A stretch of 64,000 bases of DNA from Thermogemmata fonticola (lineage in GTDB: Bacteria > Planctomycetota > Planctomycetia > Gemmatales > Gemmataceae). Each line of letters starts with the position of its first letter. Within the stretch, counting starts at the first letter, position 1. Positions 1-64,000 of this stretch are shown piece after piece. The position numbers and the translations under genes are program-made. The notes under the pieces are model-generated. The model was not told where the DNA came from. It saw only the letters and a program-made list of their open reading frames with translations, and searched no databases. The DNA lies in the NCBI RefSeq assembly GCF_013694095.1, contig NZ_JACEFB010000003.1, forward strand, positions 186,001-250,000, in the 5' to 3' direction.

Positions 1-1
1 G

Positions 2-2016
2 CTCGCGGTCCAATCTCAGGCTTGGAGCGAATATCATCAAGCCCTAGAGCGTCACGATTTCCAGGGATTGGAAGACGCCTTGCAAACGCTGTTGCGTTTC
101 GATCCGCCCCCCGCCGCTGCGAAAGCCCTGTCCGAGGCCTGGATCCAGAAGCGCTCGACGAGCGAGACGCTGGAGTTGGCGCCGCTGCTAATGGATTACC
201 ATCTCCGCCGCAATGATTTGCCAGCCGCCACTCAGGAAGCCGAACAGGTCCTGCGAAGACTCCCCCGACACTGGCTCGCCCATTGTGTGCGACTTCACGC
301 CGCTTTGAACGAACAAGCACCCTGGAATACCCCCAAACCCCCGCCGAAGATCATACACCTGCTGGAGCAATTCCCTGATCCGGAAGACGAGTCGGCCTGG
401 ACTACCCCCGCCGGCCTCCTCTACGCCCTGCGGCTATGGAAGTGGGCACATCAAGACACCAATCCATTGCTCCGGGTTCTGGAACGCCGGGTGTTGCCGC
501 TCTTGCGCACGGCCAAAGCTCAGGAAGCCCCCTCCTATCAGCAACTGCACCTAATCGCCTGCTGGCTGGCTGTGGCTGAACAGGCCGGAGGCACCGCCAC
601 CCTATCCCAGTACTGGGCTGCTGTGGATCAACTGAGCGAACTAGCGGTGCAACAAGCCGTAGCCAAGTCGGACGCCGAAGCGTTGCGTTACTGGCTGGCC
701 TTGGCCCCGGCTCTGGAGCAACAATTGCTCCGCTGGCAGCGGGAAGACTCCCAGCGCTTCCCGGCCAGTCGCATAACCCCTCTTTACCAAGAAGTGCGCC
801 GCCGACGCCGGCTGGCAATAGACGCTTGGCATTCCCTCGAACCCCAGCAACCGGAGGTGTACTTCCACTTGGCCGAACTCGCCTGGCAAGAACAGGACGT
901 CCGAGGGGCCTTTGGGTACTATCTGAAGGCCCTGCGCCGCTGTCCTGATCCAGTGCCCGTTTGGGAGCGTTTTCTGCCTTTTCTGACCCACTTTGCGAGC
1001 GAATCGAGCTTGCAGCGGTTGTCTGAGCACCTTTGGAATGAAGCCGAACAGGCCGGGAAAGACGCACAACTCTGGTGCCTTGCTGCCCAGGCTGCCGCCG
1101 CCGTACAACGCTACGAACAAGCTGTGGAAGCCTGCCGGCGAGCGCGACAAATCCAGGCGGGACATCCCACCGCAGGTCTACTGGAAGCTACCTTGTGGCT
1201 CCGCAGTGGCGACCCGGTCCGAGCACGTACCGCTCTGGAAAGCTTGGACCCCCAATGGTTCCGCCGGCATCCGGAAGCCGCCCGACTTTACAGTCGATGT
1301 TTGTCTGCTACTGCCCCGCTCGATACCATAATCCGACGCTACCAGGAATTGTACCCCTCTCCAATAGCCGCTGATCCCGCAATGGCAGCATTCCTGCGAG
1401 GGGCGGGAGAGAATTCCGAGACGGCGGAAATCCTACGCTGGGCCGTTCGGGAACTCCAGACCGCAGCGGTCCGCGGAGAACCACTCTGCTGCCGCTACTA
1501 CACAGAGTTGCGCTTCCGCCTGGCCGAAGCCCTAGTTCGCCCTCATCCCTCAGGGGGACCAGCCGTCTGGGACGCCGAAGCAGTCACCGCTGCTCTCCAC
1601 GCCTTCCTGACTTTGTCCCCCGAACAACTCCGCGAACCGGACATGCTCCTGGCCCAAGCCACCCTCTACGCCTTTGGCCGGCAGCAACCGGAAGTAGCCC
1701 GCCGCTTGATCGAACCTTTACTCCACCCTCCCTCTTCCCGTCCCCTCACTCCAGCTCAGCAATTAGCTCTGGCCTATATTCTGCTCGCTAGCCAACAAGC
1801 CCGCGACGCCCTCCCTCTGCTGACCGCTGTGCAACAGTCTTCCCCGTCCCCGCCTGCGGCCTTGTGGATTGCCTTGGCCTGGGCTTATCATGATCTGGGT
1901 GAACCCCAACAAGCCGCTACGGCACTCAACCGCGCCGCTCTCACTCCCTACCGTTCCGCACGGGAACAAGCCGACTGGGTGGCCCTCAAACACCGGATAT
2001 TCAGGGGAAAACCGCC

Positions 2017-2020
<4 letters not shown>
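2..2020 (+). CDS. TPR-rich protein, 5' end outside the window
   Basis: The reading frame is open from the first bases of the window, so the real start lies upstream; the first possible internal start is a TTG at 68 with no ribosome binding site. At least 672 residues are visible. The protein is a long alpha-helical array rich in Leu, Ala and Gln with repeated helix pairs of tetratricopeptide type, for example around residues 260-380 counted from the TTG. TPR arrays are protein-binding scaffolds. Its stop overlaps the start of the next TPR gene (ATGA at 2017-2020), and that gene overlaps the exosortase gene, so the three are probably co-translated. TPR proteins often accompany exosortases in bacteria, so a role in surface-protein or exopolysaccharide export is inferred. 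No enzyme motif seen. Confidence 0.8.
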
Positions 2021-5243
<3,223 letters not shown>

Positions 5244-5271
5244 GATCCCTGCCAATTCAGGCAAAGAATCC

Positions 5272-5375
5272 GGGTGTAACTAGATTCTCTGGGGGTGGGG
5301 GCTGAACCTGCGAGGTGTTTCCCCAGACTAGCAGAGCTGCCCGGCAGGGAACCCCCAGAAAATCTGGTTGCACCC
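5272..5375. repeat. imperfect 25-bp inverted repeat, possible RNA structure
   Basis: The arm at 5272-5296 (GGGTGTAACTAGATTCTCTG plus GGGGT) is the near-complement of 5351-5375: 22 of 25 positions pair as Watson-Crick, two more would be G-U pairs in RNA and one is a C-A mismatch. The 54-bp interior has its own short complementary pieces (GGGG and CCCC). It lies between the exosortase stop and the next gene start at 5481. It could be the folded leader of that gene, a terminator-like element or a small non-autonomous repeat. Confidence 0.6.
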
Positions 5376-5480
5376 AAGAATCCGCAGACGCAAGACTGAT
5401 CTGGACAAGAGCGAGGATTTGGGTATAGCCCCGGAGAGATTCGGGTCAAGAGCACTGGGCACAGAGGGGGGAAACGGAAT

Positions 5481-6713
5481 ATGCGAGGGATGATGCAATT
5501 GTCGGCCATTGCGCTGGCGGCGGCAGCAGGAGCGGCCCTGTCCACCCTCTTCCTTTCCGATAGCAAACCGGCTGATGCTGCCTCGAATGATCGCTACGGC
5601 GACTACATCATGGCCACCGGTGCCGTGGCAGTCAATCCCCGCATTCCGACCGACGGCGTCTGGCTGCTGGATTACAAGGCGGGCAAATTGCTGGGTACAG
5701 TGATCGACCGCAACAGCGGTAAGATCGTCGGTTGGGCCGAAGTCGACCTCACCACCGAGTTCGGTTTGGCGCGCCAGGCCGACGTGCATTTCCTCATGAC
5801 CACGGGTTACATCACTCAAGGCCAGTCCGCCTTATATTTGGCCGAGACTACTACCGGACAGTTCGGCGTCTATACGATGGGGCCGGGTCCGAATGGCGTG
5901 GGGATTGTCATCCGACGGCATGATTTGACCCGTTTTCGCGAGGCGGTTGCTCAGGGAGGCGGCGGTCTGCCCCCCGCAGGAGGAGGCGGACTGCCTCCAG
6001 GAGCAAGCGGTGGAGGACTCCCCGCAGGAGGAGGTAGCGGACTACCCTCCGCGGTTCCACCTGCTGCAAGTGGTGGCACACCCGTCCTTCCTCCCACTCC
6101 CGGAGGAACGCCTGCACCATTCCCCCCGCCAGCCAATCTTCCCACTATTCCCGGATTGGGGTCTCCAGGAACCGGGGGGATGAGTCCTAGCGGGGGGAAA
6201 GTCCCGCCTGCTACCAATCCCCTGTCCCCTTCACCCGGTGGCGGGATAACTCCACCAGGTAGCGGAATCTCTCCCGCCGGCGGTGACCCCCGCTCCTCCG
6301 CCAACCCCTCTCCGTCATCACTTGGTAACGCTAACGCGAGCTGGACTCTTCCTTCCCACAATCGGGCTTATGCCAGCGATCCCCAGGCTGCCACTTCCGC
6401 CAGTAGTACCTGGCCACCCACAGAATCCCATTCCGCGGCCACTAGCGACTCCTACAAGGTTGCCAGCCGGTCGCAGTCTCCGCCGGCTTCTCCTCCGCCA
6501 GGCCGTTTGCCGCCGATACCTCCCTTGAATCCCATTCGCAACGATATGCTCGCCCACAACTCCCCCGCCCCAATACCGGGGGTCGGGTACCCTCCATACT
6601 TCTATGGATACCCTCCATACGCCGGTCCATACGCCGCGCCGCCGGGCACCGTGCCCCCCATCGATCCCACGGTCCTATTGCAGCATTTTTTGCGCCCCCT
6701 CCCTTTGCCCTAA
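5481..6713 (+). CDS. secreted Gly/Pro-rich protein of unknown function
   Basis: 410 residues. An N-terminal signal-like segment (residues about 4-24, rich in Ala and Leu) is followed by a folded-looking domain of about 120 residues with the pattern MATGAVAVNP and repeated aromatic/hydrophobic strands. From about 155 onwards the protein is low complexity: repeated GGGLP-type units, then Pro/Ser/Thr-rich sequence, ending in a Pro/Tyr/Gly-rich tail with PPY repeats. This looks like an exported protein with a small globular head and a long unstructured, possibly wall-associated tail. I do not recognise the family. It follows the exosortase operon in the same direction but is separated by 237 bp with an inverted repeat, so it is probably its own unit. 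Confidence 0.75.
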   Translation: MRGMMQLSAIALAAAAGAALSTLFLSDSKPADAASNDRYGDYIMATGAVAVNPRIPTDGVWLLDYKAGKLLGTVIDRNSGKIVGWAEVDLTTEFGLARQADVHFLMTTGYITQGQSALYLAETTTGQFGVYTMGPGPNGVGIVIRRHDLTRFREAVAQGGGGLPPAGGGGLPPGASGGGLPAGGGSGLPSAVPPAASGGTPVLPPTPGGTPAPFPPPANLPTIPGLGSPGTGGMSPSGGKVPPATNPLSPSPGGGITPPGSGISPAGGDPRSSANPSPSSLGNANASWTLPSHNRAYASDPQAATSASSTWPPTESHSAATSDSYKVASRSQSPPASPPPGRLPPIPPLNPIRNDMLAHNSPAPIPGVGYPPYFYGYPPYAGPYAAPPGTVPPIDPTVLLQHFLRPLPLP

Positions 6714-7034
6714 GGCCGGATCGCTCCTCTGGAGACAAGGGTCATCGCCTTGCCCAGAGACATCTACGCTTCCGTGTGTTCCCGCATAAAGTTCGGTGTT
6801 CCATTCCCATGCACACGCCTCGCATGAAGAATGCCCCGTATGCATAATCCCCGCTGTCCATCCCCATCGATCCCGCTTGTCGATATATGGATGAAACATT
6901 TTCTCCCTGGAACCTATTTCTACTCCATGAGGTAATACCCCGTCCGAGCTTGTCCTTGGCATTCTGGAAGTCGGATAATAAAGCAAGAAATAGCCAACCG
7001 AAGATCGCCAGCCTTCGTATAAGGGCCACTTCTT
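6714..7034. other. intergenic region with a putative promoter
   Basis: No coding signal on either strand. It holds the likely promoter of the M28 peptidase gene at 6950-6979; nothing else was recognised. Confidence 0.5.
6950..6979 (+). promoter_or_regulatory. putative sigma70-type promoter of the M28 peptidase gene
   Basis: TTGTCC at 6950-6955 and GATAAT at 6974-6979 are separated by 18 bp (4/6 and 5/6 matches to consensus), about 55 bp upstream of the ATG at 7035. Assigned by eye only. Confidence 0.4.
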
Positions 7035-9053
7035 ATGAATCATCACCGATCTTTGTCCCGACCCCTGCCGTTGTGGGTATGCTGGGGTGTTTTGAGTCTG
7101 GCCTGTTTGTGGGTTCCTGCCGGGCGAAGCGACCCAGGAAGCGCAACATCCCAGTTTCCGTTCCAGGGACCAGAGACGACAGGCGTTACCGCTAAGTCCA
7201 AACCGGCCAGCGAAAGAGAAGCAGGACGGAACTTACGCCGCGAGGCCGCTGTCGAACGTCTGCGGCAGCACGTCGGCTTTTTAGCCAGTGCGGAATGTGA
7301 AGGGCGCGGCATCGACACACAAGGAATCGAAAAGGCCGCGGCCTACATCGCAGAGGAGTTTCGCAAAGCCGGTCTAAAGCCCGCGGGAAAAGATGGCAGC
7401 TACTACCAGCCGTTCACGGTCACAGCGAGTGCCAGGCTAAGCGAACGCCCCCAAGCCTCGCTGCGTGGTCCCCGAAACCAGCAAGTCGATTTGGACTCCG
7501 GGAGCGATTTTGCCGTCATGGGCTTCAGCAGCAGTGGCAAAGTTCAGGCTCCGCTGATCTTCGCCGGCTATGGAATTACAGCCCCGGAATTGAAATACGA
7601 CGATTATGCGGGTTTGGATGTCCAGGGCAAGATCGTAGTGTTGCTCCGCCGGACTCCCCGGCCTAACGAACGGGGCGAACAACGCTTCGATCACAACGTG
7701 CCGACTCCCGAAGAGAGCACTCATGCGGCGTTCGTCACCAAGATCACCAACGCTCATAAGCATGGAGCGGTAGCCGTAGTTATCGTTAATGATGCTTCCT
7801 CAGCAGGGGAGCGCGACCCCTTGCCGCAATTTGCCAACCATGCGGTGGGCCATCCCGCCGCGCCGTTCCCGGTCCTGTTCCTCAAACGAGCTTTGCTCGA
7901 CCAGATGTTGCAATCACAGCAAAAGTCACTAGCAGCGTGGGAGAAAGCGGTCGATGCCGATCTGCGTCCCCGTTCCTTCCCTCTAGAAGGCTGGATGCTT
8001 CAGGCCGCTATCCGCGTCGAACGCACCGAATACAAGTGCAAGAACATTGTCGGCGTACTGGAGGGTTCGGGGCCGCTATCTCAAGAGACAATCGTCATCG
8101 GCGCCCATTACGACCACATCGGCTATGGCACCATCGGGAGTCTGGGCGGTGCGAACGCCCGGGGAAAGATCCATCACGGTGCGGATGACAATGCCAGCGG
8201 TACCAGCGGCCTGATCGAACTGGCCTATCGCTTTGCCGCGCAGCCCCAACGTCAAGGACGCCGCCTCCTCTTCATCGCCTTCAGTGCGGAAGAGCGCGGC
8301 CTTTATGGCTCTCTGCACTACTGCCGGGAACCGATCTATCCTTTGGAGACCACCGTTTTGATGGTGAACATGGACATGATCGGACGGGCCAGACTTGTAC
8401 CTGCCGATTGGCTCGGCTGGGAGAAAAAAGAGCGCTTGCTCGTCTATGGAGTAGGAACAGGCACAGGATTGGAAGCTCTGGTTCATCAGGCCAATGGCAA
8501 TCCCGGTTTAGTCCTTCGCACTCTCGCCGCCGGGACAGGACCGAGCGATCACGATTCCTTCTATCGCAAACGGATACCCGTGCTGTTTCTTTACACAGGG
8601 ACCCACGGGGACTATCATCGTCCTTCCGACAAGGCCGATACCTTGAATTATGAAGGAATGGCCCATGTCGTCGATTTTGCAGAGCGGCTGATCCAAGCGG
8701 CGGCCAACCTACCAGAAAGGCCGAAGTTCCAGGTGACGCGCGAAGTTTGGCGCGACCCGACGGATCCCCGCGCTCAGACACCTTCCCGCACCCAGATTCC
8801 GCGTCTGGGTATCCGTCCGGGTAACTACGAAAGCGAAGATGGCGGCGTGTTGGTCGATGGCGTCACTCCCGGCAGCCCGGCGGAAAAGGCAGGAATCAAA
8901 GAGGGAGACCGAATCATCGCGATTGCGGGAGAAAACATCAAAAATATCAGCACCTACATGACGGTCATGAGCCGGCAAAAAAGCGGCTCGCCATTGGAAG
9001 TGACAATCCTGCGTCAGAATCAGCGATTGACGCTGCGCGTGATCCCAGAGTGA
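7035..9053 (+). CDS. exported M28-family metallopeptidase with PA and PDZ domains
   Basis: 672 residues with an N-terminal signal segment (about 8-29). Residues about 155-290 resemble a protease-associated insert. The M28 catalytic core follows with all expected zinc-binding positions: His 358 in GAHYDH, Asp 384 in GADDNASG, the Glu pair 419-420 in FSAEER, Asp 447 in NMDMIGR and His 528 in DYHRPSD. A PDZ domain occupies about 590-670 (GSPAEKAGIKEGDRI). M28 enzymes are di-zinc aminopeptidases or carboxypeptidases; the PDZ domain suggests binding to peptide C-termini. The likely location is periplasm or cell envelope. A hairpin at 9061-9090 follows the stop. Substrate unknown; the family call is firm. 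Confidence 0.92.
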   Translation: MNHHRSLSRPLPLWVCWGVLSLACLWVPAGRSDPGSATSQFPFQGPETTGVTAKSKPASEREAGRNLRREAAVERLRQHVGFLASAECEGRGIDTQGIEKAAAYIAEEFRKAGLKPAGKDGSYYQPFTVTASARLSERPQASLRGPRNQQVDLDSGSDFAVMGFSSSGKVQAPLIFAGYGITAPELKYDDYAGLDVQGKIVVLLRRTPRPNERGEQRFDHNVPTPEESTHAAFVTKITNAHKHGAVAVVIVNDASSAGERDPLPQFANHAVGHPAAPFPVLFLKRALLDQMLQSQQKSLAAWEKAVDADLRPRSFPLEGWMLQAAIRVERTEYKCKNIVGVLEGSGPLSQETIVIGAHYDHIGYGTIGSLGGANARGKIHHGADDNASGTSGLIELAYRFAAQPQRQGRRLLFIAFSAEERGLYGSLHYCREPIYPLETTVLMVNMDMIGRARLVPADWLGWEKKERLLVYGVGTGTGLEALVHQANGNPGLVLRTLAAGTGPSDHDSFYRKRIPVLFLYTGTHGDYHRPSDKADTLNYEGMAHVVDFAERLIQAAANLPERPKFQVTREVWRDPTDPRAQTPSRTQIPRLGIRPGNYESEDGGVLVDGVTPGSPAEKAGIKEGDRIIAIAGENIKNISTYMTVMSRQKSGSPLEVTILRQNQRLTLRVIPE

Positions 9054-9060
9054 GAAAGGG

Positions 9061-9090
9061 CCTCATCCCCTCTGGAAGGGGTGGATGAGG
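9061..9090 (+). terminator. intergenic hairpin after the M28 gene
   Basis: CCTCATCC at 9061-9068 pairs with GGATGAGG at 9083-9090, extended by further C/G pairs with one bulge. There is no T-run. It covers the ATG at 9085, which argues that translation of the next gene starts at the GTG at 9112. Confidence 0.45.
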
Positions 9091-9111
9091 AGAAGAGGAG
9101 ACCAGCCAACC

Positions 9112-10413
9112 GTGCAATTCCCGCTTGTTCAACTGGTGCGCCAAATCGCTCCGCAACCGGAGATTGCTGACGTATCGATGGCGGTCCAAGAGGCGTGGCA
9201 CCGGTCCCGCACCTTAGATCGCATCCGTCCGGGCATGCGGATTGCTGTGGCGTGCGGCAGCCGAGGAATCCGCCATTATCTGACCATTGTCCGCGCCACT
9301 TTGGCCGTGTTACGCGAACGGGGAGCCAACCCTTTCATCGTAGCGGCCATGGGGTCGCATGGCGGAGCAACCTCCCAGGGCCAACGCGAGTTGCTGGCGA
9401 GTTATCAGATCGACGAGGTCCATTTAGGTGTTCCCGTCCTGACCGATATGGAGACCGTGTGTATCGGTCACAACTCCTGGGGTCAGCCCGTTTGGTGGGA
9501 TCGCAACGCTTTGTCAGCGGACGGTGTGGTGACAATCTCCCGCGTGAAACCCCACACGGATTTCCGAGGACGGTTCGAGAGCGGCATCCTCAAAATGCTG
9601 GTGATTGGCTTAGGAAAGCGTCAGGGCGCCGACCAGGTCCACAGTTTCGGGACCCGCGGCCTACGGGACATGATGCCGGAATCAGCCAAAGTGATCCTGG
9701 AAAAAACTCCTTTCCTGGGCGGTTTGGCCATTTTGGAAAATGCCCGTGAAGAGACAGCTCACGTCGAAGTCGTCGACCGCGAGGACCTTTGGGAACGGGA
9801 ACCGCAACTCTTGGAACAGGCCCGGCAGTTGATGGGTCGCATCCCCTTCTCGGCCCTAGATGTGTTGATCGTGGGCGAATGTGGCAAAAATTACTCCGGG
9901 GCTGGGTTGGACCCGAATGTCGTGGGTCGCATGCTCATCGAGGCTTCGCCAGAAATGGAAACGAATGTGCCTCGGATCACACGTATCGGTCTGCTCGATG
10001 TCTCCCCAGAAAGCCACGGGAACGCCACAGGAATCGGCATTGCCGATCTGACCACCACGCGGGCGTTGGCAGCCATCGATCCGTTGCCTTTCCGAATGAA
10101 CAATCTGACCGCCCGCTTCCTCTGGCGAAGCAAATTACCTTTGGCCTTCGACACCGATCGGGAAGTTATCGCCGCTTGCCTGCAAACTTGTTGGCAACCT
10201 CAACTCGATCAGGTCAAGCTTTGCCTGATACCCAACACCTTAGAGGTGGCGGAACTGTGGGTCTCTGCCCCCTTGGCCGAGGAAGCTCGCCAGCGTTCCG
10301 ACTTGGAACTGGTTGGCGATCCGCAACCGTTGCCCTTCGATGAAACGGGCCGACTCCTCCAGGAGAAACTCTTTCCCCACTCGGTACGTGCCCGTCGGCA
10401 AGTCCACCTATGA
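9112..10413 (+). CDS. LarA-like / DUF2088 domain protein
   Basis: 433 residues from the GTG at 9112, which follows a purine-rich AGAAGAGGAG site; an ATG at 9085 is in frame but its codons would be the ribosome binding site itself. The N-terminal half matches the lactate-racemase N-domain fold (DUF2088): a glycine-containing nucleotide-like turn ACGSRGI, AAMGSHGG around residues 80-87 and SRVKPHTDFRG around 146-156. Known LarA enzymes use a nickel-pincer cofactor to epimerise 2-hydroxy acids. The substrate here and the presence of the cofactor-binding Lys and His residues cannot be confirmed by reading. No lar maturation genes (larB, C, E) are nearby, so the function may differ. An uncharacterised family member is the safe call. 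Confidence 0.75.
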   Translation: MQFPLVQLVRQIAPQPEIADVSMAVQEAWHRSRTLDRIRPGMRIAVACGSRGIRHYLTIVRATLAVLRERGANPFIVAAMGSHGGATSQGQRELLASYQIDEVHLGVPVLTDMETVCIGHNSWGQPVWWDRNALSADGVVTISRVKPHTDFRGRFESGILKMLVIGLGKRQGADQVHSFGTRGLRDMMPESAKVILEKTPFLGGLAILENAREETAHVEVVDREDLWEREPQLLEQARQLMGRIPFSALDVLIVGECGKNYSGAGLDPNVVGRMLIEASPEMETNVPRITRIGLLDVSPESHGNATGIGIADLTTTRALAAIDPLPFRMNNLTARFLWRSKLPLAFDTDREVIAACLQTCWQPQLDQVKLCLIPNTLEVAELWVSAPLAEEARQRSDLELVGDPQPLPFDETGRLLQEKLFPHSVRARRQVHL

Positions 10414-10431
10414 GGGTAATGATGGGTTCTC

Positions 10432-10460
10432 TTGCCCCTGTCTGTGGATAAAGCTAGCAT
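10432..10460 (+). promoter_or_regulatory. putative promoter upstream of the c-di-AMP riboswitch
   Basis: TTGCCC at 10432-10437 and TAGCAT at 10455-10460, 17 bp apart, each 4/6 to the sigma70 consensus, ending about 20 bp before the conserved RNA begins. Confidence 0.4.
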
Positions 10461-10479
10461 GGAGATGAACCGAATGGAT

Positions 10480-10618
10480 CGGCGCTGCCGCGATAAGTCG
10501 CCGAATCCATCTGCATGAAGCAGGTGGAACGGGGGACCTCAAATACCGGGCGAATCCTGAACGATCAGGAGGGGGTAACTCGGCTCCTAGCCCAAACTAG
10601 CTAACCCCGTAGGCGTCC
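10480..10618 (+). ncRNA. ydaO/yuaA-type cyclic di-AMP riboswitch
   Basis: The leader contains the conserved blocks of the ydaO class in order: CGCCGAATCC (10499-10508), GGGGGACC (10531-10538), CGGGCGAATCC (10547-10557), a GGGGGTAACT block (10570-10579) and the diagnostic AGCTAACCCCGTAGGCG (10599-10615). This class binds cyclic di-AMP and usually turns off genes for potassium uptake, osmolyte transport or cell-wall enzymes. The gene directly downstream encodes an APC transporter with a universal-stress domain, the expected type of target. The motif match is by eye. Confidence 0.85.
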
Positions 10619-10666
10619 GAGGACATCGCAGGAGCGGCGTGTGTAAACAACAGCCCACCTCGATTT

Positions 10667-10689
10667 GCCGACCGTGTGGAGCGGTCGGC
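10667..10689 (+). terminator. hairpin between riboswitch and transporter, possible expression platform
   Basis: GCCGACCG (10667-10674) and CGGTCGGC (10682-10689) form a perfect 8-bp stem with a 7-nt loop, about 50 bp after the riboswitch core and 45 bp before the ATG. No T-run follows, so it may act through translation or factor-dependent termination. Confidence 0.4.
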
Positions 10690-10734
10690 CTCGGCGCTGG
10701 TCTGCTGCCATTGTCAGACAGATAGCACTACTTT

Positions 10735-12531
10735 ATGGAGATCAGTCAAGGGCATCGGCCCCGCGAACTGCGCTGGTATCATGCCGGTGCGATGCTCTTT
10801 GGGGATTGGGGCACCAGCCGGCTTTACGTTCTCGGCCTTTGCTTTTTCTATGCCCGCCATGCCTCGATTTGGTACATGTTGGCCATGTCCCTGTTGTTGC
10901 TCGGCATCGGCTGGGCCTACCAAGTCATCTGCCGTCTGTATCCGGATGGTGGCGGGGTGTATACCTCGGGCCGATTACGGCATCCTTTACTAGGCGTCTT
11001 AGGCGGCCTGCTTTTATTCGCAGATTACACGGTGACAGCAGCCGCCTCGGTCTTCGACGCCTTTCATTACCTCCGCTTGGATTCCCCTCATCTCTGGGCC
11101 ACCGGGTGCCTATTGCTTCTGGGGGTGGTCAACCTCTTCGGACCGCGTAAATCCGGCAATGGCGCCCTCGTCGTCGCCCTTAGCGCTGTGGTAATCACTC
11201 TGGTGATCGCGCTGGCCACCCTCCCTCGCATGCCGTATCTGGAAGTCGAGCGCCCCGCTGGCGGTCCCGGGCAGTGGTGGATGCACTTTACTTTCATCAT
11301 CCTAGCGATCTCTGGAGTCGAAACGATAGCCAATCTGACCGGCGTCATGGTTCTTCCCGTCGAAGGAACATCGCGCCGAGCCATTTATCCTGTTGTGCTT
11401 GAAATTGCCATTTTCAATGTGATCATGTGTATAGCAATGCAAGCTGTCCCTCTCTCCATTCTCGGTGACGGAAACCCTGAGATGGCTTACACCGCCCACC
11501 GCGATGACATGCTCCGTTTGCTGGCCGAATACTATGTCGGTCCGTTTTTTGCCTTTGCCGCCGCCATCGTTTTTGCGTTAGTGCTCATTTCGGCGGGAAA
11601 TACCGCACTGGCGGGACTGGTCAGCCTCCAATACATGATGGCACGCGACCGGGAACTGCCTCACCTCTTTGCCGGGCTGAACGCTTACGGGATGCCCGTG
11701 TTACCCTTGTTACTTGCTGTGCTTCTGCCTGCGACCCTTATATTGCTCTTTCCTGACATGGCCGCTTTGGCGGACCTTTACGCTATAGGAGTAGTGGGAG
11801 CCGTCACGATCAATCTGCTGACCACGGCTTCCAACGGCCAACTCACTATCTGCCGTGGCGAACGCCTTGGTTTAGGCGGCTTAGGCCTGTTGATGGGGGC
11901 GATTGCTATTACAATCGCGGTAGAAAAACCCCATGCTCTAATGTTTGCTCTCAGTATTATTCTAGGCGGGTTTACGTTGAGAAGTTTGCGACGTTCGCCC
12001 TACTTCCAAACGTGGTGGCATCGTTATCGTCCGATTTTTCTGCCGTCGCCACCTGCTTCACCAGGCCACTTGGAAAGTGGTACTCCCCTGCACTCGGCAG
12101 CGGGAACTGTTCCTCGGACGCCTCCACGCATCCTGGTCGCCACGCGCGGCAATCCCGGTTTGCTTCGCTTCGCCGTTGAAGAGGCCCGCAACCGCCAAGC
12201 CGAGTTACTCGTCCTGTTTGTGCGGCAATTGGCTGTCATCCCCATGGGATCCGTGACAACACCGAATTGGACCGAAGATGAAGAAGCTCAAGCCTTATTT
12301 AAGGAAGCCCGGACCCTAGCACAACCCATGGGCATTATTGTGCGGCCGTTGTACGCTGTCACGTATGATGTTGCGGAGGCCATCCTCGAACTGGCCGTGA
12401 CGTATGGGGTGGACTTGCTCATTCTCGGTGTCTCCCAACGGGGCCGTCTCGATCGTCTCATGAAAGGTGATGTCATCCAGCAGGTGGCTCAATACCTACC
12501 GGAACGAATCACCCTGTTGATCCACGCCTGA
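10735..12531 (+). CDS. APC-superfamily transporter with C-terminal universal-stress domain (KimA-like)
   Basis: 598 residues. Residues about 12-430 are a polytopic membrane domain of about 12 helices of amino acid-polyamine-organocation type; the first helix begins at a GAMLFGDWGTSRLYVLG segment and helix 6 carries an ISGVETIANL motif. Residues about 455-598 form a cytoplasmic UspA-like domain (RILVATRGN, then LILGVSQRGRLDRLMKGD, which resembles the nucleotide-binding loop). The same architecture occurs in KimA-type potassium transporters and other permeases. The c-di-AMP riboswitch in the leader supports a role in potassium or osmolyte uptake that is shut down at high c-di-AMP. An amino acid permease remains possible. 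Confidence 0.82.
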   Translation: MEISQGHRPRELRWYHAGAMLFGDWGTSRLYVLGLCFFYARHASIWYMLAMSLLLLGIGWAYQVICRLYPDGGGVYTSGRLRHPLLGVLGGLLLFADYTVTAAASVFDAFHYLRLDSPHLWATGCLLLLGVVNLFGPRKSGNGALVVALSAVVITLVIALATLPRMPYLEVERPAGGPGQWWMHFTFIILAISGVETIANLTGVMVLPVEGTSRRAIYPVVLEIAIFNVIMCIAMQAVPLSILGDGNPEMAYTAHRDDMLRLLAEYYVGPFFAFAAAIVFALVLISAGNTALAGLVSLQYMMARDRELPHLFAGLNAYGMPVLPLLLAVLLPATLILLFPDMAALADLYAIGVVGAVTINLLTTASNGQLTICRGERLGLGGLGLLMGAIAITIAVEKPHALMFALSIILGGFTLRSLRRSPYFQTWWHRYRPIFLPSPPASPGHLESGTPLHSAAGTVPRTPPRILVATRGNPGLLRFAVEEARNRQAELLVLFVRQLAVIPMGSVTTPNWTEDEEAQALFKEARTLAQPMGIIVRPLYAVTYDVAEAILELAVTYGVDLLILGVSQRGRLDRLMKGDVIQQVAQYLPERITLLIHA

Positions 12532-12637
12532 TGCCAATCCCCTACTGCAAACTCACGGGCTAGCCTGCGGGGATCCCTTCTTGACCTCAGGCTGATCCAC
12601 TTGGTGGCCACAAAGTGCCACGTTGGGGCTTTGATGG

Positions 12638-13252
12638 TTACTTCAACGCTTTGATCCACTGCTCGAAGCTCTTGTAATGCTTCTCCACAACCGGGGCCGG
12701 ACCACTGAAACGGATATGGGTAGCCTCATCTTTTTCCACCACAATCACCCAGATGGCGCGATAATTCTCCAGGATCATCTCCTTTGAGGAGGGGTCCTTA
12801 GGCCGCTCGCGGTACTTCCACGTTCCCTGAATATCCAGATAGTGCGCTTTGGCTGCGGGCAACTCCCAAACGCCAACACGGCTGATGTCAGACAGCGTCT
12901 TACCTTCTGGAGGCACAAACTGAGCCTGCCAGCGCGGGAAGTTCTTTTCCGGACTGGGATGGCTCTCCGGATAGATTGCGATTTCCGCATCGGGAAGTCC
13001 GCTCCCTCCAGGCAAGCGGAACTGATAAGAGCGCAAACGGTTGCTGGGCTTCTCATTCTTCCATGCCTCTGGTGCCACAGCAGAGAGCTTGCCGACTTTG
13101 ACCACAACCGGCTTTTGCGCTGAATCCTCCGATGTGGCCTCAGCCCCCGTACCGATGGCTTCGATCATCAAGACCCACCCTAACACACTGGCACATCCCC
13201 CCAACCTGAACACAACTCCGACCCATCCCATAGCATTGACCTCCGGCATCAT
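12638..13252 (-). CDS. secreted protein of unknown function
   Basis: 204 residues from the ATG at 13252, placed 5 nt behind an AGGAG site; a GTG at 13258 overlaps that site and is less likely. An N-terminal hydrophobic segment (about 8-35) looks like a signal peptide. The rest is a soluble domain of about 160 residues with PEAWKNEKPSNRLR early on and a C-terminal helix VEKHYKSFEQWIKALK. The pattern of a tryptophan-rich beta domain after a signal peptide is often seen in planctomycete hypothetical proteins, but I cannot name the family. It is the last gene before the convergent end of the transporter gene, 106 bp away. Confidence 0.7.
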   Translation of the reverse strand: MMPEVNAMGWVGVVFRLGGCASVLGWVLMIEAIGTGAEATSEDSAQKPVVVKVGKLSAVAPEAWKNEKPSNRLRSYQFRLPGGSGLPDAEIAIYPESHPSPEKNFPRWQAQFVPPEGKTLSDISRVGVWELPAAKAHYLDIQGTWKYRERPKDPSSKEMILENYRAIWVIVVEKDEATHIRFSGPAPVVEKHYKSFEQWIKALK

Positions 13253-13602
13253 GAACACTCCTGTAATTGATGGACACCCGTGGATTTGGGTGTGCCCCTA
13301 CCTTGCCTCTCAGCGAGCATCGAACACCTGATGCTCACGTCCGAGTTCTGAACAGGCAGTCGCTCCAAGGATCGTTCCCGCTCCTTGGTTCTTTCTGACT
13401 CCACTCTGTCCAGCATCGGTAAGACGCTCTAGTAGCTCCCGCAGTTCGCCATTTCGCAAACCAAAAGCATTGTGTTTCCTCTCGGTTCTCGTCCGCGCCA
13501 CTTCCTTCCGAACATTTTCGCAGGAAGCCCCCTGGAATGACCTCGACAACGGCATTCCCGCTTGCTCACAACCTCCTCTTTTTTTCCCCACGGCAGCACC
13601 GT
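13253..13602. other. intergenic region with three consecutive short hairpins
   Basis: No coding signal. Three perfect small inverted repeats follow one another: ACACCC/GGGTGT (13274-13293), GAGCATC/GATGCTC (13315-13336) and CCAAGGA/TCCTTGG (13365-13388, followed on the plus strand by TTCTTTCT). The region separates two minus-strand genes. It may hold a small structured RNA or terminators; no known RNA family was recognised. Confidence 0.35.
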
Positions 13603-15705
13603 TCAGGACGGAGAAGCCAATGGCTCCTGGCGGAACGCCTGTTCGACCCTCTCCGGTCCGATCAAGGGGGACTGGCATTGGAACTCCCGGCAGCGATAGA
13701 CTGTGACCGTATCCTGACAAGCCACCTTACCAGCCAGCCAAGGTAACAGGTGTGGCGGGGGACCAGCGTCAGGATCATGGATCGCCAAGACCTGGCGGGG
13801 GCGGAATGCCTGGCGAATCATATCTAAGGCGCGTGCGGTAGCAGAGTCTGAGCGCCGCCCAATGACTGCGACCTGATCCACCGGGCCAAGATACCAATCG
13901 AGCGCTATCAGGAACTGACCCGCAGCCAGGGGTTGCTGCTGCATGAGTGTTGCGTAGGTCCGCAGGGCGTCCTCGGCCTTGCGCGCCAACTCAACATCTT
14001 GCAGTAGATGCGAGAGGCGCAACAGGGCTGTAATGGCCAGCGCGCTGCCGCTAGGGGTAGCTCCATCGTGTTGTTCTCGGAGGCGGGCGGGTAGCGGTTC
14101 TTGATCGCTCGCGACAAAGTAGAAGCCGCCCCCATGTGCCTCCGCGAAGCGCTGGAGCATGGATCGGGCTAACTCCACTGCCGATTGCAAGTAGGACAAT
14201 TGCCCGCTGGCTTCGTAGAGAGTGATCAGAGCATCGATCAGGGCCGCATAATCTTCCAGAAAGCCCAAAGGGGGAGGCGGCGCATTATCGCCGGGAAGCT
14301 GGGCTAAGCGGAGCAACCGCCCTTGAGAATCCCGCGCATAACGGAGTAACTGGTCTGCGGCGTGACATGCCCGCATCAGGTATTCCGGAATGTTCCAGGC
14401 TACAGCGGCACGAGCCAAGGCGGCGATCGCCCAGGCATTCCAAGCGGTGATGATCTTATCATCTCGGTCAGGACGTACCCGCTGTTGGCGTGCTTGAAAC
14501 AGACGGTTTCGCGCCTCCGCCAGTTTTTGGCGAAACTCTTCCAGCGGGATGCCTAATCGTTCTGCGTCCTCGGCATCGCTCCCCTGCCGGTGCAAAATAT
14601 TCTTACCCTCAAAGTTCCCCGCTGCTGTCACACCCCAGACACGGCAGGCAAACTCGGCTAGCTCCCGTCCCAATATCTGCTCCATCTCTTTCGGAGTCCA
14701 CAGATAAAACTTTCCCTCCTCGCCTTCGCTATCTGCATCCTCCGAGGAACAGAACAGACCCGCGGGGACAGCCAGGTCCCGGCATACATAATCGAGTGTG
14801 GAACGGGCAATCTCCTCCAAGAAGGGATCACCCGTCAGTAGGGCCGCCTCCGTATAGGTGCTGGCTAAGAGAGCATTGTCGTAGAGCATCTTCTCAAAGT
14901 GAGGGACAAGCCAGCGGGCATCGACGCTGTAGCGTGCGAATCCGCCGCCTAGCTGATCGTAGATGCCGCCGCGAGCCATGGCAGTCAGTGTCTGGCAGAC
15001 CATAGCCAAGAGTGCCGATTCCCGAAATCGGAGCGACAGCCTCAGAAGTAGCGACAGCTCGACGGCATGGGGAAACTTAGGAGCGGCACCAAACCCGCCA
15101 TATACGGGATCGAACGCACGCTGGAAGGCCCGGGCAGCATCCCTTAGGATCGACTCGGAAAGCAATACCGGCGGCGTGTCCGCCGCGCTTTGCATCTGTT
15201 GCAGGGCGGTAATGACCTGCTGCCCCAATTGTTCGATTTCCGTCCGTCGGCTTTGCCAGGCCTGGATAATGGCTTGCAAAAGGCGCGGAAACGCTGGCCG
15301 ATGGGGCGCGTAGCGATCATCCGGGGGGAAGTAAGTCCCGGCATAAAACGGCGTCAACTGTGGAGTCAGAAAGACGCTCAGGGGCCAGCCGCCTCCTTCC
15401 CGGGTGAGAAGGTGCAGGGCTGTCATGTACAAGGCATCGAGATCGGGCCGTTCTTCACGATCCACTTTGATGGACACGAAATTTGCATTCAGCAAGGCGG
15501 CAATCTGAGGATTTTCGAAACACTCGTGCTCCATCACATGACACCAGTGACAAGCCGCATACCCGATGGACAGAAAGATGGGACGATCGAGTTGTCGCGC
15601 CAGGGCCAAGGCTTCTTCGCACCAGGGGTACCAGTCGACGGGATTGGTTGCATGCTGGCGCAGATAGGGACTACGCTGGCCAGCCAAACGGTTGTAGGAA
15701 ACCAT
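13603..15705 (-). CDS. DUF255 thioredoxin-domain protein (YyaL / SPATA20 family)
   Basis: 700 residues, full length for the family. The N-terminal thioredoxin-like domain (about 1-165) has the hallmark [17 protein letters not shown] and a CHWC centre at 52-55 ([14 protein letters not shown]). The remaining part is an alpha/alpha-barrel similar to glycan epimerases and glucosidases, with [11 protein letters not shown] around 270 and [18 protein letters not shown] around 315. Start ATG has GAGGAAG upstream. The family is widespread and its biochemical role is not established; redox or sugar-related functions have been proposed. It is surrounded by genes of unrelated function, so context adds little. 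Confidence 0.93.
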
Positions 15706-15921
15706 CGAGTTGCTTCCTCAGGAGGCAGAGGGGGAAAGAATGAGGGATGAATAGCCGCGGAGTTCTTCCGCCAGGCATCATCACAAATCTATTGTAGGTC
15801 GGAGTGTGCGCCGCGTAGTACACAGATTAGTGCCACAGGTCTCGAGGCGTGCGCGGAGCTGACAATCCCCTTCTTGGGAGACGTTAGCCAATTCCGGAAA
15901 GAGGTTCGCCAGCGGTTGGAC

Positions 15922-17106
15922 TCAGCGACTTATTCCCTTGGCTGACAACGGTAAGGAAACAGCGGTCCCATCCAGATCGGTCAATAAGCGCAGCGTGCGC
16001 TGGATGGTGCCTGCCTGAGACGGGCTAAACTTGACGGTCACGAACTGAACTGGTAGCGGATTGTTCCCCGGTGGTAGTTCCACACTTACCCCTTGGCCTT
16101 CTCCCTCCACGCCCAGAATGCGGAAGGGGCGGGCTGCTCGCACTAGCACGCGCTGTGTAGCGCTTTGGCCCAGCGGTACAGGATCAAACTGAACCTGAGC
16201 GGGAGAGCATTCCACGACAGCGGCAATGACAGCCGACACAGCAATCCGCAACACTGGCTGCGCGGGATCATTCGTTTTGACGTAAACCGTCTCGTTGAGC
16301 GGACCCGGCTCGGTTCCCGCTTGGAGCACGACATCGACATGATATTCGACTCCGCCGCGGAGTAATCCACCCCGGCTGACCTCGGTTAAACTGGCCCCAA
16401 GAGCAGGGGATGGAGCCACCACTTCGGTCAATTTCCAATCGCGGTTCCGACCACTGTACTTAATCAGAACCCGTTGGACCACTCGCGTTCCCGGAGGAAC
16501 TACGCCAAATTGGATAGCTCCCGGTTGCAAACTGACATCGGTCCGGCTGGTCGCTTGCAAGCGCAGGATCGCCGTCGAGACATACCTGGGGCCAAAGGTC
16601 ACGTAAAGAGTCTGGGCATTGAACCCCACAAACTTGCCTGTGTTCATCGTGACCACGAACTCTGCCGACTCGTTCGGTTGCAGTACCTTGGTCATCGGCA
16701 CATAGTCGAGACAATGGCAACTCTTGCGCACTTCGGTGATCTGGAGCGGAACGTCATAGATGTTAGTAATTGTGAAGCGGTGCAGGCAGACGGTCCCGTG
16801 AGGAACTTCGCCGAAATCGTGGACGATCACGGGCGGCGGAGCCTGCTCGCGGTGGAGAGCAATATCCGGCAAGAAGAGCTTATTGGCCCACGGAGCCACG
16901 GGCGCCGCGGCGGAGGTGGAATTCCCCCCACTAGCACTCGGCGCGGCAGCAGGACCTGTTGTTCTCGGAGTGGTTGAAGGGGAGGGGGCGGGGGGATTTG
17001 GCCGCAACCAATGGGGAAGTAATCCTTGGGCCTGGACAGGAGTGTGACTGAAGAGGCAACAGACCCAAGCAATACATAGGCTGGTCCAAGCGCCGCGGCG
17101 TGGCAT
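15922..17106 (-). CDS. exported DUF1573 protein with repeated Ig-like modules
   Basis: 394 residues from the ATG at 17106, which has a perfect AGGAGG seven bases upstream; longer in-frame extensions are not needed. Signal peptide at about 5-28, then a Pro/Ser/Thr-rich linker to about 65. Three or so beta-sandwich modules follow. The first is a classical DUF1573: HDFGEVPHGT then FTITNIYDVPLQI and VRKSCHC. DUF1573/ASPM-SPD2-Hydin-like modules are Ig-like domains of secreted or periplasmic proteins, often thought to bind other proteins; no enzymatic role is known. It is followed downstream by the DUF255 gene in the same direction, at 216 bp, so linkage is weak. Confidence 0.88.
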   Translation of the reverse strand: MPRRGAWTSLCIAWVCCLFSHTPVQAQGLLPHWLRPNPPAPSPSTTPRTTGPAAAPSASGGNSTSAAAPVAPWANKLFLPDIALHREQAPPPVIVHDFGEVPHGTVCLHRFTITNIYDVPLQITEVRKSCHCLDYVPMTKVLQPNESAEFVVTMNTGKFVGFNAQTLYVTFGPRYVSTAILRLQATSRTDVSLQPGAIQFGVVPPGTRVVQRVLIKYSGRNRDWKLTEVVAPSPALGASLTEVSRGGLLRGGVEYHVDVVLQAGTEPGPLNETVYVKTNDPAQPVLRIAVSAVIAAVVECSPAQVQFDPVPLGQSATQRVLVRAARPFRILGVEGEGQGVSVELPPGNNPLPVQFVTVKFSPSQAGTIQRTLRLLTDLDGTAVSLPLSAKGISR

Positions 17107-17404
17107 GTCTGCCTCCTGCGTGGTCCTCTCCGGGGGCGCGCAAAACTTCACCCCGTGTAAGGGGGCATCGACCAGACAAGCGCGGCAACTTGTCATCGGC
17201 CCGCTTCTGGGCTTCCCGCTAGGGCATCCCTGCCCCTCAGGACCGGCACAGTTCTTACACCTGGAACTCCCCCAACCGCTACGTGGAGGTAACTTCCTGA
17301 CTGGAAAGTTCATGGATTACAGCAGGAGGGGGAACCGACAGGTCTCTCGCGCTTCGGGAAAGTTAGGGCTACTTCTGGACCTGACCGGCTGTCATCTCGT
17401 AGCG

Positions 17405-18259
17405 TTACGCCCGTGCGGCAGCTTTCCAGCTATTTTGGATGAAGGCGATACCACAGGTGTACACCTCCTCAGAACTTGGGAACAGGTCTCGCCAGATACG
17501 GGTCGCCGCCGCCAGGTCCGGCAAGGCACGCCCGAAGGCCTCGATCGTCAGCCAGCCATCGTAGCCCACCTCACGCAGAGTTTGGAAAGTGGCATCCCAA
17601 CGGACCTGACCCGTTCCTGGAGTGCCGCGATCGTTTTCACTGATATGAACGTGGGCGAGTACAGGTGCCACAGTGCGAATAGCCGCTGCTGGGTCTTTCT
17701 CTTCGATGTGGGCATGGAAGGTATCGTACATTGCCCGGAAATGAGGATGATTCACCATCCGGACCAATTCGACCGCTTGAGCGGCGGTATTGAGAAAATA
17801 GCACTCGAATCGATTCAGATATTCGATGGCGAGCATGAGTCCGGCTTGTTGGGCATATTCCGCGGCGCTGCGCAGGACATCGGCAGCACGCTTCTTTTCC
17901 TCCTCCGTCGGGCCTGTCCCGCTGAACTCCCCTAAGGCGGAATGATACGGCCCGCACATCGTTTCCGCACCCAAGACGTGGTTGATCTCAATGGCTGTTT
18001 TGAGCCACTCCACCGCTTTCTGGCGAACGGCAGGGTCTGGACTGACCGCGTTAGTTTCCCGCGTCAGGATCGTGACGGTGGTGCACTTCAAACCCAGCTT
18101 ATCCAACTCGGCGCGGATCGGTTTGTAATCCTCCGGCTTGCCGCCGAATATCGGCAATTCCACCCCATCGAACCCGGCAGCCTTCAAGCGGGCCAGGAGC
18201 GGAAAATGTTCAGCAGTGACCTGCCCTGTCCACAAAAGCAGATTCATCCCGATTTTCAT
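17405..18259 (-). CDS. sugar phosphate isomerase/epimerase, xylose isomerase-like TIM barrel
   Basis: 284 residues from the ATG at 18259 behind GGGAGAGGT. The protein begins MKIGMNLLLWTG and shows TIM-barrel strands with FDGVELPIFGG near 35. Putative metal ligands are Glu in LAIEYLNRFE (about 150), Asp and His in MYDTFHAHIEEKD (about 185), His in AHVHISENDRG (about 215) and Glu in LTIEAFGR (about 255). This is the metal set of the AP endonuclease 2/xylose isomerase-like superfamily, which includes D-psicose/tagatose 3-epimerases and hydroxypyruvate isomerase. The precise substrate is unknown. The upstream minus-strand UPF0261 gene is 296 bp away. Confidence 0.88.
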   Translation of the reverse strand: MKIGMNLLLWTGQVTAEHFPLLARLKAAGFDGVELPIFGGKPEDYKPIRAELDKLGLKCTTVTILTRETNAVSPDPAVRQKAVEWLKTAIEINHVLGAETMCGPYHSALGEFSGTGPTEEEKKRAADVLRSAAEYAQQAGLMLAIEYLNRFECYFLNTAAQAVELVRMVNHPHFRAMYDTFHAHIEEKDPAAAIRTVAPVLAHVHISENDRGTPGTGQVRWDATFQTLREVGYDGWLTIEAFGRALPDLAAATRIWRDLFPSSEEVYTCGIAFIQNSWKAAARA

Positions 18260-18555
18260 GTTGACCTCTCCCCCAGTGGCTAATGCAGGGCGGCACCCTG
18301 GTATGTTCAGCCGTCGATTCTGCCGGCAAGGGACCTCTGCGCGTAACGTCGCTTCTATTGCCCTGCTTTGCTGCATTCTCCGATGCCAATATCCCAGCGG
18401 CAAGCGTCAGGGGGACTTTTCCGCCGTTCCTTCTGGTGTATTCCTCTGGGTTCTGGACACCGGGCGCTGCCTCAAGCAGGTCCATGATCTCCGCACCGTT
18501 CCGCCAGTGTCCATATCCGCAGGAGTAGTGGGAGGAGATTCCCAGCGTGCTTCTG

Positions 18556-19860
18556 TCATCGGGATCGGGAGTGGAAGCGGAGCATTTCCAGGAGGAGTTC
18601 TGCACAAGTTCGGGCGAAGGCGGGGTCATTGATATGCAGATCCAGTTCCACGAGACGGACCTGGGGAGCGATCCAATTGCGGATGCTTTGAAAGAGGGCG
18701 TGATCTGCCTCCGGCCACCAGAACGGCTGGCCTTCGGCATCGAGGGCGGATACGCCCCGCAGGGGCAAGACCACCGCCGTGGGACCGCGGGATGCACTTG
18801 TCTTTTCCGCGATTTCCTTACCCAGCCGGTCCATTTCCTGAGGCGTGGTCCGCATCAAGGTGACGTTCGGATTGTGGGCATGCAAGCGGCGACATCGGAA
18901 TTGTTCTGGCACTGTCAAGGGCGGCCCAAAATTGACCATATCGAGGGCGCCTACCGAAACGACTTGAGGAATGCCGCACATCGCAGCGGCAGTCAGGCGG
19001 TCTGGCCCAGCACTGAGGATACCCCCGACCAACTCGTCGGCCAACTCGGTCGTGGTAATATCCAGGACGCCTGCAATCCAACCGTCGCGGATCAGCTCTT
19101 CCATCGTTCGGCCCCCGGTGCCCGTGGCATGGAAGACGACGACCTCGTATCCCGCCGCCTCCAGATGCTGCCGCGCAGCCTGTACACAGGGAGTGGTTAC
19201 ACCGAACATGGTCGCAGCGATGACAGGCTTGTCCGAGGAGGCAGGCACCCCACGGGAGGTTGCCTGGCTTTGGTCCCCCAGATCATTCGCAAATTCGGCT
19301 GCGGAGGGTGCCTTTGGAAATACTCGCCGTCTCTCATAGGCTTGCACCATCCCCTGCATTGCTGCCACCGCGGTGTCTAAAACTTGCCGGCTGATCCGGT
19401 TCAGTCCAGCAATATCCACCACGGAGTGAAGCATGAGGATATCCCGCGTTCCGACATAGGGCTGCACTTGACCACTGGCTAGAGTGCTGACCATCAACTT
19501 CGGCACTCCCAACGGCACGACGCGCATGGCCGCTGTGGCTATGGTGGTGCCTGCGGAACCGCCCAAGCCCAGAATACCGCTCAGGCGGCCAGCTTGGTAC
19601 AGCTCCTGCGCCAAGTGGGCAGCTCCTTGCGCCGCCGCAGCCACGGCCTGACCGCGATCGCCGGCTGCTCGCACGATGGCATAGTCAACGCCGCCGAGCC
19701 GGAAGAGCGACTCCCGTGGCACCTCGGGTTCAAAAGCAGGAGGTCCCAAAACACCTGCATCCGCCGTGATGACCTCCAAACCTGCTTTGACCAGACTATC
19801 CCGCACGTAGCGATACTCTTCCCCTTTAGTATCCAACGTGCCGATCAATAATACGGCCAT
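18556..19860 (-). CDS. UPF0261 / Tm-1-like ATP-binding domain protein
   Basis: 434 residues with GGAGGGAGGATC directly before the ATG. It starts MAVLLIGTLDTKGEEY, the typical N-terminus of the UPF0261 family, followed by a glycine-rich turn GLGGSAGTTIATAAMR around residues 98-113, a MLHSVVDIAGLNRIS segment near 145, and GVTTPCVQAARQHLE near 220. In tomato Tm-1 this domain binds ATP and is fused to a TIM-barrel domain; in bacteria the two are separate. The TIM-barrel partner is encoded divergently at 20510-21352. The molecular role in bacteria is not known. Confidence 0.9.
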   Translation of the reverse strand: MAVLLIGTLDTKGEEYRYVRDSLVKAGLEVITADAGVLGPPAFEPEVPRESLFRLGGVDYAIVRAAGDRGQAVAAAAQGAAHLAQELYQAGRLSGILGLGGSAGTTIATAAMRVVPLGVPKLMVSTLASGQVQPYVGTRDILMLHSVVDIAGLNRISRQVLDTAVAAMQGMVQAYERRRVFPKAPSAAEFANDLGDQSQATSRGVPASSDKPVIAATMFGVTTPCVQAARQHLEAAGYEVVVFHATGTGGRTMEELIRDGWIAGVLDITTTELADELVGGILSAGPDRLTAAAMCGIPQVVSVGALDMVNFGPPLTVPEQFRCRRLHAHNPNVTLMRTTPQEMDRLGKEIAEKTSASRGPTAVVLPLRGVSALDAEGQPFWWPEADHALFQSIRNWIAPQVRLVELDLHINDPAFARTCAELLLEMLRFHSRSR

Positions 19861-20017
19861 GATCCTCCCTCCCCGCTGCCGGAATCGCTAGGCACCCACG
19901 AAGGTCGTCGAGCGACTTCCTTGCACCACCGCGCAAATTCCTCCTCCATTACCACCGACTTCGGCACTCTTTGCATGTTATGTTACCGATAGAGTCCTCC
20001 AAGCAGGGAGAACACCG

Positions 20018-20419
20018 ATGACTCAGCGGGCACCTTGGCCAGGTCTGCTCATCCACACCGCTCTAACCGCCGTCTTCTTGGCGATGGTTGGCTGGTTCCT
20101 CGTTCAGCTTGCGGCCATCGCCCTGAACCAGAACCCCATCCCAGGACCGCCCGCTGTTCCGAAGGATCATCTTCCTCCCCAGGACCTGGAGGATCGCCAT
20201 TCCCCCCAGGACCTAGTGGCGGCACTCCAGTGGCAATTACCCTTACGTTTGGCCGTCCTCGGTGCCTTGCTAGTCCTGTTGGGAGAAGGGTTGCTCATCC
20301 TCGTTCGCCGATCCTTTTCACGCCTCGATTCGCCTCAGGCGTCGCCTCGTTCCTTTTCTGCCGATCCGGTCTCGCGCCCTCCAGCGGAATCTACTTCCTC
20401 GTCATCCCTTCCTTCGTAA
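20018..20419 (+). CDS. small two-helix membrane protein
   Basis: 133 residues, ATG with GGGAGA upstream. Two hydrophobic helices at about 11-36 and 74-94 flank a Pro/Asp-rich loop of about 37 residues; the C-terminus is Ser/Pro-rich and likely disordered. No family recognised. It starts 157 bp from the divergent UPF0261 gene and ends 90 bp before the PEP-hydrolase-like gene, with which it may share a transcript. Confidence 0.6.
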   Translation: MTQRAPWPGLLIHTALTAVFLAMVGWFLVQLAAIALNQNPIPGPPAVPKDHLPPQDLEDRHSPQDLVAALQWQLPLRLAVLGALLVLLGEGLLILVRRSFSRLDSPQASPRSFSADPVSRPPAESTSSSSLPS

Positions 20420-20509
20420 ATCATCCGTGTCCATCCATCCTCCGTGGAACCCAGGGGCGGACAGAGAGCTGAGTCCGACTGCTCCTGGAAAGAGCAGGAG
20501 AGTGTGCGT

Positions 20510-21352
20510 ATGAACCGTCAGGAGATTCTGGCACGTTTGAGGCAGGTGGTCGCTTCGGGCCGCCCGATCATTGGCGGAGGTGCAGGAACGGGAATATCCG
20601 CGAAATGTGCGGAACTGGGCGGGATCGACTTAATCATTATTTACAATTCGGGGCGATTCCGCATGGCCGGTCGCGGCTCGCTGGCGGGTCTGCTCCCCTA
20701 TGGCGACGCCAATCAGATAGTCATGGACATGGCCCGTGAAGTGCTCCCCATTGTACAACACACACCGGTGCTGGCCGGCGTGTGCGCCACCGATCCTTTC
20801 CGGGTGATGAAACGCTTCCTCCAGGATGTGCGGGACATCGGGTTTGCGGGGGTGCAAAACTTCCCCACGGTCGGTTTGTTCGACGGCACCTTTCGTCAGG
20901 GACTGGAAGAAACCGGCATGGGCTTTGCCAAGGAAGTCGAGATGATCGCCTTGGCGCACGACTTGGACCTGCTCACCTGCCCATACGTGTTCACAATCGA
21001 AGAGGCGGAGGCAATGGCCCGAGCCGGTGCCGACATCCTTATCCCCCACATGGGCTTGACAACCAAAGGAACCATCGGCGCGAAAACTGCCCTGTCTCTG
21101 GAACAAGCTGCTCAGAAAGTTCAGCAACTCGCTGAGGCCGCCCGCCGCATCCGCCCCGATATTCTCGTTCTCTGTCACGGCGGCCCCATCTCAGAACCGG
21201 AGGACGTTCGCTATATTTTGGAGCACACCCGTGGCATCGTCGGCTTCTTTGGGGCCTCCAGTATCGAACGCCTTCCTACAGAACAGGCCATTACTACCTG
21301 CGTCCGGCAGTTCAAAGATCTGCGCCTCGCGGGACCGGCACTCTCTCCGTAA
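20510..21352 (+). CDS. phosphoenolpyruvate hydrolase-like TIM-barrel protein (Tm-1 C-terminal domain family)
   Basis: 280 residues. The ATG at 20510 follows AGCAGGAG; an upstream in-frame ATG at 20444 has no site. The sequence begins [12 protein letters not shown] and contains [50 protein letters not shown] and [12 protein letters not shown], all typical of the PEP-hydrolase-like family within the PEP mutase/isocitrate lyase TIM-barrel superfamily. In tomato Tm-1 and fungal homologues this domain is fused to the UPF0261 domain, here encoded by the divergent gene at 18556-19860. The reaction in bacteria is unproven. Confidence 0.9.
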
Positions 21353-21430
21353 GATCGGCAAGCAGTGATATTGTTATGTAATTCTAGCAAGTTGTGTGAG
21401 CACCGATACCAGACAATCCGCGGTAGCACT

Positions 21431-23044
21431 TCAGTATCGCAGGATGAAATCCACCGTAAAGCGATAGCTGAAGAAATCCCGTGGACCGGCGATCGGCAAC
21501 TCAAAGGCAGCCCCCAATTGCGCGGCTTCGTTGATCTTGTACCGCGCTCCTACCGCCCAAGTCATCAGACCGCGCCCGCGAGCCAGACCGCCGAGATTGA
21601 ACAGGTCTCTTCCCTCGGCGCCAAAAAACGGGCGTTCCTTGCCATTAGCTGTCACCACCTGCCAGTTTAATCCCATGAGGGGATAGAACCGATGATTGTT
21701 GAATGTATCCAGGTCCACCTGAGCTGACAAATAGTAATAATCACTTCGCTCGGCTGTCACACTGAAAGAGTAACCGGTCCCCACCAGAGCATTGAGGCTG
21801 CCTACCCGCCAACCGAAGTCCAGATTTTGCGCATAACTGAGGTAAGGGGCCAGGGATAAACTCCCGGTGTCCTGATACACACTGCGGGTGCCAAGGGGAA
21901 TCTGAAACTGTAAGCCCGCGGCAAGGACACTACCCGATTGTTCATTGCGGATGAGGGTGTACTTAGGTCCCAACCACAATTCGCTGAAACCTGTGGAACC
22001 GTCGTAGATGGAGGCGTTCCCGGTATTGATCGACAGGCCGCCCAGCTTGTGGATAACCAGCGAGATGCGATCCGTCAGAGCGACACGCGCCTGCCCTCCG
22101 AAAAACCAGATGTCACCCCCTCGGAAATCCGGCTGGCTCCGCGGCACCTTCTGGAAAATGAACAGGGGACGAAACTCTGTCAGCGAGCGCGGGTCTTCCA
22201 GCAAAAACGGGTTGGTCATCGGCGAGATGAAATTATCAAATACATGGTCACTTTTGAACAATTCCTGGGTGTTACCCAAGGCATGATGCAGAATATCACC
22301 CAAGCGTTCGCCGAAACGGGTAGTGTTCGCAGGGGGAGGATTATCGGCGGATGACGGAGCCGATTGAACGGGGGTCTCCCCCAAGGTGGAGCGTTGCTGC
22401 AAGAATGTCTGCACGGGATCGGAACGAGGCGGTGCGGATGCGGAGGTTTCACGGTGTTCTAGAGCCTGGGCCGGTACCAGTTCTGCCGAGGCCGTCGGAC
22501 GACCCAATGCTGCCGAGCGCACCGTTGGAGCAGCTTGAGCCGTCTCATCCAGGGATGAGGACACCGGCCGGGCAACTTCTTCGGAATGAACAGACGAAGG
22601 CGGAGTAATCTGGGTAGCTACCGAGGTAGGCTGGGTGGCTACTGAGACATCACCGGGAGTTCCTACGCTTCGGGGAGCTACAGGAGGGCCTAACAACGGT
22701 GGCAAGAGTGCCTGCGCTGGCACCGGACCAGGAGGTGGCAATTGTCCCCTGTGGCGGCTGGAAACCTCAGGGTCCGGCGGGAGTTGCCCGACTCCTGATC
22801 GCTCGACCATAGGGGAAATTGTACTGCGAAAGTTGTTGCCGGCTGCGAATGGTGTTTCCCAATCTCCGCGTGCGAAAACATGGGCAGGAGCAGGACCGAC
22901 GGAGGGAAGCGCCGCAGATCCTGGAGCATCCGAGGAAACCGGTACCAGAGGCGATGCATCCAGCCTATCAGTCCCCGCCCAGGGGCTGGCTGACAACAAC
23001 AGCCAAACCACGGCATTGATTTGGACTGTTACGCGCCGCGGCAT
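21431..23044 (-). CDS. exported protein with C-terminal beta-barrel, likely outer membrane
   Basis: 537 residues, ATG behind GGAGGAGGCAGG. A signal peptide (about 8-30) is followed by about 200 residues of Pro/Ser/Thr-rich disordered sequence with short VATQ-type repeats. From about 235 the sequence changes to alternating amphipathic strands rich in Tyr, Phe and Gly, with HHALGNTQELFKSDHVFDNFISPMT preserved as an entry motif (residues 248-272 approx.), LWLGPKYTLIRNEQSGS, and a terminal strand FTVDFILRY ending in Tyr. This is the pattern of an outer-membrane beta-barrel of about 10-12 strands. Planctomycetes are known to have an outer membrane, so a porin-like or surface structural role is inferred. 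Confidence 0.75.
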   Translation of the reverse strand: MPRRVTVQINAVVWLLLSASPWAGTDRLDASPLVPVSSDAPGSAALPSVGPAPAHVFARGDWETPFAAGNNFRSTISPMVERSGVGQLPPDPEVSSRHRGQLPPPGPVPAQALLPPLLGPPVAPRSVGTPGDVSVATQPTSVATQITPPSSVHSEEVARPVSSSLDETAQAAPTVRSAALGRPTASAELVPAQALEHRETSASAPPRSDPVQTFLQQRSTLGETPVQSAPSSADNPPPANTTRFGERLGDILHHALGNTQELFKSDHVFDNFISPMTNPFLLEDPRSLTEFRPLFIFQKVPRSQPDFRGGDIWFFGGQARVALTDRISLVIHKLGGLSINTGNASIYDGSTGFSELWLGPKYTLIRNEQSGSVLAAGLQFQIPLGTRSVYQDTGSLSLAPYLSYAQNLDFGWRVGSLNALVGTGYSFSVTAERSDYYYLSAQVDLDTFNNHRFYPLMGLNWQVVTANGKERPFFGAEGRDLFNLGGLARGRGLMTWAVGARYKINEAAQLGAAFELPIAGPRDFFSYRFTVDFILRY

Positions 23045-23151
23045 CCTGCCTCCTCCGTGGCCGGGAGAACATCCCGTTCAGCCTCCGGGGTACTGGGGCA
23101 TGCTACACCCTATCCCATTTTCTCTATCGGCCACGTCTTATCTGGACTTCA

Positions 23152-23490
23152 CTAGGATTCCGGGGAAGGAGAGGCAGGAGGGGGCGGTTTGCCGCGTCCT
23201 GATCGGATATATTCCGCCCGCAAAGCCGCATATTCTTCCGCCGTGAGCGTGATAAGGGCCGCCTCCGCTTCTGCCTCCTGAGCCACAGGCTGAAGACCGC
23301 CTCGAGAAGATTCTTCCAGAACCCGGCGATGGATGAGCCGCAAAAAGGGAATACACCAGCCACAACCCGTTCCTGCTCCGCCACAGGCTGATAACTGACT
23401 GGCCACCTGAGGGCGATGGCGCCGCGCCCAGTTCTCCAGTTTCCGCCACGTCACGTGGAAACAATAACACACCGTGTCATCAGCCTGCAT
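23152..23490 (-). CDS. BFD-like [2Fe-2S]-binding protein
   Basis: 112 residues. The first 60 residues resemble bacterioferritin-associated ferredoxin: VCYCFHVTW at 8-16 gives the Cys-X-Cys pair and TGCGWC near 40-46 the Cys-X2-Cys pair. The C-terminal half is Ala/Glu-rich helix and a Pro-rich tail. BFD-like domains carry a [2Fe-2S] cluster and exchange electrons or iron with partner proteins; the partner here is unknown. It lies 35 bp downstream of hpnC on the same strand, so the two are probably co-transcribed. Confidence 0.75.
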   Translation of the reverse strand: MQADDTVCYCFHVTWRKLENWARRHRPQVASQLSACGGAGTGCGWCIPFLRLIHRRVLEESSRGGLQPVAQEAEAEAALITLTAEEYAALRAEYIRSGRGKPPPPASPSPES

Positions 23491-23525
23491 AATCTACCCG
23501 GTGCATGACCACTGCTGATTCTCGC

Positions 23526-24473
23526 TCAGCGTTTCCCAACACCTGTTGCGTACCTCCACAAGCGCCGACTCACCACCCATCCTAGCAGATAACACTTCAT
23601 CCTGGAACTGAGGACCGGGCGCTGCGTCCAAACATCGTAGTTTTGCCGCTCGATGGCTTGCAGAATGGCTTGGCCCCCTCGCAGGAATAACTCCACCGGC
23701 ACTTGGGCTTCCGAAGGCAGTAGCGGCAGCAACTGCTCTCCTCGGTCGAAAAACCCGCGGGTGCGCTGCACCTGGAACTGGAGCATTTCCCGGAAAGCCC
23801 CGTTGCAACGCCGGGCTTGGAAGTCCGCTTCGGTGTAACCGAAACGAACACAGTCCTCGAGCGGGAGATAGATGCGCCCCCGCTCCCAATCCCGACCCAC
23901 ATCCTGCCAGAAGTTGGCGAGTTGCAGGCCCGTGCAAATCTCATCCGCTAGAGCTGCTCGACGGGCATCGTAACTGTCAAACAGGTACAGCACCAGTTGG
24001 CCCACGGGATTGGCCGAGCGCTGGCAGTACTGGAGCAGCGAGGCAAAATCAGGGTAACGAACTTGCTGCTGGTCTTGCACAAAGGCTTCCAGCAGTCGGA
24101 GGAATGGCTCCGGCGGAATCGCGAAGCGTCGTAGAGTCGGTTGAAGCGCCACGAAGACAGGATGGCGGCAAAACCCCTCGTAGCAGAGGAGTAATTCGCG
24201 GCGCCACCACTGGAGCAAACTGAGCGCTTCGTTCCCTCCGCGGGTTTCGTCTGCGAGATCATCGGCCCAACGGCAGTAGGCGTAAATAACCTCGACATGG
24301 GGTCGCAGGCGCCGAGGCAGCCACCAACTGACGACACTGAAGTTTTCGTAGTGAGTATGGGCAAGCCAACGGCAGTAAGCTCGCGCTTGGGCCAGCGTCG
24401 GAGCTGGCCGGCCGGCAAGAGTTTGCGGCCCCCACCGGCGCAATTGGTCCAACATGTTCCACGCCGCTGTCAT
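23526..24473 (-). CDS. hpnC: squalene synthase HpnC-like
   Basis: 315 residues, a full-length trans-isoprenyl diphosphate synthase of the squalene/phytoene synthase family. The YENFSVVSWWLPRRLRPH motif near 38-55 is typical of HpnC. The first aspartate-rich motif is DDLADE (about 71-76), the second is FWQDVGRDWERGRIYLP (about 188-204). In the HpnCDE route HpnD makes presqualene diphosphate, HpnC converts it to hydroxysqualene and HpnE reduces that to squalene, which feeds hopanoid or sterol synthesis. HpnD and HpnE are not in this window. The start ATG has no obvious ribosome binding site. Confidence 0.88.
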   Translation of the reverse strand: MTAAWNMLDQLRRWGPQTLAGRPAPTLAQARAYCRWLAHTHYENFSVVSWWLPRRLRPHVEVIYAYCRWADDLADETRGGNEALSLLQWWRRELLLCYEGFCRHPVFVALQPTLRRFAIPPEPFLRLLEAFVQDQQQVRYPDFASLLQYCQRSANPVGQLVLYLFDSYDARRAALADEICTGLQLANFWQDVGRDWERGRIYLPLEDCVRFGYTEADFQARRCNGAFREMLQFQVQRTRGFFDRGEQLLPLLPSEAQVPVELFLRGGQAILQAIERQNYDVWTQRPVLSSRMKCYLLGWVVSRRLWRYATGVGKR

Positions 24474-24593
24474 GGTTCACCGTGCGGCGTATCCGCCGGG
24501 AATGAGGCGGGCAGAAGGGAAAGGTGATGTTCCACCCTGCCTCCTAGCCCGCCTCTGCTCCGCCTTTACCGTATCATCCCGGCTGGACACCCG

Positions 24594-25964
24594 TTACTTT
24601 TTCGCCTCCAGAATGCGGATCTGTGTGCAGAGGCTGAAAGTCAAGTCATCCATCTGGTATTCCGTTTCCGCGAAGAAAGCCCGGAATCCCTTATCTGGCG
24701 CGTGGACCACCGCAGGCAAGTCCGTCTGGGGCTGTTCCTTCCATCGCGCGGGACGGAAATCCCGCGTGGGTGATTCGGCTACCCACACGCGAACTTGCCG
24801 GACCTTAGCCGCAGACTTCAACTCCAGCCGGCAGAAGCCCTGCTCTTCGGAACAGACCCATTCCAACCGCGGCATGGGCTTGTTGAAAATCATACATCGC
24901 CCGAAGGCACATAGAGTACTCATTGCACGTCGGGGAAGTAGTTCCGGCTTGCCGTTGGCGTCGCGTTCCCGCAAATCATGCCCCGCATTGGGAACATAGA
25001 GAACGTATTTCTCCCCTTTCAGATCATCCCAATAGCTGTTGAGCGCATCCAGGGGCCAATACGGATCATTGGCTCCGTTGATGATCATCTTGGGCACGGT
25101 GATCCGTTCGCGGTACACCCAGGGATCAATCATGCGCCACAAGTTACGGGCCTCCGGCGTATCGGGAATGGGCACCAGCTTGCGGTTGGTATAGTCGCGG
25201 ATCATTTCGCTGGGTTTGCCGAATGCCTTGACCTGATTGGCCATTTGCACGGGCATGTTCAGGGTATCGATAACCAGAGGAGCAATCGCTTTGATCCGCG
25301 GATCGCCAGTGGCTGCTGTCAACCAACTGGTCCAGCCGCGCTTGGAGGCTCCAGTGACGACAAACCCGCGGATTTCTTTCTGCCACTGTTCCTGGGCAAA
25401 TTGCTGGACGGCATCCATAGCTCGAATGAGGCTTTTGACCATCGGGAACAACAACGGCCAAGTGGAATCCTTGGTCTCCAGATAGCGGACAAACGTCTCA
25501 GCAATCAGGGCATCTTCGGTCTTGCCGCCAAAGAGGGGCTGCTTGGGAATCCCATAGAGGAAGACTACGGGCGCCCCGATCCGCCGGGCCATCTCCATCC
25601 CTAAAACGGCCGAGCCTGGATTGGGACGTCCCCCTTGATTCCAAAGCACCACGGTTTCCGTGATGGGTGCCCCCTTGGGCACAAAAATCTGAATCTTATG
25701 ATCCCAAACAATTCCATGCCACGTCTGGGACACCAGATCGAGGGTATAAACCGTTCCCGCCTCCGTCTCCTGGTGATTCTCCTTCTTCCAACGGAAAGAA
25801 TTATCCGGAGCACGGACGTAGTTCACCAAGTCCGGAGGGGGTTCGGCTTCCGCAGTCCCGGCCGCAGGGGCGGCTGGTTCGATCACACCCCTGCTCCAAC
25901 AAGGGTAAACCCCGACCACCAATCCCAGCATAAGCGGTACACTCCACCATCCACCTCGTCTCAT
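24594..25964 (-). CDS. PhoPQ-activated pathogenicity-related (PqaA-like) protein, copy 1
   Basis: 456 residues from the ATG at 25964 with AAGGAGGGG upstream. Signal peptide at about 8-27. The body is an alpha/beta-hydrolase-like fold: the putative nucleophile Ser is in TGASKRGWTSW, an Asp in INGANDPYWPLDALNSYW and a His in VPNAGHDLRER, in the order of a catalytic triad. The name comes from the Salmonella PhoPQ-regulated pqaA gene; related proteins are exported and widespread in planctomycetes, but their substrate is unknown, so pathogenicity should not be inferred. It lies 97 bp downstream of a paralogue with the same motifs. Confidence 0.9.
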   Translation of the reverse strand: MRRGGWWSVPLMLGLVVGVYPCWSRGVIEPAAPAAGTAEAEPPPDLVNYVRAPDNSFRWKKENHQETEAGTVYTLDLVSQTWHGIVWDHKIQIFVPKGAPITETVVLWNQGGRPNPGSAVLGMEMARRIGAPVVFLYGIPKQPLFGGKTEDALIAETFVRYLETKDSTWPLLFPMVKSLIRAMDAVQQFAQEQWQKEIRGFVVTGASKRGWTSWLTAATGDPRIKAIAPLVIDTLNMPVQMANQVKAFGKPSEMIRDYTNRKLVPIPDTPEARNLWRMIDPWVYRERITVPKMIINGANDPYWPLDALNSYWDDLKGEKYVLYVPNAGHDLRERDANGKPELLPRRAMSTLCAFGRCMIFNKPMPRLEWVCSEEQGFCRLELKSAAKVRQVRVWVAESPTRDFRPARWKEQPQTDLPAVVHAPDKGFRAFFAETEYQMDDLTFSLCTQIRILEAKK

Positions 25965-26061
25965 AAATTCCCCTCCTTCGCCTGAAGGAAATGACAGGCA
26001 TCTACCACCAACGAGTCCGACCCCGCTGGTGTCCCGCATCTGCTTTCCATCATACTCCCCA

Positions 26062-27609
26062 TTATGGCCGATGGGCTGAAGATTCCCAGACACGCAGAGG
26101 GGAAGACAGGGTGAAGCGGCGTCCGTCGCTGGCAAACTCTACTTCGACAAAGGCGGCGGAATACGATTTGGCTTGGGGAGGGACAACCACTTGGACTGGG
26201 ACCTGATCCAAACGCAACTCGTGTTCCTGCCACCACGCTTGGCGAAAGTCCCGGCTGTCGGAAGTGGCGGTAAACAACCGGACCTTGCAGGGTATTTGAT
26301 CACAGTGCCCCTGGACATGCCATTGTCCCTGATCCAAGGGTTGCCAGTGCCATTGCAAGCGCGGCAAGGGGCGGCCGTGAATCTGGGCATAGGCGAAGCT
26401 GGTCAGGGTAGCAACGGCTCGGCGCGGCAAAGATTCTTCGGCACCGTCGGCACGCCGCTCGCACATGTAATGCCCGGCATTGGGAACATAGAGGACCCAC
26501 TTGTCCCCCGGCAAACCTTCCCAATACAGGTTGAGGGCATCCAATGGCCAGTAGGGATCATTCGTCCCATTGATAATGAGCTTGGGCATACGCAACCGCG
26601 GACAATAGGTCCACGGATCGATCATGGCCCACAGTCGCTGAGCGGCAGATGTATTGGGAATGGGTAACAAGCCGCGTTTTTGGTAGTCGTGGATCATCTC
26701 ACTAAAGCGGCCAAACACCCGCACCTGTTGCGCCATTTGTGCGGGCAAGTTGAGGGTATCGAACACCAACGGTGCAATCGCTTGAACACGGGGATCGCCC
26801 GTGGCCGCTGTCAACCACGCTGTCCATCCCCGCTTGGAAGCCCCCGACAGGACAAAGCGTTCCAGCCGACATCCCCACTGCTGTTGCGCGTAACCTTGCA
26901 GCGCATCCATACAGCGGATGACGCTTTTGACCATAGGAAAGAGCAAGGGCCAATCACTCCTCTGCGTCTGCAAGTAACGAGCCAGGGTTTCAGCAATCAA
27001 CGCATCTTCCCGATAATCGCCCAGCAGAGGTTGATTGGGCACGCCGAATAGCATAGCAAACGGCGCGCGGATCTGCGAAGCCACCAGCATTCCCAAGGTG
27101 TCCACCTTGCTTCGTGGCGGCAGATCCCCGTCGATCCAGAGCAACCAGGTCTGTCCCGGTGAGAGGCCGGGAGGAATATAGACGATCACCTCATGTTGCC
27201 AAACTACCCCTTGCCAACGCTGAGAGCGCACCTGGAGGGTGTGGATGGTTCCCCAGGGCCGGCCCAAGAGCCAGCGTTCCTCCCGGCCTTGCACGCTCCA
27301 GGTGAAATGTTCGTCGGGTTGGGCTACGTAATCCGTTAACTCCCGCGGCAAGTCCTTGTGTTCTTGTCCCGCGGTCAACCTTACGGTTTCGCCAATGCTG
27401 TCCCCCTCAGTGGGAGCCGTTTTTTCTGAAGCAGGTTTTTCTGTTCCGGCAGCGTTCGGTTCGCTGACCTGAGCCAAGTTCTGCTGCCAAACACTTGACC
27501 CCAGCCAAACGACAGCACTACCAAGCAGCCCGAACAAAATCATGCCGCACAAAATGACAGACCACCGTCGCTTGGACATGGCGCAGACATTGGCATTCCA
27601 CCCCCTCAC
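26062..27609 (-). CDS. PhoPQ-activated pathogenicity-related (PqaA-like) protein, copy 2
   Basis: 515 residues if translation starts at the GTG at 27609, six bases after GGGAGGAG; an ATG at 27579 is the alternative. A membrane or signal segment follows (about ILCGMILFGLLGSAVVWL), then a Thr/Glu/Pro linker. The hydrolase-like core has the same triad candidates as its neighbour: Ser in LSGASKRGWTAW, Asp in INGTNDPYWPLDALNLYW, His in VPNAGHYMCERR. Compared with copy 1 the N-terminal linker is longer and the catalytic motifs are nearly unchanged. Tandem placement and shared strand indicate a local duplication. Confidence 0.88.
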   Translation of the reverse strand: MRGWNANVCAMSKRRWSVILCGMILFGLLGSAVVWLGSSVWQQNLAQVSEPNAAGTEKPASEKTAPTEGDSIGETVRLTAGQEHKDLPRELTDYVAQPDEHFTWSVQGREERWLLGRPWGTIHTLQVRSQRWQGVVWQHEVIVYIPPGLSPGQTWLLWIDGDLPPRSKVDTLGMLVASQIRAPFAMLFGVPNQPLLGDYREDALIAETLARYLQTQRSDWPLLFPMVKSVIRCMDALQGYAQQQWGCRLERFVLSGASKRGWTAWLTAATGDPRVQAIAPLVFDTLNLPAQMAQQVRVFGRFSEMIHDYQKRGLLPIPNTSAAQRLWAMIDPWTYCPRLRMPKLIINGTNDPYWPLDALNLYWEGLPGDKWVLYVPNAGHYMCERRADGAEESLPRRAVATLTSFAYAQIHGRPLPRLQWHWQPLDQGQWHVQGHCDQIPCKVRLFTATSDSRDFRQAWWQEHELRLDQVPVQVVVPPQAKSYSAAFVEVEFASDGRRFTLSSPLRVWESSAHRP

Positions 27610-27982
27610 AGCCGGCTCCTCCCTACGTATGCGTCCAATCCCTGCCACCTCCTGTTACCATTTTACCCTCCCACTCCAAGAAAAGATGACATCTTTTTCC
27701 CCATTCCTCACTGTATCAGACAGCATTACAACAACATCCGGCAAACCTACCTTCCAAACTCCCCTTGCTTCTGAAGAGATTGCGCTGTCCGGCGAGCTTC
27801 GGTGCGGAGGGAATGCCACAACTGTGGTCGCAAGCTCTGCTGAGGCGGCTACAATAGACAGAACCGTTATTATGATGGCACCAGACGGTCGGCCCACTCC
27901 CGGCTCATGAGATGCCAAGCGACTCCCGACACAGGCAAGCGATGCGGCGGCCACCGAGAAGGGCCAAACAGGTGAGAAACCT
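27610..27982. other. divergent intergenic region
   Basis: No gene seen. It separates the minus-strand PqaA-like gene from the plus-strand TPR gene and must contain both promoters. A TACAAT at 27850-27855 is a possible -10 box for the plus strand, without a convincing -35. Confidence 0.4.
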
Positions 27983-29299
27983 ATGGCACACGATCGGATC
28001 AGCGAAGACGCTCAGGCATTGTTTGAGCGTGGCCAACAGGCCTATCAACAGGGGGATCACCGTGAGGCAGTGGAGTGTTTTTCCCGGGCTATTCGCCTGC
28101 GACCGGATGTGGCCGCAGCTTATCGCTACAGGGCCTACGCCTACCGGGAATTGGGAGACCGCCTGAGTGCGCTCAACGATTTTGATACGGCTATTCGACT
28201 CAAGCCGGACGACGTTCAGGCCTATGCTGACCGGGCGGCGGTGCTATTCGCCCAGAAGGCCTTCGACCAGGCTATCTCAGATTGCAATCAGGTGTTAGCT
28301 TTAGACCCTGGCCGGGGGTTTATTTACGGGCTGCGCGGTCGTTGCCATGCGGAGCTAGGCAACAGTGCCCAGGCACTCCAGGATTACACGGAAGCCATCC
28401 GTGCCGACCCCGACAACGCAATCCAATACCTGCAATGGCGGGCGGAACTCCACTTGGAATGCGGAAATCTAGCGGAAGTTCTCGCCGACTGCGAAGCCAT
28501 CTGCCAGCAACAACCCCAGCACGTCATGGCCCATTGCTTGCGCGGTATGGCCCAGGCGCAAGCGGCTCAACTGGAGGAGGCCCTCCACGCATTCAGTACC
28601 GCTTTGCAAATTCAAGCCACGCACAAGCCTTCGCTGCTGGGCCGTGCTCGCGTTTACTTGCAACTTGGCTCTAGCCGGCAAGCCGAGGAGGACTGCAACA
28701 CCCTCTTGGCCCTGGAGCCAAACCTAGCCACGGCTCATGAACTCCGCGGACTGGCGCGCCGCCTCCAAGGACGATGGTGTGAAGCCGCCGAAGACTTCAC
28801 CCAAGCCTTACAAATCGACCCCAGTGCGACCCTGTTCAACCGGCGTGCCGAAATGCACTACTATGCTGGCGATTATGCCGCGGCGTTACGCGACCACGTC
28901 GAGGCTCTTAAACTCAACCCCCGCGATCCGGCCACCTTCAATTCTTTAGCCTGGATCTGGAGTACCTGCCCCGACCCGGAATTCCGCAACGGTCAGCGTG
29001 CCAAAGATTGTGCCACACGGGCTTGTGAACTGACGGAATGGGCGGAGCCTGGCTTTCTCGATACTCTGGCGGCAGCTTGCGCCGAATGCGGAGAATACGA
29101 ACAAGCCGTTCAATGGGCCAATCGAGCCATCGAATTACTCCAACAGAAACAACCGGCCAACCCGGAAGTGTGGCACGACTATACCCAACGGCGGGAATTG
29201 TATCGGCAGCATAAGCCCTTCCGCACCTCGCCGGGACCGCTGACCAGCCTCCCTATATGGGGAGACAGCTCCACCTCTGCGCCCTCCCAGGTCAACTGA
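27983..29299 (+). CDS. cytoplasmic TPR-repeat protein
   Basis: 438 residues, ATG after AGGTGAGAAACC. There is no signal peptide. About eleven TPR units run from residue 8 to 400 with classical spacing, for example ALFERGQQAYQQGDHREAVECFSRAIRLRPD at 12-42 in two helices and repeated DYTEAIRADPDN-type ends. Such arrays bind other proteins; no partner is suggested by the neighbours. A short Pro/Ser-rich tail ends the protein. Confidence 0.85.
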   Translation: MAHDRISEDAQALFERGQQAYQQGDHREAVECFSRAIRLRPDVAAAYRYRAYAYRELGDRLSALNDFDTAIRLKPDDVQAYADRAAVLFAQKAFDQAISDCNQVLALDPGRGFIYGLRGRCHAELGNSAQALQDYTEAIRADPDNAIQYLQWRAELHLECGNLAEVLADCEAICQQQPQHVMAHCLRGMAQAQAAQLEEALHAFSTALQIQATHKPSLLGRARVYLQLGSSRQAEEDCNTLLALEPNLATAHELRGLARRLQGRWCEAAEDFTQALQIDPSATLFNRRAEMHYYAGDYAAALRDHVEALKLNPRDPATFNSLAWIWSTCPDPEFRNGQRAKDCATRACELTEWAEPGFLDTLAAACAECGEYEQAVQWANRAIELLQQKQPANPEVWHDYTQRRELYRQHKPFRTSPGPLTSLPIWGDSSTSAPSQVN

Positions 29300-29554
29300 T
29301 CATTTCTCACCGACCTATCGCTACTCTCCTACTGCGCCAGCCACATTACCCCCCTGGGATTCCCGCTAGATTCTGCGTCTCTTACCCCTCTTCCTAACCA
29401 AAGACGCGGGATCAACCTCCCCTCGACCCACGGCTATTGAAATGACCCGCTGATACCACCGAAGATTCTCATAGCCGGGTATATTGAAACCAACTGCAGT
29501 ATGGCATGTACTGCAATCCCGAAAAAACATCCATTCGCATTAAGGGGATTTGTC

Positions 29555-30601
29555 ATGACTGCAACACCATCGAATTCTCTGTTTCCTCCCAATACCCCTG
29601 TCGTACAAACTCTCGATGGGGTCGTTTACACAGCGCTGTATACCCCTGCTGTCAAACGAGGAAAACAGAACATCCCCTCCTGTTTGCGTATCAGTATCAC
29701 CGTGCCCACCGAGGGAGAATTTCATCTGCTACCGGAACGCTTCTGGGACCGCTTCGGCAAGTTTCTCGGCATCGCCCAGGAAATTGCTACCAACGACCCG
29801 GAATTTGACCGGCGCTGCTATGTCCGCAGTGACACACCGGCATTCGCGGCGGCCTACCTAAGCGATCCGATCAAACGGATCGCCTTTCTCGATCTCCAAC
29901 GTTTAGGATTCCCCGAAGTGGAACTGAAAAAAGGCGAACTAGCCGCGACCTGGACACACTTTGATCCCGCCAAACATGGTTCCCCGGATTTGATCGAGGA
30001 AGCGGCTGCCCGGTTGGTCATTCTGAGTCGCAATTTGCCTCCTACGGACCCGGAATTGCTCCACAATGTCGCCTCACGGCGCATTCTGGGGCAGTGGATT
30101 CTGTGGCCGTTGTTGATTCTCTTTGCAGCGATCTCCTTCATCATTGGGCTGTTTTTCCCGCCCCTCGATGAAGACGAATGGTTCCTGGCCAGTTTGCCGC
30201 TGCTGGGTGTGACCCTGCTGGCCTTTGCGGTGCTTTCCGCTCTCCTACTCCGCGGCACTTCCACTTCCCACCGTGCTTGGCTAGCTCTCATGTTCGGAGC
30301 GATTATTCTGCTCCCCTTCGGAAGCTGCGGTACCGTAGCCACCGTCAATGGAGTGACCGACAGCGCACCCTCTCAAACCCATCGCGCGCTGATCGTCCGG
30401 AAATACACCACCCGATCCAAGAATACCACCCATTACAAAGTGCAGTGCCTTTCCTGGCGCCATCCTGGAAATACGGAAACATTCGAAGTTTCCTCTTCGG
30501 AGTACGCCTCTGTCGTCGAAAACCGCAGTCTTATGGAAGTGGTCACCCGTCCGGGGAGCCTGGGATTGGAATGGATCGTTTCCAAACGGGTGATTCCTTG
30601 A
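29555..30601 (+). CDS. membrane protein of unknown function
   Basis: 348 residues from the ATG at 29555, which follows AAGGGGATTTGTC; the in-frame ATG at 29501 has no binding site. The first 175 residues are soluble with no signal peptide. Three hydrophobic helices lie at about 190-212, 222-243 and 252-268, the last ending in FGSCGTVATVNGV. The final 80 residues form a soluble beta-rich domain with KNTTHYKVQCLSWR, facing the other side or the same side depending on topology. I do not recognise the family. Confidence 0.65.
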   Translation: MTATPSNSLFPPNTPVVQTLDGVVYTALYTPAVKRGKQNIPSCLRISITVPTEGEFHLLPERFWDRFGKFLGIAQEIATNDPEFDRRCYVRSDTPAFAAAYLSDPIKRIAFLDLQRLGFPEVELKKGELAATWTHFDPAKHGSPDLIEEAAARLVILSRNLPPTDPELLHNVASRRILGQWILWPLLILFAAISFIIGLFFPPLDEDEWFLASLPLLGVTLLAFAVLSALLLRGTSTSHRAWLALMFGAIILLPFGSCGTVATVNGVTDSAPSQTHRALIVRKYTTRSKNTTHYKVQCLSWRHPGNTETFEVSSSEYASVVENRSLMEVVTRPGSLGLEWIVSKRVIP

Positions 30602-30692
30602 TAAGTGCCATGTTCCACTCCAGGCCTCAAGGGATCACTCTGCCAGCTCCTATGTGCTCTTTCCCCGCTTTTGCTGGAATCGATGGGTCGCC

Positions 30693-31130
30693 TCAGAGGG
30701 AGGAGCTATCCGGTTTCGCGCCGTAGATGTACAGTGCGACCAAAAAACCTGCCGCGCGAGAAACATCACTTTCCTGGCTCGTTCCCGGTCGTGGGGGGCG
30801 AGACTCGTCTCCGTACTCCCCGACTGCGGTATCCGTTGTTTTAGGCAGAATAATGCGCAACCGGTTGCGTACCTGCAGCCAGGCAGTTACATCCATTGCC
30901 CAGTCACCATCGTCATCTGCTCGGCCGGCGTCGTGCTCATTGACCTGCACGTGAGCACCGGGCGGAAGATGGCTTGCGACCAGCCAGACGCGCTCTTGAG
31001 CATCCAGACGCATCGGCCGGCCAAACATCCTCTCCCAACATATGCCGTTAGAATGGCCAATGTGCCTCCAGTGGCCGCGCAGATGAATAACATGGCACGG
31101 TGTAGACAAAGGCAACGACCCCTTCATCAT
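30693..31130 (-). CDS. short beta-sandwich protein, unknown function
   Basis: 145 residues. The pattern VIHLRGHW, then LDAQERVWLVASHLPPGAHVQVNEHDAG and DWAMDVTAWLQVRNRLRIILP, resembles the jelly-roll sugar-binding domain found at the front of glycoside hydrolase family 2 enzymes, where a DVT and an N-X-L strand are typical. Here the domain stands alone with a C-terminal tail of about 40 residues. No signal peptide and no clear ribosome binding site at the ATG, so the start may be wrong. It is the best coding candidate in the 600-bp stretch between two larger genes. Confidence 0.5.
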   Translation of the reverse strand: MMKGSLPLSTPCHVIHLRGHWRHIGHSNGICWERMFGRPMRLDAQERVWLVASHLPPGAHVQVNEHDAGRADDDGDWAMDVTAWLQVRNRLRIILPKTTDTAVGEYGDESRPPRPGTSQESDVSRAAGFLVALYIYGAKPDSSSL

Positions 31131-31209
31131 ATGTCATCATGGCCTAGGCTTCATACAAGCGGACCAACTCGAAGGCGGAATCCTCATCGACGGGAGACAA
31201 CAGGCGACC

Positions 31210-32703
31210 CTAAGCTGACTGAAGTCGATCATTCCATTCTTCCAGAAGGCGGCCGATATTTTTGTAGGCGTAGTCGATGTTGGCGAGTTCGTGTCCCAGA
31301 TCGAGTGCGCGTTGCAGGTCCCCTGCGGTTGCATTACCTTGAGCCAGTTCAAAGAGGATTTCCTTACGGGCTTCTTCCTCCGCAGGTGGCAACAGTTGCA
31401 GGGCTTCCTCATAGTTCCTCTGAGCGAGGCGCCAGTTGTTCCGTTGGCGAAATGCATGTCCGAGCAGTAACGCCGCCTTCCACTTGAGCCGTTCATCCCG
31501 CCGCGCCTGTTGCAGTTCGACAATTGCGGCTTCCACCTGGCCGATTCGGAGCAATCGTTCCCCCAATTCCAGACGATACACCGCTTGTTCCGGATAGCGA
31601 TCCGCTTTGAGCTGGTAGAGTTCGATTTCCCGGCGTTCAATCTCGCCCCGCAGTTGCTCGCGGAGTTGCTCCAGTTCCGCAATCGACAGGTCTTCGTAAG
31701 GATCAGCGGCGGTAGACTTGGCAGAAGAGTGGGGGGATCGAGGATCGCTGGGCTGGCGAGTACGCACCTGTTGCAGGCGGGATTCCACCAGATCGAGATT
31801 CCGCCGAACGGAGGCCAGCTCCAATTCCATCAATTCCACCTGCAAGACGAAGGCCTGGCCGGTCGGTCCCAGACCTTGTTCCAGCACCGCTTTGGCCCGA
31901 TCCCATTGCTGATGCTGGCGATAGAGCTGGGCTAGTTGCACATACAGGCTCGGCTCGGTCGGATCGGCCTCGATCCGCTTGAGCAAAGCCTCGACATCGC
32001 GGCTGAGCCGATCCTGTTTCTCATTCGCTCTGGCTTCGATTCGGCCCAGAATTGGCGATTCCTTACTGCCGCCGACCACCTCTTCATACTGGCCCTTCTG
32101 AATCGTTTCTCGCGCCGCCAAGTCCTTGGCTTTGTGAGCGGCCTCCACGTCAGTGGGATGGACCTCCTTGACTAATTGCCACAAGACAATGGCTTTCTGG
32201 AAATCGCCGCGCTTCTCAAACAGGCGAGCCAAGGCCCGATTGAGGGTCGCATCCTTGGGATACTTTTGCCGGGCCTGATCGAGGGTAAACACAGCGAGAT
32301 CGCTCAGGCCGAGGGCATCAAAGGCTTCGGCCATATCGAGTTGCGTGCCCAAGTCCCAGGGATTGCGACAAAGAACCTGCTCGCCGTATTCCAACACTTT
32401 GAGGTAATCTCTGGCTCGTTTGGCCGCCTTGACACGGGCTTTCCACCGGGGCGTCGTCAGAAAGGCGAAACGACTGCCGCGCAAATTATGTCCGTACTTG
32501 TCCTTTTGGGCTTTCCGGAGGGTTTGGCGATAGAGAAAGTTCGCCGGGTCGATCCGGCAACACGTCAGCAACAATTCGATCGCGTAATCAATCTGCTGAT
32601 TGGAAAGAGCTTCCTTGGCCCGTGTGAAGCTTTCCTGAGCAATACGGCGCTGCTCCGCCGTCAAGGAGGGTAGTCGTTGGGGCGTAACGGGCGTGGCAGA
32701 CAT
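31210..32703 (-). CDS. TPR and coiled-coil protein
   Basis: 497 residues, ATG behind AGGAGAG. The N-terminal 240 residues hold TPR-like helix pairs (EALSNQQIDYAIELLLTCCRIDPAN near 32, then EQVLCRNPWDLGTQLDMAEAFDALG near 105). Residues about 300-370 are charged and heptad-like, including LSIAELEQLREQLRGEIERREIEL in two helices, which suggests a coiled coil. More TPR-like pairs follow to the end. No signal peptide, so cytoplasmic. Function unknown. Confidence 0.82.
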   Translation of the reverse strand: MSATPVTPQRLPSLTAEQRRIAQESFTRAKEALSNQQIDYAIELLLTCCRIDPANFLYRQTLRKAQKDKYGHNLRGSRFAFLTTPRWKARVKAAKRARDYLKVLEYGEQVLCRNPWDLGTQLDMAEAFDALGLSDLAVFTLDQARQKYPKDATLNRALARLFEKRGDFQKAIVLWQLVKEVHPTDVEAAHKAKDLAARETIQKGQYEEVVGGSKESPILGRIEARANEKQDRLSRDVEALLKRIEADPTEPSLYVQLAQLYRQHQQWDRAKAVLEQGLGPTGQAFVLQVELMELELASVRRNLDLVESRLQQVRTRQPSDPRSPHSSAKSTAADPYEDLSIAELEQLREQLRGEIERREIELYQLKADRYPEQAVYRLELGERLLRIGQVEAAIVELQQARRDERLKWKAALLLGHAFRQRNNWRLAQRNYEEALQLLPPAEEEARKEILFELAQGNATAGDLQRALDLGHELANIDYAYKNIGRLLEEWNDRLQSA

Positions 32704-32861
32704 AACTCGGCTCTCCTGCTCCAGTCGGCGGGTCCGTTGGGAGGCATGGCGGACTGCGACACCATATTATGATAACAGATCGACGCCTGAAAGCTTGGCA
32801 GTCCTCCGGGAACAACATGGACTAACTAGCCGAATCTGCTACCCGCCGCCAGGACGATCCT

Positions 32862-33824
32862 ATGGCCGCACTGGTCTGGCCGATCGATGCCGACGCTCCG
32901 GACCTTTCCCGTCTCCAGGAAGCAGCCAAGTTGCTGCATCGAGGGAAATTGGTGGTGTTTCCCACGGAAACGGTTTACGGTCTGGGCGCCCATGCCTTTG
33001 ATCGCCAAGCCGTCCAACGTATTTTCACGGTGAAGGGACGCCCTGCCTCAAACCCTTTGATTGTCCACATCGCCTCCCCGGCTCAATTGGATCAAGTGGC
33101 TTCCGGCTGCCCCCCCTTAGCTCGCCGCTTGGCCGAGCAGTTTTGGCCCGGTCCTTTGACCCTGGTGTTTCCCAAGCACCCACAGATTCCAGCGGAAGTC
33201 ACAGCCGGAGGACCGACAGTGGCTGTTCGCATCCCTTCCCATCCCGTGGCTCTCGCTCTGTTACGAATCGCCGGCGTGCCCGTGGCTGCCCCCAGTGCTA
33301 ATCGGAGTACTGCCATCTCCCCGACACGGGCCGAGCACGTGTTGAGCAGCTTGGGTGAGGCGGTCGATCTTATTCTCGATGCCGGTCCCTGTCCCAGCGG
33401 TGTGGAATCCACCGTCCTCGATGTCACGGTGGACCCTCCGCGTCTGTTGCGTCCTGGGCCAATCACCGTACCGATGCTGGAATCCGTGATTGGTTCGATT
33501 GCTGTGGGTTCGCCGCCTTCTGGGACCGTTTCCCCACCGCCGCGATCTCCAGGCCAGATGCCCCGACATTATGCCCCCCGCACCCCGCTCCGTCTCGTTT
33601 CCGCGGAACACCTCCCTCAGGAACAATCTCGCCTCGTGGAGCAGGGATTGCACTGTGGCATACTGGAACTGCCAGACGACCCTCGCCAAGCGGCGGCGAT
33701 CCTTTACGCCGAGTTGCACCGTCTGGATGCTGCTGGGTACGATCTGCTGTTGGCACCCTTACCGCCCGACACCTGGGATTGGCTCGCCATCCGGGATCGC
33801 CTCCAGCGGGCAGCTCACCCTTAA
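32862..33824 (+). CDS. tsaC: L-threonylcarbamoyladenylate synthase, Sua5 type
   Basis: 320 residues. The catalytic domain (about 10-210) has VVFPTETVYGLGAHAFD, the KGRPASNPLIVHI motif and APSANRSTAISPT, all diagnostic of TsaC/Sua5. The enzyme makes threonylcarbamoyl-AMP from threonine, bicarbonate and ATP for the t6A modification at position 37 of ANN-decoding tRNAs. A C-terminal extension of about 100 residues, joined by a Pro/Ser linker with GQMPRHYAPRTPL, marks the longer Sua5 type. The TsaB, D and E partners are not in the window. Confidence 0.93.
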   Translation: MAALVWPIDADAPDLSRLQEAAKLLHRGKLVVFPTETVYGLGAHAFDRQAVQRIFTVKGRPASNPLIVHIASPAQLDQVASGCPPLARRLAEQFWPGPLTLVFPKHPQIPAEVTAGGPTVAVRIPSHPVALALLRIAGVPVAAPSANRSTAISPTRAEHVLSSLGEAVDLILDAGPCPSGVESTVLDVTVDPPRLLRPGPITVPMLESVIGSIAVGSPPSGTVSPPPRSPGQMPRHYAPRTPLRLVSAEHLPQEQSRLVEQGLHCGILELPDDPRQAAAILYAELHRLDAAGYDLLLAPLPPDTWDWLAIRDRLQRAAHP

Positions 33825-33869
33825 ACTTCATCTTCAAAACAATCACAACGCCCCCCACCGCCCCAGCTC

Positions 33870-36545
33870 TCAGACCCCCGCCAACACTTCGGAGTGCCTA
33901 TCTCGCTTCCACCGACGGCGAATGGCCCACCCTACCATCCCCACAACAGCCACGGTGCCTAAGATGGCAGAAGGTTCAGGAACTGGCACTAAAGTCAGAA
34001 CCAGGGCAACGCCTCCGCCGCTTCCGTCTGCCGTGATCCGCAGCGTGTAATCGAAGCCGGAGGCTATCTGCGAGGGACGAAGCTCGTAATACGAACGATT
34101 GATCGCTGTTCCTGGATCGAGCACTGCTCCATTGAGGCGGATGCGCCCGTCACCTGTGGTGGTGATCAGCGGCAGATTGTATGTCTCGTGAGTCAGCAGA
34201 GACGGAGTACCCGAAGGGTTGATCAACTCGATAACAAGTTTGTTGCTTCCCAGGTCCAGATCTACGAAAAACGGTGCGCCGACATTCAGACGGCTGACAT
34301 TGGCTGTGTCCGTTCCAGTACGATGAACCTCAGCTTGTAGAATGGCAGGGTTCGCCGCGGAGCTACGGATCGCCAAGGGGCCATTGATCGCCAATACTCC
34401 CGTTCGCAACCCCGCGTCACTCTCGTTAGGATGTCCCCCGCGGATAGTCCCTCCTGGTTGCACGATAACCTGTTTGCCTGTAGCATCGTCCGGCATAAGG
34501 GTGCCGGTTCCTGCCAAGCGAGCACCTGAACCGACGATGATATCCCCACTCCGACTAGCCCCCGTCCCGATAGAGGCATTGTCGGACACAATCAGCGTAC
34601 CAGCTTGAATCAACGTGTTGCCGCGATAGGTGTTCTGAGCCGCTAGTTCCAGAGTGCCGGAACCGGTCTTGAGCAAGTCTGTGGTCGGCGAGCCAGAAAT
34701 GACGCCCACTAGGATCGTCCGATCCGCATCAGTGCCCGCACCGCGAATGACCTGGATTTCTCGCACCAGATACCGACCCGGTGTGAGACTGTCCATCTGG
34801 ATCGGATTCTGCCAGGCGACCGGAGCATTGGAATAGGGGGAGCCGAACTTCAGAGCATAACCGTCTGCCACAAAAGCGCCGTTATTCCACGTCAGCTTGC
34901 GTGCATCCCCGAACAGGTTCACGAATAAGTAGCGGCCCGCCGTGGTAGAGTAGGCAGAAAAGCCGCCGCTGCCGAAGTCATTCGCCCCGGTCCAGTTCAC
35001 CTGATTGGCTCCTGTCCCGAGGGCCAGGTTGAAGATGTAGTTTCCATTGCTGATGTCGTATTCCAATACGCCTCCTCGCAAGCTAACGGTAGCCGTTACA
35101 GGATTGAAGTTTGTGGCAGTCGCTCGCAAGGTTCCCCCGCCGATGGTAACGTTCTGTGGTGAACTGAAGGCGATCTGATTGCTAGTACCCGTGAGCACGA
35201 CCATGCCGGGTCCCGAGATGGTCACCGGACTGTTGTGCGCAGCAAGATTGCTGCTCGTGAAAAGCCGGGTGGTGGGATTAACCACGATCAAGGCACGCGG
35301 GCCAGGGGTTGAAGTCGAAAACAAGCTGCCGCCGGTGATGGTCATGTCCCGCGAGCCGGACAGCATGATCCCCAGCGTGTTGATCTGCCCTCCGCTACCG
35401 ATCGACAGGGTGGTGTTATCCGCCTGGGGTTCGAGAACGACAGAGGCTAGGGCATTGCTCCCTGTCAGAGTGATGGTCTGACCCGCTTGAGACGGACCAA
35501 TAAAGAGCACATGGGTACCAGCAGAGGCCGTGTTGAAATTGCCTGTAAAGCTGGTCGTGGTCGTTGCTACGACGCCATTGACACTGTGATAATTCGCCCA
35601 CCGGCCCACCACGTCCGCACTGCCAGCCGAAGAACGCCGCGCCACGACCGCCCAGGGAATCGGAGTGCTTGTGGAAGTCGAAATCATCCCTTGGGAAGTG
35701 ACCGGAGCGGTGGTGAAGAGCACCTGCGGTTGGCCGGCCTCCCCGATAAAGCCGCTACCGATGTTCTCGAAGAAAAGATGCCCGCTGGGGTTCACCCGAC
35801 TCAAGGCCCCAAAGTTGACAGTCAAACTCCCCGCGCCTGAGGCAACAGTCCGCAGACGGGTTTCCCCGGCACCCACAGCCAACGTACCGGTCAGCCCTGT
35901 GAAAATGCTCCCGGAATCTGCACCGCGAAATTCGATTGTGGCACCACCTCCATAGAGCTGAATCGCATTCGATGTGGTCAGACGTTGGAGCGACGGGTTT
36001 CCCGCGCTATTGTCCAGCACCAACGTTCCACCCCGCAGGGTAATCGGTGCTGTTCCGTCGACTTGTGCTATTGTATTCCCAGTCAGAACAAGCTGCGTCC
36101 CGCTACCCACCACCATACCGCCTCCCGTCGACCCGGTAGGACCATTAAGCGTCAGGGAGGTCAGCGTACCATTCCCCAAATCGATGGTGAATGTGCCGGT
36201 CCCCTGGGTCATAAGTCCGAAGTTGCCAGTCGAGGTGTCGCCGGCGGCCAAAGTACCGCTACCGGACAATGACCAACCGGAAAACTGAGCATGACTGCTG
36301 AGGCGCAGTTGCCGCACAGTGACGGATGAGTTCAGCACCGGCTGCCGGAGAGTCGCGGGATAGACGGTTCCCAATACCTCGAACTGCGCCACATCCGTGG
36401 CCCCCGGCACGCCTGCTGGACTCCAACTAGCACTGTTTTCCCAGGTGGTGCTGCTGTTGTTCCAACTATAGTTTTGCGCCAGCAAACGTGCTGATCCTGA
36501 TAATACCCCCACCATGCCTAGACATAGCCCGATCCAGCGGATCAT
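33870..36545 (-). CDS. PEP-CTERM surface protein with autotransporter-associated beta-strand repeats
   Basis: 891 residues from the ATG at 36545 behind GGAGGTG. Signal peptide at about 2-24 ends near ARLLAQ. The body is a long repetitive beta-helix rich in Gly, Ser, Thr and Asn, with autotransporter-associated repeats such as LLKTGSGTLELAAQNTYRG and IQAGTLIVSDNASIGTG (residues about 640-690). The C-terminus is a complete PEP-CTERM signal: VPEPSAI, a hydrophobic helix LGTVAVVGMVGWAI and the basic cluster RRRWKR, followed by a short tail. Such tails are recognised by exosortases; the exosortase at 3582-5243 is the only one in the window. Role likely surface or matrix structure. Confidence 0.9.
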   Translation of the reverse strand: MIRWIGLCLGMVGVLSGSARLLAQNYSWNNSSTTWENSASWSPAGVPGATDVAQFEVLGTVYPATLRQPVLNSSVTVRQLRLSSHAQFSGWSLSGSGTLAAGDTSTGNFGLMTQGTGTFTIDLGNGTLTSLTLNGPTGSTGGGMVVGSGTQLVLTGNTIAQVDGTAPITLRGGTLVLDNSAGNPSLQRLTTSNAIQLYGGGATIEFRGADSGSIFTGLTGTLAVGAGETRLRTVASGAGSLTVNFGALSRVNPSGHLFFENIGSGFIGEAGQPQVLFTTAPVTSQGMISTSTSTPIPWAVVARRSSAGSADVVGRWANYHSVNGVVATTTTSFTGNFNTASAGTHVLFIGPSQAGQTITLTGSNALASVVLEPQADNTTLSIGSGGQINTLGIMLSGSRDMTITGGSLFSTSTPGPRALIVVNPTTRLFTSSNLAAHNSPVTISGPGMVVLTGTSNQIAFSSPQNVTIGGGTLRATATNFNPVTATVSLRGGVLEYDISNGNYIFNLALGTGANQVNWTGANDFGSGGFSAYSTTAGRYLFVNLFGDARKLTWNNGAFVADGYALKFGSPYSNAPVAWQNPIQMDSLTPGRYLVREIQVIRGAGTDADRTILVGVISGSPTTDLLKTGSGTLELAAQNTYRGNTLIQAGTLIVSDNASIGTGASRSGDIIVGSGARLAGTGTLMPDDATGKQVIVQPGGTIRGGHPNESDAGLRTGVLAINGPLAIRSSAANPAILQAEVHRTGTDTANVSRLNVGAPFFVDLDLGSNKLVIELINPSGTPSLLTHETYNLPLITTTGDGRIRLNGAVLDPGTAINRSYYELRPSQIASGFDYTLRITADGSGGGVALVLTLVPVPEPSAILGTVAVVGMVGWAIRRRWKRDRHSEVLAGV

Positions 36546-36953
36546 GACGCACCTCCGCTTCAAAAAGATGGGCAATGGATTCTTTATTGTAAAATCACAT
36601 AGCTCTAAGCGATCGCAATAATCGAACCATATCCAGAACACTGGAACCAGTTTCCTTGGCTCTGCGTCTGCCGTCAAGGAAAAAGTTGAAAAATGTGGAA
36701 GGCGGAAGATCCGATGATCGGAAACGCTATTAGGGAGCAAACAGAAGACAAAAAATGCCGAGGCTGAAAGCTTTCCGCTTCGCGCCTGCTCAGTGCGGTA
36801 CTACGATAGGTTCCAGGAGGGGTGTCAGTCTATGAACCGAGAAGGTTGCCGGTCGTGGAACCGAGGACCAACTCACAGGAGAGGCACTGGCACCATTTTC
36901 AAGGAATCCGCAGAAGTAATGGGAGCGGACCTGCACCGTAGGGAGGGAGGCAG
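36546..36953. other. divergent intergenic region
   Basis: No gene supported; a short plus-strand frame here lacks coding character. It is AT-richer than the surrounding genes near 36580-36600, where TACAAT can be read on the minus strand (36586-36591) as a possible -10 box of the PEP-CTERM gene, without a good -35. Confidence 0.4.
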
Positions 36954-38720
36954 ATGGTCAGATTCGTCCGGCGAATCCATCGAGACGGCAGGCTGCTGCC
37001 AAGTCTGTGGTTGGGGATGGTACTCGGCCTGGGCTTACCGAGCCTTGTCTATTTTCTCTGGCGAGCCACGGACAATTCGGCTGCGTCTAGCTCTGAAGAA
37101 AGAACCCCCCATTTCCGCAGTAAGCTTGCGGAATCTTCCTCCTCTCCCTCGGTGACGGAAGAGACTGCCATGACGGACCCTGCACCACCCCCTCGCAAAC
37201 CAATTCCTGCACCAGAGTTAGAAGGCGGTGTGGCTTGGCTCAATACCGCCGGTCCTTTGTCCTTGAAAAAAGACCTCAAAGGCAAAATTGTCCTTCTCGA
37301 TTTTTGGACGCTCTGCTGCATCAACTGCATGCACATTCTGCCCGACTTGGCCAAGCTCGAGAAGAAATACGCCAACCAACTCGTGGTCATCGGCGTCCAT
37401 TCCCCCAAGTTTGAAAACGAAAAGGATACCAACAGCATCCGCAAGGCTATCCTGCGCTATCAGATCGAGCATCCCGTCGTCAACGATGCGGACCACAGGA
37501 TTTGGAACGCTTACGATGTGGAAGCCTGGCCGACCTTCGTACTCATCGATCCGGAAGGGAACCTGGTGGGCTACACCTCCGGCGAGGGACGCTATGAACT
37601 GCTGGACAAGGTGATCGAAAAACTGATCGAGGAACATCGCAAGAAGAGGACTCTCGATGAGCGTCCCCTGCGCTTCGATTTGGTCCGTTTCCGGGAAGGC
37701 GGCGATACCCCCCTGTTTTTCCCTGGGAAGGTGCTGGCGGATGCTGAGGGAAAACGCCTCTTCATCGCGGACAGCACCCATCACCGCTTGGTCGTTACAG
37801 ACCTGGAAGGCAACCACCTTTTCACGATTGGAACCGGACAAGCGGGTGCAGCGGACGGACCTTTTGACAAATGCCAATTCCAGGACCCTCAGGGGATGGC
37901 TTTGCGCGGGAACACACTCTATGTCGCGGATCGGAAAAATCATCTGATCCGAGAGGTGGACCTACAAGCAAAGACAGTTCGGAGCATCGCCGGCACAGGT
38001 GAACAGGATGGAGGTTTCACTCACCGCCAACTTAACGAACCGGTCCCTGCCCGCAGCATCGGTTTGAATAGTCCCTGGGACCTCTGTTTGGTGGGCGACA
38101 CCTTATACATAGCGATGGCTGGGCACCATCAGATTTGGGCCTACGACCTGAAAAAACGGGAAATCGGGCCGTATGCAGGCACCGGTCGAGAGAACATCCG
38201 CGACGGCCCCCTGCGCTTCGCCGACTTCGCCCAACCGAGTGGCATCACCACCGATGGCCGCTTCCTCTATATCGCCGATTGCGAGACCAGCTCGCTGCGT
38301 AAAGTTCCGCTGGGAGGAGATGGGCGAGTCGAAACTCTGGTGGGCCGCGGGTTATTCGTTTTCGGCGACGTGGACGGTCCTGGCAGGGTGGCTGATCCCT
38401 CCAGCGCTCAGGAAGCGCGCTTGCAGCATGCCATCGGCGTGGTCTATCACGATGATAAACTCTACGTGGCCGACACCTACAACAACAAGATCAAGATGTT
38501 CGATCTGCGAACGGGACGGCTGGAAACCTTCGCTGGTCACGAGTCCGACTGGCCTTTGCTACCGCAACACTTTCACGAGCCTGCTGGGGTGAGTTACGCC
38601 GCGGGGAAATTGTACGTAGCTGACACAAACGCCCATCGCATCCAGGTGGTGGACCTGAAAACGCGGCAGGTGTCCACTCTTCCTTTACGAGGAGTCCAAC
38701 CCCCGGCTCCGCAGCCCTGA
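36954..38720 (+). CDS. NHL-repeat protein with thioredoxin-like domain (NHLRC2-like)
   Basis: 588 residues, ATG behind GGGAGGGAGGCAG. A single N-terminal membrane helix (about 15-37) suggests anchoring with the rest outside the cytoplasm. Residues about 90-235 are a thioredoxin-like domain with DFWTLCCINCMHILPDL; the CCINC centre at 121-125 is the same as in animal NHLRC2. The rest is a beta-propeller of NHL repeats, for example LFIADSTHHRLVVTDLEGN near 265 and LYVADRKNHLIREVDL near 320. Function in bacteria is unknown; thiol-dependent interaction with exported proteins is plausible. A cis-Pro loop is visible as EAWPTFVLID. Confidence 0.92.
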   Translation: MVRFVRRIHRDGRLLPSLWLGMVLGLGLPSLVYFLWRATDNSAASSSEERTPHFRSKLAESSSSPSVTEETAMTDPAPPPRKPIPAPELEGGVAWLNTAGPLSLKKDLKGKIVLLDFWTLCCINCMHILPDLAKLEKKYANQLVVIGVHSPKFENEKDTNSIRKAILRYQIEHPVVNDADHRIWNAYDVEAWPTFVLIDPEGNLVGYTSGEGRYELLDKVIEKLIEEHRKKRTLDERPLRFDLVRFREGGDTPLFFPGKVLADAEGKRLFIADSTHHRLVVTDLEGNHLFTIGTGQAGAADGPFDKCQFQDPQGMALRGNTLYVADRKNHLIREVDLQAKTVRSIAGTGEQDGGFTHRQLNEPVPARSIGLNSPWDLCLVGDTLYIAMAGHHQIWAYDLKKREIGPYAGTGRENIRDGPLRFADFAQPSGITTDGRFLYIADCETSSLRKVPLGGDGRVETLVGRGLFVFGDVDGPGRVADPSSAQEARLQHAIGVVYHDDKLYVADTYNNKIKMFDLRTGRLETFAGHESDWPLLPQHFHEPAGVSYAAGKLYVADTNAHRIQVVDLKTRQVSTLPLRGVQPPAPQP

Positions 38721-38875
38721 AACGGGCATGTTCGAACACCGAGCCAAACTACCCGGCCTACGTTCTCGTGAAAAGGACACCCGCCTTCCACGGGGCGCCC
38801 GGCATAGTGCTGGCGGAGTTTGGGGATTTCCGCAGTTTTTAGCCGTGATGGAGAATCGGACCACCGAGGGAGGAT

Positions 38876-40501
38876 TCACGCCACAAGGACCGAGGCGTCG
38901 GCTAGTCGCTGCAAGGCCTCTTCTAGCAAGGGGGCAAGGCGGGTACGGATCCCTTCCAGATCGCTACTCGGCGAGGCTTCTCCTGGCAGCAATAACAGTC
39001 CGCGTGCGGCTCGGCGAGTCAGTTCTTCCAATAGCTCCGGTTTTGTCCGCGTACCATCGAGCAGGGGAATCAGCACGCTATCGAAAGGGTTGGGACGGAA
39101 CACCTCGTGGCGGCGGTTGGCTCCTCCGTTTTCCCCCAACTCCAGGCGGACGCGCAGGGATCGCAAAGCCTGGGGGCGTTCTGTCACAGGCACGCGCGGG
39201 ATGGGCAAGGCATGCAACTCCATCAGATCGGAGGAAAGGTATACATGCAAAATCTGGACAGCTAGCGGTGTGCGCACCTGTTCCGGCGGCTGTCCCAGCC
39301 TTTCCGTTACTCGTGCGACTAGGTCGGCAAAGGGCAGAGTCCCCGGCCACTCTTCCCCCAGGATGCGAAACGCCGCCTTGAGGGTCGGTTGGGAAGTGGC
39401 CACCACCATGCCGGACTTCGAGCGATACTGCACCGTCGTCGTGGAGCGCACATCGCCGCTTTCATCGACCACCCGGCGATGGGTACACACATGCAAATTG
39501 TCAATTCGCCCCGGCTGGACCGTCCAATCTGGCTGCACCTCCCCCCGCACCAGCAATGTCTCGCGAAACATCCGATTGCGGACAAAGTCCAGGTATTGTT
39601 CCGATTGAATCTGATCCGGAGCGATGATCTGAAGGGCTTGCTGGACTTCATAAGGGAAATTGCTGCTGAGCATGGTGGTGATCTGCGCGTCGCCCAGATA
39701 GTTCAATCCGTGGCGTTGAGCTGCTGCGATGAATTCGTGAAAATACACCGGCTCGTTGACCTCTTCCAAATGCTCGTGATAGAGGTAATGGTCCGCTTGC
39801 TGGCGCAGATGTTCCAGTTCCATCCGCAGCAAAGTCGCATAGGGACCGCCGTCGATGCGCGTCGCCTGGGCGAGAAAATCCAGGAGAGCACGGGCCTGGC
39901 GGATTTGTTCCCCCGGAGTAGTAAAGCGCAAGGCATGATAACGCATCATATCTCGAATCATGCCGCGCATGTGCCAGCCCGGATAGGTGTTGTAGGAGAT
40001 GTAGGCCACCCCCTGCGGGGACAACTGCTCCGCGCAGATAGCCAGAATCTTTTCCCGCACTCGATCCGGTACCCAGGAATAAACCCCGTGGCAGATGATG
40101 TAGTCGAACTGCCCCCAAGAGCGATCCACATCCAGAATGCTGGCATGGACCAGGCGGACGTTGGCTAGTCCCAGAGCCTGCAAGATCCGCTGGCCGTCCG
40201 CGATCTGGCGGGCCGACAGGTCCACTCCCACGAAGCTACTCTGCGGCAGGGCTTCGGCCATGGGCAGCAGATTCCCCCCCGCGGCGCACCCCAGTTCCAG
40301 AACGCGGCAGTGTTGCACCGGCGGCGGCTGTAGACCAAAGAGTGTTGCAATGACCGCCAGATGGGAAGGATGCGTCTGGGGAAACGGATAGCTCGCATAA
40401 GGAACTTCATCATAACTGGTCGCGGTGACCTTCTCTGATGCTCCCGCAGCTTGCAACGTTTCTTCAGACCATGCCATTCTACCAGATATGGGAAGGTTCA
40501 T
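38876..40501 (-). CDS. class I methyltransferase with methyltransferase regulatory domain
   Basis: 541 residues. After about 40 residues with YDEVPYASYPFPQTHP, a Rossmann-type SAM-binding domain shows motif I in RVLELGCAAGGNLLPMAEAL (about 66-85), the acidic end of strand 2 in FVGVDLSARQI and DYIICHGVYSWVP. This is followed by a methyltransferase regulatory domain with EPVYFHEF near 250 and a C-terminal region with winged-helix character. Proteins of this type are common in planctomycetes and other bacteria with unknown targets. Start at 40501 or at the ATG at 40477, neither decided by the binding site. Confidence 0.85.
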   Translation of the reverse strand: MNLPISGRMAWSEETLQAAGASEKVTATSYDEVPYASYPFPQTHPSHLAVIATLFGLQPPPVQHCRVLELGCAAGGNLLPMAEALPQSSFVGVDLSARQIADGQRILQALGLANVRLVHASILDVDRSWGQFDYIICHGVYSWVPDRVREKILAICAEQLSPQGVAYISYNTYPGWHMRGMIRDMMRYHALRFTTPGEQIRQARALLDFLAQATRIDGGPYATLLRMELEHLRQQADHYLYHEHLEEVNEPVYFHEFIAAAQRHGLNYLGDAQITTMLSSNFPYEVQQALQIIAPDQIQSEQYLDFVRNRMFRETLLVRGEVQPDWTVQPGRIDNLHVCTHRRVVDESGDVRSTTTVQYRSKSGMVVATSQPTLKAAFRILGEEWPGTLPFADLVARVTERLGQPPEQVRTPLAVQILHVYLSSDLMELHALPIPRVPVTERPQALRSLRVRLELGENGGANRRHEVFRPNPFDSVLIPLLDGTRTKPELLEELTRRAARGLLLLPGEASPSSDLEGIRTRLAPLLEEALQRLADASVLVA

Positions 40502-40752
40502 AACTCCCCCTGCTCCTCAAGTCTAGCCGTTAGAAGAGTCGGTACCTGCTCGGTCACAGTACAGCCGGCTACCATAAGTCGGCGGCCAGACACGGATGCC
40601 GCATTCACTCTCCCCTATGTCTCCTCCGCTTTCCTCTGTCTAGCCGATTTGCCACAGGCAGGGTATCATCCTCTTCATCCCACCTGCAAGAGAGGTTCCT
40701 TCCTCTGGGTCCCCTGAGCGTGCTTTTCTCCCCCAATTGGCGAGGTGCTGCC

Positions 40753-42837
40753 ATGTCCCGGCGTCATACCTTCCTGGGTGCCCTGCTGAGCTTTGCTCTG
40801 GGATTGGGTTTGATCCTGTCCAGTTCCCTACCCTCGTTGCAGGGGCAACAGAAGCTCCCGCCTGTCAAGATTGCCCCCCAGTCCCCAACCTTAACCACTC
40901 CCGCTCATCTCGGCGTCAAAACGGGAGACAAGGCGGAAGTTGTTTTTTCGGGCACCAATCTGGCAGATCCAACTGGTGTGATCTGCACCTGTCCCGGCGT
41001 GCAGTTTACCATACCCACCGATAACAAAAACGGCACCAATCCCAATCAGTTACGAGTTCAGATCGCCGTACCAACCCAAACTCCCATTGGCATCTATGGC
41101 CTGCGTCTGGCCACACGGCAGGGGGTCTCCAACATGCGGCCGTTTGTCGTCGATGAGCTACCGGCGATTGTGGAGGTGGATAATAACCGGAGTAAAACGG
41201 CTGCGCAATCCGTTACCATTCCTGTGGTCGTTTTGGGCCGCACAGATGCGGAAAGCAGCGATTTCTTCAAAATTGCCGTTTCGGCTGGACAACGCCTGAC
41301 CATCGAAGTGCTGGCCCGGCGACTCGGCTCACCGCTTGACCCTTGGATTGTCCTCTATGACGCCAAAACCCAACGAGAGTTGATCCATCTGACGGCGGAT
41401 GACACGCCCGGTTTGCAAGGAGATTGCCGACTGATCCATACCTTCACCCAAGGGGGAGAGTACCTCATCGAAGTGCGTGATAGCACCTGGCGCGGTGGGG
41501 CCGACTTTCATTACCGCCTTCGCATTGCCGATTGTCCGGGCGTAACCACCGCCTTCCCCCTCGCGCTCCAACGGGGCCAGAAGGGATCGATTGGTTTTGC
41601 CGGGCCTGGAGCGGAATCCCTGCCGCCCGTGGCCGTTCAGGCACCAACCGATAGAACCCTGGAAACCCTCCTCGTAGCTCCACGATATGCCAGCGGGGGC
41701 GTTCCAGGCTGGCCGGTACCAGTCCACCTCCACGATTGGCCCGAAACGATGGAACAAGAACCGAATAACATCCCCGCCCAAGCCCAACACCTTTCTCTAC
41801 CAGGGGGTGTTTCGGCACGCTTCGACAAGGCAGGCGACCTGGACCACTTCCGCGTCACTGCCAAAAAAGGGCAAAAAATCGCTGCGGTCGCCCGCGCTTT
41901 CGAGTTCCGCTCCCCTTGCGAAGTCTTCCTGCGGGTGCTCAATGCAAAAGGGAATGAACTGGCTCGTAGCAACCCTGCCCAACTCCCTGCCCGTGCGGAA
42001 TGGACAGCTCCAGACGACGGCGAATATGTCATTGCCTGCGAACATCTGAATTACCGCGGCGGAGCCAATGAGGTGTACCATTTGGCGGTCTTGCCTGTCA
42101 TCGGGGATTTTACTCTGACCTGTCCTGTGGATCGCCTAGAAGCTCTTCCGGGAGGGAGCACTGCCATCCTGGTAGCGGTCAATCGCCTCGATGGATTCAA
42201 GGGGCCAATCGAACTGCAAGCGGTGGGTTCGCCCGTCGTCAGCGGAAGTATCACGGTGCCGGCGGGACAAGACTTTACCTTCCTACCCTTGCGCGTCCAG
42301 CCAGGAGCACCCCCAGGCGCTTACAGCTTCCGCGTGCAGGGCCGCGCGACGATCGGGGATCAGGCAGTGATCCGCCACGCTTTCTTCCTCGATCAATTCA
42401 AAAGCAATTGGGGGAACATGTCCCATCCCCCGCTTGAGTTGGCGGGCGTGTGTGCCCTGGCCGTCGTTCAACCTCCATTCTCGGTCGCAGCCCAGGCTCA
42501 ACCCCCAGCCCTTAGCAAGGGACAAGCCGGCAAACTTCTCTTCTCGGCCAAACGTGAGAAAAGCGCAGATGGAGACATTGCCTTATCCCCTCTCTACCTT
42601 CCCCCCAACATCACAACGTCTGTCAAGGCCATCCCCAAAGGGCAAACCGAGGCCAACGCCGAGTTGAAAGTCGCACCCAATGCCGCTCCGGGGTCTCATC
42701 CGCTGATCTTTCAAGCCTCATCCAAGATCGGCGGTAAGGATTACGTGCTGCTCGCTCCCCTGCTGCTCCAGGTAACTGAACCCTCAAAGGACAGCAAAAG
42801 CCCACCCTCCCAAGGCGAACCGGCGAAGAAAAAGTGA
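40753..42837 (+). CDS. exported protein with bacterial pre-peptidase C-terminal (PPC) domains
   Basis: 694 residues from the ATG at 40753 (GGCGAGGTG upstream); it starts MSRRHTFLGALLSFALGLGL, a signal peptide. Two PPC-like beta domains are seen: SSDFFKIAVSAGQRLTIEVLA with FTQGGEYLIEVRDSTW (about 165-250), and GDLDHFRVTAKKGQKIAAVA with APDDGEYVIACEHLNYRGG (about 355-440). The region between and after these is Ig-like beta structure. PPC domains are usually removed or act as chaperone parts of secreted hydrolases, but here no catalytic domain is present. A terminator-like hairpin follows at 42902-42929. Confidence 0.85.
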   Translation: MSRRHTFLGALLSFALGLGLILSSSLPSLQGQQKLPPVKIAPQSPTLTTPAHLGVKTGDKAEVVFSGTNLADPTGVICTCPGVQFTIPTDNKNGTNPNQLRVQIAVPTQTPIGIYGLRLATRQGVSNMRPFVVDELPAIVEVDNNRSKTAAQSVTIPVVVLGRTDAESSDFFKIAVSAGQRLTIEVLARRLGSPLDPWIVLYDAKTQRELIHLTADDTPGLQGDCRLIHTFTQGGEYLIEVRDSTWRGGADFHYRLRIADCPGVTTAFPLALQRGQKGSIGFAGPGAESLPPVAVQAPTDRTLETLLVAPRYASGGVPGWPVPVHLHDWPETMEQEPNNIPAQAQHLSLPGGVSARFDKAGDLDHFRVTAKKGQKIAAVARAFEFRSPCEVFLRVLNAKGNELARSNPAQLPARAEWTAPDDGEYVIACEHLNYRGGANEVYHLAVLPVIGDFTLTCPVDRLEALPGGSTAILVAVNRLDGFKGPIELQAVGSPVVSGSITVPAGQDFTFLPLRVQPGAPPGAYSFRVQGRATIGDQAVIRHAFFLDQFKSNWGNMSHPPLELAGVCALAVVQPPFSVAAQAQPPALSKGQAGKLLFSAKREKSADGDIALSPLYLPPNITTSVKAIPKGQTEANAELKVAPNAAPGSHPLIFQASSKIGGKDYVLLAPLLLQVTEPSKDSKSPPSQGEPAKKK

Positions 42838-42901
42838 CAATTCGCACAAAAAGACGACCAATCCGGGAGCATAGAGACCTAACAGGCACATCCATTCCGA
42901 T

Positions 42902-42929
42902 AACCCGACTCCTTGCAAAGCGTCGGGTT
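42902..42929 (+). terminator. terminator-like hairpin after the PPC-domain gene
   Basis: AACCCGAC (42902-42909) and GTCGGGTT (42922-42929) form a perfect 8-bp stem, 12-nt loop, followed by the pyrimidine-rich CCGCTTTCTCGCTCC. It begins 65 bp after the stop. Confidence 0.6.
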
Positions 42930-43123
42930 CCGCTTTCTCGCTCCGTAAGGGCCGTGTCTTTCCTTCCCCTGTTTCCAGACGCCACCCGTGTGCTTGTTTC
43001 TACCACCTCCTCATCCCGCTGATCCGCCCGGGAGAGGAAACAAGATCAATCCGCCCGTGTGGCCGGCGGAAACGGGGGAAGACCATTCAAATCAAAAAGC
43101 CAGCAGAGAGTGTGCTTGCGTAC

Positions 43124-43165
43124 CACGGCAAAACGGGTATAGAGCACGGCAAAACGGCTATAGAG
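43124..43165. repeat. tandem 21-bp direct repeat, two copies
   Basis: CACGGCAAAACGGGTATAGA plus G at 43124-43144 is repeated head to tail at 43145-43165 with one G-to-C change. It lies about 125 bp before the GTG of the next gene and could be a duplicated protein-binding site or a recent slippage event. Confidence 0.85.
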
Positions 43166-43288
43166 AACACCCGCGATGAAGGAAGAAGGAAAGACTCCAC
43201 GTAGGAGGCAGGAGCAAAAACTGGGAGGGAGCAAAGATAAGCGCGGGGACCAATAGCCCCCATAAATCCTGGAAAGGGGAGATATCAG

Positions 43289-44935
43289 GTGAGGTCTGGC
43301 ACTCAAGGAATCCAGGCTCAGACAGGAGTGCGGCTAGCTTGCGGCTGCTTGCTCGTAGCGGGGTGGTGGTTCATTTTGCCAATGGCCGGTGGGCAGAAAG
43401 CGGAACAGCAGAGAATAGCTATCCCAGGGGAAAGCGGTTCCGATTCCGTCCGCTGTGCCGGGGAAATGGCTGGGAGTATCACGGAGAATTGGCGTCGCGG
43501 TCTAGAGGCGGTGTATCGGGGGGAAGTCGTGGAAGAGGTTCATCAGCCAGGCCGGGAGTTTCGTCGGCAGCACCAGTTGGAGGTCCGCGTCCTCTGCGTG
43601 GGGAATCAGGGTCGCTGGACGGACCTGGCGGTGGTCACCCGTCTGCGCCGTCAGGAAGACGGTTTGAAAGAGGGCATTTTAGGGATCGTTCAGGGAGGGG
43701 AGCGGGAAGAGTGCCCCGCCTTGATGCGCATCGACTGGCTCCGATTATACTCGGATGGCCGAGTGCGGCAGTTGTTGCCGGAAGGTCCGCCTCCTTTGAC
43801 CTTCACGGATAAGACTCCTTCCCGCGACTTGCCGACTCCGCCCGTGGATAGCTTTCCGCTCGGCGAGTGGTGGATGTTCCCTCCTACTACGGATTGGCGG
43901 GCAGGAGAGGCCAGCCGGTGGTCAGGCGGACGGCTGGAACGCTGGGAGCAATTATCCCCGGAGGCAGTCCACGGGGAGCGTTGCTCCGTTTGGCGGATGC
44001 GCCTGGAAGGAGAGCTAGAAGCGGGCGCTGAATTGTGGCACCGGCAAGACATTATGTGGGTATCCAAACAAGATGGTATCAGCCGAAAAGTGAACCGGCG
44101 GATCGAACGGCGGAGTGGTCGTCATGCGCTACCATGGGCGTGGGTAGAGACGCACTATGAGTTAGTGACGATGACACCCGTGAGTGGCCGCCGGTGGGAA
44201 CGTCTGCGCCGCGACCTGGATGTGGCATACTGTGCCCTGCGGGATGCCACTGCCCTAGCCCCCTTTGCGGGACAGTTGGGACCGCGCCTCTTTGAACAGC
44301 GGTTGGCCCGCCTGGAAGCCTGTCTGGACGACGGGGATGCAGCCGATCCCTACCGAGAATTGTTGGTCGCCGCCCAGCAGGCACTGGAAGCCGCTCAACG
44401 CGGCCAGCGCACGGTAGCAGGAGAGGAAACATTCCCTCAGCCAGCCCACTGGCCCAAAACTGGAGAAACGGCTCCCGACATCAACCTCGGAAAACAACGG
44501 CTCGCTTCCTGGCAAGGCCAAGTTGTACTCTTGATATTTCTGGCGGCGGAAGGGGAAACCACCGAACTAACTCTGGCCATCGCCCATGCCTTGCAGCAAC
44601 GCTATGGGCATCAAGCCGCTATCCTTCCGCTTCTGGCGTGGGGGGATAAAGCCGCCACCGAACGACTCCTGCAACGGCGGGGCTGGAAGCTGGACCTTTA
44701 CGACGGTCAAATGGCCGCCCGGCACTACACCGTCACGACTGTGCCTCGGTTTCTGCTTTTGGATAAACAGGGGATTGTGCGCTGGAGCTTTAGCGGGGCA
44801 GGACCTGAAGTGGGTTATTTGATCCGGGAACAACTCCAGCGACTCCTCACCCCGTCTCTTCACCCAGGTTCGCCAGATTCACCAGGCAGCAATCCCCCTA
44901 CCAATGATCCACCACGGCGACCGCGTGCGCCATGA
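43289..44935 (+). CDS. exported protein with degenerate thioredoxin-like C-terminal domain
   Basis: 548 residues, GTG start after GGAAAGGGGAGATATCAG. A signal peptide covers about 12-36. Residues 60-370 are a mixed domain with a basic surface and no recognised motif. Residues about 390-520 follow the TlpA/AhpC-type fold: KTGETAPDINLGKQRLASW, then VVLLIFLAAEG where a CxxC centre would be expected, and VTTVPRFLLLDKQGIV with the cis-Pro loop. The active-site cysteines are absent, so it is not a disulfide oxidoreductase and may bind partners. The C-terminal tail is Pro-rich. Similar N-terminal domains occur in other planctomycete hypothetical proteins, as far as I recall. Confidence 0.72.
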   Translation: MRSGTQGIQAQTGVRLACGCLLVAGWWFILPMAGGQKAEQQRIAIPGESGSDSVRCAGEMAGSITENWRRGLEAVYRGEVVEEVHQPGREFRRQHQLEVRVLCVGNQGRWTDLAVVTRLRRQEDGLKEGILGIVQGGEREECPALMRIDWLRLYSDGRVRQLLPEGPPPLTFTDKTPSRDLPTPPVDSFPLGEWWMFPPTTDWRAGEASRWSGGRLERWEQLSPEAVHGERCSVWRMRLEGELEAGAELWHRQDIMWVSKQDGISRKVNRRIERRSGRHALPWAWVETHYELVTMTPVSGRRWERLRRDLDVAYCALRDATALAPFAGQLGPRLFEQRLARLEACLDDGDAADPYRELLVAAQQALEAAQRGQRTVAGEETFPQPAHWPKTGETAPDINLGKQRLASWQGQVVLLIFLAAEGETTELTLAIAHALQQRYGHQAAILPLLAWGDKAATERLLQRRGWKLDLYDGQMAARHYTVTTVPRFLLLDKQGIVRWSFSGAGPEVGYLIREQLQRLLTPSLHPGSPDSPGSNPPTNDPPRRPRAP

Positions 44936-45157
44936 CCCTGCCCAGTTCCTGTTGCTTTGGACCAGGGAGAAAGCATAGGATGCGCCAGAAAGTCCATCGG
45001 AGGCGTAGCCGTTCTCTCGGTGGATTCTCACCGTGTTAGGAGTTCTCCCCATGTGTCGTGACTCGGTCGCGCCCTTTCGGGCAAAGGGAAAGGAACGGAT
45101 GAATGTGGCCGTCCAGGAAACCGAGGCGGGTATCGGCCTTGGATGGAGAAACCTGAT

Positions 45158-45667
45158 ATGAAGCCGAAGGAATGGAACATTCCCGGACCTACCGGGCGAT
45201 GTGCAGCCACAGGCCAACCCATTCCTTTTGGGGCAAGCTACCATGCAGTGCTTTGCCAGGAAGGGGGACAATGGGTACGGCGGGATTATGCAGTCCAGGC
45301 GTTTACTGGCCCCCCCCCGGAGGCATTTGCCCATTGGCAGGGTCGCATGCCCAGGTCGGAATCCTCCGCGCGTCCGCCCCGACTTGATCCCCACGCCTGT
45401 CTGGCCTTTTTGGATCAGACTGCCAACGTTACGGACGAGCGAACCGTGGCCTTGCGCTATGTGGCCGCCTTGTTTTTGTGGCGACGCCGTCGCTTGCGCC
45501 TACGAGATGTGGATCGTGACTCTCACGGACGGGAATGCCTCCATTTGCACGATCCCCAAAACGGCCGAACTTACACCGTCATCGATCCGCAATTGACCTC
45601 CCAACAGTTTGAGACTTTCCAAACGGAACTTTCCCGCTTGGCGGAAGGGGACGAGACAAGCCGGTGA
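45158..45667 (+). CDS. uncharacterised protein, 169 residues
   Basis: The ATG at 45158 lies after GGAGAAACCTGAT; an in-frame ATG at 45143 has no site. The N-terminal region has PTGRCAATGQPIPFGASYHAVL, which looks like a small cysteine-containing strand pair, and RRDYAVQAF. The C-terminal half has RYVAALFLWRRRRLRLRDVD and a beta hairpin LHDPQNGRTYTVIDPQL. No membrane segment or signal peptide. Its stop overlaps the start of the following lipoprotein gene, so the two are likely co-translated. Similar small proteins next to a lipoprotein of this kind suggest a shared, unknown envelope function. Confidence 0.65.
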   Translation: MKPKEWNIPGPTGRCAATGQPIPFGASYHAVLCQEGGQWVRRDYAVQAFTGPPPEAFAHWQGRMPRSESSARPPRLDPHACLAFLDQTANVTDERTVALRYVAALFLWRRRRLRLRDVDRDSHGRECLHLHDPQNGRTYTVIDPQLTSQQFETFQTELSRLAEGDETSR

Positions 45668-46674
45668 TGTCGCACGAGAGCGTGATCATGGCTATACGTA
45701 TCATGGCTGTACGGTATGGGTTCAGGTACGTAAGCCTGGTAATGTTGCTCATCCTACCCGCAGGATGCAAGCAGCTTGATGATTGGCGCCAGAGCGTCCA
45801 ACAGCGCCGAGGCAGCCGGGGGGGAGAACCTATCCCCCAGGTCAGTGCCGAGCAATTGGTGCATTATCTGAACCAACAGGCCAGCCGACTCCGTACACTC
45901 AGTTACGCGGAAGCCCGAATGACCGCCCGTGAAGGTGAGGGGCTGAAAGGGGCTGTGTCTTACACCCTCCGCGGACGGCTGGCTGCCGCCCAACCCCGCT
46001 ACTTCCATCTCAGCGCACAAGGAGGACTGGCGGGTGGAAAAGTGGATCTCGGTTCCAATGACGAGCGCTTCTGGATTTACATCGATGCACCCGGTAACAA
46101 ACCACTTTACGTCTATGCGACTCACGCCGATTTTGCAGCAGGCAAAGTGCAACTGCCGGGGAATCTCCCCTTCGAGCCAGATTGGGTCCTGCAAGCCTTA
46201 GGAATGACCACTTTTCTTCCGACTGCCCCCTATGAGGCGGTCCGAATTGATGAACGCCACCGTACCTACACCCTCTCTTGGGCGGCCACAACGCCATCCG
46301 GTCAATCGATACGCAAGGAGATTGTGTTCGCCGTGGACACCGCTGTGGGCAGCCGCCCGCAAGTGCTCCGCCATCTCATTCGCAATCCGCAGGGCAAGAC
46401 GATCTGCTCCGCGGAGATCAAGTCCGCTCACACCTTTCCGACCGGCAGCGTCGACCCCCAAAGCGGGCATCCGCACATCGTGCAATGCCCCAACCACGTG
46501 GTGCTACGCTGGGAGGAACAGAAAGTAGAAATCGATTTGCGGTTGGAAGATGCCCGCATCAATCAGCCCTGGACGGCGGAGCAGATGCGTGCTGAGTTTA
46601 CTCCGCGCATTTCCGGGGCTGTCCCGATCAACCTGGCGGAAGCTCGCTTTCCCGGAGAACCAGGACGTCCTTGA
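45664..46674 (+). CDS. lipoprotein of unknown function
   Basis: 336 residues, first possible start is GTG at 45664 overlapping the previous stop; internal ATGs at 45667 and 45688 are alternatives. A signal peptide with lipobox ILPAGC places the lipidated Cys near residue 35. The mature part begins with a helix, then an amphipathic beta-rich domain: LSYAEARMTAREG, YTLRGRLAAAQPRYFHLSAQ, LGSNDERFWIYI. This resembles the lipoprotein-carrier (LolA/LolB or DUF4292) type of half-barrel that binds lipid acyl chains. The assignment to that fold is tentative. It ends convergently 110 bp from rplK. Confidence 0.7.
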   Translation: MMSHESVIMAIRIMAVRYGFRYVSLVMLLILPAGCKQLDDWRQSVQQRRGSRGGEPIPQVSAEQLVHYLNQQASRLRTLSYAEARMTAREGEGLKGAVSYTLRGRLAAAQPRYFHLSAQGGLAGGKVDLGSNDERFWIYIDAPGNKPLYVYATHADFAAGKVQLPGNLPFEPDWVLQALGMTTFLPTAPYEAVRIDERHRTYTLSWAATTPSGQSIRKEIVFAVDTAVGSRPQVLRHLIRNPQGKTICSAEIKSAHTFPTGSVDPQSGHPHIVQCPNHVVLRWEEQKVEIDLRLEDARINQPWTAEQMRAEFTPRISGAVPINLAEARFPGEPGRP

Positions 46675-46784
46675 GTCCCAAATGCCAGAGACCTGTTCCC
46701 GACCTGGCGTAACTTGGTGCTGGCCATCCGATGATCTGAACGAGCTGCTCGGCCACACCGGTCGGTTACAACCTTGTCGGTGTT

Positions 46785-47249
46785 TCAATCCACCACGGCA
46801 ATCCCCATGCTGCGGGCGGTCCCTTCGATAATCCGCATGGCGTGTTCCAGGTCACGGGCATTCAGATCGTTGAACTTCTTGCGGGCAATCTCTTCCACTT
46901 GCTTGCGGGTAATGGAAAACCCTTTGTATTTCCCGGATTTCTTGGCGTCGGGCGGAATGACTTCTTTGCCCTGCTTCTTGCCCGCTGGAATTTTGGCAGC
47001 CAACTTGATGAGCACTGCCGCCGGCGGACTTTTGATTTTGAACTCAAAGCTCCGGTCCGAGTAAACTGTGACGATGACCGGCAGCATCAGCCCCTTCATG
47101 TCCGGGTTGTTGGTCTTGTCGTTGAATTGTTTAACAAACAGACCGATGTTGACCCCGTGAGCACCGAGCGCAGGACCGACCGGAGGCGCGGGCGTCGCCG
47201 CACCGCCGGGACACTGGAGCTTGACAATTCCCACAACTTGCTTAGCCAT
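46785..47249 (-). CDS. rplK: 50S ribosomal protein L11
   Basis: 154 residues, slightly longer than the usual 141 owing to insertions in the loop and tail. The N-terminal domain has [20 protein letters not shown] and [19 protein letters not shown], the C-terminal rRNA-binding domain has KKQGKEVIP and [19 protein letters not shown]11 binds the GTPase-associated region of 23S rRNA and is a target of thiopeptides. It is preceded by nusG on the same strand but with a 408-bp gap, and no rplA gene follows: the next gene is convergent on the other strand. Confidence 0.97.
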
Positions 47250-47657
47250 AACTGCACCCTATTCCTGGCATGCATAAAAATCCGGGACAAGGACCCCAAG
47301 CGAATTCCCGGATCCGATCCCTCCGCGCCAGTTCCCTCTCCTGGAAAACCAGCGCAATCCTCTGGCTCATCGTTCCGAGGTTTCCCAGCGTTGGCCAGGT
47401 TCGTCGAACCCGCGCCTGTAGGGCTTTTCCAACCGTAAGGCAAAGCCTCAGCAGTACGCTGGAATGAGCATTCTATCAGCTCACCAGCAAAGGCAAAGGG
47501 GAAAGCTGTCGGAGGCACGTTCACCCCGCCGCCGGCCAATTCCCCTCTTCATTCACTCCATCGTTTTGCCCCGCTTTCTGGAATGTCGAGACCAGACATT
47601 CACCAGCCAAAGCTTAGGAACAAACGGCGGCAAGTGGGCGAAGTTCCTATCGGGATT
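47250..47657. other. long gap between nusG and rplK
   Basis: 408 bp with no gene seen. In most bacteria nusG and rplK are close. A stem TCCGGG/CCCGGA at 47281-47313 lies near rplK and a possible minus-strand promoter (TTGCCT at 47491-47496, TAGAAT at 47470-47475, 15-bp spacer) could serve rplK separately. Evidence is weak. Confidence 0.35.
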
Positions 47658-48887
47658 TCACGCCTTGTCCACCTGCCAGTAATCGAGGGTCACATCCACA
47701 GGACGGCCGAAGACGGTCACCTGAACCGTGACTTTCGGAGTATCTCCCTCTTCCTTGGCCTCTGTGATCGCCTTGACTTCCCCTTCCATGTTGGCGAAAG
47801 CTCCCTCACGAATGCGGACTTTATCGCCTTTTTCAAAGTCCAGTTTGACGATCTGGCGTGGCCCGAGCTTCTTGCGGTCGCCGGGCAACACAACGCCAGT
47901 GAGAATCTGCTGGACCTCCCGCTCGGTCATCGGCGTGGGTTCCCGCCGCGCTCCGCGCGCACCGACAAAATCCCCAACACCGCTTGTCTCACGGAACAGG
48001 TACAGAATGCGATCGTTGATCTCCAGTTCTGCGAACAGGTAGCCGGGAAACTTCTTCTGCTTTTTGACGGTTTTTTTCTCCTGAGTTACCATCTCGCCGG
48101 TCTTTTTATCTTTCACCTTGACCGTCTTTTTCAACACCAGCTCCTCGTAAGGGATCACGATCTGGCCGAAGTACTGCTCCAATCCCTCGATTTTGATCTT
48201 GCGCTCGATCGCGGTTTTGATAGACTCTTCCCGGCCCGAAGCCACTTTGATCACGTACCACTTCTTATTCCCTCCACTGCTGGAAGGAGAAACCGCAGCC
48301 TCTGGGGCAGCGGGAGTCCCAGCGTCACTGGTGTCCGTCGCTGGCGGTGTTGACGCGGCCTGTTGGGCCGCCTTCTTCTTACGGCCCGTTCCGGATGCGG
48401 CGGTGGTTCCGCTCCTCCGCTTCCGTGGCGCTGGCGCGGGTGGTGTTCCCGCTTCCTTTTCGACCGATGTCTGACCGCCTTCCCCCGTGGAGGCCGTCTC
48501 CAGAGCGGCAGATTCGGGCAGGGCTGGGTGGGGGATGGTCTCCAAGGCTGCATGCTCTGGTGTCGTCTCTATAGCCCTCGGCTCCGGCGTCGTCTCCAGG
48601 GCCTTGAGTTCCGGAGCACTTTCCAAAGCCATCGGCTCTGGTGTTGTTTCCAAAGCCATCGGCTCCGGTGTCGTCTCCAAAGCCGCCGATGCGGGGGTCG
48701 TCTCCAAGGCCGTTAGCTCCGGCTGCGTTTCCAGAGCTACCGCTTCGGGCGTCTCCTCTGGGGACGGCTGCGGAGAGGTTACTTCCAACTCGGCAGGGGG
48801 CGATCCAGGAGCAGCAGAAGTCGGAGAGGCTTCTGGGGCGTTTGCGGGAGGATTTCCAGGCACGTGAGGATTGGGTTCATCGGTCAT
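47658..48887 (-). CDS. nusG: transcription elongation factor NusG with long N-terminal extension
   Basis: 409 residues from the ATG at 48887, where NusG is normally about 180. A GTG at 48935 overlapping the secE stop would add 16 residues. The NGN domain starts near residue 208 (KKWYVIKVASGREESIKTAI) and has the FPGYLFAELEIN core, with a basic insert KKTVKVKDKKTGEMV before it. The KOW motif is KGDKVRIREGAFANMEGEV. Residues 1-205 are low complexity: seven to nine copies of a nonapeptide resembling ALETTPEPM (48499-48737), then basic PRKRRSG and GRKKKAA patches. NusG binds RNA polymerase and Rho or ribosome; the extension may add nucleic acid contacts. Confidence 0.95.
   Translation of the reverse strand: MTDEPNPHVPGNPPANAPEASPTSAAPGSPPAELEVTSPQPSPEETPEAVALETQPELTALETTPASAALETTPEPMALETTPEPMALESAPELKALETTPEPRAIETTPEHAALETIPHPALPESAALETASTGEGGQTSVEKEAGTPPAPAPRKRRSGTTAASGTGRKKKAAQQAASTPPATDTSDAGTPAAPEAAVSPSSSGGNKKWYVIKVASGREESIKTAIERKIKIEGLEQYFGQIVIPYEELVLKKTVKVKDKKTGEMVTQEKKTVKKQKKFPGYLFAELEINDRILYLFRETSGVGDFVGARGARREPTPMTEREVQQILTGVVLPGDRKKLGPRQIVKLDFEKGDKVRIREGAFANMEGEVKAITEAKEEGDTPKVTVQVTVFGRPVDVTLDYWQVDKA
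48499..48737 (-). repeat. 27-bp coding tandem repeats in nusG
   Basis: The minus strand encodes repeated units of the form ALETTPEPM, ALESAPELK, ALETTPEPR, AIETTPEHA. At DNA level units such as the two near 48631-48684 are almost identical over 27 bp, so the array is likely to expand and contract. Confidence 0.85.
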
Positions 48888-48931
48888 GGCAGTGGCTCGA
48901 TATGGCGAAGGAAACGCTCCAGCAAATCGTT

Positions 48932-49897
48932 TCACCAGCGGACACGGTCTATGGTCCCGGCTTTGGTTTCGGCGGTAGTATTAGCGGGGGGTAGCACACC
49001 GACCCGTTCGCGGCTGAGGAGCCATCCCCAAAAAAGATCGACGGCTAACAAGAAAACAGCGAGTAGCAGGGTCGTGGTTAGAACGACGACCGTATCCTGG
49101 GCCAACTGGCGGCGGGTCGGCCAATTGACTTTGTTCATCTCTGCTTCCGTGGCGATCAGGAACTCCGCGAAGGTGGGCACATGAACGGCCCGCCAGGAAA
49201 CCCAAAGCGTCAGCACAGCGAGCAGAATAGGCAGGGTTGTCCGTGCCTGCGGTATGAGAAGGAGCGAACCGAGATCAAAGGGAAGCTCCGCCACCCAGTG
49301 CTCCGGCAGCACGCTTTGTTGTTCCAGCGAGTAGATACCGGTCAGACCCACCAGTGCGATGCCCAGGGTGGTCATGCGCCGGAGGCGTTTCCCCAACGTC
49401 GCCTTGTAGGACGCCAAGGAAAACCAGCCCTGTTCCTCCAACGAGATGGCCCAGCGAGCTGCCGTGGCACCGGTGTAAAAGCGAAGGGCCAGATAGATCA
49501 ACCCTAATCCGATAGCAGCCGAGACGATTATTCCCGGCACATCGTTCAGATACAGAGACAGCCAGCGCCACGTCTGGAACAGAAGAAACAGTCCCACAAA
49601 CATCAACAAGACGCCGCCCCGCAGCCCACGAGGCATGCGATAACTCGCTAGACTGTTCCCAAGCCACAACAGTCCCGCCGTTGCCGCGGAAATGACCGGT
49701 AGCCAAAGGATCCAATCCACGAGGCGATCGCCCAATAAGGGGAAGATGTAGCGGTTCCAAAGTTGCGGAAGAGCGAAAAGCAAAATGCCCAAGGCCAGGA
49801 GTACGTAGAGCGTCCCCAGTAAGCTAGCCAGAGGCAGACTCAGGGCCGGCTGGAGAGGAGTTCGCGGTTCTGAACTGGTCTCGACGGCGGTGGCCAT
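48932..49897 (-). CDS. secE: SecE with six additional N-terminal membrane helices
   Basis: 321 residues, ATG with AGGAAGGGAAG upstream. The SecE domain is at about 237-295: VHVPTFAEFLIATEAEMNKVNWPTR as the amphipathic helix and cytoplasmic hinge, then a membrane helix VVVLTTTLLLAVFLLAVDLF. The preceding 235 residues contain about six hydrophobic segments (near 24-44, 59-80, 90-112, 118-140, 170-188 and 216-236). Typical bacterial SecE has one or three helices. SecE stabilises SecY in the translocon. The tRNA-Trp lies just upstream and nusG follows with a short gap, the conserved order. The function of the extra helices is unknown. Confidence 0.9.
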   Translation of the reverse strand: MATAVETSSEPRTPLQPALSLPLASLLGTLYVLLALGILLFALPQLWNRYIFPLLGDRLVDWILWLPVISAATAGLLWLGNSLASYRMPRGLRGGVLLMFVGLFLLFQTWRWLSLYLNDVPGIIVSAAIGLGLIYLALRFYTGATAARWAISLEEQGWFSLASYKATLGKRLRRMTTLGIALVGLTGIYSLEQQSVLPEHWVAELPFDLGSLLLIPQARTTLPILLAVLTLWVSWRAVHVPTFAEFLIATEAEMNKVNWPTRRQLAQDTVVVLTTTLLLAVFLLAVDLFWGWLLSRERVGVLPPANTTAETKAGTIDRVRW

Positions 49898-50003
49898 TCC
49901 AAGCTTCCCTTCCTGTCAAACAAATGCCCCGCGGCGGATGAACCTAGGCCGGGGGCGGACGCACCAGAACATCGCGCTGCGGGAACGCTCCAGTTCTTGG
50001 CAG

Positions 50004-50077
50004 CAGGAGCGGAGGGACTCGAACCCCCAACCGGCGGTTTTGGAAACCGCTGCTCTACCAAATTGAGCTACGCTCCT
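50004..50077 (-). tRNA. trnW: tRNA-Trp (CCA)
   Basis: Acceptor AGGAGCG pairs with CGCTCCT, the anticodon stem GCGGT/ACCGC encloses TTCCAAA with anticodon CCA, and the T arm has GGTTCGAGTCC. Discriminator base G. No CCA tail is encoded. It sits between tuf and secE. Confidence 0.95.
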
Positions 50078-50350
50078 GTTCCTCCTCCAGGCCAAACGGA
50101 AGAGGGCTTTCTGCTGATATCCTATTCGGCGAGCCAAAGCCGGTGGAACCGTTCGCTAGTGACGCGACCTCTGCCAGCAAACCTTCGCCGTAGGAACGTC
50201 GGGGTGAAAAGGGCCGAACTCCCTCACTTTACGGGACTCCCATGGTCGCATATCTCGCTCCCCTAGGAGGGCCAAACCAGGGAAGCGGACTTCCCCTTTC
50301 ACCCTTTGGCTACAGATGTCGTAAACCCGGCTGGCTCCTGGAGGAATGCG

Positions 50351-51646
50351 TTATGCCAGAATCTTGGTGACGACGCCGGAACCAACGGTGCGCCCACCTT
50401 CCCGGATGGCGAAGCGGAGGCCTTCATCCATCGCAATGGGGGTGATCAATTCCACAGTCAGTTTGACGTTGTCACCGGGCATGCACATTTCCGTGCCAGG
50501 CGGCAGAGTAATGGTGCCGGTCACGTCCGTTGTGCGGAAGTAGAACTGCGGCTTGTAGTTGCTGAAGAAAGGGGTGTGGCGTCCGCCTTCCTCCTTGGTC
50601 AGCACGTACACATTCGCCTCGAACTTGGTGTGAGGCGTGATGCTGCCGGGTTTGGCAACCACCATGCCGCGCTCCACTTCCTTCTTTTCGATACCGCGGA
50701 GGAGCACCCCAACGTTGTCCCCGGCGATCGCTTTGTCGAGGGTCTTGTTGAACATTTCGATCCCGGTGATCACCGATTTGAGGCTTTCCTTGCGCAGACC
50801 GATAATTTCCACCGGGTCGCCCATCTTGGCGGTCCCCCGCTCGACGCGCCCTGTGACCACCGTCCCGCGGCCTTCAATGGAGAACACGTCTTCGATGGAC
50901 ATCAGGAACGGTTTGTCCTCCTCGCGTTGCGGCACAGGGATGTAAGTATCCAGAGCAAACATGAGGGCGTCGATGGAACGGGTGCCATCGTTATCGCTGG
51001 TGTAGTTGTCGAGGGCTTCACGGGCCCGGCCATAGATGATCGGGATGTTCTCGCCGTCGAACTCGTATTTGCTGAGCAACTCCCGCAATTCCATCACGAC
51101 CAACGGGATCAACTCCGGGTCCGCCTTGTCGCACTTGTTGAGGTAGACCACGATATTGGGAACACCCACTTGCTTGGCCAAGAGGATGTGCTCGCGGGTC
51201 TGAGGCATAGGGCCGTCATCCGCAGCGACCACGAGGATGGCCGCATCCATCTGAGCGGCCCCAGTGATCATGTTCTTGATGTAGTCGGCGTGGCCAGGGC
51301 AGTCGATGTGGGCATAATGGCGGCCCTTGATCGGTTGGGAAAAGTCCAGCTTCTCCAGCCCCGGATAGTCCATCAGATGCTTGAAGGGCAGGGCATCCGC
51401 ATTGGGGTAGGAACGATCATCTGTCTCGTACTCCACGTGGGAAACGGCAATGGTCACCGTCTTGTTGGCATCCCGGACGATGCCACCCTTAGCGATCTCC
51501 GCGTAGGACTTGAATTCCTTGAGGTTGTGCAAATAGGCATTGCGGGCCAGGATCGCCGCGGTCAGGGTCGTTTTGCCGTGGTCGATGTGCCCGATGGTTC
51601 CCACATTGACGTGTGGCTTGGTACGCTCGAAAACTCCTTTGGCCAT
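50351..51646 (-). CDS. tuf: elongation factor Tu with an insertion next to switch I
   Basis: 431 residues from the ATG at 51646 (GGAGAG upstream), about 30 longer than usual. G1 is GHIDHGKT (19-26), G3 is DCPGH (115-119), G4 is NKCD. The switch I region lacks the usual ARGITI; instead [21 protein letters not shown] occurs at 54-74 (its Thr 65 aligns with the conserved switch I threonine). Between HVEYET (70-75) and RHYAHID (109) there are 33 residues where normal EF-Tu has two. Domains 2 and 3 are standard ([25 protein letters not shown]). EF-Tu carries aminoacyl-tRNA to the ribosome. The tRNA context supports this as the main tuf gene. Confidence 0.97.
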
Positions 51647-51835
51647 CGTACTCTCCGCGTGAGAAATAAGGGTTGGCAAAGCGCTCCTGCTCCTTTCCCG
51701 CAGGACAGGGTGACGCTTCGTCGGTCCACAGTTACGGGTTGACCCGCCGCAGGCCGGTGCGACTCATCGACCCGCAGCCCTCTCCGTCAGGCAGCCACTG
51801 GAATATCTTCCGGCAGCCCCACATCGAGAGGCAAG

Positions 51836-51908
51836 AGCTGCTGATGGGACTTGAACCCACGACCTCCTCCTTACCAAGGAGGTGCTCTACCAACTGAGCT
51901 ACAGCAGC
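51836..51908 (-). tRNA. trnT: tRNA-Thr (GGT)
   Basis: Acceptor GCTGCTG/CAGCAGC, D arm TAGCTCAGTTGGTAGAGC, anticodon stem CCTCC/GGAGG around TTGGTAA with anticodon GGT, T loop GGTTCAAGTCC. It lies 189 bp upstream of tuf, as in the thrT-tufB arrangement. Confidence 0.95.
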
Positions 51909-52097
51909 AGGGTCGGCCACAAAGGCAGTTCGGGGCTTCCCTCCCGGTCGCCGAGTTTACTCCTGAGCTTACCCACACGAAGCAATGCAGTGCTCAATGG
52001 CCTTGCATGGTCTCTCCATTAGCTGCGGCCATGTTTTTGTTCGACCTCAACACAGGCGTTGGAGCCAGTGATAAGGCGAGGGCTTGCATCTGGCCAG

Positions 52098-52169
52098 AGC
52101 GGGCGACGGGATTTGAACCCGCAACCTCCAGCTTGGAAGGCTGGAGCTCTACCGTTGAGCTACACCCGC
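52098..52169 (-). tRNA. trnG: tRNA-Gly (TCC)
   Basis: Acceptor GCGGGTG/CGCCCGC, anticodon stem CCAGC/GCTGG around CTTCCAA with anticodon TCC, T arm GGTTCAAATCC, discriminator T as usual for tRNA-Gly. Confidence 0.95.
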
Positions 52170-52296
52170 ATCCAATCCCGGCAGGGCGCCTTGCCTCGCT
52201 GGTTGTCCCGGCTGAGGCCTTTTACTGCCCAACGCCCCATCCTTGTTTAGGTAGGACATTAGACACATCTGGAGCCTTACCAGGAACCAACTTCAA

Positions 52297-52380
52297 TGGG
52301 CAGGGAGGGATTCGAACCCCCGAAGGCCATAGGCCGCCAGATTTACAGTCTGGTGCAATTGACCGCTCTGCCACCTGCCC
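52297..52380 (-). tRNA. trnY: tRNA-Tyr (GTA)
   Basis: 84 nt with the long variable arm of bacterial tRNA-Tyr (CGGCCTATGGCCTTC region). Acceptor GGGCAGG/CCTGCCC, anticodon stem CCAGA/TCTGG around CTGTAAA with anticodon GTA, T arm GGTTCGAATCC, discriminator A. Confidence 0.95.
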
Positions 52381-52707
52381 CTGCTTCTGCTACCGTGTCT
52401 CTTTTCTTCTCCTCTTGTTACACTTCCCAACTCAACCGCAATCCCCATCCTAATCGCTTGGCTCCCCACAGAGGGTGGCGGATGTAATACTCTATCGATT
52501 TCAATGCTCCGCGTCTAGTCCCTACTAGGCTGCTCTGCTGGCGACCTATGCCCCCTGCATCAGTCGGCATGTGCGTAATAGTTGGGGGGGCTCGGAGGAT
52601 GCGCCAAACCGTTCGACCCGATCATCTTCATCCTGAATCCCCGTCTTCAGAAGCCTTCTGTTGTACGACGGGACTAGCTGGGTCTATCTCGCCATGCCCC
52701 CTGCGAA

Positions 52708-52779
52708 AGCTCGCGGTGGGATTCGAACCCACGACCTGCGGTTTACAAAACCGCTGCTCTACCGCTGAGCTACACGAGC
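52708..52779 (-). tRNA. trnT: tRNA-Thr (TGT)
   Basis: Acceptor GCTCGTG/CGCGAGC with one G-T-type pair, anticodon stem GCGGT/ACCGC around TTTGTAA with anticodon TGT, T arm GGTTCGAATCC. First tRNA of the tuf cluster, matching the thrU-tyrU-glyT-thrT order. Confidence 0.95.
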
Positions 52780-52836
52780 ACTCCTGCGCCAATCGGTGCT
52801 GTTGGCAAACAACGAGTTTGGGCCTGGGTTTGTTTT

Positions 52837-52842
52837 ATAGTA
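52837..52842 (-). promoter_or_regulatory. possible -10 box of the tRNA-tuf operon
   Basis: On the minus strand TACTAT followed by AAAA lies about 58 bp before the 5' end of tRNA-Thr(TGT), at a position suited to a -10 box. No strong -35 box was seen. Confidence 0.3.
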
Positions 52843-52917
52843 TCCCTTTCTTGGCGGCGAGGAACAGCCTTGTTGCCCCTTCCCTCCCAGAGGAAAGTCC
52901 CATCTTGAGAATCCACA

Positions 52918-52933
52918 GGGGCGCACGTGCCCC
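52918..52933 (-). terminator. hairpin downstream of the small membrane-anchored gene
   Basis: GGGGC/GCCCC with a GCACGT loop; the nonamer CCCATCTTG appears on both sides (52899-52907 and overlapping 52931-52939). No T-run, so it could equally be a binding site upstream of the tRNA promoter. Confidence 0.3.
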
Positions 52934-53012
52934 ATCTTGTTGGAATGGAACCGATTCCGTTCTTCCCGATATCTTTCCGATTCCCGTGAAGTCGTTGGGG
53001 ACTGCAAAGCAT

Positions 53013-53477
53013 TCACCAGCGATCGCGTTGCTCCCATTGGCGGCGGACGGCGTCAGTCCAAGGATAGATCAGAGGCTGAGCATCGGCCGGATCATAACCT
53101 GCGGAACGGGGTGGTGTCACCAAGAGGAAGCGTGGAGGGGAAGCCTCCTCGACTCGCGGATCCGCAGGAACTAGAAGGAGCAGATATTCTCCCGGCCCTT
53201 GCCAGCCCCGGGCGCGAGGCAGGTTGTGTATCTCAATGGCGGTCCCTACCGGAGGTCCGTGATCGCTGAGGGCTTGTCGCACGTGTGCGCGGGAGGAAGG
53301 CCGGGAAGGGGCCGCTTCATCCGCGGACAGTTCCGCGACCACCGGGTGGGTAGCCACGGCTAGCAAACTCCGGGACAGGATAGGTCCTCGCTCTTTCGTC
53401 CAAGCCGCGTACGCCAGCCAACTGATCCAAGCGATGAATGCGGCTGCCGCTAGTCCCAACCCTATCGCTCGCTTCAT
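53013..53477 (-). CDS. small membrane-anchored protein
   Basis: 154 residues. An N-terminal helix (about 5-25, GLGLAAAAFIAWISWLAYA) is followed by a soluble part of about 125 residues with VGTAIEIHNLPRARGWQGPGEYLLLLVPADPR in two strands, PPRFLLVTPPRSAGYDPA and a C-terminal WTDAVRRQWEQRD helix. No family recognised. It lies upstream of the tRNA-tuf cluster and downstream of the DUF1559 pair, all on the minus strand. Confidence 0.62.
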   Translation of the reverse strand: MKRAIGLGLAAAAFIAWISWLAYAAWTKERGPILSRSLLAVATHPVVAELSADEAAPSRPSSRAHVRQALSDHGPPVGTAIEIHNLPRARGWQGPGEYLLLLVPADPRVEEASPPRFLLVTPPRSAGYDPADAQPLIYPWTDAVRRQWEQRDRW

Positions 53478-53566
53478 GGAGTTCTTTCCCCGCTACTTAG
53501 TCGGACAAAGGCATTCTATCCCCTGGAGCGACAGGGATGAGTTGATCCTGAGGAGCACCGAGACTC

Positions 53567-54136
53567 TCACTGGTCGTCAGGGGATTGCGGCGGAAGACGC
53601 TGGCCCTTCTCCAAGGCGAAATCGATGGTGTTGCTGCCAGCCTGAACTTGGACCTCGAAACGAAACCGGTGCTGTTCCAACTTGCGCGGATCGCCTCGCA
53701 GTGCGGCCCCTTCCTCCCCCTGTGGCAAGGGCTTCCGCTTGGGCAGGGTGTAGTAGGTAATGGTAACTTGATAGTTTCCAGTCGGCATCCCGCGGGAATC
53801 TAGATAGTTCAGAAAATAGTTCCCGTCGTCGTTACTGCGCCCGGAGATGGCGACTTTCCCCGTAGGGTCCTCGAAGAGGAGATCGGCTTGCGGCACCGCT
53901 TTGCCTTCCCACGTAATGGTTCCTGTCACAGTGCCGCGGGGCGGTCCGCAGCCGGGGAGAAATGCCAGACATCCCAGAAGTGTTAGGAAGCAGCCCACCC
54001 CAAGCCTTCGGTTCGGCTCCCTATTATCATTAGGCAGTGGCCCACCGGGACATTTCACAGCTTGCCCTCCGCTTCCAACTGCTACCGGAAAGATAATGGT
54101 GCCTTCCCCGGCTGAGGATACCGCCTCAGGGGGCAC
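53567..54136 (-). CDS. lipoprotein with transthyretin/carboxypeptidase-regulatory-like domain
   Basis: 189 residues from a GTG at 54136; the true start may be further in, because the signal peptide begins only around residue 48. The lipobox is FLPGC near 58-62. The mature part is a single beta-sandwich of about 100 residues: GTVTGTITWEGKAVPQADLLFED, ISGRSNDDGNYFLNYLDSRGMPTGNYQV, then the C-terminal strand NTIDFALEKG. This carboxypeptidase-regulatory-like fold is often found after DUF1559 genes in planctomycetes, where it follows with only a few bases, as here (12 bp). A structural envelope role is inferred. Confidence 0.82.
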   Translation of the reverse strand: MPPEAVSSAGEGTIIFPVAVGSGGQAVKCPGGPLPNDNREPNRRLGVGCFLTLLGCLAFLPGCGPPRGTVTGTITWEGKAVPQADLLFEDPTGKVAISGRSNDDGNYFLNYLDSRGMPTGNYQVTITYYTLPKRKPLPQGEEGAALRGDPRKLEQHRFRFEVQVQAGSNTIDFALEKGQRLPPQSPDDQ

Positions 54137-54148
54137 CGACCAGGCCGA

Positions 54149-55048
54149 TCAGTCCAGATTGACCACGAAGCCATCGCTGGTGTTACCCAGCCGCTGGAAG
54201 TTGACCGCGCTGATCTCGAAGCGGAGGAAGCGAACCGAGCCATCCGCCAGGCAGATGTTCATACCCCCAGGATGGGAACCGCCAAACATATGATCGGGGG
54301 TGCTACTAGGGATAGCGGGGTCACGAATGTCCGGCGCAGGAGGCTCACTGGTACGGCGGACCACGTCATCGGCCCAGCCATTGTTGTACGCCGGCTCATT
54401 GTCCCCGCAGCAACTCCCGGAGTTGTTGATGTACGCCAAGTGAATGCGGCTCTCACCTAACATGAGGGTGTTCGAGGTGCCGTCGATGATGCCTTGCATG
54501 ATCACTCGGCGTCCCAGGTTCACCCGCCGGGCCACCCCATTTTCCCCTGTGCCACGACTGGCTGCATAGTCCGATTTCGCATGCCCCTTGTACAACGTCG
54601 GAGCGCGCCGCGTCGGGCAGTAGAACGTTTTGACCACCTTGTCATTGATCGAACTCCAGCCCGTAGTCACTCCGGGGCGCACGAGGCGGTGAATGCTCTC
54701 CTGCTCGATAAAGGGGAGTATGTGATACGTCCAATTCAAATAATCTACAAAGCCCGGCTGGGCGGAACAGCAGTAGTTGACAGTATCCGGACCATTATCC
54801 CCCGCCGTGGGGAAGTGCCCGTTGACATCGTGGTAATTATGCCACGCCAACCCTAATTGTTTGAGGTTGTTTTGGCAACTCATCCGCGCCGCTGCCTCCC
54901 GCACCTTTTGCACCGCCGGTAGGAGCAAACCAATCAGAATGGCAATAATGGCGATCACCACCAATAGCTCAATTAAGGTGAATGCTCGCCCATTGTCAGT
55001 AGCACACAAGACCACATCCTGACGGTGGGAAACGCTAGACCGTTTCAT
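54149..55048 (-). CDS. DUF1559 prepilin-like protein
   Basis: 299 residues from the ATG at 55048 behind GGGAGG. The N-terminus carries a type IV prepilin cleavage/methylation motif [24 protein letters not shown] (two halves around residues 23-46). The conserved DUF1559 features follow: [33 protein letters not shown], and near the C-terminus the H-X9-DG signature as [21 protein letters not shown]. These proteins are expanded in planctomycetes, with functions in pseudopili or surface structures assumed. A minus-strand promoter is predicted at 55190-55217. Confidence 0.95.
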
Positions 55049-55189
55049 AATAAAACCTCCCGAACTATAAAGATGATTGAAGTGGAAAAGCCCAACGGTT
55101 AGCGGTCGTTCCAGTTGGTCCGCAATCTTTTGCACGCTATTGCTGGCACCAGGCATTCCGAAGAGAAGTTTTTGCGCTGAATTAGAGTA

Positions 55190-55217
55190 ACTATAATCCA
55201 TTTCTCATAAATTGCAA
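55190..55217 (-). promoter_or_regulatory. putative promoter of the DUF1559 gene
   Basis: On the minus strand TTGCAA (55212-55217) and TATAGT (55190-55195) are 16 bp apart; about 140 bp of leader follow. Confidence 0.5.
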
Positions 55218-55234
55218 GCACCCAAGGTGTTTTT

Positions 55235-55243
55235 TGTTACAAT
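55235..55243 (+). promoter_or_regulatory. possible extended -10 promoter of the DUF1549 gene
   Basis: TGTTACAAT fits the extended -10 pattern TGnTATAAT with one mismatch; the palindromic TTGCAA upstream is 20 bp away, too far for a normal spacer. Confidence 0.35.
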
Positions 55244-55463
55244 GGGCAGAAACTGAGATAGGACATTTTCCAGCGGAACCAAACCTCCTGGAGATAGGTT
55301 AGATATCTTGGGACTTGGAACATTGGTTGAGAAAAAAATAAGGGGTTCAACCCGTATCGCTTGGGACACGCACCCCGAGGATGATGAGAGTGATCGCCTG
55401 AACGAAGCATCAAAAAATACAGAAATACAGAGGTGTCGAGACCGATCCGGAGGAGCTTAAACT

Positions 55464-57182
55464 ATGCGGTATCGCTCCGTGATGCTCGGGTTGGTGACGG
55501 CGGCTTTGGTCGTCTGGGTTGGCAATCCAGAGCCTGTGGGCGCCCAAGCTCAGGCGCAAAAGAAGCTCAAGAAAGGCCTGAAGAAGAAAGATAGCTTGGC
55601 GGAGACGGTGCTCCATGTCAAGGATCCCACTCCGCCAGCGGCCCCTGCCCGTCCCCTGCCAACGGTGGTCCCTGTGCCCACGCAGAAGGACCCCGCCGCC
55701 TTGGCCCGACTGATCGACGCCGAGATCGATCGCAAGTTAGCCCAGGCCAAGATTCCCCCTTCCCCACGCTGTGATGACGCCGAATTCCTCCGTCGGGCGT
55801 ACTTGGACCTCACGGGCGTCATTCCCACCGCGGAAAAAGCCCGGTCTTTCCTGGAGAGCACCGATCCGGATAAACGCGAAAAACTGATCGATGAACTGCT
55901 CGCGGACCCCAACTATGGCCGCCGTATGGCCGACATTTGGACCGCCAAACTCTTCCCCAACGATTCGGCGAATCGCTTCGTGCAGAAGGAACCGTTCCAC
56001 GCGTGGCTTGCGGAACAGTTCCACAAAAATACGCCATGGGACAAGCTCGTCACCGCATTGGTCACGGCCACGGGCACAGCAGATCAGAATCCGGCGGTGA
56101 TCTACTTCCTAGCCAACCGCTCCATTGACCGCCTGACCGATACCACCACCCAACACTTCTTGGGCGTGCAATTGCAGTGTGCTCAATGCCACAATCACCC
56201 CTTCTCCAGTTGGAAGCAAGTGGAGTATTGGGGCTTCGCCGCCTTCTATTCCAAGGTGCGGGCTGACAATCCGAAGAATCCGAAGAAAGCGCCGGATGCC
56301 CCGGCACCCGGCGTTCAAGAACTGGCCGTGCGGAGCAAACAGAAAGACTTTTTCCCGGAAGCCACGAAGATTGTCGCCCCGACTTTCCTGGGCGGTCCGG
56401 AAGCCAAGGTCAATCCAGCGGAACCGTATCGCCCCATCTTGGCTCGCTGGATGACCTCCCCCAGCAATCCTTTCTTCGCACGGGCCATGGTCAACCGGCT
56501 CTGGGCCCACCTTTTCGCGCGAGGATTGGTCATGCCGGTGGACGACATGCTGGAGGAAAACCCACCGACTCACCCCGAGCTGCTGGATGCGTTGGCCCGC
56601 CACATGGCCACCACCGGCGGCTTTGACCAGAAATATCTGCTCAAAGCCATTTGCCTAAGCCAGGCTTACCAGCGCACCAGCCGGCCTCTGCCGGAAAACA
56701 AAGAAGATGACCGCCTTTATAGCCACATGCGGATCAAGGTTATGACGCCCGAGCAGCTCTACGATTCCCTGGCGCAAGTGGTCGGCCGTGCCGCGGCCAA
56801 CGTTCCCGCCGCCAAAAACAAGAAGGCTGCTGCGGGCCGTCTCAATAACCCTAATGCCCGTGCCCAATTCGTCGCCTTCTTCCTCGCCGGGGCCGATCAC
56901 CCCAGCATCACCAGCTACGAAGTTGGAATCCCCCAAGCTCTGCGGCTCATGAACGCGCCCCTGACTAACAATCCCGCCTTGGTTCGAGGATTGGTCGGCT
57001 CCAACCCCACCCCCGCCGCAGCCATCGAACGCCTTTATCTGGCGACCCTCAGCCGTAAGCCGACTCCGACAGAGCTGAACGATCTGACTACCTACGTGCA
57101 AATGACAGGCGATTCCTACGCCGCTTACAGCGACATCCTTTGGGCCTTGCTCAACAGTAGTGAGTTCACCATGGTGCGCTAG
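55464..57182 (+). CDS. DUF1549/DUF1553 domain protein
   Basis: 572 residues, ATG behind GGAGGAG. Signal peptide about 4-27 followed by a Lys-rich stretch. DUF1549 covers about 80-275 with FLRRAYLDLTGVIPTAEKAR, DPNYGRRMADIWTAKLF and a CAQCHNHPF motif near 240, which has the CxxCH form. DUF1553 covers about 315-570 with RPILARWMTSPSNPFFARAMVNRLWAHLFARG. This gene pair with DUF1501 is a planctomycete hallmark, assumed to act at the cell surface; activity unknown. It is shorter than many family members (often 700-1000) as it lacks a leading cytochrome-like domain. Confidence 0.95.
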   Translation: MRYRSVMLGLVTAALVVWVGNPEPVGAQAQAQKKLKKGLKKKDSLAETVLHVKDPTPPAAPARPLPTVVPVPTQKDPAALARLIDAEIDRKLAQAKIPPSPRCDDAEFLRRAYLDLTGVIPTAEKARSFLESTDPDKREKLIDELLADPNYGRRMADIWTAKLFPNDSANRFVQKEPFHAWLAEQFHKNTPWDKLVTALVTATGTADQNPAVIYFLANRSIDRLTDTTTQHFLGVQLQCAQCHNHPFSSWKQVEYWGFAAFYSKVRADNPKNPKKAPDAPAPGVQELAVRSKQKDFFPEATKIVAPTFLGGPEAKVNPAEPYRPILARWMTSPSNPFFARAMVNRLWAHLFARGLVMPVDDMLEENPPTHPELLDALARHMATTGGFDQKYLLKAICLSQAYQRTSRPLPENKEDDRLYSHMRIKVMTPEQLYDSLAQVVGRAAANVPAAKNKKAAAGRLNNPNARAQFVAFFLAGADHPSITSYEVGIPQALRLMNAPLTNNPALVRGLVGSNPTPAAAIERLYLATLSRKPTPTELNDLTTYVQMTGDSYAAYSDILWALLNSSEFTMVR

Positions 57183-57302
57183 GGGACCAGAGGCCTTGGC
57201 CCGAATGGGCGGCTCAGTCCTCCCAATAGCCAAACCCTAGCCATACTCAAAGTGAAATGGGAACGTGAACCCAAAAGCCCCAAGATGCCAGGAGACCGAC
57301 CT

Positions 57303-58580
57303 ATGTTGCCTGAACTGTTCGGACCGAAGAGCCGTCGGGAGTTTCTCCGGTGGACCGCCGCGGGCGTGTTTGCCCCCAGCCTCTCCGGCTGGTTACCCGT
57401 ACTGGCCAATGCCGCTCCAACAGGGGGCAAAGGCAAGGCCAGGGCTTGTATCCTCCTGTGGATGGACGGCGGCCCTAGCCACAAAGACACCTTCGACCCT
57501 AAGCCCGATAGCCGGGGCGCCGGCGAGTTCAAAACGATCCCCACGAAAATCCCCGGCGTTCACATCAGCGAGCATCTGCCTCGGATCGCCCAGACCCTGG
57601 ATAAGGGCGTCATTGTCCGCAGCATGACCACGCCGGAAGGGGCACACGCCCGCGCCAAGTATTACATGCATACCGGCTACCGGGAAGGGCAAGGCGGGAT
57701 TATCCATCCGGCCATCGGTGCCATCGTGGCTAAGGAGATCGGCAATCCCGATAGCGCCATGCCCAATTATGTGGCCATCAACAGCCGCACCTACGGCGCC
57801 GGCTTCCTGGGTCCGCGCCACCAACCCCTGCTCATCACCGATCCCAATCGCGGTGTGGAAGACCTCAAAGCTGCGGTGGCCGCCTCCCAGCTCCAGCGCC
57901 GCCTGAACCTGTTGGACAAGATGGAGCGTGCCTTCCACCGCGACTACGATGCGGAGGTCATCTACGACCACCACACCACCTATCAGCGTGCCTTCCAACT
58001 CATGTATTCGCAGCAAGCTAAGGCCTTTGACCTGAGTGCCGAACCCGCCTCTTCCCGCAGCAAATATGGCTCCGGCCGCTTCGCCGATGCTGTCCTCATG
58101 GCTCGACGGCTCGTCGAGGTCGGCGTCCCCTTCGTCGAGGTCTCCCTCGGCGGATGGGACACCCATCAGAACAACTTCACCCGTGTCAAAACGCTCTCCG
58201 CCCAAATCGACACCCCTATCGCCGCCCTCATCGACGACCTGAAAGACCGCGGCCTCCTCGATTCCACCCTCATCGTCTGGATGGGTGAGTTTGGCCGAAC
58301 TCCCCACATCAACAACCGTGGTCCCAACCCTGGGCGGGATCATTACCCACGCGCTTGGAGCACTGTGCTGTGGGGTGGCGGCATTCGCGGAGGAGGCACC
58401 GTGGGCAAAACCGACAAAGAAGGGGCAACCGTCGTGGAACGGCCCGTGACCGCTCAGGACTTCCTGGCTACCATCTGCGAGCTTCTCGGTATCGACTACA
58501 ATCGCCAGAATGAAACCCCCAATGGGCGGCCCATCCGCATCGTAGAAAAAGCCAACCCCTTTACCTCCCTGATCGTCTGA
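57303..58580 (+). CDS. DUF1501 protein, Tat-exported, sulfatase-like fold
   Basis: 425 residues from the ATG at 57303 (AGGAGACCGACC upstream); an ATG at 57252 is less likely. The twin-arginine signal SRREFLRWTAAG at about 9-20 is followed by a hydrophobic stretch ending in ANAAP. The body has the DUF1501 features: ACILLWMDGGPSHKDTFDPKP (about 46-66), EGAHARAKYYMHTGYR, SLGGWDTHQNNF and VWMGEFGRTPHIN. The fold is related to alkaline phosphatase/sulfatase enzymes. It is directly downstream of the DUF1549/1553 gene and is likely co-transcribed with it. Substrate unknown. Confidence 0.95.
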   Translation: MLPELFGPKSRREFLRWTAAGVFAPSLSGWLPVLANAAPTGGKGKARACILLWMDGGPSHKDTFDPKPDSRGAGEFKTIPTKIPGVHISEHLPRIAQTLDKGVIVRSMTTPEGAHARAKYYMHTGYREGQGGIIHPAIGAIVAKEIGNPDSAMPNYVAINSRTYGAGFLGPRHQPLLITDPNRGVEDLKAAVAASQLQRRLNLLDKMERAFHRDYDAEVIYDHHTTYQRAFQLMYSQQAKAFDLSAEPASSRSKYGSGRFADAVLMARRLVEVGVPFVEVSLGGWDTHQNNFTRVKTLSAQIDTPIAALIDDLKDRGLLDSTLIVWMGEFGRTPHINNRGPNPGRDHYPRAWSTVLWGGGIRGGGTVGKTDKEGATVVERPVTAQDFLATICELLGIDYNRQNETPNGRPIRIVEKANPFTSLIV

Positions 58581-58620
58581 TACCGCTCCAAGTTAGCCCC
58601 ATTGGAAACCGCCGCCGCAC

Positions 58621-58651
58621 CGACTCGCCGGACTCCTGTACCGGCGAGTCG
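58621..58651. terminator. perfect 11-bp hairpin between convergent genes
   Basis: CGACTCGCCGG (58621-58631) and CCGGCGAGTCG (58641-58651) with a 9-nt loop, placed 40 bp after the DUF1501 stop and 18 bp from the end of the convergent HEAT gene. It can serve both directions, although no T-run is present. Confidence 0.75.
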
Positions 58652-58669
58652 ATGCTCTCAACTGCTCGT

Positions 58670-59206
58670 TCACTTGCTGTCCTTGATCAAGCTCGCAATC
58701 GCCTTAGCCGCTTGCTTGGCCTCCTTCCCGAGGCGATCCTTTTTATCCGCGTTTTTGGCGATATTGCGCAACGTCGGCAGCGCCGCTTTGGCCTGGACTC
58801 CCATCGCAGCCAGACCACGCGCCGCTCCGATCCGCACCACCTCCGGTTGCTTCTCGTCTTTGAGCAGGGTATGCAGCAGGGGCACCACCTTCTCCGCAGG
58901 TTCATCACACTGACCAAGGCAATGGGCAGCCGCTCCCCGGACCTCCGGATCCTTGTCCTCTAACGCCTTGTAAATGTATGGCAGCGCCTCCGCCACGAGC
59001 GCTTTTTGAATCACCGCCAAGCGGCCCAACTCCTGCAAGGCCACTACTTTTTCCTTGCTTGTCCGGGCTGACTTCAACTGCTCCGTGTACTTCTTCGCTT
59101 CTTTCAATTGGGCAGCGCGAACCGCCTCCGGCGTGCTCCCAAGATACACCAAACCCGCCACTAGCAACCAGCCGGCTGCCAGATGGACCGAAACTCTCCT
59201 CGCCAT
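58670..59206 (-). CDS. exported HEAT-repeat protein
   Basis: 178 residues, ATG behind GGGAGGGACAGAC. Signal peptide about 4-32. Four HEAT-like helix pairs follow: KVVALQELGRLAVIQKALVAEALPYIYKAL, DPEVRGAAAHCLGQCDEPAEKVVPLLHTLL, PEVVRIGAARGLAAMGVQAKAALPTLRNIA (each as two helices), then a Lys-rich C-terminal helix. HEAT repeats bind proteins. It converges on the DUF1501 gene. Confidence 0.85.
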   Translation of the reverse strand: MARRVSVHLAAGWLLVAGLVYLGSTPEAVRAAQLKEAKKYTEQLKSARTSKEKVVALQELGRLAVIQKALVAEALPYIYKALEDKDPEVRGAAAHCLGQCDEPAEKVVPLLHTLLKDEKQPEVVRIGAARGLAAMGVQAKAALPTLRNIAKNADKKDRLGKEAKQAAKAIASLIKDSK

Positions 59207-59541
59207 TGTCTGTCCCTCCCGAAAGCTCGGAAAAACCCTTGTACCATGACACCGAATCTTCTAAGTCGGCGTAAATATACCCTCCAGAACCTCCCACCTA
59301 TCGAGCAAAATCCCCCGTTCAATAATCTAACGCTCCAACCAGTCCAGAAGTTCCCACACACCCTAGCCCCTACAACACTGGGGCCAACCAGGAGAGAAAA
59401 ACCACCCCTTGAGGAAGGCCGCGAGATTCCCCGAACGGTAACGAGGACCGTGGAATCCTGAGAATGGCAGGGGCGAACGGGCTTCTTGCCGCCACGTCAA
59501 CTTGATTTCAAGGAAGGGGACGCTGCCGCAATTCACAAAAC

Positions 59542-59844
59542 TCACAATCTCTCAAACCAATCGCTGTCATCCACCCAGGCAGGACCCAGTGGCATGCTCA
59601 TCTGCCAGAGGAACCGCTCCCAAGACTCATCCCAACCGTTACTAGGTGATTCGGACACCGGTTTCTTGACGACGAGGGGCGCGACATAGCTCCCACGGAT
59701 GACCTCTGGCAAATGAAAAACTTGGACCATGGGATCCACTTCACGTCCTTCGATCTCAGCTCTCTCCGGCGGCGCAGCATGAATTCCGCTACCACTCATC
59801 AGCCCCAATGTGATCAACCACGCCCCCAACCCATGTTTCCTCAT
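59542..59844 (-). CDS. small exported protein
   Basis: 100 residues, ATG with GGGAGAGATAAAT upstream. A clear signal peptide (about 5-24, ending SGIHAAPP). The mature 75 residues contain EVDPMVQVFHLPEVIRGSYVAPLVVKK and WDESWERFLWQM near the end. No family recognised. It follows the small frame at 59847-60038 with two bases between them. Confidence 0.6.
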   Translation of the reverse strand: MRKHGLGAWLITLGLMSGSGIHAAPPERAEIEGREVDPMVQVFHLPEVIRGSYVAPLVVKKPVSESPSNGWDESWERFLWQMSMPLGPAWVDDSDWFERL

Positions 59845-59846
59845 AT

Positions 59847-60038
59847 TTATCTCTCCCGTTTCACTTCCTCAGGGAACGACCCTTCCATCCATCCTTTTGG
59901 TGTCCAGAAGCCATCCCCCCAGTAACGCACTTCCAGAGGTGCCCACCATAGCAAGGTCTCTGGTGCTTGCAAGGCATTTTCGGCCAAAATCGCTTGAGGC
60001 TTTTTCGAGGTACGTTGCACGTCACTATGATTGGACAT
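59847..60038 (-). CDS. possible small protein upstream of the exported protein
   Basis: 63 residues, ATG at 60038, weak AGAG site upstream. The sequence has a tryptophan-rich part LLWWAPLEVRYWGDGFW and an acidic/basic tail EEVKRER. The frame ends two bases before the next ATG, which suggests coupled translation. No homologue is known to me. Confidence 0.4.
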   Translation of the reverse strand: MSNHSDVQRTSKKPQAILAENALQAPETLLWWAPLEVRYWGDGFWTPKGWMEGSFPEEVKRER

Positions 60039-60375
60039 TATCAGCTCTGCGATACATATTATCAGTTGAAACTGAGCAGCCGGTCTATCAATCTCGATGA
60101 AAGCTGTCGAATGCGGCCGCCTCGTCAAGACTCGTCGAGTAAAGCCATCTGAAAGATTACCCATCATCCAGACCATGACCCAAATCGCAACCGATCTCAT
60201 GGGGGGTCAGAACGGCTAGGACGTGGAAAACCCTGCGGGCAGCGATATTCGCCTTGACACATGAACAGAGGCTGCTATGGTGCCGTTCCTGCTGGTGGAT
60301 ACGGCCTAGGCGGAAAGGGGAATCGTACCGCGGGGGAATCGGGCCGAAATAACCGTCGGGCAAGGAGAGCCAACT
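60039..60375. other. intergenic region with a strong promoter-like pair
   Basis: No gene supported. It contains the predicted promoter at 60254-60281 for the FlgI-like gene and a GGAGAG ribosome binding site just before 60376. Confidence 0.5.
60254..60281 (+). promoter_or_regulatory. sigma70-type promoter of the FlgI-like gene
   Basis: A perfect TTGACA at 60254-60259, 16-bp spacer and TATGGT at 60276-60281 (4/6). It precedes the ATG at 60376 by about 95 bp. Confidence 0.55.
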
Positions 60376-62364
60376 ATGGCGGCTAATGCTAGCCGGGGGA
60401 AGGGGTGGAGGCGGCGGGAATTCCTAGCATTGTCAACCTGGGGATTGGCAAGTATTACAGGCTGCCATAATTTGTGGGACAATCATAGTCTGACGAATAA
60501 AATACAAAGTCGATCTCAAATAGGTGATGATCCAAATTTTGATCTTGATGATTCTACAACTATTGGAAGTAAAAGCACCGTAGGAAATACGGAACCGATC
60601 CCGGTGAGCGGTGTCGGGCTAGTCTCCAATCTTCCAGGTACGGGAAGCAGTGCTCCGCCGGGAGGATGGCGCACTATGCTCGAACAAAGTCTAAAAAAAC
60701 AAGGAGTCACTAACGTTCGAGAATTTTTAGATGATCCGCAACGCCGTACATCACTCGTATTAGTTTCCGCCCTTATCCCTCCAGGGGCGCGCAAAGGAGA
60801 ATTGATCGACGTTGAGATCACTTTGCCTGAAGAAAGTAAAACCACGAGCTTAAAGGGAGGATATCTCCATCATTGTGAATTATATACATATGAAACTACC
60901 GGCAACATTCGCGCCATGCTTCGTGAAGGAAAACGTGTCGGTCCCAGTGGTGATTTGAAACTCGGAGATGTATGGGCCGTCGCTTCGGGGGAGTTGATCG
61001 CTGGACAGTTCCTGCCTCGGCGCGACGAAGTCCCTGAGGAGGTCGAAAAGGATGCGGAAGGGCGGCCCCTTTATCGCTCAGCGCGAATCTGGGGAGGTGC
61101 CCGGGTGACACGTTCCCGCCCCTATCACATCCTGCTCAACCCTGCTGATCAGAATCCGCGGATGGCCGCCATTGTAGCGGAACGCCTGAATTCAACTTTT
61201 CATAATGCTACAGATGCATCCCAAAAAGTAGCCGATGCTAAAACTCGTGAACTTATCTTAGTTCACGTTCCATATCCGTATCGCAACAATCATTATCGCT
61301 TTCTTCTTGTGGCACGCCACGTACCTATTCTTCCTACTCCTCCTCAAAGTCTTTACCGCCGCCGACTGGAGGATGAGTTGCTCGACCCTGCCACCTGCTT
61401 GACAGCAGCGGTCAAGCTGGAAGCATTAGGAATGAGCAGTGTTCGGGCATTGCGTGTGGGTCTGGAAAGTACATCGCCGTGGGTCCGCTTTGCCGCCGCT
61501 GAGGCCTTGGCCTACTTAGGACAGAGCGATGGTGCCGCCGAACTGGCCCGTCTGGCCGAGGAACACCCGGCCCTGCGAGCACCTGCCCTGAAAGCACTCG
61601 CCGCTCTGGATGACGCTGCTGCTGCCGATCGGCTCGTCGAGCTGATGGGACGAACCGATCCCGAACTCCGCTATGGCGCGTTTCTGGCTCTGCGCCTCGC
61701 CGACGATCAGCATGCGGCTGTACGAGGTATCCCGATTCACCGCTCCTACCATCTCCACTTGGTAGCGCCGGGCACACCAGGAATGGTGCATTTGACCAGC
61801 AGCCGCCGAGCCGAAATTGTTCTGTTTGGAGATGACGTGCTCTTCCGGGGGCCGTTCACACTACCGGTCGGGTCCGAGTACACTGTCAAAGTCCCGGCGT
61901 CCGGCCCCGCAACTCTCACTCGTATTGTCAAGGTCAAGGACGATTGGATGGAACGCCAGGTAACCTGCCCTCCCGAGGTGGGTTCCGTGCTCATGGCTTT
62001 GGGTCAGTTGGGGGGAGGATATGCGGAAGCTGTCGAGCTGATCCGCCGCGCCGACGCTGCCGGTGTTTTGTCATCCGCTGTGCTCGTTGATGCCATTCCT
62101 CTCGAGCTAAACCTACGACAACTGGCCTATTTCGCCCGTCATGATCCCAGCCTTCGCCGAGCGGACGCCGAGGTGTCGCGCCTGGGGGTCAGCCGCACTT
62201 CCGTCGAGAACGCTAATCTCACTCTTCCCACACCGGAAACAGACCCAACGAATCAGCCGCCGCCACCCCCACGTCCCCCTTTGAATCGAGAACCCGGACG
62301 CCTCTTCGGTCCGAAACGTCACGAACCTCCTTCGACTCCTCCCATCATCCCAAATAACAAGTAA
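60376..62364 (+). CDS. exported lipoprotein with FlgI-like and HEAT-repeat regions
   Basis: 662 residues. The N-terminus has a twin-arginine-like RRREFLALSTWGLASITGC with the lipobox Cys near 30. Residues about 75-300 resemble the P-ring protein FlgI: VSGVGLVSNLPGTGS, LVLVSALIPPGARKGELIDVEI and KTTSLKGGYLHHCEL. Residues about 350-440 are HEAT-like (RVGLESTSPWVRFAAAEALAYLGQ), the rest beta-rich, then a Pro-rich tail. FlgI itself forms the flagellar P ring; the HEAT region, lipobox and absence of flagellar neighbours make a true P-ring role unlikely, so a related ring or outer-membrane complex is an open possibility. Parts of the gene are AT-rich compared with neighbours. Confidence 0.78.
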   Translation: MAANASRGKGWRRREFLALSTWGLASITGCHNLWDNHSLTNKIQSRSQIGDDPNFDLDDSTTIGSKSTVGNTEPIPVSGVGLVSNLPGTGSSAPPGGWRTMLEQSLKKQGVTNVREFLDDPQRRTSLVLVSALIPPGARKGELIDVEITLPEESKTTSLKGGYLHHCELYTYETTGNIRAMLREGKRVGPSGDLKLGDVWAVASGELIAGQFLPRRDEVPEEVEKDAEGRPLYRSARIWGGARVTRSRPYHILLNPADQNPRMAAIVAERLNSTFHNATDASQKVADAKTRELILVHVPYPYRNNHYRFLLVARHVPILPTPPQSLYRRRLEDELLDPATCLTAAVKLEALGMSSVRALRVGLESTSPWVRFAAAEALAYLGQSDGAAELARLAEEHPALRAPALKALAALDDAAAADRLVELMGRTDPELRYGAFLALRLADDQHAAVRGIPIHRSYHLHLVAPGTPGMVHLTSSRRAEIVLFGDDVLFRGPFTLPVGSEYTVKVPASGPATLTRIVKVKDDWMERQVTCPPEVGSVLMALGQLGGGYAEAVELIRRADAAGVLSSAVLVDAIPLELNLRQLAYFARHDPSLRRADAEVSRLGVSRTSVENANLTLPTPETDPTNQPPPPPRPPLNREPGRLFGPKRHEPPSTPPIIPNNK

Positions 62365-62408
62365 TACAATTTTAGATTAATTGATGTAATATAAATCAGG
62401 AAAAAATT

Positions 62409-64000
62409 ATGCTTTTGCGGCTGGAATTGACAGGATTTAAATCTTTTGCCGATAAAACGAGTTTAGATTTTGCTCCAGGTATTACAGCAATTGTTGGACC
62501 TAATGGTTCCGGAAAGAGTAATGTTGTTGATGCCATTCGCTGGCTCATGGGAGAGCAGTCGATTCGTAGTCTTCGCGGCGGCGAAATGGTGGATGTAATC
62601 TTCCACGGTTCTCCGCGGCGGAAAAGCTTGGGAATGGCCGAAGTTAGCCTGGTTCTCGACAATCGCCGCCGATGGCTTGCCATCGAAGCGGATGAAGTTC
62701 AGTTGACACGACGCATCTATCGAGACGGTAACGGTGAATACCTGATCAACGGACAGCCGGCGCGTCTCAAAGATTTCCGAGACCTATTCATGGGCAGTGG
62801 AGCCGGTGCCAAGGGATACACCATCATTGCTCAAGGCCGCGTCGAGGAGTTGCTCCAAGCCAATCCTCAACAGCGTCGGGAACTATTTGACGAAGCCGCC
62901 GGTATCAGCCGCTTCAAGATTCGTAAGTACGAGGCACTACGGAAACTCTCCGAGGTGGAAAGCAATTTGACCCGTTCCCAGGATCGCCTCCACAGCTTGG
63001 AAACACAACTCCGTACCTGCCGCCTTCAGGCCACTAAGGCCCAAAAGTACCTCGAATATCAAACCCGCCTCCGGCAACTTCGAATTATCTGGGGAAAATA
63101 TGAGGATCAACGCTTGAAGCAGGCCATATGTCAATTAGATCATTTAATACATCAAGTAAATGTTGAAATTGAGAAAAAACAGCAAAGTATTTATACATAT
63201 AACAACACCAAGATATCGAGAGAGCAAAAATTGAATGATTACGAAAAAAGGTGTAAAGAACTATCTGCTATTTTAGCAGATTGTGAACGACGAATCTCTA
63301 CAGAACAAATCTCTATTCGGCACTTATATCTGAGTTTGACAACACTCGAAAATGAGATGCTCCAGCTCACCCACAGGCGTTCCGATATTACACATCGCCT
63401 TCGCAGGGCGGAACAGGAGCACCTAGAGGCGGAATCACAGTACCGGCACACAGAGTCCGAAATCCAAGGAGTTCATGAAGAAAAACAGCAATGGGAGGCC
63501 ACGCTCAAGGCCCTGCAATCCCGATGCCAGGAGATTGACACCGAAATAGCCCGGCAGCGGGAGCAACAATTTGATGCTGTTCGAGTCACTGCGTCTGCGC
63601 GGTCCGCCGCCAATGCTGCCTTGGCCAACGTCACACGACTTCAACAGGAACTGCAACGCCGCCACAGGGATTCTACCGTGGCAACAATCCAGCGACAAAC
63701 TTTGCAGGAAACATTAGATAAACTAATGGAAAATGACATTCAAAAACAACAATCGATTCAAGATATTCGCAATAAAATTGATGAGCTTATTTTAAAGAGA
63801 AAATACTTACAACAAGATATACAATTACACTACGATGAATTAGAAAAACTCCGCGTCCAATACAGTGATGTCCGCGGAAGGATGGAATTGCTCGATGAAT
63901 GGGAACGCTCCCGCGCTGGAGTGGAAGAAGGAGTTCGACAGCTTTTGGAAAAAAAAGCCCGCCTCGCTGCAAAAGATCCTCTTCATCCCCTTGTCACGGA
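62409..64000 (+). CDS. smc: chromosome segregation protein SMC, 3' end outside the window
   Basis: The first 530 residues are visible, ATG behind CAGGAAAAAATT. The ATPase head starts MLLRLELTGFKSFADKTSLDF; Walker A is GPNGSGKS (about 31-38); GAGAKGYTIIAQGRVEEL is the region before the first coiled coil. Residues from about 165 form a long heptad-rich coiled coil, QRRELFDEAAGISRFKIRKYE at its beginning. SMC forms the core of condensin with ScpA and ScpB and organises the chromosome. The hinge and C-terminal head are beyond the window. Base composition switches between GC-rich and AT-rich patches within the frame. Confidence 0.95.
   Translation, partial: MLLRLELTGFKSFADKTSLDFAPGITAIVGPNGSGKSNVVDAIRWLMGEQSIRSLRGGEMVDVIFHGSPRRKSLGMAEVSLVLDNRRRWLAIEADEVQLTRRIYRDGNGEYLINGQPARLKDFRDLFMGSGAGAKGYTIIAQGRVEELLQANPQQRRELFDEAAGISRFKIRKYEALRKLSEVESNLTRSQDRLHSLETQLRTCRLQATKAQKYLEYQTRLRQLRIIWGKYEDQRLKQAICQLDHLIHQVNVEIEKKQQSIYTYNNTKISREQKLNDYEKRCKELSAILADCERRISTEQISIRHLYLSLTTLENEMLQLTHRRSDITHRLRRAEQEHLEAESQYRHTESEIQGVHEEKQQWEATLKALQSRCQEIDTEIARQREQQFDAVRVTASARSAANAALANVTRLQQELQRRHRDSTVATIQRQTLQETLDKLMENDIQKQQSIQDIRNKIDELILKRKYLQQDIQLHYDELEKLRVQYSDVRGRMELLDEWERSRAGVEEGVRQLLEKKARLAAKDPLHPLVT

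Follow-up and report, generated by a model that had tools for sequence, protein, structure and literature searches.

The locus considered here raises the question of whether the leader of a membrane transporter gene in Thermogemmata fonticola is a riboswitch for c-di-AMP and, if so, what kind of uptake it controls. Control of potassium uptake by c-di-AMP is best studied in Firmicutes. In the window, by which we mean the whole stretch of 64,000 nucleotides that was analysed, we consider it likely that a ydaO-class c-di-AMP riboswitch lies in the leader of a KimA-like K+ importer with a USP-type domain and acts as an OFF switch. The features concerned are collected in Table 1.

Table 1. Features of the leader and of the transporter gene (positions of the window)
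Feature	Position	Strand	Basis
Weak candidate promoter, TTGCCC (10432), 17 nt, TAGCAT (10455), 8/12	10432..10460	+	Inspection
ydaO/yuaA (c-di-AMP) riboswitch aptamer	10489..10630	+	RF00379, 51.8 bits, full-length
P1 5' strand CGCC, partner GGCG at 10612-10615	10499..10502	+	Rfam alignment
P2 5' strand ACGGGG, partner CCCCGT at 10605-10610	10529..10534	+	Rfam alignment
P2-P3 junction, 5' side, diverged; 2-bp helix of the model impossible	10536..10547	+	'vv' marks in Rfam alignment; relatives and 4QLM sequence aligned
Pseudoknot strand CTCGG, partner CCGAG at 10617-10621	10579..10583	+	Inspection
P2-P3 junction, 3' side, AAACU replacing the usual 3-nt GNC	10594..10598	+	Unique among inspected aptamers
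Conserved block AGCTAACCCCGTAGGCG, P2 and P1 3' strands	10599..10615	+	Sequence position
Possible alternative helix, P1 3' and pseudoknot strand (10612-10622) with CCTCGGCGCT (10689-10698)	10612..10698	+	Ligand-free minimum-energy fold
8-bp expression-platform hairpin without T-run	10667..10689	+	Folding, terminator scan, positions
598-aa APC-superfamily KimA-like transporter, membrane helices at about residues 14-435	10735..12531	+	Pfam; AlphaFold2 model, pLDDT 88; Foldseek, VIA-align 2
C-terminal USP-fold cytosolic domain, residues 465-597	12127..12525	+	PF00582, E 9e-14; alpha/beta domain in model

The Rfam covariance model RF00379 (ydaO/yuaA) matched the leader over its full length (model positions 1-134) with 51.8 bits, the gathering score being 38 bits; the E-value is 4.1e-9 when the whole 64-kb window is searched and 2.3e-11 when the search is confined to the local stretch. 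An Rfam scan of the 4.8-Mb genome gave this match as the sole ydaO RNA. An earlier note on this DNA had placed ydaO blocks at 10480-10618 and had proposed a check with this model; the match is significant and contains the conserved block, although the start of the RNA is closer to 10489 than to 10480. Judged from the Rfam alignment and the positions, the window aptamer retains the capacity to form helices P1 to P5 as well as the pseudoknot. The loop-tail pseudoknot is known from the ydaO crystal structure (PMC5393176), and in 80 relatives the complementarity between loop and tail is longer than in shuffled sequences.

Both strands of the same P2-P3 junction are altered in the window aptamer. 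Its linker from CCC to AGCUAACC is AAACU (5 nt), compared with 3 nt in all of the approximately 95-100 other aptamers inspected. G-N-C precedes AGCUAACC in all 34 other Gemmatales aptamers and in nearly all of those inspected beyond Gemmatales, where AAC and TGC were each seen once; a few inspected aptamers have small changes inside AGCUAACC, their linker length still being 3 nt. This GNC linker is a feature conserved in the relatives seen, lies outside the Rfam threshold and was not used for class membership. No other transporter-linked ydaO RNA scores as low as the window aptamer. Since the junction is altered on both strands, c-di-AMP binding may be altered and affinity may be lowered, so that the aptamer is, to judge from its sequence, possibly weakened by a change at a normally fixed spot.

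How the aptamer would act on the gene is less plain. A promoter consensus scan demanding at least 9/12 matches reported none, the candidate in Table 1 having been found by inspection. The 8-bp hairpin that the earlier note had described upstream of the gene is present where it was placed, and a terminator scan found no T-run after it; the sole terminator-like site found (10769-10791) lies within the coding region. A classic intrinsic terminator was rejected as the output, because the hairpin has no T-run and almost none occurs in the leaders of relatives. The output step is therefore probably not intrinsic termination, as the earlier note had suspected. In the ligand-free fold, the P1 3' and pseudoknot strand pairs instead with 10689-10698, a pairing that would exclude the folded aptamer. 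This duplex (-26.0 kcal/mol, z -2.5) was reached by 2% of shuffles in a wider segment and by 15% in a narrower one, and it was not found conserved in the leaders of relatives; given this dependence on segment width, we suggest only weakly that it might be the switch, working through translation or Rho-type termination. For the window copy we infer which ligand is bound, in which direction control acts and that K+ is the substrate: high potassium would lead to high c-di-AMP, whose binding would stabilise the aptamer (P1 and pseudoknot) and thereby lower expression of the importer.

In the transporter gene, Pfam recognised AA_permease_2 at residues 40-356 (E 2e-14) and Usp at residues 465-587 (E 9e-14), in agreement with the reading of the earlier note as an APC permease with a UspA-like tail. 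Searches against solved structures yielded no related transporter with the single sequence, and only USP proteins, again no transporter, with a profile of seven sequences. A family profile of 43 sequences aligned with Bacillus subtilis KimA in hhalign with 98.9% probability (E 2e-17) in local mode and 99.6% (E 5e-24) in global mode; an hhalign run against one single Kup sequence gave no alignment and is uninformative either way. Three KimA entries are the best fold matches of the AlphaFold2 model (Foldseek E 8e-18 to 1e-14; VIA-align 2 Z 41-45, the value of 45 being reached over 505-520 residues). The next matches are other APC transporters, with Z 31-38, and thus the substrate is not fixed by the fold alone. 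Whole-chain superposition on KimA gives an rmsd of 12-13 Å, which is taken to reflect the placement of domains.

The K+-coordinating residues of KimA include D36, Y43, T230 and Y377 (PMC10284832). In the profile alignment, KimA D36, Y118, S125, T230, N237 and Y377 correspond to D24, Y98, S105, S193, N200 and Y349 of the window transporter, the replacement of T230 by S193 being conservative; KimA Y43 corresponds to Y31 through the shared D-x6-Y spacing only, the profile alignment having a gap there. The Pfam KUP model PF02705, run on the host genome, did not match the transporter, and its one hit there, of 9.6 bits, is to an unrelated stretch at another place; we therefore call the protein KimA-like, the term used in the earlier note and upheld by the profile match, the top-ranking KimA structures and the retained K+-site residues, and not a member of Pfam's K_trans. 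From its sequence and model, the transporter is a probable potassium importer.

A scan of the genome collection with the single transporter protein found no homologous loci, and a profile scan found 80, in Planctomycetota, Omnitrophota, Verrucomicrobia and others. Among the 58 transporter-homologue loci scanned with Rfam, 17 have a ydaO RNA over the cut-off upstream on the same strand (61-96 bits); these are from Planctomycetota, Omnitrophota and one Latescibacterota record. The ydaO RNA of locus L100 lies about 1 kb from the transporter, and two further loci outside the Rfam scan (L094 and L154), one of them in Verrucomicrobia, carry a ydaO motif. Locus L102 has two ydaO RNAs, at 7-195 and 2388-2535, one of which directly precedes the transporter. 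The recurrence across phyla, together with the KimA profile and fold match and the retained K+-site residues, leaves control of a potassium importer at the RNA level well supported; the earlier note had proposed that import of potassium or an osmolyte is limited in this way.

More widely, ydaO RNAs were found in 27 of 102 Gemmatales genomes and in 46 of 392 genomes sampled from the phylum; some loci belong to more than one set, and the totals of downstream genes given here are approximate. Apart from the window, the phylum sample holds 50 ydaO loci, which precede KimA relatives (15), window-type transporters (6), SPFH genes (3) or genes unmatched by the references (26); Pfam, applied to 10 of these 26, identified eight TrkH and two Kup proteins. 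The 35 Gemmatales ydaO RNAs, the window included, precede 20 SPFH/band-7 genes, eight genes of an APC-USP type of about 900 aa, three of the window type (the window's own among them), two KimA genes and one other APC-like gene, with one having none. Eight ydaO RNAs (L042, L046, L049, L051, L054, L059, L062 and L064) precede the APC permeases of about 900 aa, whose first helix carries a D-x6-Y motif and whose match to Usp is weak. The SPFH/band-7 genes fall into two types with lengths of about 712 and 380 aa, the aptamer of L034 preceding a 712-aa gene. They are not obviously concerned with potassium transport, and ydaO RNAs before SPFH genes in Gemmataceae are harder to explain by a potassium logic.

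The earlier note had also proposed a search of the genome for a diadenylate cyclase, and one DAC domain is present (PF02457, E 3.9e-20, over the cut-off; G000:C1:513587-513964). With this domain and the RF00379 match, neither of the two outcomes that the note had named as refuting its reading was obtained. Classical diadenylate cyclases have DGA and RHR motifs; this sole cyclase keeps the catalytic DGA and has RHL in place of RHR. The domain is of a weaker-scoring type that is found in most Gemmatales. As to degradation, the HD domain of PgpH-type phosphodiesterases, the type looked for, was not found in the genome. A TrkH-type K+ protein is also encoded.

In a genome of the same genus the transporter is present at 71% identity, a ydaO RNA and residual ydaO sequence are both absent, and the upstream neighbour of the gene differs. 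In the window, the upstream gene (9085-10413) is a relative of nickel-pincer-dependent isomerases (NCBIfam group 22, E 3e-148). Downstream of the transporter is a small gene (12638-13258, reverse strand) whose apparent orthologue lies upstream in the same-genus locus (L084, 2141-2764, reverse strand), which amounts to a rearrangement. Elsewhere in the window, five tRNA genes form a cluster at 50003-52779 on the reverse strand.

Because the transporter exists without ydaO in the same genus and the window aptamer has diverged, two points that the earlier note does not have, loss of control within the genus is a real rival to the riboswitch reading. The RNA would then be a decaying relic that binds poorly, the transporter being expressed without it, and the weak promoter, the different gene order in the relative and the change on both strands of a near-invariant junction would all fit. 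P1 to P5 and the pseudoknot nevertheless remain formable and the score is well over the cut-off, and we think such decay rather unlikely. The same junction could instead belong to a natural ydaO variant with one functional pocket, in which the rebuilding has changed affinity, ligand number or ligand identity while the RNA still controls a K+ importer where a sister species lacks the switch. A coordinated change on both strands with the helices kept is what such a variant might show, but it is seen in a single sequence and the downstream gene is of the usual K+ type, and we consider such a variant very unlikely. The transporter, for its part, might import an amino acid or another osmolyte, as its Pfam label AA_permease_2 and the amino-acid transporters of the same fold, not far behind KimA by structure, would allow; with KimA ranking first, the K+-site residues kept and K+ uptake systems behind other ydaO RNAs in the phylum, this substrate appears improbable.

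The earlier note further proposed a direct effect of c-di-AMP on the protein, exerted via the USP domain. KimA is itself controlled by c-di-AMP at both the RNA and the protein level (PMC10284832), the USP domains of KdpD bind c-di-AMP through the motif (A/G/C)XSXSX2N(Y/F) (PMC8214093), and the USP domain of the window transporter aligns with the cytosolic domain of KimA in the whole-chain fit. The cytosolic domain by which c-di-AMP inhibits KimA is, however, described as PPAT-like, not USP (PMC10284832). The KdpD-type motif is absent from the transporter, there being no SxS in residues 461-598, and the USP ATP motif G-X2-G-X9-G-(S/T) is half lost, G565 and G578 being kept, Q568 standing for the second Gly and D579 for the S/T. 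The c-di-AMP contact Arg337 of KimA is His310 in the profile alignment, and KimA HNQS (579-582) aligns by eye with GDVI; KupB also lacks an equivalent of Arg337, yet is still inhibited (PMC10284832). With these motifs and contacts missing, direct control of the protein is possible but unsupported, and we regard it as doubtful.

Comparison with known systems places the locus as follows. Staphylococcus aureus KdpD likewise has a USP fold on a potassium-related membrane protein, but its c-di-AMP-binding motif is the one absent here. The ydaO riboswitch of Corynebacterium glutamicum nlpC resembles the window RNA in having no canonical terminator and is argued to be translational (PMC9960051), whereas it controls a cell-wall peptidase and the window RNA precedes an ion importer. 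KimA, a KUP-type K+/H+ symporter (PDB 6S3K, 8B70 and 8B71), shares with the window transporter the LeuT-fold membrane domain, the K+-coordinating residues and a C-terminal alpha/beta cytosolic domain; it differs in sequence (about 17-18% identity), in the replacement of Arg337 by His, and in that the cytosolic domain of the window protein is a recognisable USP (PF00582). The B. subtilis ydaO/kimA riboswitch offers a close parallel, with the same RNA class, a KimA-type K+ importer downstream and the pseudoknot kept, but the window RNA has no visible intrinsic terminator, a P2-P3 junction diverged on both strands and a planctomycete host. In the open literature searched, no paper on ydaO control of K+ uptake in planctomycetes was found; our survey suggests that in these bacteria the class serves genes for TrkH, Kup, KimA and a relative of KimA with a USP tail. 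With a sister genome that has no ydaO for comparison, the divergence of this aptamer could serve as a natural experiment on the junction bases required for switching. The placing of ydaO before a K+ importer is an established type of control, and it is met with repeatedly in many planctomycetes.
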